Positions 1 through 64,000 of a DNA stretch of 64,000 nucleotides are shown piece by piece. Position numbers and translations under genes: made by a program. Position 1 is the stretch's first letter. Each line of letters begins with the position of its first letter. Origin of the DNA: Carallia brachiata (lineage: Eukaryota; Streptophyta; Magnoliopsida; Malpighiales; Rhizophoraceae). The notes below the pieces were generated by a model. The model was given only the letters and a program-made list of their open reading frames with translations. It was not told the DNA's origin and did no database searches. The stretch covers positions 2,939,553 through 3,003,552 of the forward strand of contig JADCRB010000028.1 of NCBI GenBank assembly GCA_021464245.1, written 5' to 3'.

Positions 1-1209
1 TTGAACACTTATTAGAGGGAATTGAATGCATTTAAAACCCAAAAGGTGTTGGAAATGGTTTTTGCATTGAAATTAAAGGTTTTTGTAAGCATTTATACTT
101 CATTTAAATTAATTTGGGTTAATTAAGCCATTAAAATGTAAGAAAATCACTTATTTGCAAGAAATGAAGTAATTTAGCCTCTTTATATCGTGACACAAAT
201 GGTCTTATGCAACTAATAAATGCAAATTACGATCAATTGAACACTTATTAGATTGAATTGAATGCATTTAACACCCCAAAAGGTGATGGAAATGTTTTTG
301 CGTTGAAATTAAAGGTTTTTTAAGCATTATACTTCATTTAAGTTTAATTTGGGTGAAATGAGCCATTAAATCCAAGAAAATCACCCATTTACAAGAAATA
401 ATGTGATTTATTCTCTTTATCCTTACCACAAATGGTCTTATGGAGCTAATAAATGCAAACTATGATCAATTGCACACTTATTAGAGAGAATTGAATGCAT
501 TTAATACCCCAAAAGGTGTTAGAAATGGTTTTTTGCATTGAAATTAAAGGTTTTTTTAAGAATTTAAACTTCATTCAAGTTTAATTTGGGTTAAATAAGC
601 CATTAAAATGCAAGAAAATCACTTATTTGCATGAAATGAACTAATTTAGCATCTTTATTAATGACACAAATGGTCTTATGCAACTATAAATGCAAATTAT
701 GATCAATTGCACACTTATTAGAGGGAATTGAATGCATTTAACGCCCCAAAAGGTGTTGGAAATGGTTTTTGCATTGAAATTAAAGGTTTTTTTAAGCATT
801 TAAACTTCATTTAAGTTTAATTTGGGTTAAATAACCCATTAAAGTGCAAGAAAATCACTTATTAGCGAGAAATGAAGTAATTTGCATCTTTATACGTGAC
901 ACAAATGGTCTTCTGCAACTAATAAATGCAAATATGATCAATTGCACACTTATTAGGGGAATTGAATGCATTTAACACCCCAAAAGGTGTTGGAAATGGT
1001 TTTTGCATTGAAATTAAAGGTGTTTGTAAGTATTTATACTTCATTTAAGTTTAATTTGGGTTAATTAAGCCATTAAAATGTAAGAAAATCACTTATTTGC
1101 AAGAAATGAAGTAATTTAGCCTCTTTATATCGTGACACAAATAGTCTTATGCAACAAATAAATGCAAATTACGATCATTGAACACTTATTAGAGAGAATT
1201 AAATGCATT
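1..1209 (+). repeat. 237-bp satellite, mixed monomers
   Basis: About five head-to-tail monomers. The anchor TTG before CACACTTATTAG falls near 1, 237, 470 and 707, giving spacings of 236, 233 and 237. Individual monomers differ in variant motifs (for example GGTGATGG with GCGTTG near 280-300, and CTTACCACAAATGG near 422). I see no gene. The segment ends out of monomer phase at the single N at 1210. Confidence 0.96.
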
Positions 1210-1210
1210 N
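1210..1210. other. Single-N assembly join, phase broken
   Basis: One N. The base before it lies near monomer position 19 (end of GAATTAAATGCATT) and the base after it near position 162 (CATCTTTATACGTGAC). The two sides are out of register by about 140 bp, so this is a join of unknown true length, not a miscalled base. Confidence 0.8.
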
Positions 1211-4200
1211 CATCTTTATACGTGACACAAATGGTCTTCTGCACTAATAAATGCAAATTATGATCAATTGCACACTTATTAGAGGGAATTGAATGCATTT
1301 AACACCCCAAAAGGTGATGGAAATGGTTTTGCGTTGAAATTAAAGGTTTTTGTAAGCATTATACTTTATTTAAGTTTAACTTGGTGAAATGAGCCATTAA
1401 AATCCAAGAAAATCACCCATTTACAAGAAATAATGTGATTATTCTCTTTATTCTTACCACAAATGGTCTTATGGAGCAAATAATGCAAACTATGATCAAT
1501 TGCACACTTATTAGAGAGAATTGGATGCAAAAACACCCCACAAGGTGTTTAGAAATGGTTTTGCTTTGAAATTAAAGGACTTTGTAAATTTTTTATCCTC
1601 CATTTAAGTTTAATTTGGGTTTTAAATAAGCCATTTAAACTGCAAGAAAATCACTTATTAGCGAGAAATGAAGTAATTTTGCATCTTTATACGTGACACA
1701 AATGGTCTTCTGCAACTAATAAATGCACATTATTATCAATTGCACACTTATTAGAGGGAATTGAATGCATTTAACACCCCCAAAGGTGTTGCAAATGGTT
1801 TTTGCATTCAAATTAAGGATTTTTGTAAGCATTTATCCTTAATTTAAGTTTAATTTGGGTTAAACAAGTCATTAAAAAGTAAGAAAATCACTCATTTGCA
1901 AGAAATGAAGTAATTTAGCCTCTTTATTCATGACACAAGTGGTCTTATGCAACCAATAAATGCAAATTATGATAAATTAAACACTTATTAGAGGGAATTA
2001 AATGCATTTAACACCCCCAAGAGGTGTGGTTGGAATGGTTTTTTACATTGAAATTAAAGGTTTTTGTAAGCATTTATACTTCATTTAAGTTAATTTGGAT
2101 TAAATAAGCCATTAAAATGTAAGAAAATCACTTATTTGCAAGAAAAATGAAGTAATTAGCCTCTTTATTCGTGACAAATGGTTTTACGCAACCAATAAAT
2201 GCAAACTATGATCAATTGCACACTTATTAGAGGGAATTGAATGCATTTAACACCCCAAAAGGTGATGGAAATGGTTTTTGCGTTGAAATTAAAGGTTTTT
2301 GTAAGCATTTATACTTCATTTAAGTTTCATTTGGGTTAAATAAGCCATTAAAGTGCAAGAAACTTATGATCAATTAAACACTTATTAGAGGGAATTAAAT
2401 GCATTTAACACCCCAAGATGTGTTGGAAATGGTTTTTGCATTGAAATTAAAGGTTTTTGTAAGCATTTATACTTCATTTAAGTTTAATTTGGGTTAAATA
2501 AGCCATTAAAGTGCAAGAAAATCACTTATTAGCGAGAAATGAAGTAATTTTGCATCTTTATACGTGACACAAATGGTCTTCTGCAACTAATAAATGCAAA
2601 TTATGATCAATTGCACACTTATTAGAGGGAATTGAATGCATTTAACACCCCAAAAGGTGATGGAAATGGTTTTTGCGTTGAAATTAAAGGTTTTTGTAAG
2701 CATTTATACTTTATTTAAGTTTAACTTGGGTGAAATGAGCCATTAAAATCCAAGAAAATCACCCATTTACAAGAAATAATGTGATTTATTCTCTTTATTC
2801 TTACCACAAATGGTCTTATGGAGCAAATAAATGCAAACTATGATCAATTGCACACTTATTAGAGAGAATTGGATGCATTTAACACCCCACAAGGTGTTAG
2901 AAATGGTTTTTGCTTTGAAATTAAAGGACTTTGTAAATTTTTATCCTCCATTTAAGTTTAATTTGGGTTAAATAAGCCATTAAACTGCAAGAAAATCACT
3001 TATTAGCGAGAAATGAAGTAATTTTGCATCTTTATACGTGACACAAATGGTCTTCTGCAACTAATAAATGCACATTATTATCAATTGCACACTTATTAAG
3101 GGAATTGAATGCATTTAACACCCCCAAAGGTGTGCAAATGGTTTTTGCATTCAAATTAAGGATTTTTGTAAGCATTATCCTTAATTTAAGTTTAATTTGG
3201 GTTAAACAAGTCATTAAAAGTAAGAAAATCACTCATTTGCAAGAAATGAAGTAATTTAGCCTCTTTATTTCATGACACAAGTGGTCTTATGCAACCAATA
3301 AATGCAAATTTGATAAATTAAACACTTATTAGAGGGAATTAAATGCATTTAACACCCAGAGGTGTTGGAAATGGTTTTTTAAATTGAAATTAAAGGTTTT
3401 TGTAGCATTTATACTTCATTTAAGTTTAATTTGGATTAAATAAGCCATTAAAATGTAAGAAAATCACTTATTTGCAAGAAATGAAGTAATTTAGCCTCTT
3501 TATTCGTGACACAAATGGTTTTACGCAACCAATAAATGCAAACTATGATCAATTGCACACTTATTAGAGGGAATTGAATGCATTTAACACCCCAAAGTGA
3601 TGGAAATGGTTTTTGCGTTGAAAATAAAGGTTTTTGTAAGCATTTATACTTCATTTAAGTTTCATTTGGGTTAAATAAGCCATTAAAGTGCAAGAAAATT
3701 ATGATCAATTAAACACTTATTAGAGGGAATTAAATGCATTTAACACCCCAAGATGTGTTGGAAATGGTTTTTGCATTGAAATTAAAGGTTTTTGTAAGCA
3801 TTTGTACTTCATTTAAGTTTAATTTGGGTAAAATAAGCCATTAAGTGCAAGAAAATCACTTATTAGCGAGAAATGAGTATAATTTGCATCTTATACGTGA
3901 CACAATGGTCTTCTGCAACTAATAAATGCAAATTATGATCAATTGCACACTATTAGAGGGAATTGAATGCATTTAACCCCCAAAAGGTGATGGAAATGGT
4001 TTTTGCGTTGAAATTAAAGGTTTTTGTACGCATTTATACTTTATTTAAGTTTAACTTGGGTGAAATGAGCATTAAATCCAAGAAAATCACCCATTTACAA
4101 GAAATAATGTGATTTATTCTCTTTATTCTTACCACAAATGGTCTTATGGAGCAAATAAATGCACTATGATCAATTGCACACTTATTAGAGAGAATTGGAT

Positions 4201-5052
4201 GCATTTAACACCCCACAAGGTGTTAGAAATGGTTTTTGCTTTGAAATTAAAGGACTTTGTAAATTTTTATCCTCCATTTAAGTTAATTGGGTTAATAAGC
4301 CATTAAACTGCAAGAAAATCACTTATTAGCGAGAGATGAAGTAATTTTGCATCTTTATACGTGACACAAATGGTCTTCTGCAACTAATAAAATGCACATT
4401 ATTATCAATTGCACACTATTAGAGGAATTGAATGCATTTAACACCCCCAAAGGTGTTGCAATGGTTTTTTGCATTCAAATTAAGGATTTTTGTAAGCATT
4501 TATCCTTAATTTTAAGTTTTTGGGTTAAAAAGTCATTAAAAAGTAAGAAAAATCACTCATTTGCAAGAAATGAAGTAATTTAGCCTCTTTATTCATGACA
4601 CAAGTGGTCTTATGCAACCAATAAATGCAAATTATGATAAATTAAACACTTATTAGAGGGAATTAAATGCATTTAACACCCCAAGAGGTGTTGGAAATGG
4701 TTTTTACATTGAAATTAAAGGTTTTTGTAAGCATTTATACTTCATTTAAGTTTAATTTGGATTAAATAAGCCATTAAAATGTAAGAAAATCACTTATTTG
4801 CAAGAAATGAAGTAATTTAGCCTCTTTATTCGTGACACAATTGGTTTTACGCAACCAATAATGCAAACTATGATCAATGCACACTTATTAGAGGGAATTG
4901 AATGCATTTAACACCCCAAAAGGTGATGGGAAATGGTTTTTGTGTTGAAATTAAAGTTTTTGTAAGCATTTATACTTCTTTAAGTTTCATTTGGGTTAAA
5001 TAAGCCATTAAGTGCAAGAAAATCACTTATAGCGAGAAATGAAGTAATTTTG
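1211..5052 (+). repeat. Higher-order repeat of ~1.33 kb, three copies
   Basis: The same ordered series of monomer variants starts at CATCTTTATACGTGAC at 1211, 2553 and 3887 (steps 1342 and 1334). The third copy ends near 5053 and is shorter (about 1166 bp). The series runs through the GGTGATGG/GCGTTG type, the CTTACCAC type, the CACCCCCAAAGGTG type and the ATTAAATGC type. In copies 1 and 2 one monomer carries an internal deletion of roughly 80 bp (near 2360 and 3697); copy 3 lacks that short monomer. No coding content. Confidence 0.88.
2340..2385 (+). repeat. Internally deleted monomer junction (copy 1)
   Basis: GTGCAAGAA runs straight into ACTTATGATCAATTAAACAC, skipping the AATCACTTATTAGCG... 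to AATGCAA part of the monomer (about 80 bp). The same skip recurs at 3687-3715 in the next HOR copy, so it existed before the HOR was duplicated. The deletion end points share GCAA-type microhomology. Confidence 0.75.
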
Positions 5053-7499
5053 CATCTTTATACGTGACACAAATGGTCTTCTGCAACTAATAAATGCAAA
5101 TTATGATCAATTGAACACTTATTAGGGAATTGAATGCATTTAACACCCCAAAAGGTGTTGGAAATGGTTTTGCATTGAAATTAAAGGTTTTGTAAGCATT
5201 TAACTTCATTTAAGTTTAATTTGGGTTAATTAAGCCATTAAAATGTAAGAAAATCACTTATTTGCAGAAATACAGTAATTTCGCCCTTTATTCGTGACAT
5301 AAATGGTTTTACACAACCAATAAATGCAAACTATGATCATTGCCACTTCTTATTATTGAATGCCTTTAACCCCCAAAAGGTGATGGAAATGGTTTTTGCG
5401 TTGAAATTAAAGGTTTTTGTAAGCATTTATACTTCATTTAAGTTTAATTTGGGTGAAATGAGCCATTAAAATCCAAGAAAATCGCCCATTTACAAGAAAT
5501 AATGTGATTTATTCTCTTTATTTTTACCACAAATGGTCTTATGGAGAAAATAAATGCAAACTATGATCAATTGCACACTTATTAGAGGGAATTGAATGCA
5601 TTGAACACCCCACAAGGTGTTAGAAGTGGTTTTTGCATTGAAATTAAAGGACTTTGTATGTATTTATCATTCATTTAAGTTTAATTTGGGTTAAATAAGC
5701 CATTAAAATGTAAGAAAATCACTTATTTGCAAGAAAAGAAGTGATTTAACATCTTTATTTGTGCCACAAATGGTTTTATGTAACTATCAAAACCAAATCA
5801 TGATCAATTGCACACTTATTAGAGAGAATTGAATGCATTTAACGCGCCAAAAGGTGTTGGAAATGATTTTTGTATTGAAATTAAAGGTTTTTGTAAGCAT
5901 TTATACTTCATTTAAGTTTAATTTGGGTGAAATAAGCCATTAAAATGTAAGAAAATTACTCATTTGTAAGAAATAAAGTGATTTAGCCTCTTTATTAATG
6001 ACACAAATGGTCTTATGCAACTAATAAATGCAAATTATGATCAATTGCACACTTATTAGAGGGAATTGGAATGCTTAATATTTAACGCACAAAAGGTGTT
6101 GGAAATGGTTTTTGCATTGAAATTAAAGGTTTTTGTAAGCATTTATCCTTAATTTAAGTTTAATTTGGGGTAAATAAGTCATTAAAAAGTTAGAAAATCA
6201 CTCATTTGCAAGAAATGATGTGATTTAGCCTCTTTATTCTGATACAAGTGGTCTTATGCAACCAATAAATGCAAATTATAATCAATAAACACTTATTAGA
6301 CTGAAGTAAGTATGCATTAACACCCCAAGAGGGTGTTGGAAATGGTTTTTGCATTGAAATTAAAGGTTTTTGTAAGCATTTATACTTCATTTAAGTTTAA
6401 TTTGGGATAAAATAAGCCATTAAAGTGCAAGAAAATCACTTATTAGCGAGAAGAAATGAAGTAATTTTGCATCTTTATACGTGACACAAATGGTCTTCTG
6501 CAACTAATAAATGCGAATTATGATCAATTGCACACTTATTAGAGAGAATTGAATGCATTTAACACCCCAAAAGGTGATGAAAATGGTTTTTGCGTTGAAA
6601 TTAAAGGTTTTTGTAAGCATTTATACTTCATTTAAGTTTAACTTGGGTGAAATGAGCCATTAAAATCCAAGAAAATCACCCATTTACAAGAAATAATGTG
6701 ATTTATTCTCTTTATTCTTACCACAAATGGTCTTCTGCAACTAATAAATGCACATTATGATCAATTGCACACCTATTAGAGGGAATTGAATGCATTTAAC
6801 ACCCCCAAAGGTGTTGCAAATGGTTTTTGCATTGAAATTAAGGATTTTTAAGCATTTATCCTTAATTTAAGTTTAATTTGGGTTAAACAAGTCATTAAAA
6901 AGTAAGAAAAATCACTCATTTGCAAGAAATGAAGTAATTTAGCCTCTTTATTCATGCACAAGTGTCTTATGCAACCAATAAATGCAAATTATGATCAATT
7001 AAACACTTATTAGAGGGAATTAAATGCATTTAACACCCAAGAGGTGTTGGAAATGGTTTTTGCATTGAAATTAAAGGTTTTTGTAAGCATTTATACTTCA
7101 TGTAAGTTTAATTTGGATTAATAAGCCATTAAATGTAAGAAAATCACTTTTGCAAGAAATGAAGTAATTTAGCCTCTTTATTCGTGACACAAATGGTTTT
7201 ACGCAACCAATAAATGCAAACTATGATCAATTGCACACTTATTAGAGGGAATTGAATGCATTTAACACCCCAAAAGGTGATGGAAATGGTTTTTGCGTTG
7301 AAATTAAAGGTTTTTGTAAGCATTTATACTTCATTTAAGTTTCATTTGGGTTAAATAAGCCATTAAAGTGCCAGAAAATCACTTATAAGTGAGAAATGAA
7401 GTAATTTTGCATCTTTATACGTGACACAAATGGTTTCTGCAACTAATAAATGCAAATTATGATCAATTGCACACTTATTAGAGGGAATTTGATGAGAAC
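5053..7499 (+). repeat. 237-bp satellite, mixed monomers before the insertion
   Basis: About ten monomers with no repeated order that I can see. A rare variant at 5752-5800 (GTGCCACAAATGGTTTTATG followed by TAACTATCAAAACC) also occurs at 22711-22765. The last monomer is cut at 7499 by the retroelement; its GAATT (7495-7499) is the left target duplication. No coding content. Confidence 0.95.
7495..7499. repeat. Left target-site duplication, GAATT
   Basis: GAATT lies directly outside the left TGATG terminus and is repeated at 9840-9844 outside the right terminus. Intact monomers read GAGG-GAATT-GAATGC, so exactly one extra GAATT has been added. That is the 5-bp duplication expected from an LTR-element integrase. 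Confidence 0.92.
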
Positions 7500-8306
7500 C
7501 CCGCGGATAGCACATAAAGACCCAACGCCTATAGGGAGACGCGAACCCCACGGATACACCGAAAGACCCACGAACGAGATTGAAATCACAACCCAAGGAA
7601 AGCCAAGTCAGGTTTGAAGGAACCTTGACCCAACGTCTATATAGAGACGCGAACCAAAGGTATAAGAGAAGGATATAGTCGCCACACCCTAGAAAAGAAA
7701 GAAGGAGGGTGATAAGACTTGGGTTGAACGCCACAAGGAGGTCTCCTTGATAAGTTCGGTAAAAGAATTTTGAAACTCTAAAGAACGATTGTTCTCAAAT
7801 CATAATTCATCAAAATTATTCCATGCTTAAAATAAAAGTCTTACAAGCCTTTTATAGGCAAACCCAAATAGTGAGGGTTTTAAACCTACTAAGCTTAGAA
7901 AACCTACTAAGACTAAAAAACCAAGTTCCTACACAAATAAGGAAAACCTAATTCAACTAGAAACTTGAAAATTAAAACTAATTCCTACTTGCAAACGGAT
8001 TGGGCTTAAATAAAACATTGTTTGGCCCAAAACAACAATTAAAACTCTAAGCTAAACAATCCAAATCAGTCCCACAAATAGTCTTGTATGCATTAGGCCC
8101 AAATAATTCTTGTTGGCCCAATCTTCCTCAATTTGGTTAACACTCCTCTTCTTGCACTTGGATCACATTGATGTAGACTTGTAGGACCTCCAATCTTCAT
8201 TGCTTGCTCCACAAGTAAAGCACGTTTCTTGCTCTCCAAGGAAAGTCCACTGAGCCATAAAATCACACCAAATCATGTAGTGAGGGTGCTAGCCAGACTC
8301 ACATCA
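7500..8306 (-). mobile_element. Left LTR, minus orientation (807 bp)
   Basis: Read on the minus strand, it starts TGATGTGAGTCTGG at 8306 and ends in CTCATCA at 7500, with TG...CA ends and TGATG/CATCA terminal inverted repeats. Reading by eye I count roughly 20-25 differences from the right LTR. The first ~230 bases (U3 start) are identical and most differences fall towards the U5 end, including a G-to-T change five bases inside the terminus. A TATA box lies at 7850-7856. Transcription from it would run leftward into the satellite. Confidence 0.9.
7850..7856 (-). promoter_or_regulatory. TATA box of left LTR
   Basis: TATAAAA on the minus strand within GCCTATAAAAGGC, about 450 bp into the LTR from its U3 end. 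It is conserved in the inverted partner at 9475-9481. This is the expected place for a retrotransposon core promoter; activity is not shown by sequence. Confidence 0.6.
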
Positions 8307-8320
8307 TTCCCCCTTTCTTC
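8307..8320 (-). promoter_or_regulatory. Polypurine tract next to left LTR
   Basis: On the minus strand a 14-base all-purine run (GAAGAAAGGGGGAA) abuts the TGATG start of the LTR. This is the plus-strand primer site for reverse transcription in LTR elements. It also encodes part of the pol tail, so coding and priming signals overlap. Confidence 0.85.
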
Positions 8321-8590
8321 AAAAAGATTTGTCCTCAAATCTTGCTGTCGTTCTACTTCAAAACCTGGAGGAATGTCTTGAGCTACAAGGAATTGATGTT
8401 TCCCATGCCAAAGAAATAGATACTTAGAGTATTTTGATGCCTTCACCGCAAAGCAAAATCTCCTCTTTTGAATTGCCACCAAGCGATCAAACAAAGAATA
8501 TGAGCTAAGGTGGTTCAGCACTTGATCTGCAATGACAAAATCAACATGAGTAGACACATTAAGCATAGAATCAACAAAATCCATTGGTTG

Positions 8591-8742
8591 TGGTGTAGTT
8601 GAACTGAATGGTAGCTCTATAGTAGGGCATTTTGCTAACTCTCCACCATCTACTAATTCAACTTCATGCACGGATTCCACATCCAATTCACAATCTTCCA
8701 CAAGTTGAAGCTTATGGCCTTTAAATTCACATTCTACAACAT
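8591..8742 (-). other. Spacer (loop) of the retroelement palindrome
   Basis: These 152 bp occur once and separate the inverted arms. On the minus strand the spacer continues the left arm's pol frame without interruption, so it is genuine upstream pol sequence and not filler. Its outer edges are an 8-bp inverted microhomology: ATTGGTTG at 8583-8590 and CAACCAAT at 8743-8750. This is the geometry expected for a loop left by a snapped-back cDNA strand. Confidence 0.85.
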
Positions 8743-9059
8743 CAACCAATGGATTTTGTTGATTCTATGCTTAATGTGTCTACTCATGTTGATTTTGTCA
8801 TGTAGATCAAGTGCTGAACCACCTTAGCTCATATTCTTTGTTTGATCGCTTGGTGGTAATTCAAAAGAGGAGATTTTGCTTTGCGGTGAAGGCATCAAAA
8901 TACTCTAAGTATCTATTTCTTTGGCATGGGAGACATCAATTCCTTGTAGCTCAAGACATTCCTCCAGGTTTTGAAGTAGAACGACAGCAAGATTTGAGGA
9001 CAAATCTTTTTGAAGAAAGGGGGAATGATGTGAGTCTGGCTAGCACCCTCACTACATGA
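8743..9059 (+). pseudogene. Ty3/gypsy-like pol, C-terminal fragment (right arm)
   Basis: Inverted copy of the left-arm fragment, starting at the microhomology CAACCAAT. Compared with 8307-8590 it has lost one T and gained a C-to-T change near 8800 (CATTGCAG became CATGTAG), which shifts the frame and creates a TAG stop. Past that point the frame is open from about 8811 to TGA at 9057-9059, carrying the same LFLWHG, DIPPGFEVE and DLRTNLFEE segments. Two further substitutions are visible (GGCAATT to GGTAATT, GGGAAAC to GGGAGAC). It cannot encode a functional product. Confidence 0.75.
9012..9025 (+). promoter_or_regulatory. Polypurine tract next to right LTR
   Basis: GAAGAAAGGGGGAA directly precedes the LTR start TGATGTGAG at 9026. 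It is identical to the left copy. It fixes the LTR boundary and confirms that LTR 9026-9839 is in 3'-LTR position relative to the right-arm pol fragment. Confidence 0.87.
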
Positions 9060-9450
9060 TTTGGTGTGATTTTATGGCTCAGTGGACTTTCCTTGGAGAG
9101 CAAGAAACGTGCTTTACTTGTGGAGCAAGCAATGAAGATTGGAGGTCCTACAAGTCTACATCAATGTGATCCAAGTGCAAGAAGAGGAGTGTTAACCAAA
9201 TTGAGGAAGATTGGGCCAACAAGAATTATTTGGGCCTAATGCATACAAGACTATTTGTGGACTGATTTGGATTGTTTAGCTTATAGTTTTAATTGTTGTT
9301 TTGGGCCAAACAATGTTTTATTTAAGCCCAATCCGTTTGCAAGTAGGAATTAGTTTTAATTTTCAAGTTTCTAGTTGAATTAGGTTTTCCTTATTTGTGT
9401 AGGAACTTGGTTTTTTAATCTTAGTAGGTTTTCTAAGCTTATTAGGTTTA

Positions 9451-9459
9451 AAACCCTAA
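9451..9459 (+). promoter_or_regulatory. Telobox-like AAACCCTAA upstream of TATA
   Basis: AAACCCTAA ends 15 bp before the TATA box. The telobox is a known motif in plant promoters. In the left LTR the same site reads AAACCCTCA, so the motif has been lost or was never complete there. A chance match is possible in AT-rich DNA. Confidence 0.4.
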
Positions 9460-9474
9460 CTATTTGGGTTTGCC

Positions 9475-9481
9475 TATAAAA
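9475..9481 (+). promoter_or_regulatory. TATA box of right LTR
   Basis: TATAAAA inside GCCTATAAAAGGC, conserved with the left LTR. Initiation would be expected about 30 bp downstream, leaving roughly 330 bp of R-U5 before the element ends. Confidence 0.62.
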
Positions 9482-9759
9482 GGCTTGTAAGACTTTTATT
9501 TTAAGCATGGAAGAATTTTGATGAATTATGATTTGAGAACAATCGTTCTTTAGAGTTTCAAAATTCTTTTACCGAACTTATCAAGGATACCTCCTTGTGC
9601 CGTTCAACCTAGACTTATCACCCTCCTTCTTCCTTTTCTAGGGTGTGGCGTCTACAAATCTTCTTATACCTTTGGTTTGCGTCTCCATATAGACGTTGGG
9701 TCAAGGTTCCTTCAAACCTGACTTGGCTTTCCTTGGGTTGTGATTTCAATCTCGTTCGT

Positions 9760-9838
9760 GGGTCTTTCGGTGTATCCGTGGGGTTCGCATCTCCCTATAG
9801 GCGTTGGGTCTTTCGGTGCTATCCGCGGGGTTCGCATC
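9760..9838 (+). repeat. Degenerate tandem repeat in U5 (46-47 bp)
   Basis: GGGTCTTTCGGTG begins at 9760 and again at 9806, each followed by an ATCCG(T/C)GGGGTTCGCATC-type ending at 9791 and 9838. The second unit supplies the CATCA terminus. The left LTR holds the same duplication in reverse with changes (TTTATGTGC for TTTCGGTGC in the outer unit). Confidence 0.8.
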
Positions 9839-9839
9839 A

Positions 9840-9844
9840 GAATT
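9840..9844. repeat. Right target-site duplication, GAATT
   Basis: Perfect partner of 7495-7499. It is followed at once by GAATGCATTTAACACC, the normal continuation of the interrupted monomer. Confidence 0.92.
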
Positions 9845-9958
9845 GAATGCATTTAACACCCCAAAAGGTGTTGAAAATGGTTTTTGCATTGAAATTAAAG
9901 GTTTTTGTAAGCATTTATACTTCATTTAAGTTTAATTTGGGTTAATTAAGCCATTAAA
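9840..9958 (+). repeat. Satellite monomer remainder up to the gap
   Basis: This is the first half of a monomer, completing the one cut at 7499. It reads from GAATT through GGGTTAATTAAGCCATTAAA and stops near monomer position 119 at the N run. Confidence 0.93.
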
Positions 9959-10370
9959 NNNNNNNNNNNNNNNNNNNNNNNNNNNNNNNNNNNNNNNNNN
10001 NNNNNNNNNNNNNNNNNNNNNNNNNNNNNNNNNNNNNNNNNNNNNNNNNNNNNNNNNNNNNNNNNNNNNNNNNNNNNNNNNNNNNNNNNNNNNNNNNNNN
10101 NNNNNNNNNNNNNNNNNNNNNNNNNNNNNNNNNNNNNNNNNNNNNNNNNNNNNNNNNNNNNNNNNNNNNNNNNNNNNNNNNNNNNNNNNNNNNNNNNNNN
10201 NNNNNNNNNNNNNNNNNNNNNNNNNNNNNNNNNNNNNNNNNNNNNNNNNNNNNNNNNNNNNNNNNNNNNNNNNNNNNNNNNNNNNNNNNNNNNNNNNNNN
10301 NNNNNNNNNNNNNNNNNNNNNNNNNNNNNNNNNNNNNNNNNNNNNNNNNNNNNNNNNNNNNNNNNNNNNN
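9959..10370. other. Assembly gap, 412 N
   Basis: Flanks are satellite on both sides. The left flank stops at monomer position ~119 and the right flank resumes at ~66 (TTGTTAGCATTT). A gap of 420 would keep perfect register, so 412 is close to in-phase. It probably hides about 1.75 monomers. Confidence 0.9.
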
Positions 10371-13300
10371 TTGTTAGCATTTATACTTCATTCAAGTTTA
10401 ATTTGGGTTAAATAAGCCATTAAAATCCAAGAAAATCACTTATTTGGAAGAAATGAAGTGATTTAGCCTCTTTATTCGTGACACAAATGGTCTTATGCAA
10501 CCAATAAATGCAAATTTTGATCAATTGCACACTTATTGGAGGGAATTGAAAGCATTTAACACCCCAAAAGGTGTTGGAAATGGTTTTTGCATTTGAATTA
10601 AAGGTTTTTGTAAGCATTTATACCTAATTTAAGTTTAATTTGGGTTAAAAGCCATTAAATGCAAGAAAATCACTTATTTTCAATGAATAACGTAATCCAG
10701 CCTTCTTATTTGTGACACAAATGGTCTTATGCAGCTAATAAATGCAAATTACGATCAATTGAACACTTATTAGAGGAATTGAATTCATTTAACACCTCAA
10801 AAGGTGTTGGAAATGGTTTTTGCATTGAAATTAAACGTTTTCGTAAGCTTTATACTTCATTTAAGTTTAATTTGGGTTAAATAAGCCATTAAAATGTAAG
10901 AAAATCACTTATTTGCGAGAAACAAAGTAATTTAGCCTCTTTATCGTGACGCAAACGGTCTTATGCAACTAATAAATGCAAATTACGATCAATTGAACAC
11001 TTATTAGGGGAATTGAAAGCATGTAACACGCCAAAAGGTGTTGGAAATGGTTTTGCATTGAAATTAAAGGTTTTTGTAAGCATTTATACTTCATTTAAGT
11101 TTAATTTGGGTTAAATAAGCCATTAAAGTGCAAGAAAATCACTTATTAGCGAGAAATGAAGTAATTTTGCATCTTTATTCGTGACACAAATGGACTTATG
11201 CAACAAATAAATGCAAATTATGACCAATTGCCCACTTATTAGAGGAAATTGAATGCATTTAATACCCCCAAAGGTGTTGCAAATGGTTTTTGCATTGAAA
11301 TTAAGGGTTTTTGTAAGCATTTATCCTTAATTTAAGTTTAATTTGGGTTAAATAAGTCATTAAAAAGTAAGAAAATCACTCATTTGTAAGAAATGAAGTG
11401 ATTTAGCCTCTTTATTCATGACACAAGTGGTCTTATGCAACCAATAAATGCAAATTATGATCAATTAAACACTTATTAAAGGGAATTATATGCATTTAAC
11501 ACCCCAGAGGTGTTGGAAATGGTTTTTGCATTGAAATTAAAGGTTTTTGTAAGCATTTATACTTCATTCAAGTTTCATTTGGGTTAAATAAGCCATTAAA
11601 GTGCAAGAAAATCACTTATTAGCGAGAAATGAAGTAATTTTGCATCTTTATACGTGACACAAATGGTCTTCTGCAACTAATAAATGCAAATTATGATCAA
11701 TTGGACACTTATTAGAGGGAATTGAATGCATTTAACACCCCAAAAGGTGTTGGAAATGGTTTTTGCATTGAAATTAAAGGTTTTTGTAAGCATTTATACT
11801 TCATTTAACTTTAATTTGGGTTAATTAAGCCATTAAAATGTAAGAAAATCACTTATTTGCAAGAAATGAAGTAATTTAGCCTCTTTATTCGTGACACTAA
11901 TGGTCTTACGCAACTAATAAACGCAAATTACGATCAATTAAACACTTATTAGAGGGAATTGAAAGCATGTAACACGCCAAAAGGTGTTGGAAATGGTTTT
12001 TGCATTGAAATTAAAGGTTTTTGTAAGCATTTATACTTCATTTAAGTTTAATTTGGGTTAAATAAGCCATTAAAGTGCAAGAAAATCACTTATTAGCGAG
12101 AAATGAAGTAATTTTGCATCTTTATTCGTGACACAAATGGACTTATGTAACAAATAAATGCAAATTATGACCAATTGCCCACTTATTAGAGGAAATTGAA
12201 TGCATTTAATACCCCCAAAGGTGTTGCAAATGGTTTTTGCATTGAAATTAAGGTTTTTGTAATTTATCCTTAATTTAAGTTTAATTTGGGTTAAATAAGT
12301 CATTAAAAAGTAAGAAAATCACTCATTGTAAGAAATGAAGTGATTTAGCCTCTTATTCATGACACAAGTGGTCTTATGCAACCAATAAATGCAAATTATG
12401 ATCAATTAAACACTTATTAAAGGGAATTATATGCATTTAACACCCCAGGAGGTGTTGGAAATGGTTTTTGCATTGAAATTAAACGTTTTTGTAAGCATTT
12501 ATACTTCATTCAAGTTTCGTTTGGGTTAAATAAGCCATTAAAGTGCAAGAAAATCACTTATTAGCGAGAAATGAAGTAATTTTGCATCTTTATACGTGAC
12601 ACAAATGGTCTTCTGCAACTAATAAATGCAAATTATGATCAATTGGACACTTATTAGAGGGAATTGAATGCATTTAACACCCCAAAAGGTGTTGGAAATG
12701 GTTTTTGCATTGAAATTAAAGGTTTTTGTAAGCATTTATACTTCATTTAACTTTAATTTGAGTTAATTAAGCCATTTAAATGTAAGAAAATCACTTATTT
12801 GCAAGAAATGAAGTAATTTAGCCTCTTTATTCGTGACACTAATGGTCTTATGCAACTAATAAACGCAAATTACGATCAATTGAACACTTATTAGAGGGAA
12901 TTGAATGCATTTAACACCCCAAAAGGTGATGGAAATGGTTTTTGCGTTGAAATTAAAGGTTTTTGTAAGCATTTATACTTCATTTAAGTTTAATTTGGGT
13001 GAAATGAGCCATTAAAATCCAAGAAAATCACCCTTTTACAAGAAATAATGTGATTTATTCTCTTTATTCTTACCACAAATGGTCTTATGGAGCTAATAAA
13101 TGCAAACTATGATCAATTGCACACTTATTAGAGGGATTTGAATGCATTTAACACCCAAAAAGGTGTTGGAAATGGTTTTTGCATTGAAATTAAAGGTTTT
13201 TGTAAGCGTTTATCCTTCATTTAAGTTTAATTTGGGTTAAATAAGCCATTAAAGTGCAAGAAAATCATTTATTTTCAAGAAATGAAGTAATTTAGCCTCT

Positions 13301-13500
13301 TTATTCATTACACAAATGGTCTTATGCAGCTAATAAATGCAAATTACGATCAATTGAACACTTATTAGAGGGAATTGAATGCATTTAACACCCCAAAAGG
13401 TGTTGGAAATGGTTTTTGCATTGAAATTAAAGGGTTTTGTTAGCATTTATACTTCATTCAAGTTTAATTTGGGTTAAATAAGCCATTAAAATCCAAGAAA
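10371..13500 (+). repeat. 237-bp satellite with a 4-monomer repeat (947 bp)
   Basis: About 13 monomers. The block with AAATGGACTT repeats at 11191 and 12138 (947 bp, four monomers), together with its neighbours (ATACCCCCAAAGG type, TATATGC type). The TATTTGGAAG variant at 10441 recurs at 13507 (3066 bp, 13 monomers). The bases here are clean, with few indels. No gene. Confidence 0.93.
12898..13134 (+). repeat. Representative divergent monomer, CTTACCAC subtype
   Basis: Exactly 237 bp. It differs from consensus by GGTGATGG for GGTGTTGG, GCGTTG for GCATTG, GGGTGAAATGAGCC, a CCCTTTTACAAG stretch and CTTACCACAAATGGTC with ATGGAGC. The subtype also occurs near 270-470, 1320-1490, 2650-2840, 4000-4170, 5380-5560, 15050-15230, 17640-17820 and 21390-21580. 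It is absent from the later HORs (after ~24 kb) as far as I can see. Confidence 0.85.
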
Positions 13501-16500
13501 ATCACTTATTTGGAAGAAATGAAGTGATTTAGCCTCTTTATTCGTGACACAAATGGTCTTATGCAACCAATAAATGCAAATTTTGATCAATTGCACACTT
13601 ATTGGAGGGAATTGAAAGCATTTAACACCCCAAAAGGTGTTGGAAATGGTTTTGGCATTTGAATTAAAGGTTTTTGTAAGCATTTATACCTAATTTAAGT
13701 TTAATTTGGGTTAAATAAGCCATTTAAATGCAAGAAAATCACTTATTTTCAATGAATAACGTAATCCAGCCTTCTTATTTGTGACACAAATGGTCTTATG
13801 CAGCTAATAAATGTAAGTTACGATCAATTGAACACTTATTAGAGGAAATTGAATTCATTTAACACCTCAAAAGGTGTTGGAAATGGTTTTTGCATTGAAA
13901 TTAAACGTTTTCGTAAGCTTTTATACGTCATTTAAGTTTAATTTGGGTTAAATAAGCCATTAAAATGTAAGAAAATCACTTATTTGCGAGAAATAAAGTA
14001 ATTTAGCCTCTTTATTCGTGACGCAAACGGTCTTATGCAACTAATAAATGCAAATTACGATCAATTGAACACTTATTAGAGGGAATTGAAAGCATGTAAC
14101 ACGCCAAAAGGTGTTGGAAATGGTTTTTGCATTGAAATTAAAGGTTTTTGTAAGCATTTATACTTCATTTAAGTTTAATTTGGGTTAAATAAGCCATTAA
14201 AGTGCAAGAAAATCACTTATTAGCGAGAAATGAAGTAATTTTGCATCTTTATTCGTGACACAAATGGACTTATGCAACAAATAAATGCAAATTATAACCA
14301 ATTGCCCACTTATTAGAGGAAATTGAATGCATTAAATACCCCCAAAGGTGTTGCAAATGGTTTTTGCATTGAAATTAAGGGTTTTTGTAAGCATTTATCC
14401 TTAATTTAAGTTTAATTTGGGTTAAATAAGTCATTAAAAAGTAAGAAAATCACTCATTTGTAAGAAATGAAGTGATTTAGCCTCTTTATTCATGACACAA
14501 GTGGTCTTATGCAACCAATAAATGCAAATTATGATCAATTAAACACTTATTAAAGGGAATTATATGCATTTAACACCCCAAGAGGCGTTGAAAATGGTTT
14601 TTGCATTGAAATTAAAGGTTTTTGTAAGCATTTATACTTCATTCAAGTTTCATTTGGGTTAAATAAGCCATTAAAATGCAAGAAAATCACTTATTAGCGA
14701 GAAATGAAGTAATTTTGCGTCTTTATACGTGACACAAATGGTCTTCTGCAACTACTAATGCAAATTATGATCAATTGGACACTTATTAGAGGGAATTAAA
14801 TGCATTTAACACCCCAAAAGGTGTTGGAAATGGTTTTTGCATTGAAATTAAAGGTTTTTGTAAGCATTTATACTTCATTTAAGTTTAATTTGGGTTAATT
14901 AAGCCATTAAAATGTAAGAAAATCACTTATTTGCAAGAAATGAAGTAATTTAGCCTCTTTATTCGTGACACTAATGGTCTTATGCAACTAATAAACGCAA
15001 ATTACGATCAATTGAACAGTTATTAGAGGGAATTGAATGCATTTAACATCCCAAAAGGTGATGGAAATGGTTTTTGCGTTGAAATTAAAGGTTTTTGTAA
15101 GCATTTATACTTCATTTAAGTTTAATTTGGGTGAAATGAGCCATTAAAATCCAAGAAAATCACCCTTTTACAAGAAATAATGTGATTTATTCTCTTTATT
15201 CTTACCACAAATGTCTTATGGAGCTAATAAATGCAAACTATGATCAATTGCACACTTATTAGAGGGATTTGAATGCATTTAACACCCAAAAGGTGTTGGA
15301 AATGGTTTTTGCATTGAAATTAAAGGTTTTTGTAAGCGTTTATCCTTCATTAAGTTTAATTTGGGTTAAATAAGCCATTAAAGTGCAAGAAAATCATTTA
15401 TTTTCAAGAAATGAAGTAATTTAGCCTCCTTATTTCATTACACAAATGGTCTTATGCAGCTAATAAATGCAAATTACGATCAATTGAACACTTATTAGAG
15501 GGAATTGAATGCATTTACACCCCAAAAGGTGTTGGAAATGGTTTTTGCATTGAAATTAAAGGGTTTTGTTAGCATTTATACTTCATTCAAGTTTAATTTG
15601 GGTTAAATAAGCCATTAAATCCAAGAAAATCACTTATTTGGAAGAAATGAAGTGATTTAGGCCTCTTTATTCGTGACACAAATGGTCTTATGCAACCAAT
15701 AAATGCAAATTTTGATCATGCACACTTTGGAGGGAATTGAAAGCATTTAACACCCCAAAAGGTGTTGGAAATGGTTTTTGCATTGAATTAAAGGTTTTTG
15801 TAAGCATTTATACCTAATTTAAGTTTAATTTGGGTTAAATAAGCCATTTAAATGCAAGAAAATCACTTATTTTCAATGAATAACGTAATCCAGCCTTCTT
15901 ATTTGTGACACATATGGTCTTATACAGCTAATAAATGCAAATTACGATCAATTGAACACTTATTAGAGGAAATTGAATTCATTTAACACCTCAAAAGGTG
16001 TTGGAAATGGTTTTTGCATTGAAATTAAACGTTTTTGTAAGCTTTTATACTTTATTTAAGTTTAATTTGGGTTAAATAAGTCATTAAAATGTAAGAAAAT
16101 CACTTATTTGCAAGAAATGAAGTAATTTAGCCTCTTTATTCGTGACACTAATGGTCTTATGCAACCAATAAATGCAAATTTTGATCAATTGCACACTTAT
16201 TGGAGGGAATTGAAAGCATTTAACACCCCAAAAGGTGTTGGAAATGGTTTTGTGCATTTGAATTAAAGGTTTTTGTAAGCATTTATACCTAATTTAAGTT
16301 TAATTTGGGTTAAATAAGCCATTTAAATGCAAGAAAATCACTTATTTTCAATGAATAACGTAATCCAGCCTTCTTATTTGTGACACAAATGGTCTTATGC
16401 AGCTAATAAATGTAAGTTACGATCAATTGAACACTTATTAGAGGAAATTGAATTCATTTAACACCTCAAAAGGTGTTGGAAATGGTTTTTGCATTGAATT

Positions 16501-19500
16501 AAAACGTTTTCGTAAGCTTTTATACGTCATTTAAGTTTAATTTGGGTTAAATAAGCCATTAAAATGTAAGAAAATCACTTTTGCGAGAAATAAAGTAATT
16601 TAGCCTCTTTATTCGTGACGCAAACGGTCTTATGCAACTAATAAATGCAAATTACGATCAATTGAACACTTATTAGAGGGAATTGAAAGCATGTAACACG
16701 CCAAAAGGTGTTGGAAATGGTTTTTGCATTGAAATTAAAGGTTTTTGTAAGCATTTATACTTCATTTAAGTTTAATTTGGGTTAAATAAGCCATTAAAGT
16801 GCAAGAAAATCACTTATTAGCGAGAAATGAAGTAATTTGCATCTTATTCGTGACACAAATGGACTTATGCAACAAATAAATGCAAATTATGACCAATTGC
16901 CCACTTATTAGAGGAAATTGAATGCATTAAATACCCCCAAAGGTGTTTGCAATGGTTTTTGCATTGAAATTAAGGTTTTTGTAAGCATTATCCTCTAATT
17001 TAAGTTTATTTGGGTTAAATAAGTCATTAAAAGTAAGAAAATCACTCATTTAAGAATGAAGTGATTTAGCCTCTTTATTCATGACACAAGTGGTCTTATG
17101 CAACCAATAAATGCAAATTATGATCAATTAAACACTTATTAAAGGGAATTATATGCATTTAACACCCCAAGAGGCGTTGAAAATGGTTTTTGCATTGAAA
17201 TTAAAGGTTTTTGTAAGCATTTATACTTCATTCAAGTTTCATTTGGGTTAAATAAGCCATTAAAATGCAAGAAAATCACTTATTAGCGAGAAATGAAGTA
17301 ATTTTGCGTCTTTATACGTGACACAAATGGTCTTCTGCAACTACTAATGCAAATTATGATCAATTGGACACTTATTAGAGGGAATTAAATGCATTTAACA
17401 CCCCAAAAGGTGTTGGAAATGGTTTTTGCATTGAAATTAAAGGTTTTTGTAAGCATTTATACTTCATTTAAGTTTTAATTTGGGTTAATTAAGCCATTAA
17501 AATGTAAGAAAATCACTTATTTGCAAGAAATGAAGTAATTTAGCCTCTTTATTCGTGACACTAATGGTCTTATGCAACTAATAAACGCAAATTACGATCA
17601 ATTGAACAGTTATTAGAGGAATTGAATGCATTTAACATCCCAAAAGGTGATGGAAATGGTTTTTGCGTTGAAATTAAAGGTTTTTGTAAGCATTTATACT
17701 TCATTAAGTTTAATTTGGGTGAAATGAGCCATTTAAAATCCAAGAAAATCACCCTTTACAAGAAATAATGTGATTATTCTCTTTATTCTTACCACAAATG
17801 GTCTTATGGAGCTAATAAATGCAAACTATGATCAATTGCACACTTATTAGAGGGATTTGAATGCATTTAACACCCAAAAAGGTGTTGAAATGGTTTTTTG
17901 CATTGAAATTAAAGGTTTTTGTAAGCGTTTATCCTTCATTTAAGTTTAATTTGGGTTAAATAAGCCATTAAAGTGCAAGAAAATCATTTATTTTCAAGAA
18001 ATGAAGTAATTTAGCCTCCTTATTCATTACACAATGGTCTTATGCAGCTAATAAATGCATTACGATCAATTGAACACTTATTAGGGAATTGAATGCATTT
18101 AACACCCCAAAAGGTGTTGGAAATGGTTTTTGCATTGAAATTAAAGGGTTTTTGTTAGCATTTATACTTCATTCAAGTTTAATTTGGGTTAAATAAGCCA
18201 TTAAAATCCAAGAAAATCACTTATTTGGAAGAAATGAAGTGATTTAGCCTCTTTATTCGTGACACAAATGTCTTATGCAACCAATAAATGCAAATTTTGA
18301 TCAATTGCACACTTATTGGAGGGAATTGAAAGCATTTAACACCCCAAAAGGTGTTGGAAATGGTTTTTTGCATTTGAATTAAAAGGTTTTTGTAAGCATT
18401 TATACCTAATTTAAGTTTAATTTGGGTTAAATAAGCCATTTAAATGCAAGAAAATCACTTATTTTCAATGAATAACGTAATCCAGCCTTCTTATTTGTGA
18501 CACATATGGTCTTATACAGCTAATAAATGCAACATACGATCAATTGAACACTTATTAGAGGAAATTGAATTCATTTAACACCTCAAAAGGTGTTGGAAAT
18601 GGTTTTGCATTGAAATTAAAGTTTTGTTAAGCTTTTACTACTTATTTAAGTTTAATTTGGGTTTAAATAAGTCATTAAAATGTAAGAAAATCACTTATTT
18701 GCAAGAGAATGAAGTAATTTAGCCTCTTATTCGTGCCACTAATGGTCTTATGCAACCAATAAATGCAAATTTGATCAATTGCACATTATTGGAGGGAATT
18801 GAAAGCATTTAACACCCCAAAGGTGTTGGAAATGGTTTTTGCATTTGAATTAAAGGTTTTTGTAAGCATTTATACCTAATTTAGTTTAATTTGGGTTAAA
18901 TAAGCCATTTAAATGCAAGAAAATCACTTATTTTCAATGAATAACGTAATCCAGCCATCTTATTTGTGACACAAATGGTCTTATACAGCTAATAAATGCA
19001 AATTACGATCAATTGAACACTTATTAGAGGAAATTGAATTCATTTAACACCTCAAAAGGTGTTGGAAATGGTTTTTGCATTGAAATTAAACGTTTTCGTA
19101 AGCTTTTATACTTTATTTAAGTTTAATTTGGGTTAAAAAGTCATTAAAATGTAAGAAAATCACTTATTTGCGGGGAAATAAAGTAATTTAGCCTCTTTAT
19201 TCGTGATGCAAACGGTCTTATGCAACTAATAAATGCAAATTACGATCAATTGAACACTTATTAGAGGGAATTGAAATGCATTTAACACCCAAAAGGTGTT
19301 GGAAATGGTTTTGCATTGAAATTAAAGTTTTTGTAAGCGTTATACTTCATTTAAGTTTAATTTGGGTTAAATAAGCCATTAAATGTCAGAAAATCACTTA
19401 TTTGCAAGAAATGAAAGTAATTTAGCCTCTTTATCGTGACACTGATGGTCTTATGCAACAAATAAACGCAAATTACGACCAATTGAACAGTTATTAGAGG

Positions 19501-21990
19501 AATTGAATGCATTTAACACCCCAAAGGTGATTGGAAATGGTTTTTGCGTTGAAATTAAGGTTTTTTTAGCATTTATCTTCATTAAGTTTAATTTGGGTGA
19601 AATGAGCCATTAAATCCAAGAAAATCCCTTTTACAAGAAATAATGTGATTTTTTCTCTTATTCTTACACAAATGTCTATGAGCTATAATGTAACAAAACT
19701 ATGATCAATGCACACTATTTAGAGGGATTTGAATGCATTTAACACCCAAAAAGGTGTTGGAAATGGTTTTTGCTTGAAATTGAACAATTAAAGGTTTTGT
19801 AAGCGTTTATCCTTCATTTAAGTTTCATTTGGGTTAAATAAGCCATTAAAAGTGCAAAGAAAATCATTTATTTTCAAGAAATGAAGTAATTTAGCTCCTT
19901 ATTATTACACAAATGGTCTTATGCAGCTACAATAAATGCAAATTACGATCAATTGACACTTATTAGAGGGAATTGAATGCATTTAACACCCCAAAAGGTG
20001 TTGGAAATGGTTTTTGCATTGAAATTAAGGGTTTTGTTAGCATTTATACTTCATTCAAGTTTAATTTGGGTTAATAAGCCATTAAAATCCAAGAAAATCA
20101 CTTATTTGGAAGAAATGAAGTGATTTAGCCTCTTTATTCGTGACACAAATGGTCTTATGCAACAATAAATGCAAATTTGATCAATTGCACACTTATTGGA
20201 GGGAATTGAAAGCATTTAACACCCCAAAAGGTGTTGGAAATGGTTTTTGCATTTGAATTAAAGGTTTTTGTAAGCATTATACCTATTTAAGTTTAATTTG
20301 GGTTAAATAAGCCATTTAAATGCAAGAAAATCACTTATTTCAATGAATAACGTAATCCAGCCTCTTATTTGTGACACATATGGTCTTATACAGCTAATAA
20401 ATGCAAATTACGATCAATGAACACTTATTAGAGGAAATTGGAATTCATTTAACACCTCAAAAGGTGTTGGAAATGGTTTTTGCATTGAAATTAAACGTTT
20501 TTGTAAGCTTTTATACTTATTTAAGTTTAATTTGGGTTAAATAAGTCATTAAAATGTAAGAAAATCACTTATTTGCAAGAAATGAAGTAATTTAGCCTCT
20601 TTATTCGTGACACTAATGGTCTTATGCAACCAATAAATGCAAATTTTGATCAATTGCACACTTATTGGAGGAATTGAAAGCAGTTAACACCCCAAAAGGT
20701 GTTGGAAATGGTTTTTGCATTTGAATTAAGGTTTTGTTGTAAGCATTATACCTAATTTAGTTTAATTTTGGGTTAAATAAGCCATTTAAATGCAAGAAAA
20801 ATCACTTATTTTCAATGAATAACGTAATCCAGCCATCTTATTTGTGACACAAATGGTCTTATACAGCTAATAAATGCAAATTACGATCAATTGAACATTA
20901 GAGGGAATTGAATTCATTTAACACCTCAAAAGGTGTTGGAAATGGTTTTTGCATTGAAATTAAACGTTTTCGTCTTTTATACTTTATTTTAAGTTTAATG
21001 TGGGTTAATAAGTCATTAAAATGTAAGAAAACACTTATGTGCGGGAAATAAAGTATTTAGCCTCTTTATATCGTGAGCAAAGGTCTTATGCAACTAATAA
21101 ATGCAAATTACGATCAATTGAACACTTATTAGAGGAATTGAATGCATTTAACACCCAAAAGGTGATGGAAATGGTTTTGCATTGAAATTAAAGTTTTTTG
21201 TAAGCGTTTATCCTTCATTTAAGTTTAATTTGGGTTAAATAAGCCATTAAAATGTAAGAAAAATCACTTATTTGCAAGAAATGAAGTATATTTAGCCTCT
21301 TTATTCGTGACACTGAATGGTCTTATGCAACTAATAAACGCAAATTACGATCAATTGAACAGTTATTGAGGGAATTGAATGCATTAACATCCCAAAAGGT
21401 GATGGAAATGGTTTTTGCGTTGAAATTAAAGGTTTTTGTAAGCATTTATACTTCATTTAAGTTTAATTTGGGTGAAATGAGCCATTAAATCCAAGAAAAT
21501 CACCCTTTTACAAGATAATAATTTGTTTATCTCTTTATTCTTACCACAAATGGTCTTTGGAGCTAATAAATGCAAACTATGATCAATTGCACACTTATTA
21601 GAGGGAATTGAATGCATTTAACACCCCAAAAGTTGTTATAAATAGTTTTTGCATTGAAATTAAAGGTTTTTTTAAGCATTTAAACTTCATTCAAGTTTAA
21701 TTTGGGTTAAATAAGCCATTAAAATGCAAGAAAATCACTTATTTGCATGAAATGAACTAATTTAGCCTCTTTATTAATGACACAAATGGTCTTATGCAAC
21801 TAATAAATGCAAATTACGATCAATTGCACACTTATTAGGGGGAATTGAATGCATTTAACGCCCCAAAAGGTGTTGGAAATGGTTTTTGCATTGAAATTAA
21901 AGGTTTTTGTAAGCATTTATCCTTGCTTTAAGTTTAATTTGGGTTAAATAAGCCATTAAAGTGCAAGAAAATCACTTATTAGCGAGAAAT
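13501..21990 (+). repeat. Variable-length HORs of 9, 11 and 8 monomers
   Basis: The TATTTGGAAG monomer marks successive blocks at 13507, 15635, 18222 and 20103, steps of 2128, 2587 and 1881 bp (about 9, 11 and 8 monomers). The GAATTCATTTAACACCTC type, the AACGTAATCCAGCC type and the CTTACCAC type follow in shared order. Sequence from ~15.2 kb onward has many one-base indels compared with 13.5-15.2 kb. No gene. Confidence 0.87.
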
Positions 21991-24900
21991 GAAGTAATTT
22001 TGCATCTTTATACGTGACACAAATGGACTTATGCAACAAATAAATGCAAATTATGACCAATTACCCACTTATTAGAGGAAATTGAATGCATTTAATACCC
22101 CCAAAGGTGTTGCAAATGGTTTTTGCATTGAAATTAAGGTTTTGTAAGCATTTATCCTTAATTTAAGTTTAATTTGGGTTAAATAAGTCATTAAAAAGTG
22201 AAGAAAATCACTCATTTGTAAGAAATGAAGTGATTTAGCCTATTTATTCATGACACAAGTGGTCTTATGCTACAAAATCAAATTATGATCAATTAAACAC
22301 TTATTGAGAGAATTAAATGCATTTAACACCCCAAGAGGTGTTGGAAATGGTTTTTGCATTGAAATTAAAGGTTTTTGTAAGCATTTATACTTCATTCAAG
22401 TTTCATTTGGGTTAAATAAGCCATTAAAGTGAAAGAAAATCACTTATTAGCGAGAAATGAAGTAATTTTGCATCTTTATACGTGACACAAATGGTCTTCT
22501 GCAACTAAAATGCAAATTATGATCAATTGACACCTTAGAGGGAGGATTGAATGCATTTAACACCCCAAAAGTGTTGGAAATGGTTTTTGCATTGAAATTA
22601 AGGTTTTTTTGTAAGCATTTATACTTCATTTAAGTTTAATTTGGGTTAATTAAGCCATTAAATTAAGAATAGAATATCACTTTTTTTGCAAGAAAGGAAG
22701 TGATTTAACATCTTTATTTGTGCCACAAATGGTTTTATGTAACTATCAAAACCAAATCATGATCAATTGCACACTTGTTAGAGAGAGTCGAATGCATTTA
22801 ACGCGCCAAAAGGTGTTGGAAATGATTTTTGTATTGAAATTAAAGGTTTTGTAAGCATTTATACTTCATTTAAGTTTAATTTGGGTGAATAAGCCATTAA
22901 AATGTAAGAAAATTACTCCATTTGTAAGAAATAAAGTGATTTAGCCTCTTATTCATGCCACAAATGGTCTTTTTGCAACTAATAAATGCAAATTATGACC
23001 ATTGCCCACTTATAGAGGAAATTGAATGCATTTATTACCCCCAAAGGTGTTGCAAATGGTTTTTGCATTGAAATTAAGGGTTTTTGTAAGCATTTATCCT
23101 TAATTTTTTAATTTGGGTTAAACAGTCATTAAAAGTTAGAAAATCACTCATTGCAAGAAATGAAGTGATTAGCCTCTTTATTCATGACACAAGTGGTCTT
23201 ATGCAACCAATAAATGCAAATTAGATCAATTAAACACTTATTAGGGAATTAAATGCATTTAACACCTCAAGAGGTGTTGAAATGGTTTTTGCATTGAAAT
23301 TAAAGGTTTTTGTAAGCATTTATACTTCATTAAAGTTTAATTTGGGTTAAATAAGCCATTAAAGTGCAAGAAAATCACTCATTAGCGAGAAATGAAGTAA
23401 TTTTCCATCTTTATACGTGACACAAATGGTCTTCTGCAACTAATAAATGCAAATTATGATCAATTGAACACTTATTGGAGGGAATTGAATGCATTTAACA
23501 CCCCAAAAGGTGTTGGAAATGGTTTTTGCATTGAAATTAAAGGTTTTTGTAAGCATTTATACTTCATTAAGTTTAATTTGGGTTAATTAAGCAATTAAAT
23601 GTAAGGAGAAAATCACTTATTTGCAAGAAATGAAGTAATTTAGCCTCTTTATTCGTGACACAAATGGTTTATGCAACTAATAAATGTAAATTACGATCAA
23701 TTGAACACTATTAGAGGGAATTGAATGCATTTAACACCTCAAAAGGTTTGGAAATGGTATTTGCATTGAAATTAAACGTTTTGGTACGCTTTTATACTTC
23801 ATTTAAGTTTTAATTTGGGTTAAATAAGCCATTAAAATGCAAGAAAATCACTTATTGTGAGAAATGAAGTATTTAGCCTTTTATTCGTGACACAAATGGT
23901 CTTATGCAGCTAATAAATGCAAATTACGATCAATTGAACACTTATTAGAGGGAATTGAATGCATTTAACACCTCAAAAGGTGTTGGAAATGGTATTTGCA
24001 TTGAAATTAAACGTTTTGGTACGCTTTTATACTTCATTTAAGTTTAATTTGGGTTAAATAAGCCATTAAAATGCAAGAAAAATCACTTATTTGTGAGAAA
24101 TGAAGTAATTTAGCCTTTTATTCGATTCTGTACACAAATGGTCTTATGCAACTAATAAATGCAAATTACGATCAATTGAACACTTATTAGAGGGAATTGA
24201 AAGCATTTTAACACGCCAAACAGGTGTTGGAAATGGTTTTTGCATTGAAATTAAGGTTTTTGTAAGCATTATAACTTCATTAAAGTTTAATTTGGGTTAA
24301 ATAAGCCATTAAAGTGCAAGAAAATCACTCATTAGCGAGAAATGAAGTAATTTTCCATCTTTATACGTGACACAAATGGTCTTCTGCAACTAATAAATGC
24401 AAATTATGATCAATTGAACACTTATTGGAGGGAATTGATCCATTTAATGCCCCAAAAGGTGTTGGAAATGGTTTTTGCATTGAAATTAAAAGGTTTTGTA
24501 AGCATTTATACTTCATTCAAGTTTAATTTGGGTTAAATAAGCCGTTTAAATGCAAGAAAATAACTTATTTTCAAGAAATAACGTAATTCAGCCTTTTTAT
24601 TTGTGACACAAATGGTCTTATGCAGCTAATAAATGCAAATTACGATCAATTGAACACTTATTAGAGGGAATTGAATGCATTTAACACCTCAAAAGGTGTT
24701 GGAAATGGTATTTGCATTGAAATTAAACGTTTTGGTACGCTTTTATTCTTCATTTAAGTTTAATTTGGGTTAAATAAGCCATTAAAATGCAAGAAAATCA
24801 CTTATTTGTGAGAAATGAAGTAATTTAGCCTTTTATTCGTGACACAAATGGTCTCATGCAACTAATAAATGCAAATTACGATCAATTGAACACTTATTAG
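21991..24900 (+). repeat. 237-bp satellite, mixed monomers
   Basis: About twelve monomers. Includes the rare GTGCCACAAATGG/TAACTATCAAAACC variant at 22711-22765 (shared with 5752-5800). A monomer with GGTATTTGC and CGTTTTGGTACGC occurs at about 23735, 23970 and 24685; the first two are adjacent, a simple tandem duplication of one monomer. No gene. Confidence 0.92.
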
Positions 24901-27900
24901 AGGGAATTGAAAGCATTTAACACGCCAAAAGGTGTTGGAAATGGTTTTTGCATTGAAATTAAAGGTTTTTGTAAGCATTTATACTTCATTTAAGTTTAAT
25001 TTGGGTTAAATAAGCCATTAAAGTGCAAGAAAATCACTTATTAGCGAGAGATGAAGTAATTTTGCATCTTTATTCGTGACACAAATGGTCTTATGCAACA
25101 AATAAAAGCAAATTATGACCAATTGCCCACTTATTAGAGGAAATTGAATGCATTTAATACCCCCAAAGGTGTTGCAAATGGTTTTTGCATTGAAATTAAG
25201 GGTTTTTGTAAGCATTTAACCTTAATTTAAGTTTAATTTGGGTTAAATAAGTCATTAAAAAGTAAGAAAATACTCATTTGTAAGAAATGAAGTGATTTAT
25301 CCTCTTTATTCATGACACAAGTGGTCTTATGCAACCAATAAATACAAATTATGATCAATTAAACACTTATTAGAGGGAACTAAATGCATTTAACACCCCA
25401 AGAGGTGTTGGAAATGGTTTTTGCATTGAAATTAAAGGTTTTTGTAAGCATTTATACTTCATTTAAGTTTAATTTGGGTTAAATAAGCCATTAAAGTGCA
25501 AGAAAATCACTTGTTAGCGAGAAATGAAGTAATTTTGCATCTTTACGTGACACAAATGGTCTTCTTGCAACTTAATGCAAATTATGATCAATTGCACACT
25601 TATTAGAGGGAATTGAATGCATTTAACACCCCAAAAGGTGTTGGAAATGGTTTTTGCATTGAAATTAAAGGTTTTTGTAAGTATTTATACTTCATTTAAG
25701 TTTACTTTGGGTTAATTAAGCCATTAAAATGTAAGAAAATCACTTATTTGTAAGAAATGAAGTAATTTAGCCTCTTTATTCGTGACACAAATAGTCTTAT
25801 GCAACAAATAAATGCAAATTACGATCAATTGAACCTTATTAGAGAGAATTAAATGCATTTAACACCCCAAGAGGTGTTGGAAATGGTTTTTGCATTCAAA
25901 TTAAAGGTTTTTTTAAGCATTTAAACTTCATTCAAGTTTAATTTGGGTTAAATAAGCCATTAAAATGCAAGAAAATCACTTATTTGCATGAAATGAACTA
26001 ATTTAGCCTCTTTATTAATGACACAAATGGTCTTATGCAACTAATAAATGCAAATTATGATCAATTGCGCACTTATTAGAAGGAATTGAATGCATTTAAC
26101 GACCCAAAAGGTATTGGAAATGGTTTTTGCATTGAAATTAAAGGGTTTTGTAAGCATTTATACTTCATTCAAGTTTAATTTGGCTTAAATACGGCTTTAA
26201 AATCCAAGAAAATCACTTATTTGCAAGAAATGAAGTGATTTAGCCTCTTTATTCGTGACACAAATGGTCTTGTGCAACCAATAAATGCAAATTTGATCAA
26301 TTGCACACTTATTGGAGGGCATTGAAAGCATTTAACACCCCAAAAGGTGTTGGAAATGGTTTTTGCATCTAAATTAAAGATTTTTGGAATCATTTATACC
26401 TAATTTAAGTTTAATTTGGGTTAAATAAGCCATTTAAATGCAAGAAAATAACTTATTTTCAAGAAATAACGTAATTCAGCCTTTTTATTTGTGACACAAA
26501 TGGTCTTATGCAGCTAATAAATGCAAATTACGATCAATTGAACATTTATTAGAGGGAATTGAATGCATTTAGCTCCTCAAAAGGTGTTGGAAATGGTTTT
26601 TACATTGAAATTAAACGTTTTCGTAAGCTTTTATACTTTATTTAAGTTTAATTTGGGTCAAATAAGCCATTAAAATGCGAGAAAATCACTAATTTGCGAG
26701 AAATGAAGTAATTTAGCCTCTTTATTCGTGACACAAATGATCTTATGGAACTAATAAATACAAATTACGATCAATTGAACAATTATTAGAGGGAATTGAA
26801 AGCATTTAACACGCCAAAAGGTGTTGGAAATGGTTTTTGCATTGAAATTAAAGGTTTTTGTAAGCATTTATACTTCATTTAAGTTTAATTTGGGTTAAGT
26901 AAGCATTTAAAGTGCAAGAAAATCACTTATTAGCGAGAAATGAAGTAATTTTGCATCTTTATTTGTGACACAAATGGTCTTATGCAACAAATAAATTCAA
27001 ATTATGACCAATTGCCCACTTATTAGAGGAAATTGAATGTATTTAATATCCCCAAAGGTGTTGCAAATGGTTTTTACATTGAAATTAAAGGTTTTTGTAA
27101 GCATTTATCCTTAATTTAAGTTTAATTTGGGTTAAATAAGTCATTAAAAAGTAAGAAAATCACTCATTTGTAAGAAATGAAGTGATTTAGCCTCTTTATT
27201 CATGACACAAGTGGTCTTATGCAACCACTAAATGCAAATTACGATCAATTAAACTCTTATTAGAGGGAATTAAATGCATTTAACACCCCAAGAGGTGTTG
27301 GAAATGGTTTTTGCATTGAAATTAAAGGTTTTTGTAAGCATTTATACTTCATTTAAGTTTAATTTGGGTTAAATAAGCCATTAAAGTGCAAGAAAATCAC
27401 TTGTTAGCGAGAAATGAAGTAATTTTGCATCTTTATACGTGACACAAATGGTCTTCTGCAACTAATAAATGCAAATTATGATCAATTGCACACTTATTAG
27501 AGGGAATTGAATGCATTTAACACCCCAAAAGGTGTTGGAAATGGTTTTTGCATTGAAATTAAAGGTTTTTGTAAGTATTTATACTTCATTTAAGTTTAAT
27601 TTGGGTTAATTAAGCCATTAAAATGTAAGAAAATCACTTATTTGTAAGAAATGAAGTAATTTAGCCTCTTTATTCGTGACACAAATAGTCTTATGCAACA
27701 AATAAATGCAAATTACGATCAATTGAACACTTATTAGAGAGAATTATATGCATTTAACACCCCAAGAGGTGTTGGAAATGGTTTTTGCATTGAAATTAAG
27801 GTTTTTTAAGCATTTAAACTTCATTCAAGTTTAATTTGGGTTAAATAAGCCATTAAAATATAAGAAAATCACTTATTTTCAAGAAATGAAGTAATTTAGC

Positions 27901-30900
27901 CTCTTTATTCACGACACAAATGGTCTTATGCAGTTAATAAATGCAAATTACGATCAATTGAACACTTATTAGAGGGAATTGAATGCATTTAACACCCCAA
28001 AAGGTGTTGGAAATGGTTTTTGCATTGAAATTAAAGGTTTTTGTAAGCATTTATACTTCATTCAAGTTTAATTTGGCTTAAATACGGCTTTAAAATCCAA
28101 GAAAATCACTTATTTGCAAGAAATGAAGTGATTTAGCCTCTTTATTCGTGACACAAATGGTCTTGTGCAACCAATAAATGCAAATTTTGATCAATTGCAC
28201 ACTTATTGGAGGGCATTGAAAGCATTTAACACCCCAAAAGGTGTTGGAAATGGTTTTTGCATCTAAATTAAAGATTTTTGGAATCATTTATACCTAATTT
28301 AAGTTTAATTTGGGTTAAATAAGCCATTTAAATGCAAGAAAATAACTTATTTTCAAGAAATAACGTAATTCAGCCTTTTTATTTGTGACACAAATGGTCT
28401 TATGCAGCTAATAAATGCAAATTACGATCAATTGAACATTTATTAGAGGGAATTGAATGCATTTAGCTCCTCAAAAGGTGTTGGAAATGGTTTTTACATT
28501 GAAATTAAACGTTTTCGTAAGCTTTTATACTTTATTTAAGTTTAATTTGGGTCAAATAAGCCATTAAAATGCGAGAAAATCACTAATTTGCGAGAAATGA
28601 AGTAATTTAGCCTCTTTATTCGTGACACAAATGATCTTATGGAACTAATAAATACAAATTACGATCAATTGAACAATTATTAGAGGGAATTGAAAGCATT
28701 TAACACGCCAAAAGGTGTTGGAAATGGTTTTTGCATTGAAATTAAAGGTTTTTGTAAGCATTTATACTTCATTTAAGTTTAATTTGGGTTAAGTAAGCAT
28801 TTAAAGTGCAAGAAAATCACTTATTAGCGAGAAATGAAGTAATTTTGCATCTTTATTTGTGACACAAATGGTCTTATGCAACAAATAAATTCAAATTATG
28901 ACCAATTGCCCACTTATTAGAGGAAATTGAATGTATTTAATATCCCCAAAGGTGTTGCAAAGGTTTTTACATTGAAATTAAAGGTTTTTGTAAGCATTTA
29001 TCCTTAATTTAAGTTTAATTTGGGTTAAATAAGTCATTAAAAAGTAAGAAAATCACTCATTTGTAAGAAATGAAGTGATTTAGCCTCTTTATTCATGACA
29101 CAAGTGGTCTTATGCAACCACTAAATGCAAATTACGATCAATTAAACTCTTATTAGAGGGAATTAAATGCATTTAACACCCCAAGAGGTGTTGGAAATGG
29201 TTTTTGCATTGAATTAAAGGTTTTTGTAAGCATTTATACTTCATTTAGTTTAATTTGGGTTAAATAAGCCATTAAAGTGCAAGAAAATCACTTGTTAGCG
29301 AGAGAAATGAGTAATTTTGCATCTTTATACGTGACACAAATGGTCTTCTGCAACTAATAAATGCAAATTATGATCAATTGCACACTTATTAGAGGGAATT
29401 GAATGCATTTAACACCCCAAAAGGTGTTGGAAATGGTTTTTGCATTGAAATTAAAGGTTTTTGTAAGTATTTATACTTCATTTAAGTTTAATTTGGGTTA
29501 ATTAAGCCATTAAAATGTAAGAAATCACTTATTTGTAAGAAATGAAGTAATTTAGCCTCTTTATTCGTGACACAAATAGTCTTATGCAACAAATAAATGC
29601 AAATTACGATCAATTGAACACTTATTAGAGAGAATTATATGCATTTAACACCCCAAGAGGTGTTGGAAATGGTTTTTGCATTGAAATTAAAGGTTTTTTT
29701 AAGCATTTAAACTTCATTCAAGTTTAATTTGGGTTAAATAAGCCATTAAAATATAAGAAAATCACTTATTTTCAAGAAATGAAGTAATTTAGCCTCTTTA
29801 TTCACGACACAAATGGTCTTATGCAGTTAATAAATGCAAATTACGATCAATTGAACACTTATTAGAGGGAATTGAATGCATTTAACACCCCAAAAGGTGT
29901 TGGAAATGGTTTTTGCATTGAAATTAAAGGGTTTTGTAAGCATTTATACTTCATTCAAGTTTAATTTGGCTTAAATACGGCTTTAAAATCCAAGAAAATC
30001 ACTTATTTGCAAGAAATGAAGTGATTTAGCCTCTTTATTCGTGACACAAATGGTCTTGTGCAACCAATAAATGCAAATTTTGATCAATTGCACACTTATT
30101 GGAGGGCATTGAAAGCATTTAACACCCCAAAAGGTGTTGGAAATGGTTTTTGCATCTAAATTAAAGATTTTTGGAATCATTTATACCTAATTTAAGTTTA
30201 ATTTGGGTTAAATAAGCCATTTAAATGCAAGAAAATAACTTTTTCAAGAAATAACGTAATTCAGCCTTTTTATTTGTGACACAAATGGTCTTATGCAGCA
30301 TAAATGCAAATTACGATCAATTGAACATTTATTAGAGGGAATTGAATGCATTTAGCTCCTCAAAAGGTGTTGGAAATGGTTTTTACATTGAAATTAAACG
30401 TTTCGTAAGCTTTTATATTATTTAAGTTTAATTTGGGTATAAAATAAGCCATTAAATGCAGAAAGAAAATCACTAATTTGCGAGAAATGAAGTAATTTAG
30501 CCTCTTTATTCGTGACACAAATGATCTTATGAACTAATAAATACAAATTACGATCAATTGAACAATTTTAGAGGGAATTGAAGCATTTAACACGCCAAAG
30601 GTGTTGGAAATGGTTTTTGCATTGAAATTAAAGGTTTTTGTAAGCATTTATACTTCATTTAAGTTTAATTTGGGTTAAGTAAGCATTTAAAGTGCAAGAA
30701 AAATCACTTATTAGCGAGAAATGAAGTAATTTTGCATCTTTATTTGTGACACAAATGGTCTTATGCAACAAATAAATTCAAATTATGACCCAATTGCCCA
30801 CTTATTAGAGGAAATTGAATGTATTAATTCCCCAAAGGTGTTGCAAATGGTTTTACATTGAAATTAAAGGTTTTTGTAAGCATTTATCCTTAATTTAAGT

Positions 30901-33900
30901 TTAATTTGGGTTAAATAAGTCATTAAAAGTAAGAAATCACTCATTTGTAAGAAATGAAGTGATTTAGCCTCTTTATTCATGACACAAGTGGTCTTATGCA
31001 ACCACTAATGCAAATTACGATCAATTAAACTTATTAGAGGGAATTAAATGCATTTAACACCCCAAGGGTGTTGGAAATGGTTTTTGCATTGAATTAAAGG
31101 TTTTTGTAAGCATTTATACTTCATTTAAGTTTAATTTGGGTTAATAAGCCATTAAAGTGCAAGAAAATCACTTGTTAGCGAGAAATGAAGTAATTTGCAT
31201 CTTTATACGTGACACAAATGGTCTTCTGCAACTAATAAATGCAAATTATGATCAATTGCACACTTATTAGGGGAATTGAATGCATTTAACACCCCAAAAG
31301 GTGTTGGAAATGGTTTTTGCATTGAAATTAAAGGTTTTTGTAAGTATTTATACTTCATTTAAGTTTAATTGGGTTAATTAAGCCATTAAAATGTAAGAAA
31401 ATCACTTATTTGTAAGAAATGAAGTAATTTAGCCTCTTTATTCGTGACACAAATAGTCTTATGCAACAAATAAATGCAAATTACGATCAATTGAACATTA
31501 TTAGGAGAATTATATGCATTTAACACCCCAAGAGGTGTTGGAAATGGTTTTTGCATTGAAATTAAAGGTTTTTTTAAGCATTTAACTTCATTCAAGTTTA
31601 ATTTGGGTTAAATAAGCCATTAAAATAAGAAAATCACTTTTCAAGAAATAAAGTAATTTAGCCTCTTTATTCACGACACAAATGGTCTTATGCAGTTATA
31701 AATGCAAATTACGATCAATTGAACATTATTACAGGGAATTGAATGCATTTAACACCCCAAAAGGTGTTGGAAATGGTTTTTGCATTGAAATTAAAGGGTT
31801 TTGTAAGCATTTATACTTCATTCAAGTTTAATTTGGCTTAAATACGGCTTTAAAATCCAAGAAAATCACTTATTTGCAAGAAATGAAGTGATTTAGCCTC
31901 TTTATTCGTGACACAAATGGTCTTGTGCAACCAATAAATGCAAATTTTGATCAATTGCACATTATTGGAGGGCATTGAAAGCATTTAACACCCCAAAAGG
32001 TGTTGGAAATGGTTTTGCATCTAAATTAAAGATTTTTGGAATCATTTATACCTAATTTAAGTTTAATTTGGGTTAAATAAGCCATTTAAATGCAAGAAAA
32101 TAACTTATTTTCAAGAAATAACGTAATTCAGCCTTTTATTTGTGACACAAATGGTCTTATGCAGCTAATAAATGCAAATTACGATCAATTGAACATTTAT
32201 TAGAGGGAATTGAATGCATTTAGTCCTCAAAGGTGTTGGAAATGGTTTTTACATTGAAATTAAACGTTTTCGTAAGCTTTTATACTTATTTAAGTTTAAT
32301 TTGGTTCAAATAAGCCATTAAAATGCAGAGAAAATCACTAATTTGCGAGAAATGAAGTAATTTAGCCTCTTTATTCGTGACACAAATGATCTTATGAACT
32401 AATAAATACAAATTACGATCAATTGAACAATTATTAGAGGGAATTGAAGCATTTAACACGCCAAAAGGTGTTGGAAATGGTTTTTGCATTGAAATTAAAG
32501 GTTTTTGTAAGCATTTATACTTCATTTAAGTTTAATTTGGGTTAAGTAAGCATTTAAAGTGCAAGAAAATCACTTATTAGCGAGAAATGAAGTAATTTTG
32601 CATCTTTATTGTGACACAAATGGTCTTATGCAACAAATAAATTCAAATTATGACCAATTGCCCACTTATTAGAGGAAATTGAATGCTTAATATCCCCAAA
32701 GGTGTTGCAAATGGTTTTTACATTGAAATTAAAGGTTTTTGTAAGCATTTATCCTTAATTTAAGTTTAATTTGGGTTAAATAAGTCATTAAAAAGTAAGA
32801 ATCATCATTTGTAAGAAATGAAGTGATTTAGCCTCTTTATTCATGACACAAGTGGTCTTATGCAACCACTAAATGCAAATACGATCAATTAAACTTTATT
32901 AGAGGGAATTAAATGCATTTAACACCCCAAGAGGTGTTGGAAATGGTTTTTGCATTGAAATTAAAGGTTTTTGTAAGCATTTATACTTCATTTAAGTTTA
33001 TTGGGTTAAATAAGCCATTAAAGTGCAGAGAAAATCACTTGTTAGCGAGAAATGAAGTAATTTTGCATCTTTATACGTGACACAAATGGTCTTCTGCAAC
33101 TAAAAATGCAAATTATGATCAATTGCACACTTATTAGAGGGAATTGAATGCATTTAACACCCCAAAAGGTGTTGGAAATGGTTTTGCATTGAAATTAAAG
33201 GTTTTTGTAAGTATTTATACTTCATTTAAGTTTAATTTGGGTTAATTAAGCCATTAAAATGTAAGAAAATCACTTATTTGTAAGAAATGAAGTAATTTAG
33301 CCTCTTTATTCGTGACACAAATAGTCTTATGCAACAATAAATGCAAATTACGATCAATTGAACACTTATTAGAGGAATTATGCATTTAACACCCCAAGAG
33401 TGTTGGAAATGGTTTTTGCATTGAAATTAAGGTTTTTTTAAGCATTTAAACTTCATTCAAGTTTAATTTGGTTAAATAAGCCATTAAAAAGAAAACACTT
33501 ATTTCAAGAAATAAATTTAGCCTCTTTATTCACGACACAAATGGTCTTATGCAGTTAATAAATGCAAATTACGATCAATTGAACACTTATTACAGGGAAT
33601 TGAATGCATTAACACCCCAAAGGTGTTGGAATGGTTTTTGCATTGAAATAAAGGGTTTTGTAAGCATTTATACTTCATTCAAGTTTAATTTGGCTTAAAT
33701 ACGCTTTAAAATCGGAAAATCACTTATTGCAGAAATGAAGTGATTTAGCCTCTTTATTCGTGACACAAATGGTCTTGTGCAACCAATAAATGCAAATTTG
33801 ATCAATTGCACACTTATTGGAGGGCATTGAAAGCATTTAACACCCCAAAAGGTGTTGGAATGGTTTTTTGCATCTAAATTAAGATTTTTGAACTCATTTA

Positions 33901-36780
33901 TACCTAATTAAGTTTAATTTGGGTTAAATAAGCCATTTAAATGAAGAAATAAACTATTTTCAAGAAATAACGTAATTCAGCCTTTTATTGTGACACATGG
34001 TCTTATGCAGCATCTAAATGCAAATTACGATCAATTGAAACTTTATTAGAGGGAATTGAATGCATTTAGCTCCTAAAAGGTGTTGGAAATGGTTTTTACA
34101 TTGAAATTAAACGTTTTCGTCAGCTTTTATACTTTATTTAAGTTTAATTTGGGTCAAATAAGCCATTAAAATGCGAGAAAATCACTAATTTGCGAGAAAT
34201 GAAGACTTTCGCCTCTTTATTCGTGACACAAATGATCTTATGCAAACTAATAAATACAAATTACGATCAATTGAACAATATTAGGAGGGAATTGAAAGCA
34301 TTTAAACACGCCAAAAGGTGTTGGAAATGGTTTTTGCATTGAAATTAAAGGTTTTTGTAAGCATTTATACTTCATTTAAGTTTAATTTGGGTTAAGTAAG
34401 CATTTAAAGTGCAAGAAAATCACTTATTAGCGAGAATGAAGTAATTTGCATCTTTATTTGTGACACAATGGTCTTATGCAACAAATAAATTCAAATTATG
34501 ACCAATTGCCCACTTATTAGAGGAAATGAAGGTAATTTAATATCCCCAAAGGTGTTGCAAATGGTTTTTACATTGAAATTAAGGTTTTTGTAAGCATTAT
34601 CCTTAATTTAAGTTTAATTTGGGTTTAAATAAGTCATTAAAAAGTAAGAAAATCACTCATTTGTAAGAAATGAAGTGATTTAGCCTCTTTATTCATGACA
34701 CAAGTGGTCTTTTATGCAACCACTAAAAAATTACGATCAATTAAACCTCTTATTAGAGGGAATTAAATGCATTTAACACCCAAGAGTGTGATTGGAAATG
34801 GTTTTGCATTGAAATTAAAGGTTTTTGTAAGCATTTATACTTCATTTAAGTTTAATTGGGTTAAATAAGCCATTAATTAAAGTGCAAGAAAATCACTTGT
34901 TAGCGAGAAATGAAGAAGTAATTTGCATCTTTATACGTGACACCACAATGGTCTTCTGCAACTAATAAATGCAAATTATGATCATTGCACACTTATTAGA
35001 GGGAATTGAATGCATTTAACACCCCAAAAGGTGTTGGAAATGGTTTTTGCATTGAAATTAAAGGTTTTGTAAGTTTATACTTCATTTAAGTTTAATTTGG
35101 GTTAATTAAGCCATTAAAATGTAAGAAAATCACTTATTTGTAAGAAATGAAGTAATTTAGCTCTTTATTCGTGACACAATAGTCTTATGCAACAAATAAA
35201 TGCAAATTACGATCAATTGAACACTTATTAGGAGAATTATATGCATTTAACACCCCAAAGAGGTGTTGGAAATGGTTTTGCATTGAAATTAAATATTTTT
35301 GTAAGCATTTATACTTCATTCAAGTTTAATTTGGGTTAAATAAGCCATTAAAATATAAGAAAATCACTTATTTTCAAGAAATGAAGTAATTTAGCCTCTT
35401 CATTCACGACACAAATGGTCTTATGCAGTTAATAAATGCAAATTACGATCAATTGAACACTTATTAGAGGGAATTGAATGCATTTAACACCCCAAAAGGT
35501 GTTGGAAATGGTTTTTGCATTGAAATTAAAGGTTTTTGTAAGCATTTATACTTCATTCAAGTTTAATTTGGCTTAAATACGGCTTTTTAAAATCCAAGAA
35601 AATCACTTTTTGCAAGAAATGAAGTGATTTAGCCTCTTTATTCGTGACACAAATGGTCTTGTGCAACCAATAAATGCAAATTTTGATCAATGCACACTTA
35701 TTGGAGGGCATTGAAAGCATTTACACCACCAAAAGGTGTTGGAAATGGTTTTTGCATCTAAATTAAAGATTTTTGGAATCATTTATACCTAATTAGTTTA
35801 ATTGGGTTAAATAAGCCATTTAAATGCAAGAAAATAACTTATTTTCAAGAAGATAACGTAATTCAGCCTTTTTATTTGTGACACAAATGGTCTTATGCAG
35901 CTAATAAATGCAAATTACGATCAATTGAACATTTATTAGAGGGAATTGAATGCTTTAGCTCCTCAAAAGGTGTTGGAAATGGTTTTTACATTGAAAGTAA
36001 ACGTTTTCGTAAGCTTTTATACTTTATTTAGTTTAATTTGGGTCAAATAAGCCATTAAAATGCGAGAAATCACTAATTTGCGAGAAATGAAGTAATTAGC
36101 CTCTTTATTCGGACACAAATGATCTTATGCAACTAATAAATACAAATTACGATCAATTGAACAATTATTAGAGGGAATTGAAAGCATTTACACGCCAAAA
36201 GGTGTTGGAAATGGTGTTTTGCATTGAAATAAAGGTTTTTGTAAGCATTTATACTTCATTTAAGTTTAATTTGGGTTAAGTAAGCCATTAAAGTGCAAAA
36301 AAATCACTTATTAGCGAGAAATGAAGTAATTTTTGCATCTTTATTTGTGACACAAATGGTCTTATGCAACAAATAATTCAAATTATGACCAATTGCCCAC
36401 TTATTAGAGGAAATTGAATGTATTTAATATCCCAAAGGTGTTGCAAATGGTTTTTACATTGAATTAAAGGTTTTTGTAAGCATTTATCCTTAATTTAAGT
36501 TTAATTTGGGTTAAATAAGTCATTAAAAGTAAGAAAATCACTCATTTGTAAGAAATGAAGTGATTTAGCCTCTTATATCATGACACAAGTGCTCTTATGC
36601 AACAATAAATGCAAATTATGATCAATTAAACACTTATTAGAGGAATTAATGCATTTAACACCCCAGGAGGTATTGGAAATGGTTTTTGCATCGAAATTAA
36701 AGGTTTTTGTAAGCATTTATACTTCATTTAAGTTTAATTTGGGTTAAATAAGCCATTAAAGTGCAAGAAAATCATTTATA
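24901..36780 (+). repeat. 8-monomer higher-order repeat, about six copies
   Basis: The marker TGGCTTAAATACGGC starts at 26181, 28074 and 29967 (1893 bp each), then at 31834, 33691 and 35569 (steps of 1867, 1857 and 1878). The CACGCCAAAAGG marker at 24921 and 26810 (1889 bp) extends the repeat leftward. The shortfall from 1893 in later copies comes from scattered short deletions rather than loss of monomers. The first two copies look nearly identical. The segment ends out of phase at the N at 36781. No gene. Confidence 0.93.
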
Positions 36781-36781
36781 N
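36781..36781. other. Single-N assembly join, phase broken
   Basis: The left side stops near monomer position 138 (ATCATTTATA) and the right side begins near position 56 (TAAAGGTTTTTG). The HOR type also changes from 8-monomer to 27-monomer. This is a contig join of unknown real length. Confidence 0.8.
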
Positions 36782-39700
36782 TAAAGGTTTTTGTAAGCAT
36801 TTATACTTCATTTAAGTTTAATTTGGGTTAAATAAGCCATTAAAGTGCAAGAAAATCACTTATTAGCGAGAAATGAAGTAATTTTACATCTTTATACGTG
36901 ACACAAATGGTCTTCTGCAAGTAATAAATGCAAATTATGATCAATTGCACACTTATTAGAAGGAATAGAATGCATTTAACAACCCAAAAGGTGTTGGAAA
37001 TGGTTTTTGCCTTGAAATTAAAGGTTTTTGTAAGCATTTATACATCGTTTAAGTTTAATTTGGGTTAAATAAGCCATTAAAGTGCAAGAAAATCACTTAT
37101 TAGCGAGAAATGAAGTAATTTTACATCTTTATACGTGACACAAATGGTCTTATGCAACTAATAAATGCAAATTACGATCAATTGCACACTTATTAGAGGG
37201 AATTGAATGCATTTAACACCCCAAAAGGTGTTCGAAATAGTTTTTGCATTGAAATTAAAGGTTTTTGTAAGCTTTATACTTCATTTAAGTTTAATTTGGG
37301 TTATTAAGCCATTAAAATGTAAGAAAATCACTTATTAAAGAAATGAAGTAATTAGCTCTTTATTCGGGACACAAATGGTCTTATACAACTAATAAATGCA
37401 ATTACGATCAATGAACACTTATTAGAGGGAATTGAATGCATTTTACACCCAACAAGTGTTGGAAATGGTTTTTGCATTGAAAAAATTAAACGTTTTGTAA
37501 GCATTTATACTTCATTTAAGTTTATTTTGGGTTAATAAGCCATTAAAATGTAAGAAAATCACTTATTTGCAAGAAGTGAAGTAATTTAGCCTCTTTATTC
37601 GTGACACAAATGGTTTTATGCAACTAATAAATACAAATTACGATCAATTGAACACTTATTGAGGGAATTGAATGCATTTAACACCCAAACGGTGATGGAA
37701 ATTGTTTTGCGTTGAATTGAAGGATTTTGTAAGCATTTCTACTTCATTTAAGTTTAATTTGGGTGAAATAAGCCATTAAATGTAAGAAAATCACTTCTTT
37801 TGCATGAAATGAACTAATTTGCCTTTTATTAATGACACAAATGGTCTTATGCAACTAATAAATGCAAATTATAATCAATTGCACACTTATTAGAGGAATT
37901 GAATGCATTTAACGACCCCAAAAGGTGTTAGAAATGGTTTTTGCATTGAAATTAAAGGTTTTTTAAGCATTTAAACTTCATTCAAGTTTAATTTGGGTTA
38001 AATAAGCCGATTAAAGTGTAAGAAAATCACTTATTTGTAGAAATGAACTAATTTAGCCTCTTTATTAATGACACAAATGGTCTTATGCAACTAATAAATG
38101 CAAATTATGATCAATTGCGCCACTTATTAGAGGAATTGAATGCATTTAACGACCCAAAAGGTGTTGGAAATGGTTTTTGCATTGAAATTAAAGGGTTTTG
38201 TAAGCATTTATACTTCATTAAGTTTAATTTGGTTAATACGCTTTAAAATCCAAAAAAAATCACTTATTTGCAAGAAATGAAGCGATTTAGCCTCTTTATT
38301 CGTGACACAAATGGTCTTGTGCAACCATAAATGCAAATTTTGATCAATTGCACACTTATTGGAGGGAATTGAAAGCATTTAACACCCAAAGGTGTTGGAA
38401 TGGTTTTTGCATCTAAATTAATGGTTTTTGTAGCATTTATACCTAATTTAAGTTTAATTTGGGTTAATAAGCCATTTAAATGCAAGAAAATGACTTATTT
38501 CAAGAAATAACGTAATTCAGCCTTTTTATTGTGACACAAAAATGGTCTTATGCAGCTAATAAATGCAAATTACGATCAATTGGACAACTTATTAGAGGGA
38601 ATTGAATGCATTTAACACCTCAAAAGGTGTTGGAAATGGTTTTTGCATTGAAATTAAAGGTTTTCGTAGCTTTATACTTTATTTAAGTTTAATTTGGGTT
38701 AAATAAGCCATTAAATGCAAGAAAATCACTATTTCGGAAATGAAGTAATTTAGCCTCTTTATTCGTACACAAATGATCTTATGCAACTAATAATACAAAT
38801 TACGATCAATTGAACAATTATTAGAGGGAATTGAAAGTATTTAACACCCAAAAGGTGTTGGAAATGTTTTTGCATTGAATTAAAGGTTTTGTAAGCATTT
38901 ATATTCATTTAAGTTTAATTTGGGTTAAATAAGCCATTAAAGTGCAAGAAAATCACTATTAGCGAGAAATGAAGTAATTTGCATCTTTATAGTGACACAA
39001 ATGGTCTTATGCAACTAATAAATGCAAATTACGATCAATTGCACACTTATTAGAGGGCATTGTTGCATTTAACACCCAAAAGGTGTTGGAAATGGTTTTT
39101 ACATTGAAATTAAAGGTTTTTGTAAGCATTTATACTTCATTTAATTTAAGTTTAATTTGGGTAATAAGCATTAAAAGTAAGAAAATCACTTATTTGCAAG
39201 AAATGAAGTAATTTACCCTCTTTATTCGTGACACAAATGGTTATGCAACAAATAAATGCAAATTATGACCAATTGCCCACTTATTAGGGGAATTGAATGC
39301 ATTTAATACCCCCAAAGGTTGTTGCAAATATTTTTTGTTTGAAATTAAGGGTTTTTGTAAGCATTTATCGTTAATTTAAGTTTAATTTGGGTTAAATAAG
39401 TCATTAAAAGTAAGAAAATCACTCATTTGCAGAAATGAAGTGATTTAGCCTCTTTATTCATGACACAGTGGTCTTATGCAATCAATAAATGCAAATTATG
39501 ACCAATTAAACACTTATTAGGGAATTAAATGCATTTAACACCCCAAGAGGTGTTGGAAATGGTTTTTACATTGAAATTAAAGGTTTTTGTAAGCATTTTA
39601 CTTCATTTAAGTTTAATTTGGGTTAAATAAGCCATTAAAGTGCAAGAAAATCACTTATTACGAGAAATGAAGTAATTTTACTCTTTATACGTGACACAAA

Positions 39701-42700
39701 TGGTCTTCTGCAACTAATAAATGCAAATTATGATCAATTACACACTTATTAGAGGGAATTGAATGCATTTAACCCCAAAAGGTGTTGGAAATGGTTTTTG
39801 CTTGAAATTAAAGGTTTTTGTAAGCATTTATACTTCATTTAAGTTTAATTGGGTTAATAAGCCATTAAAATGTAAGAAAATCACTTATTTGCAGAAATGA
39901 AGTAATTTAGCCTCTTTATTAATGACACAAATGGTCTTATGCAACTGATAAATGCAAATTATGATCAATTGCACACTTATTAGAGGGAATTGAATGCATT
40001 TAACGCCCCGAAAGGTGTTGGATGTGTTTTTGCATTGAAATTAAAGGTTTTTGTAAGCATTTCTTCATTTAAGTTTAATTTGGGTTAAATAAGCCATTAA
40101 ATGCAAGAAAATTATTTAGCGAGAAATGTAATTTAGCCTCTTTATATACGTGACACAAATGGTCTTCTGCAACTAATAAATGCAAATTATGATCAATTAC
40201 ACACTTATTAGAGGGAATTGAATGCATTTAACACCCCAAAAGGTGTTGGAAATGGTTTTGAATTGAAATTAAAGGTTTTTGTAAGCATTTATACTTCATT
40301 AAGTTTAATTTGGGTTAATTAAGCCATTAAATGTAAGAAAATCACTTATTTGCATGAAATGAAGTAATTTAGCCTCTTTATTAATGACACAAATGGTCTT
40401 ATGCAACTAATAAATGCAAATTATGAGCAATTGCACACTTATTAGAGGGAATTGAATGCATTTAACGCGCCCAAAGGTGTTCGAGATGGTTTTTACATTG
40501 AAATTAAAGGTTTTTGTAAGCATTTATCCTTCATTTAAGTTTAATTTGGGTTAAATAAGCCATTAAAGTGCAAGAAAATCACTTATTTGATGAAATGAAT
40601 AATTAGCCTCTTTATTATGACACAAATGGTCTTATGCAACTAATAATGCAAATTAGATCAATTCACACTATTAGAGGAATTGAATGCATTTAACGACCCA
40701 AAAGGTGTTGGAAATGGTTTTTGCATTGAAATTAAAGGTTTTTTGTAAGCTTTATCTTCATTTAAGTTTAATTTGGGTTAAATAAGCCATATTAAAGTGC
40801 AAGAAAATCACTTATTTTCAAGAAATGAAGTATTTTAGCCTCTTTATTCATTCACAAATGGTCTTATGCAGCTAAAAATACAAATTCCGATCAATACTTA
40901 TTAGAGGGAATTGAATGCATTTAACCCCAAAAAGGTGTTGGAAATGGTTTTGCATTGAAATTAAAGGTTTTTGTAAGCATTTATACTTCATTCAAGTTTA
41001 ATTTGGGTTAATAAGCCATTAAAATCCAAGAAAATCACTTATTTGCAAGAAATGAAGTGATTTAGCCTCTTTATTCGTGACACAAATAGTCTTATGTAAC
41101 CAATAAATGCAAATTTGATCAATTGCACCTTATTGGAGGAATTGAAGCATTTAACACCCCAAAGGTGTTGGAAATGGTTTTTGCATTGAAATTAAAGGTT
41201 TTTGTAAGCATTTATGCCTAATTTTAAGTTTAATTTGGGTTAAATAAGCCATTAATGAAGAAAAACTTTTTCAAGAAATAACGCAATTAGCCTCTTTATT
41301 GTGACACAAATGGTCTTATGTAGCTAATAAATGCAAATTACGATCAATTGAACACGTATTAGAGGGAATGAATGCATTTAACACCCCAAACGGTGATGGA
41401 AATGGTTTTTGCGGAAATTGAAGGATTTTGTAAGCATTTCTACTTCATTAAGTTAATTTGGGTTGAAATAAGCCATTAAAATGTAAGAAAATCACTTATT
41501 TGCATGAAATGAACTAATTAGCCTCTTTATTGACACAAATGTCTTATGCAACTAATAAATGCAAATTATGATCAATGCACACTTATTAGAAGGAATTGAA
41601 TGCATTTAACGACCCAAAAGGTGTTAGAAATGGTTTTTGCATTGAAATTAAAGGTTTTTTTAAGCATTTAAACTTCATTCAAGTTAATTTGGGTTAAATA
41701 AGCCATTAAAGTGCAAGAAAATCACTTATTTCCATGAAATGAACTAATTTAGCCTCTTTATTAATGACACAAATGGTCTTATGCAACTAATAAATGCAAA
41801 TTACGATCAATTGAACACTTATTAGAGGGAATTGAATGCATTTAACACCCCAAAAGGTGATGGAAATGGTTTTTGCGTTGAAATTGAAGGATTTTGTAAG
41901 CATTTATACTTCATTTAAGTTTAATTTGGGTGAAATAAGCCATTAAAATGTAAGAAAATCACTTATTTGCATGAAATGAACTAATTTAGCCTCTTTATTA
42001 ATGACACAAAAGGTCTTATGCAACTAATAAATGCAAATTATGATCAATTGCGCACTTATTAGAAGGAATTGAATGCATTTAACGACCCAAAAGGTGTTGG
42101 AAATGGTTTTTGCATTGAAATTAAAGGGTTTTGTAAGCATTTATACTTCATTCAAGTTTAATTTGGCTTAAGTACGGCTTTAAAATCCAAGAAAATCACT
42201 TATTTGCAAGAAATGAAGCGATTTAGCCTCTTATTTTGACACAAATGGTCTTGTGCAACCAATAAATGCAAATTTTGATCAATTGCACACTTATTGGAGG
42301 GCATTGAAGCATTTAACACCCCAAAAGGTGTTGGAAAGGTTTTTGCATCTAAATTAATGGTTTTTGTAAGCATTAACCTAATTTAAGTTTAATTTGGGTT
42401 AAATAAGCCATTTAAATGCAAGAAATAACTTATTTTCAAGAAAATAACGTAATTAGCCTTTTATTTGTGACAAAATGGTCTTATGCACTAATAAATGAAA
42501 TTACGATCAATTGACACTTATTAGAGGGAATGAATGCATTTAACACCTCAAAAGGTGTTGGGAAATGGTTTTTGCATTGAAATTAAACGTTTTTCGTAAG
42601 CATTTATCCTTCATTTAAGTTTAATTTGGGTTAAATAAGCCATTAAAGTGCAAGAAATCACTTTTTTCAAGAAATGAAGTTTTAGCCTCTTTATTCATTA

Positions 42701-45700
42701 CACAATGGTCTTATGCAACTAAAATACAAATTATGATCAATTGCAACTTATTAGGGACTTGAAGCATTTAACACCTCAAAAGGTTGGAAATGGTTTTTGC
42801 ATTGAAATTAGGTTTTGTAAGCTTTATACTTCATTTAAGTTTAATTTGGGTTAAATAAGCCATTAAAAAGAAGAAGAAATCACTTATTTGCGAGAAATGA
42901 AGTAATTTAGCCTCTTTATCGTGACACAAATGGTCTTATGCAACTAATAAATGCAAATTACGATCAATTGAACACTTTAGAGGGAATTGAAGCATTTAAC
43001 ACCCAAAGGTGTTGGAAATGATTTTTGCATTGAAATTAAAGGTTTTGTAAGCATTTATACTTCATTTAAGTTAATGGGTTAAATAAGCCATTAAAGTGCA
43101 AGAAAATCACTTATTTAACGAGAAATGAAGTAATTTGCCTCTTTATTCGTGACACAAATGGTCTTATGCAACTAATAAATCAAATTATGACCAATTGACC
43201 ACTTATTAGAGGAATTCGAATGCATTAATTCCCCAAAGGTGTTGCAAATGATTTTTTCATTGAAATTAAGGGTTTTTGTAAGCATTTATCCTTAATTAAG
43301 TTTAATTTGGGTTAAATAAGTCATTAAAAAGTAAGAAAATCACTCATTTGCAAGAATGAAGTAATTTAGCCTCTTTATATGACACAAGTGGTCTTATGCA
43401 ATCAATAAATGCAAATTATGATCAATTAAACACTTATTGAGGGAATTAAATGCATTTAACACCCCAAGAGGTGTTGGAAATAGTTTTGCATTGAAATTAA
43501 AGGTTTTTGTAAGCATTTATACTTCATTTAAGTTTAATTTGGTTAAATAAGCCATTAAAGTGCAAGAAAATCACTTATTGCGAGAAATGAAGTAATTTTA
43601 CATCTTTATCGTGACACAAATGGTCTTCTGCAAGTAATAAATGCAAATTATGATCAATTGCACACTTATTAGAAGGGAATGAATGCATTTAACAACCCAA
43701 AAGTGTTGGAAATGGTTTTTGCATTGAAATTAAGGTTTTTGTAAGCATTTATACATCATTTAAGTTTAATTTGGGGTTAAATAAGCCATTAAAAGTGCAA
43801 GAAAATCACTTATTGCAAGAAATGAAGCAATTTTGCCTCTTATTCGTGACACAAATGGTCTTATGCAACTAATAAATGCAAATTACGATCAATTGCACAC
43901 TTATTAGAGGGAATTGAATGCATTTAACACCCCAAAAGGTGTTCGAAATAGTTTTTGCATTGAAATTAAAGGTTTTTGTAAGCATTTATACTTCATTTAA
44001 GTTTAATTTGGGTTAATTAAGCCATTAAAATGTAAGAAAATCACTTATTTACAAGAAATGAAGTAATTTAGCCTCTTTATTCGGGACACAAATGGTCTTT
44101 TACAACTAATAAATGCAAATTATGATCAATTGAACACTTATTAGAGGGAATTGAATGCATTTAACACCCCAACAGGTGTTGGAAATGGTTTTTGCATTGA
44201 AATTAAACGTTTTTGTAAGCATTTATACTTCATTTAAGTTTATTTTGGGTTAATAAAGCCATTAAAATGTAAGAAAATCACTTATTTGCAAGAAGTGAAG
44301 TAATTTAGCCTCTTTATTCGTGACACAAATGGTTTTATGCAACTAATAAATACAAATTACGATCAATTGAACACTTATTAGAGGGAATTGAATGCATTTA
44401 ACACCCCAAACGGTGATGGAAATGGTTTTTGCGTTGAAATTGAAGGATTTTGTAAGCATTTCTACTTCATTTAAGTTTAATTTGGGTGAAATAAGCCATT
44501 AAAATGTAAGAAATCACTTATTTTGAATGAAATGAACTAATTTAGCCTCTTTATTAATGACACAAATGGTCTTATGCAACTAATAAATGCAAATTATGAT
44601 CAATTGCACACTTATTAGAAGGAATTGAATGCATTTAACGACCCAAAAGGTGTTAGAAATGGTTTTTGCATTGAAATTAAAGGTTTTTTTAAGCATTTAA
44701 ACTTCATTCAAGTTTAATTTGGGTTAAATAAGCCATTAAAGTGTAAGAAAATCACTTATTTGTATGAAATGAACTAATTTAGCCTCTTTATTAATGACAC
44801 AAATGGTCTTATGCAACTAATAAATGCAAATTATGATCAATTGCGCACTTATTAGAAGGAATTGAATGCATTTAACGACCCAAAAGGTGTTGGAAATGGT
44901 TTTTACATTGAAATTAAAGGGTTTTGTAAGCATTTATACTTCATTCAAGTTTAATTTGGCTTAAGTACGACTTTAAAATCCAAGAAAATCACTTATTTGC
45001 AAGAAATGAAGCGATTTAGCCTCTTTATTCGTGACACAAATGGTCTTGTGCAACCAATAAATGCAAATTTTGATCAATTGCACACTTATTGGAGGGCATT
45101 GAAAGCATTTAACACCCCAAAAGGTGTTGGAAATGGTTTTTGCATCTAAATTAATGGTTTTTGTAAGCATTTAAACCTAATTTAAGTTTAATTTGGGTTA
45201 AATAAGCCATTTAAATGCAAGAAAATGACTTATTTTCAAGAAATAACGTAATTCAGCCTTTTTATTTGTGACAAAAATAGTCTTATGCAGCTAATAAATG
45301 CAAATTACGATCAATTGGACACTTATTAGAGGGAATTGAATGTATTTAACACCTCAAAAGGTGTTGAAATGGTTTTTGCATTGAAATTAAACGTTTTCGT
45401 AAGCTTTTATACTTTATTTAAGTTTAATTTGGGTTAAATAAGCCATTAAAATGCAAGAAAATCACTAATTTGCGAAAAGAAATGAAGTAATTTAGCCTCT
45501 TTATTGGTGACACAAATGATCTTATGCAACTAATAAATACAAATTACGATCAATTGAACAATTATTAGAGGGAATTGAAGCATTTAACCGCCAAAAGGTG
45601 TTGGTGGAAATTGTTTTTGCATTGTAATTAAGGTTTTTGTAAGCATTTATACTTCATTTAAGTTTAATTTGGGTTAAGTAAGCCATTAAAGTGCAAGAAA

Positions 45701-48700
45701 ATCACTTATTAGCGAGAAATGAAGTAATTTTGCATCTTTATACGTGACACAAATGGTCTTCTGCAACTAATAAATGCAAATTATGATCAATTGCACACTT
45801 ATTAGGGAATTGAATGCATTTAACACCCCAAAAGGTGTTGGAAATGGTTTTTACATTGAAATTAAAGGTTTTTGTAAGCATTTATACTTCATTTAAGTTT
45901 TTGGGGTAATTAAGCCATTAAAAGGTAAGAAAATCACTTATTTGCAAGAAATGAAGTAATTTACCCTCTTTATTCGTGACAAATGGTCTTATGCAACAAA
46001 TAAATGCAAATTATGACCAATTGCCCACTTATTAGGGGAAATTGAATGCATTTAATACCCCAAAGTTGTTGCAAATGGTTTTTGCTTTGAAATTAAGGGT
46101 TTTTGTAAGCATTTATCGTTATTTAAGTTTAATTTGGGTTAAATAAGTCATTAAAAAGAAAGAAGAAAATCACTCATTTGCAAGAAATGAAGTGATTTAG
46201 CCTCTTTATTCATGACACAAGTGGTCTTATGCAATCAATAAATGCAAATTATGATCAATTAAACACTTATTAGAGGGAATTAAATGCATTTAACACCCCA
46301 GAGGTGTTGGAAATGGTTTTTACATTGAAATTAAAGGTTTTTGTAAGCATTTATTCTTCATTTAAGTTTAATTTGGGTTAAATAAGCCATTAAAGTGCAA
46401 GAAAATTACTTATTAGCGAGAAATGAAATGAGTAATTTTACATCTTTATACGTGACACAAATGGTCTTCTGCAACTAATAAATGCAAATTATGATCAATT
46501 ACACACTTATTAGAGGGAATTGAATGCATTTAACACCCCAAAAGGTGTTGGAAATGGTTTTTGCATTGAAATTAAAGGTTTTTGTAAGCATTTATACTTC
46601 ATTTAAGTTTAATTTGGGTTAATTAAGCCATTAAAATGTAAGAAAATCACTTATTTGCATGAAATGAAGTAATTTAGCCTCTTTATTAATGACACAATGG
46701 TCTTATGCAACTGATAAATGCAAATTATGATCAATTGCACACTTATTAGAGGGAATTGAATGCATTTAACGCCCCGAAAGGTGTTGGAGATGGTTTTTGC
46801 ATTGAAATTAAAGGTTTTTGTAAGCATTTATCCTTCATTTAAGTTTAATTTGGGTTAAATAAGTCATTAAAGTGCAAGAAAATCACTTATTTGGATGAAA
46901 TGAACTAATTTAGCCTCTTTATTATTGACACAAATGGTCTTATGGAACTAATAAATGCAAATTATGATCAATTGCACACTTATTAGAAGGAATTGAATGC
47001 ATTTAACGACCCAAAAGGTGTTGGAAATGGTTTTTACATTCAAATTAAAGGTTTTTGTAAGCATTTATCCTTCATTTAAGTTTAATTTGGGTTAAATAAG
47101 CCATTAAAGTGCAAGAAAATCACTTATTTTCAAGAAATGAAGTATTTTAGCCTCTTTATTCATTACACCAATGGTCTTATGCAGCTAAAAAATACAAATT
47201 ACGATCAATTGAATACTTATTAGAGGGAATTGAATGCATTTAACACCCCAAAAGGTGTTGGAAATGGTTTTTGCATTGAAATTAAAAGGTTTTGTAAGCA
47301 TTTATACTTCATTCAAGTTTAATTTGGATTAAATAAGCCATAAAATCCAAGAAAATCACTTATTTGCAAGAAATGAAGTGATTTAGCCTCTTTATTCGTG
47401 ACACAAATAGTCTTATGTAACCAATAAATGCAAATTTTGATCAATTGCACACTTATTGGAGGGAATTGAAGCATTTAACACCCAAAGGTGTTGGAAATGG
47501 TTTTTGCATTGAAATTAAAGGTTTTTGTAAGCATTTATGCCTAATTTAAGTTTAATTTGGGTTAAATAAGCCATTTAAATGCAAGAAAATAACTTATTTT
47601 CAAGAAATAACGCAATTTAGCCTCTTTATTTGTGACACAAATGGTCTTATGTAGCTAATAAATGCAAATTACGATCAATTGAACACTTATTAGAGGGAAT
47701 TGAATGCATTTAACACCCCAAACGGTGATGGAAATGGTTTTTGCGTTGAAATTGAAGGATTTTGTAAGCATTTCTACTTTATTTAAGTTTAATTTGGGTG
47801 AAATAAGCCATTAAAATGTAAGAAAATCACTTATTTGCATGAAATGAACTAATTTAGCCTCTTTATTAATGACACAAAAGGTCTTATGCAACTAATAAAT
47901 GCAAATTATGATCAATTGCACACTTATTAGAAGGAATTGAATGCATTTAACGACCCAGAAGGTGTTAGAAATGGTTTTTGCATTGAAATTAAAGGTTTTT
48001 TTAAGCATTTAAACTTCATTCAAGTTTAATTTGGGTTAAATAAGCCATTAAAGTGCAAGAAAATCACTTATTTCCATGAAATGAACTAATTTAGCCTCTT
48101 TATTAATGACACAAATGGTCTTATGCAACTAATAAATGCAAATTACGATCAATTGAACACTTATTAGAGGGAATTGAATGCATTTAACACCCCAAAAGGT
48201 GATGGAAATGGTTTTTGCGTTGAAATTGAAGGATTTTGCAAGCATTTATACTTCATTTAAGTTTAATTTGGGTGAAATAAGTCATTAAAATGTAAGAAAA
48301 TCACTTATTTGCATGAAATGAACTAATTTAGCCTCTTTATTAATGACACAAAAGGTCTTATGCAACTAATAAATGCAAATTATGATCAATTGCGCACTTA
48401 TTAGAAGGAATTGAATGCATTTAACGACCCAAAAGGTGTTAGAAATGGTTTTTGCATTGAAATTAAAGGGTTTTGTAAGCATTTATACTTCATTCAAGTT
48501 TAATTTGGCTTAAGTACGGCTTTAAAATCCAAGAAAATCACTTATTTGCAAGAAATGAAGCGATTTAGCCTCTTTATTTGTGACACAAATGGTCTTGTGC
48601 AACCAATAAATGCAAATTTTGATCAATTGCACACTTATTGGAGGGCATTGAAAGCATTTAACACCCCAAAAGGTGTTGGAAATGGTTTTTGCATCTAAAT

Positions 48701-51700
48701 TAATGGTTTTTGTAAGCATTTATACCTAATTTAAGTTTAATTTGGGTTAAATAAGCCATTTAAATGCAAGAAAATAACTTATTTTCAAGAAATAACGTAA
48801 TTCAGCCTTTTTATTTGTGACAAAAATGGTCTTATGCAGCTAATAAATGCAAATTACGATCAATTGGACACTTATTAGAGGGAATTGAATGCATTTATCA
48901 CCTCAAAAGGTGTTGGAAATGGTTTTCGCATTGAAATTAAACGTTTTCGTAAGCATTTATCCTTCATTTAAGTTTAATTTGGGTTAAATAAGCCATTAAA
49001 GTGCAAGAAAATCACTTATTTTCAAGAAATGAAGTAATTTAGCCTCTTTATTCATTACACAAATGGTCTTATGCAGCTAAAAATACAAATTATGATCAAT
49101 TGAATACTTATTAGAGGGACTTGAACGCATTTAACACCTCAAAAGGTGTTGGAAATGGTTTTTGCATTGAAATTAGGCGTTTTTGTAAGCTTTTATACTT
49201 CATTTAAGTTTAATTTGGGTTAAATAAACCATTAAAATGCAAGAAAATCACTTATTTGCGAGAAATGATGTAATTTAGCCTCTTTAATCGTGACACAAAT
49301 GGTCTTATGCAACTAATAAATGCAAATTACGATCAATTGAACACTTGTTAGAGGGAATTGAAAGCATTTAACACGCCAAAAGGTGTGGAAATGATTTTTG
49401 CATTGAAATTAAAGGTTTTTGTAAGCATTTATACTTCATTTAAGTTTAATTTGGGTTAAATAAGCCATTAAAGTGCAAGAAAATCACTTATTAACGAGAA
49501 ATGAAGTAATTTTGCATCTTTATTCGTGACACAAATGGTCTTATGCAACTAATAAATTCAAATTATAACCAATTGCCCACTTATTAGAGGAAATCGAATG
49601 CATTTAATTCCCCAAAGGTGTTGCAAATGATTTTTTCATTGAAATTAAGGGTTTTTGTAAGCATTTATCCTTAATTTAAGTTTAATTTGGGTTAAATAAG
49701 TCATTAAAAAGTAAGAAAATCACTCATTTGCAAGAAATGAAGTAATTTAGCCTCTTTATTCATGACACAAGTGGTCTTATGCAATCAATAAATGCAAATT
49801 ATGACCAATTAAACACTTATTAGAGGGAATTAAATGCATTTAACACCCCAAGAGGTGTTGGAAATAGTTTTTGCATTGAAATTAAAGGTTTTTGTAAGCA
49901 TTTATACTTCATTTAAGTTTAATTTGGGTTAAATAAGCCATTAAAGTGCAAGAAAATCACTTATTAGCGAGAAATGAAGTAATTTTACATCTTTATACGT
50001 GACACAAATGGTCTTCTGCAAGTAATAAATGCAAATTATGATCAATTGCACACTTATTAGAAGGAATAGAATGCATTTAACAACCCAAAAGGTGTTGGAA
50101 ATGGTTTTTGCATTGAAATTAAAGGTTTTTGTAAGCATTTATACATCATTTAAGTTTAATTTGGGTTAAATAAGCCATTAAAGTGCAAGAAAATCACTTA
50201 TTAGCGAGAAATGAAGCAATTTTGCATCTTTATTCGTGACACAAATGGTCTTATGCAACTAATAAATGCAAATTACGATCAATTGCACACTTATTAGAGG
50301 GAATTGAATGCATTTAACACCCCAAAAGGTGTTCGAAATAGTTTTTGCATTGAAATTAAAGGTTTTTGTAAGCATTTATACTTCATTTAAGTTTAATTTG
50401 GGTTAATTAAGTCATTAAAACGTAAGAAAATCACTTATTTACAAGAAATGAAGTAATTTAGCCTCTTTATTCGGGACACAAATGGTCTTATACAACTAAT
50501 AAATGCAAATTACGATCAATTGAACACTTATTAGAGGGAATTGAATGCATTTAACACCCCAACAGGTGTTGGAAATGGTTTTTGCATTGAAATTAAACAT
50601 TTTTGTAAGCATTTATACTTCATTTATGTTTATTTTGGGTTAATAAAGCCATTAAAATGTAAGAAAATCACTTATTTGCAAGAAGTGAAGTAATTTAGCC
50701 TCTTTATTCGTGACACAAATGGTTTTATGCAACTAATAAATGCAAATTACGATCAATTGAACACTTATTAGAGGGAATTGAATGCATTTAACACCCCAAA
50801 CGGTGATGGAAATGGTTTTTGCGTTGAAATTGAAGGATTTTGTAAGCATTTCTACTTCATTTAAGTTTAATTTGGGTGAAATAAGCCATTAAAATGTAAG
50901 AAAATCACTTATTTGCATGAAATGAACTAATTTAGCCTCTTTATTAATGACACAAAATGGTCTTATACAACTAATAAATGCAAATTATGATCAATTGCAC
51001 ACTTATTAGAAGGAATTGAATGCATTTAACGACCCAAAAGGTGTTAGAAATGGTTTTTGCATTGAAATTAAAGGTTTTTTTAAGCATTTAAACTTCATTC
51101 AAGTTTAATTTGGGTTAAATAAACTATTAAAGTGTAAGAAAATCACTTATTTGTATGAAATGAACTAATTTAGCCTCTTTATTAATGACACAAATGGTCT
51201 TATGCAACTAATAAATGCAAATTATGATCAATTGCGCACTTATTAGAAGGAATTGAATGCATTTAACGACCCAAAAGGTGTTGGAAATGGTTTTTGCATT
51301 GAAATTAAAGGGTTTTGTAAGCATTTATACTTCATTCAAGTTTAATTTGGCTTAAGTACGGCTTTAAAATCCAAGAAAATCACTTATTTGCAAGAAATGA
51401 AGCGATTTAGCCTCTTTATTCGTGACACAAATGGTCTTGTGCAACCAATAAATGCAAATTTTGATCAATTGCACACTTATTGGAGGGCATTGAAAGCATT
51501 TAACACCCCAAAAGGTGTTGGAAATGGTTTTTGCATCTAAATTAATGGTTTTTGTAAGCATTTAAACCTAATTTAAGTTTAATTTGGGTTAAATAAGCCA
51601 TTTAAATGCAAGAAAATGACTTATTTTCAAGAAATAACGTAATTCAGCCTTTTTATTTGTGACAAAAATAGTCTTATGCAGCTAATAAATGCAAATTACG

Positions 51701-52359
51701 ATCAATTGGACACTTATTAGAGGGAATTGAATGTATTTAACACCTCAAAAGGTGTTGGAAATGGTTTTTGCATTGAAATTAAACGTTTTCGTAAGCTTTT
51801 ATACTTTATTTAAGTTTAATTTGGGTTAAATAAGCCATTAAAATGCAAGAAAATCACTAATTTGCGAGAAATGAAGTAATTTAGCCTCTTTATTGGTGAC
51901 ACAAATGATCTTATGCAACTAATAAATACAAATTACTATCAATTGAACAATTATTAGAGGGAATTGAAAGCATTTAACACGCCAAAAGGTGTTGGAAATT
52001 GTTTTTGCATTGTAATTAAAGGTTTTTGTAAGCATTTATACTTCATTTAAATTTAATTTGGGTTAAGTAAGCCATTAAAGTGCAAGAAAATCACTTATTA
52101 GCGAGAAATGAAGTAATTTTGCATCTTATACGTGACACAAATGGTCTTCTGCAACTAATAAATGCAAATTATGATCAATTGCACACTTATTAGAGGGAAT
52201 GAATGCCTTTAACACCCCAAAAGGTGTTGGAAATGGTTTTTACATGAAATTAAAGGTTTTTGTAGCATTTATACTTCATTTAAGTTTAATTTGGGGTAAT
52301 TAAGCCATTAAAAGGTAAGAAAATCACTTATTTGCAAGAAAGAAGTAATTTACCCTCTT
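36782..52359 (+). repeat. 27-monomer higher-order repeat, about 2.4 copies
   Basis: CAAGTAATAA occurs at 36918, 43631 and 50019, and TTTATTTTGG at 37521, 44239 and 50629. The second step is 6388-6390 bp (27 monomers). The first step is 6713-6718 bp, best explained by 29 monomers shortened by indels. Inside each copy the TGGCTTAAGTACG-type monomer appears twice, 15 and 12 monomers apart in the second copy. The first copy (to about 43.9 kb) is indel-rich; 44.0-52.1 kb is clean. No gene. Confidence 0.87.
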
Positions 52360-52360
52360 N
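52360..52360. other. Single-N assembly join, in monomer phase
   Basis: TACCCTCTT on the left and TTATTCGTGACAC on the right fit the consensus CCTCTTTATTCGTG within one base. The order of variants changes across the N: the 27-mer expects CAACAAATAAATGC, but AACTAATAAATACAAATT follows. It is probably an overlap-based join inside the array. Confidence 0.7.
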
Positions 52361-55300
52361 TTATTCGTGACACAAATGATCTTATGCAACTAATAAATAC
52401 AAATTACGATCAATTGAACAATTATTAGAGGGAATTGAAAGCATTTAACACGCCAAAAGGTGTTAGAAATGGTTTTTGCATTGAAATTAAAGGTTTTTGT
52501 AAGCATTTATACTTCGCTTAAGTTTAATTTGGGTTAAGTAAGCCATTAAGTGAAAAGAAAGATCACTTATTAGCGAGAAATGAAGTAATTTTACATCTTT
52601 ATACGTGACACAAATGGTCTTATGCAACTAATAAATGCAAATTATGATCAATTGCACACTTATTAGAGGAAATTGAATGCATTTAACACCCCAAAAGGTG
52701 TTGGAAATGGTTTTTACATTGAAATTAAAGGTTTTTGTACGCATTTATACTTTATTTAAGTTTATTTGGGGTTTAATTAAGCCATTAAAATGTAAAGAAA
52801 ATCACTATTTGCACGAAATGAAGTATTTAGCCTCTTTATTCGTGACACAAATGGTCTTATGCAACAAATAAATGCAAATTATGACCAATTGCCCACTTAT
52901 TAGAGGAAATTGAATGCATTTAACACCCCAAGAGGAGTTGGAAATAGTTTTTGCATTGAAATTAAAGGTTTTTGTAAGCATTTATACTTCATTTAAGTTT
53001 AATTTGGGTTAAATAAGCCATTAAAGTGCAAGAAAATCACTTATTTGGATGAAATGAACTAATTTAGCCTCTTTATTTAATGACACAAATGGTCTTATGC
53101 AACTAATAAATGCAAATTATGATCAATTGCACACTTATTAGAAGGAATTGAATGCATTTAACGACCCAAAAGGTGTTAGAAATGGTTTTTGCATTGAAAT
53201 TAAAGGTTTTTTTAAGCATTTAAACTTCATTCAAGTTTAATTTGGGTTAAATAAGCCATTAAAGTGCAAGAAAATCACTTATTTCCATGAAATGAACTAA
53301 TTTAGCCTCTTTATTAATGACACAAATGGTCTTATTCAACTAATAAATGCAAATTATGATCAATTGCACACTTATTAGAAGGAATTGAATGCATTTAACG
53401 CCCCGAAAGATGTTGGAGATGGTTTTTACATTGAAATTAATGGTTTTTGTAAGCATTTATCCTTAATTTAAGTTTAATTTGGGTTAAATAAGTCATTAAA
53501 AAGTAAGAAAATCACTCATTTGCAAAGAAATGAAATTGATTTAGCCTCTTATTCCTGACACGTGGTCTTATGCAACCAATAAATGCAAATTATGATCAAT
53601 TAAATACTTATTAGAGGGAATTAAATGCATTTAACACCCCAAGAGGTGTTGGAAATGGTTTTTGCATTGAAATTAAAGGTTTTTGTAAGCATTTATACAT
53701 CATTTAAGTTTAATTTGGGTTAAATAAGCAATTTAAAGTGCAAGGGAAAATCACTTATTAGCGAGAAATGAAGTAATTTTGCATCTTTATTCGTGACACA
53801 AATGGTCTTATGCAACTAATAAATGCAAATTATGATCAATTGCACACTTATTAGAGGGAATTGAATGCATTATTAACACCCCAAAAGGTGTTTGATAGTT
53901 TTTGCATTGAAATTAAAGGTTTTTGTAAGCATTTATACTTCATTTAAGTTAATTTGGATTAATTAAGCCATTAAAACGTAAGAAAATCACTTATTTGCAG
54001 GAAATGAAGTCATTTAGCCTCTTTTATTCGGACACCAAATGGTCTTATACAACTAATAATGCAAATTCTACGATCAATTGAACACTTATTAGAGGGAATT
54101 GAATGCATTTAACACCCCAACAGGTGTTGGAAATGGTTTTTGCATTGAAATTAAACGTTTTTTTAAGCATTTAAACTCATTCAGTTTACTTTGTGTTTAA
54201 TAAGTCATTAAGTGAAAGAAAATCATTATTTGCATGAAATGAAGTAATTTAGCCTCTTTATTAATGACACAAATGGTCTTATGCAACTAATAAATGCAAA
54301 TTATATCAATTGCAAACTTATTTGAGGAATTGAATGCATTAACGCCCCGAAAGGTGTTGGAGATGGTTTTTGCATTGAAATTAAAGGTTTTGTAAGCATT
54401 TATCCTTCATTTAGTTTAATTTGGGTTAAATAAGCCATTAAAGTGCAAAGAAAATCACTTATTTGGATGAAATGAACTAATTTAGCCTCTTTATTAATGA
54501 CAAATGGTCTTATGCAACTAATAAATGCAAATTATGATCAATTGCACACTTATTAGAGGGAATTGAATGCATTTAAACACCCCCAAAAGGTGTGTGGAAA
54601 TGGTTTTTACATTGAAATTAAAGGTTTTTGTAAGCATTTATACTTTATTTAAGTTTAATTTTGGGGTAATTAAGCCATTAAAATGTAAGGAAATCACTTA
54701 TTTGCAGAAGAAATGAAGTAATTTAGCCTCTTTATTCGTGACACAAATGGTCTTATGCAACAAATAAATGCAAATTATGACAATTGCCCACTTATTAGAG
54801 GAAATTGAATGCATTTAATATCCCCAAAGTGTTGCAAATGGTTTTTCCATTGAAATTAATGGTTTTTGTAAGCATTTATCGTTAATTTAAGTTTAATTGG
54901 GTTAAATAGTCATTAAAAAAGTAAGAAAATCACTCATTTGCAAGAAATGAAGTAATTTAGCCTCTTTTATTCATAACACAAGTGGTCTTATGCAATCAAT
55001 AAATGCAAAATTATGACCATTAAACACTTATTAGAGGGAATTAAATGCATTTAACACCCCAAGAGGAGTTGGAAATAGTTTTTGCATTGAAATTAAAGGT
55101 TTTTGTAAGCATTTATACTTCATTTAAGTTTAATTTGGGTTAAATAAGCCATTAAAGTGCAAGAAAATCACTTATTAGCGACAAATGAAATTATTTTACA
55201 TCTTTATACGTGACACAAATGGTCTTCTGCAACTAATAAATGCAAATTATGATCAATTGCACACTTATTAGAGGGAATTGAATGCATTTAACACCCCAAA

Positions 55301-55739
55301 AGGTGTTGGAAATGGTCATTGAATTGAAATTAAAGGTTTTTGTAAGCATTTATACTTCATTTAAGTTTAAGTTGGGTTAATTATGCCATTAAAATGTAAG
55401 AAAATCACTTATTTGCATGAAATGAAGTAATTTAGCCTCTTTATTAATGACACAAATGGTCTTATGCAACTAATAAATGCAAATTATGATCAATTGCACA
55501 CTTATTTGAGGGAATTGAATGCATTTAACGCCCCGAAAGGTGTTGGAGATGGTTTTTGCATTGAAATTAAAGGTTTTTGTAAGCTTTTATCCTTCATTTA
55601 AGTTTAATTTGGGTTAAATAAGCCATTAAAGTGCAAAAAAATCACTTATTTGGATGAAATGAACTAATTTAGCCTCTTTATTAATGACACAAATGGTTTT
55701 ATGCAACTAATAAATGCAAATTATGATCAATTGCACACT
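52361..55739 (+). repeat. 237-bp satellite, mixed, indel-rich
   Basis: About 14 monomers. Parts resemble later units: 53.5-54.2 kb matches 58.2-58.9 and 62.5-63.2 kb (TACATCATT, then the GGATTAATTAAGCC type). The block beginning near 54560 repeats at 55751 (about 1191 bp, five monomers). Many single-base losses and gains. No gene. Confidence 0.9.
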
Positions 55740-58700
55740 TATTAGAGGGAATTGAATGCATTTAACACCCCAAAAGGTGTTGGAAATGGTTTTTACATTG
55801 AAATTAAAGGTTTTTGTAAGCATTTATACTTTATTTAAGTTTAATTTGGGGTAATTAAGCCATTAAAATGTAAGAAAATCACTTATTTGCAAGAAATGAA
55901 GTAATTTAGCCTCTTTATTCGTGACACAAATGGTCTTATGCAACAAATAAATGCAAATTATGACCAATTGCCCACTTATTAGAGGAAATTGAATGCATTT
56001 AATATCCCCAAAGTTGTTGCAAATGGTTTTTCCATTGAAATTAATGGTTTTTGTAAGCATTTATCGTTAATTTAAGTTTAATTTGGGTTAAATAAGTCAT
56101 TAAAAAGTAAGAAAATCACTCATTTGCAAGAAATGAAGTAATTTAGCCTCTTTATTCATGACACAAGTGGTCTTATGCAATCAATAAATGCAAATTATGA
56201 CCAATTAAACACTTATTAGAGGGAATTAAATGCATTTAACACACCCCAAGAGGAGTTGGAAATAGTTTTTGCATTGAAATTAAAGGTTTTTGTAAGCATT
56301 TATTCTTCATTTAAGTTTAATTTGGGTTAAATAAGCCATTAAAGTGCAAGAAAATCACTTATTAGCGACAAATGAAATAATTTTACATCTTTATACGTGA
56401 CACAAATGGTCTTCTGCAACTAATAAATGCAAATTATGATCAATTGCACACTTATTAGAGGGAATTGAATGCATTTAACACCCTAAAAGGTGTTGGAAAT
56501 GGTTTTTGAATTGAAATTAAAGGTTTTTGTAAGCATTTATACTTCATTTAAGTTTAATTTGGGTTAATTAAGCCATTAAAATGTAAGAAAATCAATTATT
56601 TGCATGAAATGAAGTAATTTAGCCTCTTTATTAATGACACAAATGGTCTTTTGCAACTAATAAATGCAAATTATGATCAATTGCACACTTATTTGAGGGA
56701 ATTGAATGCATTTAACGCCCCGAAAGGTGTTGGAGATGGTTTTTGTGCATTGAAATTAAAGGTTTTTGTAAGCATTTATCCTTCATTTAAGTTTAATTTG
56801 GGTTAAATAAGCCATTAAAGTGCAAGAAAATCACTTATTTGGATGAAATGAAGTAATTTAGCCTCTTTATTAATGACACAAATGGTCTTATGCAACTAAT
56901 AAATGCAAATTATGATCAATTGCACACTTATTTGAGGGAATTGAATGCTTTAACGCCCCGAAAGGTGTTGGAGATGGTTTTTGCATTGAAATTAAAGGTT
57001 TTTGTAAGCATTTATCCTTCATTTAAGTTTAATTTGGGTTAAATAAGCCATTAAAGTGCAAGAAAATCACTTATTTTCAAGAAATGAAGTAATTTAGCCT
57101 CTTTATTCATTACACAAATGGTCTTATGCAGCTAAAAAATAAAAATTACGATCAATTGAATACTTATTAGAGGGAATTGAATGCATTTAACACCCTAAAA
57201 GGTGTTGGAAATGATTTTTGCATTGAAATTAAAAGGTTTTGTAAGCATTTATACTTTATTCAAGTTTAATTTGGATTAAATAAGCCATTAAAATCCAAGA
57301 AAATCACTTATTTGCAAGAAATGAAGTGATTTAGCCTCTTTATTCGTGACACAAATAGTCTTATGTAACCAATAAATGCAAATTTTGATCAATTGCACAC
57401 TTATTGGAGGGAATTGAAAGCATTTAACACCCCAAAAGGTGTTGGAAATGGTTTTTGCATTGAAATTAAAGGTTTTTGTAAGCATTTATGCCTAATTTAA
57501 GTTTAATTTGGGTTAAATAAGCCATTTAAATGCAAGAAAATAACTTATTTTCAAGAAATAACGCAATTTAGCCTCTTTATTTGTGACACAAATGGTCTTA
57601 TGTAGCTAATAAATGCAAATTACGATTAATTGAACACTTATTAGAGGGACTTGAACGCATTTAACACCTCAAAAGGTGTTGGAAATGGTTTTTGCATTGA
57701 AATTAGGCGTTTTTGTAAGCTTTTATACTTCATTTAAGTTTAATTTGGGTTAAATAAGCCATTAAAATGCAAGAAAATCACTTATTTGCGAGAAATGATG
57801 TAATTTAGCCTCTTTAATCGTGACACAAATGGTCTTATGCAACTAATAAAATGCAAATTAACGATCAATTGAACACTTGTTAGAGGGAATTGAAAGCATT
57901 TAACACGCCAAAAGGTGTGGAAATGATTTTTGCATTGAAATTAAAGGTTTTTGTAAGCATTTATCTTCATTTAAGTTTAATTTGGGTTAAATAAGTCATT
58001 AAAGTGCAAGAAAATCACTTATTAACGAGAAATGAAGTAATTTTGCATCTTTATTCGTGAGATAAATGGTCTTATGCAACTAATAAATCCAAATTATGAC
58101 CAATTGCCCACTTATTAGAGGAAATTGAATGCATTTAATTCCCCCAAAGGTGTTGCAAATGCTTTTTTCATTGAAATTAAGGGTTTTTGTAAGCATTTAT
58201 CCTTAATTTAAGTTTAATTTGGGTTAAATAAGTCATTAAAAAGTAAGAAAATCACTCATTTGCAAGAAATGAAGTGATTTAGCCTCTTTATTCCTGACAC
58301 AAGTGGTCTTATGCAACCAATAAATGCAAATTATGATCAATTAAATACTTATTAGAGGGAATTAAATGCATTTAACACCCCAAAAGGTGTTGGAAATGGT
58401 TTTTGCATTGAAATTAAAGGTTTTTGTAAGCATTTATACATCATTTAAGTTTAATTTGGGTTAAATAAGCAATTAAAGTGCAAGAAAATCACTTATTAGC
58501 GAGAAATGAAGTAATTTTGCATCTTTATTCGTGACACAAATGGTCTTATGCAACTAATAAATGCAAATTATGATCAATTGCACACTTATTAGAGGGAATT
58601 GAATGCATTTAACACCCCAAAAGGTGTTTGAAATAGTTTTTGCATTGAAATTAAAGGTTTTTGTAAGCATTTATACTTCATTTAAGTTTAATTTGGATTA

Positions 58701-60030
58701 ATTAAGCCATTAAAACGTAAGAAAATCACTTATTTGCAAGAAATGAAGTAATTTAGCCTCTTTATTCGGGACACAAATGGTCTTATACAACTAATAAATG
58801 CAAATTACGATCAATTGAACACTTATTAGAGGGAATTGAATGCATTTAACACCCCAACAGGTGTTGGAAATGGTTTTTGCATTGAAATTAAACGTTTTTT
58901 TAAGCATTTAAACTTCATTCAAGTTTACTTTGTGTTTAATAAGTCATTAAAGTGCAAAAAAATCACTTATTTGCATGAAATGAACTAATTTAGCCTCTTT
59001 ATTAATGACACAAATGGTCTTATGCAACTAATAAATGCAAATTATGATCAATTGCGCACTTATTAGAAGGAATTAAATGCATTTAACGACCCAAAAGGTG
59101 TTGGAAATGGTTTTTGCATTGAAATTAAAGGGTTTTGTAAGCATTTATACTTCATTCAAGTTTAATTTGGCTTAAATACGGCTTTAAAATCCAAGAAAAT
59201 CACTTATTTGCAAGAAATGAAGTGATTTAGCCTCTTTATTCGTGACACAAATGGTCTTGTGCAACCAATAAATGCAAATTTTGATCAATTGCACACTTAT
59301 TGGAGGGCATTGAAAGCATTTAACACCCCAAAAGGTGTTGGAAATGGTTTTTGCATCTAAATTAAAGGTTTTTGTAAGCATTTATACCTAATTTAAGTTT
59401 AATTTGGGTTAAATAAGCCATTTAAATGCAAGAAAATAACTTATTTTCAAGAAATAACGTAATTCAGCCTTTTTATTTGTGACAAAATGGTCTTATGCAG
59501 CTAATAAATGCAAATTACGATCAATTGAACACTTATTAGAGGGAATTGAATGCATTTAACACCTCAAAAGGTGTTGGAAATGGTTTTTGCATTGAAATTA
59601 AACGTTTTCGTAAGCTTTTATACTTTATTTAAGTTTAATTTGGGTTAAATAAGCCATTAAAATGCAAGAAAATCACTAATTTGCGAGAAATGAAGTAATT
59701 TAGCCTCTTTATTCGTGACACAAATGATCTTATGCAACTAATAAATACAAATTACGATCAATTGAACAATTATTAGAGGGAATTGAAAGCATTTAACACG
59801 CCAAAAGGTGTTGGAAATGTTTTTGCATTGAAATTAAAGGTTTTTGTAAGCATTTATACTTCATTTAAGTTTAATTTGGGTTAAGTAAGCCATTAAAGTG
59901 CAAGAAAATCACTTATTAGCGAGAAATGAAGTAATTTTGCATCTTTATACGTGACACAAATGGTCTTCTGCAACTAATAAATGCAAATTATGATCAATTG
60001 CACACTTATTAGAGGGAATTGAATGCATTT

Positions 60031-60048
60031 AACACCCCAAAAGGTGTT
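60031..60048. repeat. Conserved 6-6-6 dyad in every monomer (example)
   Basis: AACACC-CCAAAA-GGTGTT is an inverted repeat with 6-bp arms and a 6-bp loop, at consensus positions 16-33. Most monomers keep it. Variants keep the arms (loop CTCAAAA or CCAAGA types), give wobble-type pairing (AACGCCCCGAAAGGTGTT at 60979-60996), or break one pair (GGTGAT type). It is the strongest dyad I see in the monomer. Confidence 0.8.
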
Positions 60049-60252
60049 GGAAATGGTTTTTACATTGAAATTAAAGGTTTTTGTAAGCATTTATACTTCA
60101 TTTAAGTTTAATTTGGGGTAATTAAGCCATTAAAATGTAAGAAAATCACTTATTTGCAAGAAATGAAGTAATTTAGCCTCTTTATTCGTGACACAAATGG
60201 TCTTATGCAACAAATAAATGCAAATTATGACCAATTGCCCACTTATTAGAGG

Positions 60253-60489
60253 AAATTGAATGCATTTAATATCCCCAAAGTTGTTGCAAATGGTTTTTCC
60301 ATTGAAATTAATGGTTTTTGTAAGCATTTATCGTTAATTTAAGTTTAATTTGGGTTAAATAAGTCATTAAAAAGTAAGAAAATCACTCATTTGCAAGAAA
60401 TGAAGTAATTTAGCCTCTTTATTCATGACACAAGTGGTCTTATGCAATCAATAAATGCAAATTATGACCAATTAAACACTTATTAGAGG
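60253..60489 (+). repeat. Representative monomer, ATCCCCAAAGTTG subtype
   Basis: A 237-bp unit with the dyad destroyed (AATATCCCCAAAGTTGTTGC), TTTTTCC for TTTTTGC, TTATCGTTAATTTAAG, AAGTCATTAAAAAG and CATGACACAAGTGG. Related units with CCCCCAAAGGTG occur through the whole window. They are normally followed by a monomer beginning with AATTAAATGC. Confidence 0.8.
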
Positions 60490-63400
60490 GAATTAAATGC
60501 ATTTAACACCCCAAGAGGAGTTGGAAATAGTTTTTGCATTGAAATTAAAGGTTTTTGTAAGCATTTATTCTTCATTTAAGTTTAATTTGGGTTAAATAAG
60601 CCATTAAAGTGCAAGAAAATCACTTATTAGCGACAAATGAAATAATTTTACATCTTTATACGTGACACAAATGGTCTTCTGCAACTAATAAATGCAAATT
60701 ATGATCAATTGCACACTTATTAGAGGGAATTGAATGCATTTAACACCCTAAAAGGTGTTGGAAATGGTTTTTGAATTGAAATTAAAGGTTTTTGTAAGCA
60801 TTTATACTTCATTTAAGTTTAATTTGGGTTAATTAAGCCATTAAAATGTAAGAAAATCAATTATTTGCATGAAATGAAGTAATTTAGCCTCTTTATTAAT
60901 GACACAAATGGTCTTTTGCAACTAATAAATGCAAATTATGATCAATTGCACACTTATTTGAGGGAATTGAATGCATTTAACGCCCCGAAAGGTGTTGGAG
61001 ATGGTTTTTGCATTGAAATTAAAGGTTTTTGTAAGCATTTATCCTTCATTTAAGTTTAATTTGGGTTAAATAAGCCATTAAAGTGCAAGAAAATCACTTA
61101 TTTGGATGAAATGAAGTAATTTAGCCTCTTTATTAATGACACAAATGGTCTTATGCAACTAATAAATGCAAATTATGATCAATTGCACACTTATTTGAGG
61201 GAATTGAATGCATTTAACGCCCCGAAAGGTGTTGGAGATGGTTTTTGCATTGAAATTAAAGGTTTTTGTAAGCATTTATCCTTCATTTAAGTTTAATTTG
61301 GGTTAAATAAGCCATTAAAGTGCAAGAAAATCACTTATTTTCAAGAAATGAAGTAATTTAGCCTCTTTATTCATTACACAAATGGTCTTATGCAGCTAAA
61401 AAATAAAAATTACGATCAATTGAATACTTATTAGAGGGAATTGAATGCATTTAACACCCTAAAAGGTGTTGGAAATGATTTTTGCATTGAAATTAAAAGG
61501 TTTTGTAAGCATTTATACTTCATTCAAGTTTAATTTGGATTAAATAAGCCATTAAAATCCAAGAAAATCACTTATTTGCAAGAAATGAAGTGATTTAGCC
61601 TCTTTATTCGTGACACAAATAGTCTTATGTAACCAATAAATGCAAATTTTGATCAATTGCACACTTATTGGAGGGAATTGAAAGCATTTAACACCCCAAA
61701 AGGTGTTGGAAATGGTTTTTGCATTGAAATTAAAGGTTTTTGTAAGCATTTATGCCTAATTTAAGTTTAATTTGGGTTAAATAAGCCATTTAAATGCAAG
61801 AAAATAACTTATTTTCAAGAAATAACGCAATTTAGCCTCTTTATTTGTGACACAAATGGTCTTATGTAGCTAATAAATGCAAATTACGATTAATTGAACA
61901 CTTATTAGAGGGACTTGAACGCATTTAACACCTCAAAAGGTGTTGGAAATGGTTTTTGCATTGAAATTAGGCGTTTTTGTAAGCTTTTATACTTCATTTA
62001 AGTTTAATTTGGGTTAAATAAGCCATTAAAATGCAAGAAAATCACTTATTTGCGAGAAATGATGTAATTTAGCCTCTTTAATCGTGACACAAATGGTCTT
62101 ATGCAACTAATAAAATGCAAATTACGATCAATTGAACACTTGTTAGAGGGAATTGAAAGCATTTAACACGCCAAAAGGTGTGGAAATGATTTTTGCATTG
62201 AAATTAAAGGTTTTTGTAAGCATTTATACTTCATTTAAGTTTAATTTGGGTTAAATAAGTCATTAAAGTGCAAGAAAATCACTTATTAACGAGAAATGAA
62301 GTAATTTTGCATCTTTATTCGTGAGATAAATGGTCTTATGCAACTAATAAATCCAAATTATGACCAATTGCCCACTTATTAGAGGAAATTGAATGCATTT
62401 AATTCCCCCAAAGGTGTTGCAAATGCTTTTTTCATTGAAATTAAGGGTTTTTGTAAGCATTTATCCTTAATTTAAGTTTAATTTGGGTTAAATAAGTCAT
62501 TAAAAAGTAAGAAAATCACTCATTTGCAAGAAATGAAGTGATTTAGCCTCTTTATTCTTGACACAAGTGGTCTTATGCAACCAATAAATGCAAATTATGA
62601 TCAATTAAATACTTATTAGAGGGAATTAAATGCATTTAACACCCCAAGAGGTGTTGGAAATGGTTTTTGCATTGAAATTAAAGGTTTTTGTAAGCATTTA
62701 TACATCATTTAAGTTTAATTTGGGTTAAATAAGCATTAAAGTGCAAGAAAATCACTTATTAGCGAGAAATGAAGTAATTTTGCATCTTTATTCGTGACAC
62801 AAATGGTCTTATGCAACTAATAAATGCAAATTATGATCAATTGCACACTTATTAGAGGGAATTGAATGCATTTAACACCCCAAAAGGTGTTTGAAATAGT
62901 TTTTGCATTGAAATTAAAGGTTTTTGTAAGCATTTATACTTCATTTAAGTTTAATTTGGATTAATTAAGCCATTAAAACGTAAGAAAATCACTTATTTGC
63001 AAGAAATGAAGTAATTTAGCCTCTTTATTCGGGACACAAATGGTCTTATACAACTAATAAATGCAAATTACGATCAATTGAACACTTATTAGAGGGAATT
63101 GAATGCATTTAACACCCCAACAGGTGTTGGAAATGGTTTTTGCATTGAAATTAAACGTTTTTTTAAGCATTTAAACTTCATTCAAGTTTACTTTGTGTTT
63201 AATAAGTCATTAAAGTGCAAAAAATCACTTATTTGCATGAAATGAACTAATTTAGCCTCTTTATTAATGACACAAATGGTCTTATGCAACTAATAAATGC
63301 AAATTATGATCAATTGCGCACTTATTAGAAGGAATTAAATGCATTTAACGACCCAAAAGGTGTTGGAAATGGTTTTTGCATTGAAATTAAAGGGTTTTGT

Positions 63401-63568
63401 AAGCATTTATACTTCATTCAAGTTTAATTTGGCTTAAATACGGCTTTAAAATCCAAGAAAATCACTTATTTGCAAGAAATGAAGTGATTTAGCCTCTTTA
63501 TTCGTGACACAAATGGTCTTGTGCAACCAATAAATGCAAATTTTGATCAATTGCACACTTATTGGAGG

Positions 63569-63805
63569 GCATTGAAAGCATTTAACACCCCAAAAGGTGT
63601 TGGAAATGGTTTTTGCATCTAAATTAAAGGTTTTTGTAAGCAGTTATACCTAATTTAAGTTTAATTTGGGTTAAATAAGCCATTTAAATGCAGGAAAATA
63701 ACTTATTTTCAAGAAATAATGTAATTCAGCCTTTTTATTTGTGACACAAATGGTCTTATGCAGCTAATAAATGCAAATTACGATCAATTGAACATTTATT
63801 AGAGG
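63569..63805 (+). repeat. Representative monomer, GCATCTAAATT subtype
   Basis: A 237-bp unit starting GCATTGAAAGC, with GCATCTAAATTAAAGG, TACCTAATTTAAG, AAGCCATTTAAATGC, TTATTTTCAAGAAATAA and TTCAGCCTTTTTATTTGTG. This type occurs once per 8-monomer repeat, twice per 27-monomer repeat and once per 18-monomer repeat. Confidence 0.8.
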
Positions 63806-64000
63806 GAATTGAATGCATTTAACTCCTCAAAAGGTGTTGGAAATGGTTTTTGCATTGAAATTAAACGTTTTCGTAAGCTTTTATACTTTATTTAAGTTTA
63901 ATTTGGGTTAAATAAGCCATTAAAAATGCAGAAATCACTATTTGCGAGAAATGAAGTAATTTAGCCTCTTTATTCGTGACACAATAATCTTATGCAACTA

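What the first reader, a model, noticed from the sequence alone, without database searches (positions are those of the whole stretch)
7500..9839. Retroelement inserted as an inverted dimer with U5 at both ends
Seen: two LTRs in opposite orientation, each next to its own polypurine tract and pol tail, outer ends both the CATCA (U5) end, and a perfect GAATT duplication outside. Known: integrase normally joins the U3 end of one LTR and the U5 end of the other, and LTRs of one element are direct repeats. Inference: a palindromic cDNA with two U5 ends was integrated as one molecule. I do not know of this arrangement as a named class of plant element.
Basis: partly seen in the sequence, partly recalled or inferred. 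Interest (0 to 1): 0.9.

Follow-up and report, generated by a model that had tools for sequence, protein, structure and literature searches.

The report
Back-to-back inverted retrotransposon halves
Inside a satellite array sits a 2.35-kb insertion made of two copies of the tail end of one LTR retrotransposon joined in opposite directions, most likely a reverse-transcription accident that the element's own integrase inserted as one piece.

Summary
Window 7490-9839 (2350 bp) is an inverted dimer in a ~237-bp satellite array. Each half reads coding tail, polypurine tract, full LTR (817 and 814 bp), with U5 ends outside. A perfect GAATT duplication flanks it; joining the flanks gives a normal satellite monomer (100 of 101 nt). 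It is not a perfect palindrome: arms of 1101 and 1097 bp differ by 26 substitutions, and a 152-nt spacer belongs to the left copy. Best reading: an aberrant cDNA with two U5 ends was integrated as one molecule (0.68), more likely from two joined, unfinished minus strands than from one that copied itself. Arm differences crowd into the presumed R-U5 part (19 of 338 substitutions, against 7 of 759 elsewhere), which favours two separately primed strong-stop DNAs; with neighbouring differences collapsed this is only modestly significant (65 of 2000). The main rival, two opposite insertions at equivalent satellite positions plus a deletion, is weakened, not excluded, because GAATT recurs in the array. 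No relative was obtained: 17 requests to the genome search did not complete. One locus, gapped assembly, no reads. A new variant of template-switched complex LTR insertions.

The parts
7485..7489 (.). left copy of the 5-bp target duplication GAATT
   Evidence: read directly
7490..8306 (-). left LTR (817 bp), U5 end outside at 7490, U3 end inside at 8306; TG..CA ends
7848..7856 (-). TATA-box-like TATAAAAGG of left LTR; promoter would point outward (left)
   Evidence: read directly; meaning of the motif recalled
8307..8319 (-). polypurine tract AAGAAAGGGGGAA beside left LTR
   Evidence: meaning of the motif recalled
8273..8764 (-). open frame (163 aa, stop to stop) of the left copy's coding tail, running through the spacer and ending inside the LTR; its first 22 nt (8743-8764) belong to the right arm
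   Evidence: no Pfam family, no homologue
8591..8742 (-). 152-nt spacer, the part of the dimer without an inverted partner; coding sequence of the left copy
8742..8743 (.). inner junction between the two copies; the right copy begins CAACCAATGG at 8743
8743..9025 (+). right copy's coding tail (270 nt against 423 nt in the left copy), out of frame with the left copy by a 1-nt gap; polypurine tract at 9013-9025
9026..9839 (+). right LTR (814 bp), U3 end inside, U5 end outside at 9839; TATAAAAGG at 9475-9483 points outward (right)
9840..9844 (.). right copy of the target duplication GAATT

Best explanation
One integration of an aberrant LTR-retrotransposon cDNA that carried a U5 end at each terminus (0.68 is for this, however the cDNA was made; the self-copying version, listed as a rival, takes 0.15 of it). 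Most likely steps: two related RNAs shared a particle (inferred); each primed its own minus-strand strong-stop DNA (R-U5), moved to a 3' end and copied U3, purine tract and 0.42 or 0.27 kb of coding tail, then stopped (inferred); the two unfinished strands were joined by their inner ends, by template switch or by host microhomology end-joining (inferred), giving U5-R-U3-PPT-tail/tail-PPT-U3-R-U5; integrase, whose two normal ends look alike here, used two U5 ends and made a 5-bp staggered insertion into a satellite monomer (shown: exact LTR ends, GAATT duplication, restored empty site). The result is a dead copy: only LTRs and coding tails are present.
For: Exact TG..CA LTR ends on both sides with GAATT duplication. 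Joined flanks match two array monomers at 100 of 101 nt and, over 224 nt, at best 219; 10 real monomers had median 219 (215-224) and 10 random chimeric halves 214.5 (207-223). Arms are truncated 152 nt apart. U3 and U5 ends agree at 8 of 12 positions, reached by 98 of 20000 random pairs. Substitutions between arms: tail 3/283, U3 4/476, R-U5 19/338; all difference columns 21/340 against 9/761, Fisher p 9e-6. Precedents: in Arabidopsis Onsen most recombination products within LTRs fit the first template switch in R (PMC5668417, passages); strong-stop transfer between co-packaged RNAs proposed for mini-Tnt1 (PMC2923131, passages); a review says alt-EJ factors use PBS microhomology to join minus and plus cDNA strands, and that plants have alt-EJ (PMC12786077, passages).
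Against: Single locus; no family member and no second case obtained. Collapsing differences to 19 events weakens the clustering (65 of 2000 permutations) and moves the best change-point to column 830, inside U3; with all 30 columns it is at 1000, 86 nt past the assumed R start. R start (TATA+27) is an assumption. GAATT recurs in the satellite, and 2 of 10 chimeric controls fitted the array better than the real flanks. Microhomology at the inner junction cannot be proven without the native left sequence. Gene conversion between arms could also leave the outer part more diverged. The published alt-EJ step joins minus to plus strand at the PBS, not two minus strands.
Confidence: 0.68

Rival explanations
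1. Self-primed snap-back (a version of the same single integration, its share is counted within the 0.68): one minus-strand cDNA stopped in the coding tail, folded on itself with a ~152-nt loop and copied itself back to U5; the hairpin was later opened or copied and integrated.
For: The loop-sized spacer belongs to one copy only, as a fold-back predicts. Some extra similarity beyond the junction between donor end and landing site: 331 of 20000 random placements as good when anchored at the junction, 132 of 20000 for a local match in another register.
Against: Arms should have been identical at birth, yet substitutions are 5.6% in R-U5 and 0.9% elsewhere (19/338 and 7/759). A hairpin has one free U5 end and needs a further unexplained step. 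The loop region (8570-8746) folds no better than shuffles as DNA (z -0.79; 40 of 200 shuffles as good).
Confidence: 0.15
2. Two independent insertions of the same family in opposite orientation at the same position of two satellite monomers, followed by a deletion that joined their coding tails.
For: The satellite repeats the same target, so matching GAATT on both outer sides needs no single event; two random positions share a 5-mer with P 0.0051, and an integrase preferring one position of the monomer would raise this. R-U5 differs, as in different members.
Against: Also needs both deletion ends within 152 nt in element coordinates and near-identical U3 plus tail (7 of 759 substitutions). The flank halves fit the array as well as real monomers do, though 2 of 10 chimeric controls did better.
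Confidence: 0.12
3. Assembly chimaera at one of the junctions.
For: Satellite array with a 412-nt N run starting 119 nt away and single N's at 1210, 36781 and 52360. No reads were available.
Against: No N inside the insert; the arms differ from each other; the flanks are not inverted copies, so it is not an unsplit hairpin read; both outer junctions fall exactly on LTR ends with a 5-bp duplication.
Confidence: 0.1
4. A long-TIR or foldback DNA transposon mistaken for two LTRs.
For: Inverted arms and terminal TGATG; no protein family matched, and no related copy was obtained to prove that the arms are LTRs.
Against: Each arm has a purine tract immediately before TG and a TATA-like box inside the LTR, and in each copy an open frame ends shortly after the tract, the layout of the 3' end of an LTR element (recalled).
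Confidence: 0.06

Closest known systems
Template-switching complex LTR retrotransposon insertions (Sabot and Schulman 2007, PMC1950507; whole held text, figures not seen)
   Same: One insertion with 5-bp duplication, built from two co-packaged templates during reverse transcription
   Different: Theirs have three LTRs and two complete cores with highly alike outer LTRs, in one orientation as I read the text; here two LTRs are inverted, the cores are short tails, and both outer ends are U5
Onsen recombinant LTRs in Arabidopsis (PMC5668417, passages)
   Same: U3 and R/U5 parts of one LTR from different family members, consistent with the first template switch
   Different: No inverted dimer in the passages seen; here a different-member origin of R-U5 is inferred, not shown
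Autointegration circles and retroviral circles with an inverted segment (a 1980 MLV title in a reference list; Ty1 autointegration circles in passages of PMC12786077; rest recalled)
   Same: Aberrant cDNA forms made by integrase, some with inverted parts
   Different: Circular and self-targeted; no linear two-U5 molecule with a host-site duplication outside
Natural transposon inverted duplication that silences its family (Mu killer; reference titles only)
   Same: Inverted duplication of part of a transposon
   Different: Different element and origin; here the LTR promoters would point outward, so a hairpin RNA would need read-through from the satellite (inference)

Membership tests
LTR retrotransposon (class) | LTR with TG..CA ends next to a polypurine tract | tested here: met
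   both arms
LTR retrotransposon (class) | two LTRs in direct orientation around a full internal region with PBS, gag and pol | tested here: not met
   LTRs inverted; only coding tails between them
LTR retrotransposon (class) | short (5-bp) target-site duplication | tested here: met
   GAATT on both sides; weakened by the repeated satellite context
Ty3/gypsy superfamily | pol domain order and domain homology | not testable with these tools
   only a coding tail is present; no Pfam hit for 2 frames, no homologue. A DLRTN-type tail resembles plant gypsy polyprotein ends, recalled only
Template-switching complex (Sabot and Schulman) | flanking duplication that marks a single integration | tested here: met
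   single integration favoured, not proven
Template-switching complex (Sabot and Schulman) | internal third LTR and two complete cores | tested here: not met
   two LTRs only, inverted, tails only
DIRS-like or other retroelement whose normal form has inverted repeats | a family of copies with this structure; in DIRS a tyrosine recombinase and no duplication (recalled) | tested here: inconclusive
   a duplication is present; copies could not be searched

The most novel reading that the evidence does not exclude
A natural product of concerted integration of two U5 ends: two unfinished minus-strand cDNAs from one particle, each with its own strong-stop DNA from a different family member, joined tail to tail and inserted as one molecule, so that the arms keep a record of two priming events.
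Probability: 0.42. Interest if true: 0.68.

Novelty: new variant of a known kind. Interest (0 to 1): 0.5.

Why it matters
It would show that an integrase in a living host can complete a two-ended insertion with two U5 ends, that unfinished cDNAs can be rescued by joining their inner ends, and that two minus strands are started in one particle. LTR finders that look for direct repeats would miss such inverted dimers, so they may be under-counted; as inverted repeats they are possible sources of hairpin RNA and instability in satellite arrays (all inference).

Tried and rejected
Family copies were sought with the genome search (own genome, right LTR): 17 identical requests, none answered. The coding tail gave no Pfam family at E<=1 (2 frames), no homologue among 26 candidates at E<=0.001 or E<=10, and no relative in viral contigs (8 pattern matches, 0 confirmed) or genome contigs (63 pattern matches, 0 confirmed). 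By their descriptions the last two hold viral and prokaryote contigs, so this says little about a plant-like element. Rfam: 0 matches at gathering score in 7400-9950.

Rejected by reasoning: chromosomal fold-back duplication (it would carry the flank along inverted; both flanks here are direct satellite joined at the exact LTR ends); nested insertion (one element's own ends would meet the outer duplication). A strong self-folding loop got no support.

A mend made on checking: one search used wrong borders for tail and U3 (columns 337/338 instead of 436/437); one search gives the right ones.

Literature: 10 counted searches. No title or abstract start in their listings described a U5/U5 inverted LTR dimer, but 6 listings were capped (25 of 51, 15 of 34, 15 of 125, 20 of 883, 12 of 19, 15 of 31), and most papers of subscription journals are missing from the library. 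Passages also seen: PMC7215508, PMC2857682 (reference list only), PMC11624286, PMC5371799.

Full report
What is there. Apart from one insert at 7490-9839 and a few N's, the 64-kb window is a satellite array of about 237-bp units. Inverted arm pairs of 460, 351, 178, 59 and 47 nt are 91-100% complementary. Aligned in element sense, the left copy (8742->7490, 1253 nt) and the right copy (8743->9839, 1097 nt) share 1101 columns with 26 substitutions and 4 one-base gap columns; the left copy has 152 nt more inside. From the middle outward each copy has a coding tail (423 nt left, 270 nt right), AAGAAAGGGGGAA, and an LTR beginning TGATGTGAG and ending CATCA: 817 bp left, 814 bp right. The U5 ends face out. 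The left coding tail is open across the spacer (163 aa stop to stop, its first codons coming from the right arm), so the spacer is native sequence of the left copy; the right copy is shorter and out of frame by a 1-nt gap.

Integration signature. GAATT stands on both sides. Flanks joined with one GAATT match two array monomers at 100 of 101 nt; over 224 nt the best match is 219, against 10 real monomers with median 219 (215-224) and 10 random chimeric halves with median 214.5 (207-223), 2 of which exceed 219. The site is clean, but the array makes the duplication less telling: two random array positions share a 5-mer with P=0.0051, and GAATT itself has P=0.0037.

Where the arms differ. Taking R to start 27 nt after the TATA box (an assumption), substitutions are 3/283 in tail plus purine tract, 4/476 in U3 and 19/338 in R-U5 (which corrects the segment borders). 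Counting all 30 difference columns: 21/340 against 9/761, Fisher p 9e-6; the densest 100 columns hold 15, reached by 0 of 20000 permutations. A two-rate change-point on all columns falls at 1000 (0 of 2000 permutations as strong). These columns are not independent: with differences within 4 nt collapsed to 19 events the best change-point is at 830, inside U3, and 65 of 2000 permutations are as strong. There are 14 transitions and 12 transversions. The pattern suggests older differences in R-U5, as expected if two strong-stop DNAs came from different members. It is suggestive, not proof; gene conversion of the inner arms is an alternative.

Inner junction. On the plus strand the left copy reads ...CTACAACAT and the right copy starts CAACCAATGG; the right copy's native upstream sequence, read from the left copy, is ...CTACACCA. 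Compared beyond the junction, 331 of 20000 random placements are as good when anchored there, and 132 of 20000 for the best local match, which is in another register. The spacer region folds no better than shuffles (z -0.79, 40 of 200 as good). Without a full-length relative the length of any microhomology is unknown.

Mechanism. Shown: two LTR copies inverted, exact outer U5 ends, 5-bp duplication, restored empty site. Inferred: two unfinished minus strands, joined at inner ends, integrated by two U5 ends. The U3 and U5 ends agree at 8 of 12 positions, including TGATG (98 of 20000 random pairs do as well), so the same integrase could plausibly use either. Precedents: LTR recombinants of Onsen that fit the first switch (PMC5668417, passages), strong-stop transfer between co-packaged RNAs proposed for mini-Tnt1 (PMC2923131, passages), alt-EJ joining of minus and plus cDNA strands at the PBS, reported for a fly and a mouse element, and alt-EJ present in plants (review PMC12786077, passages), multi-template complexes with duplications (PMC1950507, held text). 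None of these, in what I saw, shows two minus strands joined. Because U3 promoters would point outward, the copy would not by itself transcribe its own hairpin (inference).

Limits. No relatives were obtained: the genome search was unanswered 17 times and other collections gave none. Plant origin and Ty3/gypsy affinity are therefore recalled impressions. The assembly has a 412-nt gap starting 119 nt away. It is a single case. I score it as a probably real, unusual insertion, a new variant of template-switched complex insertions. The 0.68 covers any single integration of a two-U5 cDNA, with the snap-back version (0.15) inside it.

Noticed in passing
1-64000: Apart from the insert, TRF covers nearly the whole window with a ~237-bp satellite, with local rows of 84, 90, 158, 390 and ~470 bp near 1-4087 and 36698-36863; its host and function were not identified.
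   Followed up: partly
1210, 36781, 52360, 9959-10370: Three single N's and one 412-nt N run; two of the single N's (1210 and 36781) lie where TRF rows end or begin, so they may be contig joins.
   Followed up: no
7519-7556 and 7627-7664: A 38-nt motif occurs twice in the outer part of the left LTR, 108 nt apart, 82% identical; the second lies at the edge of the stretch where the arms differ most.
   Followed up: no
36698-36863: An 84-bp unit repeated twice at 98% match, spanning the single N at 36781, perhaps an assembly overlap left unmerged.
   Followed up: no
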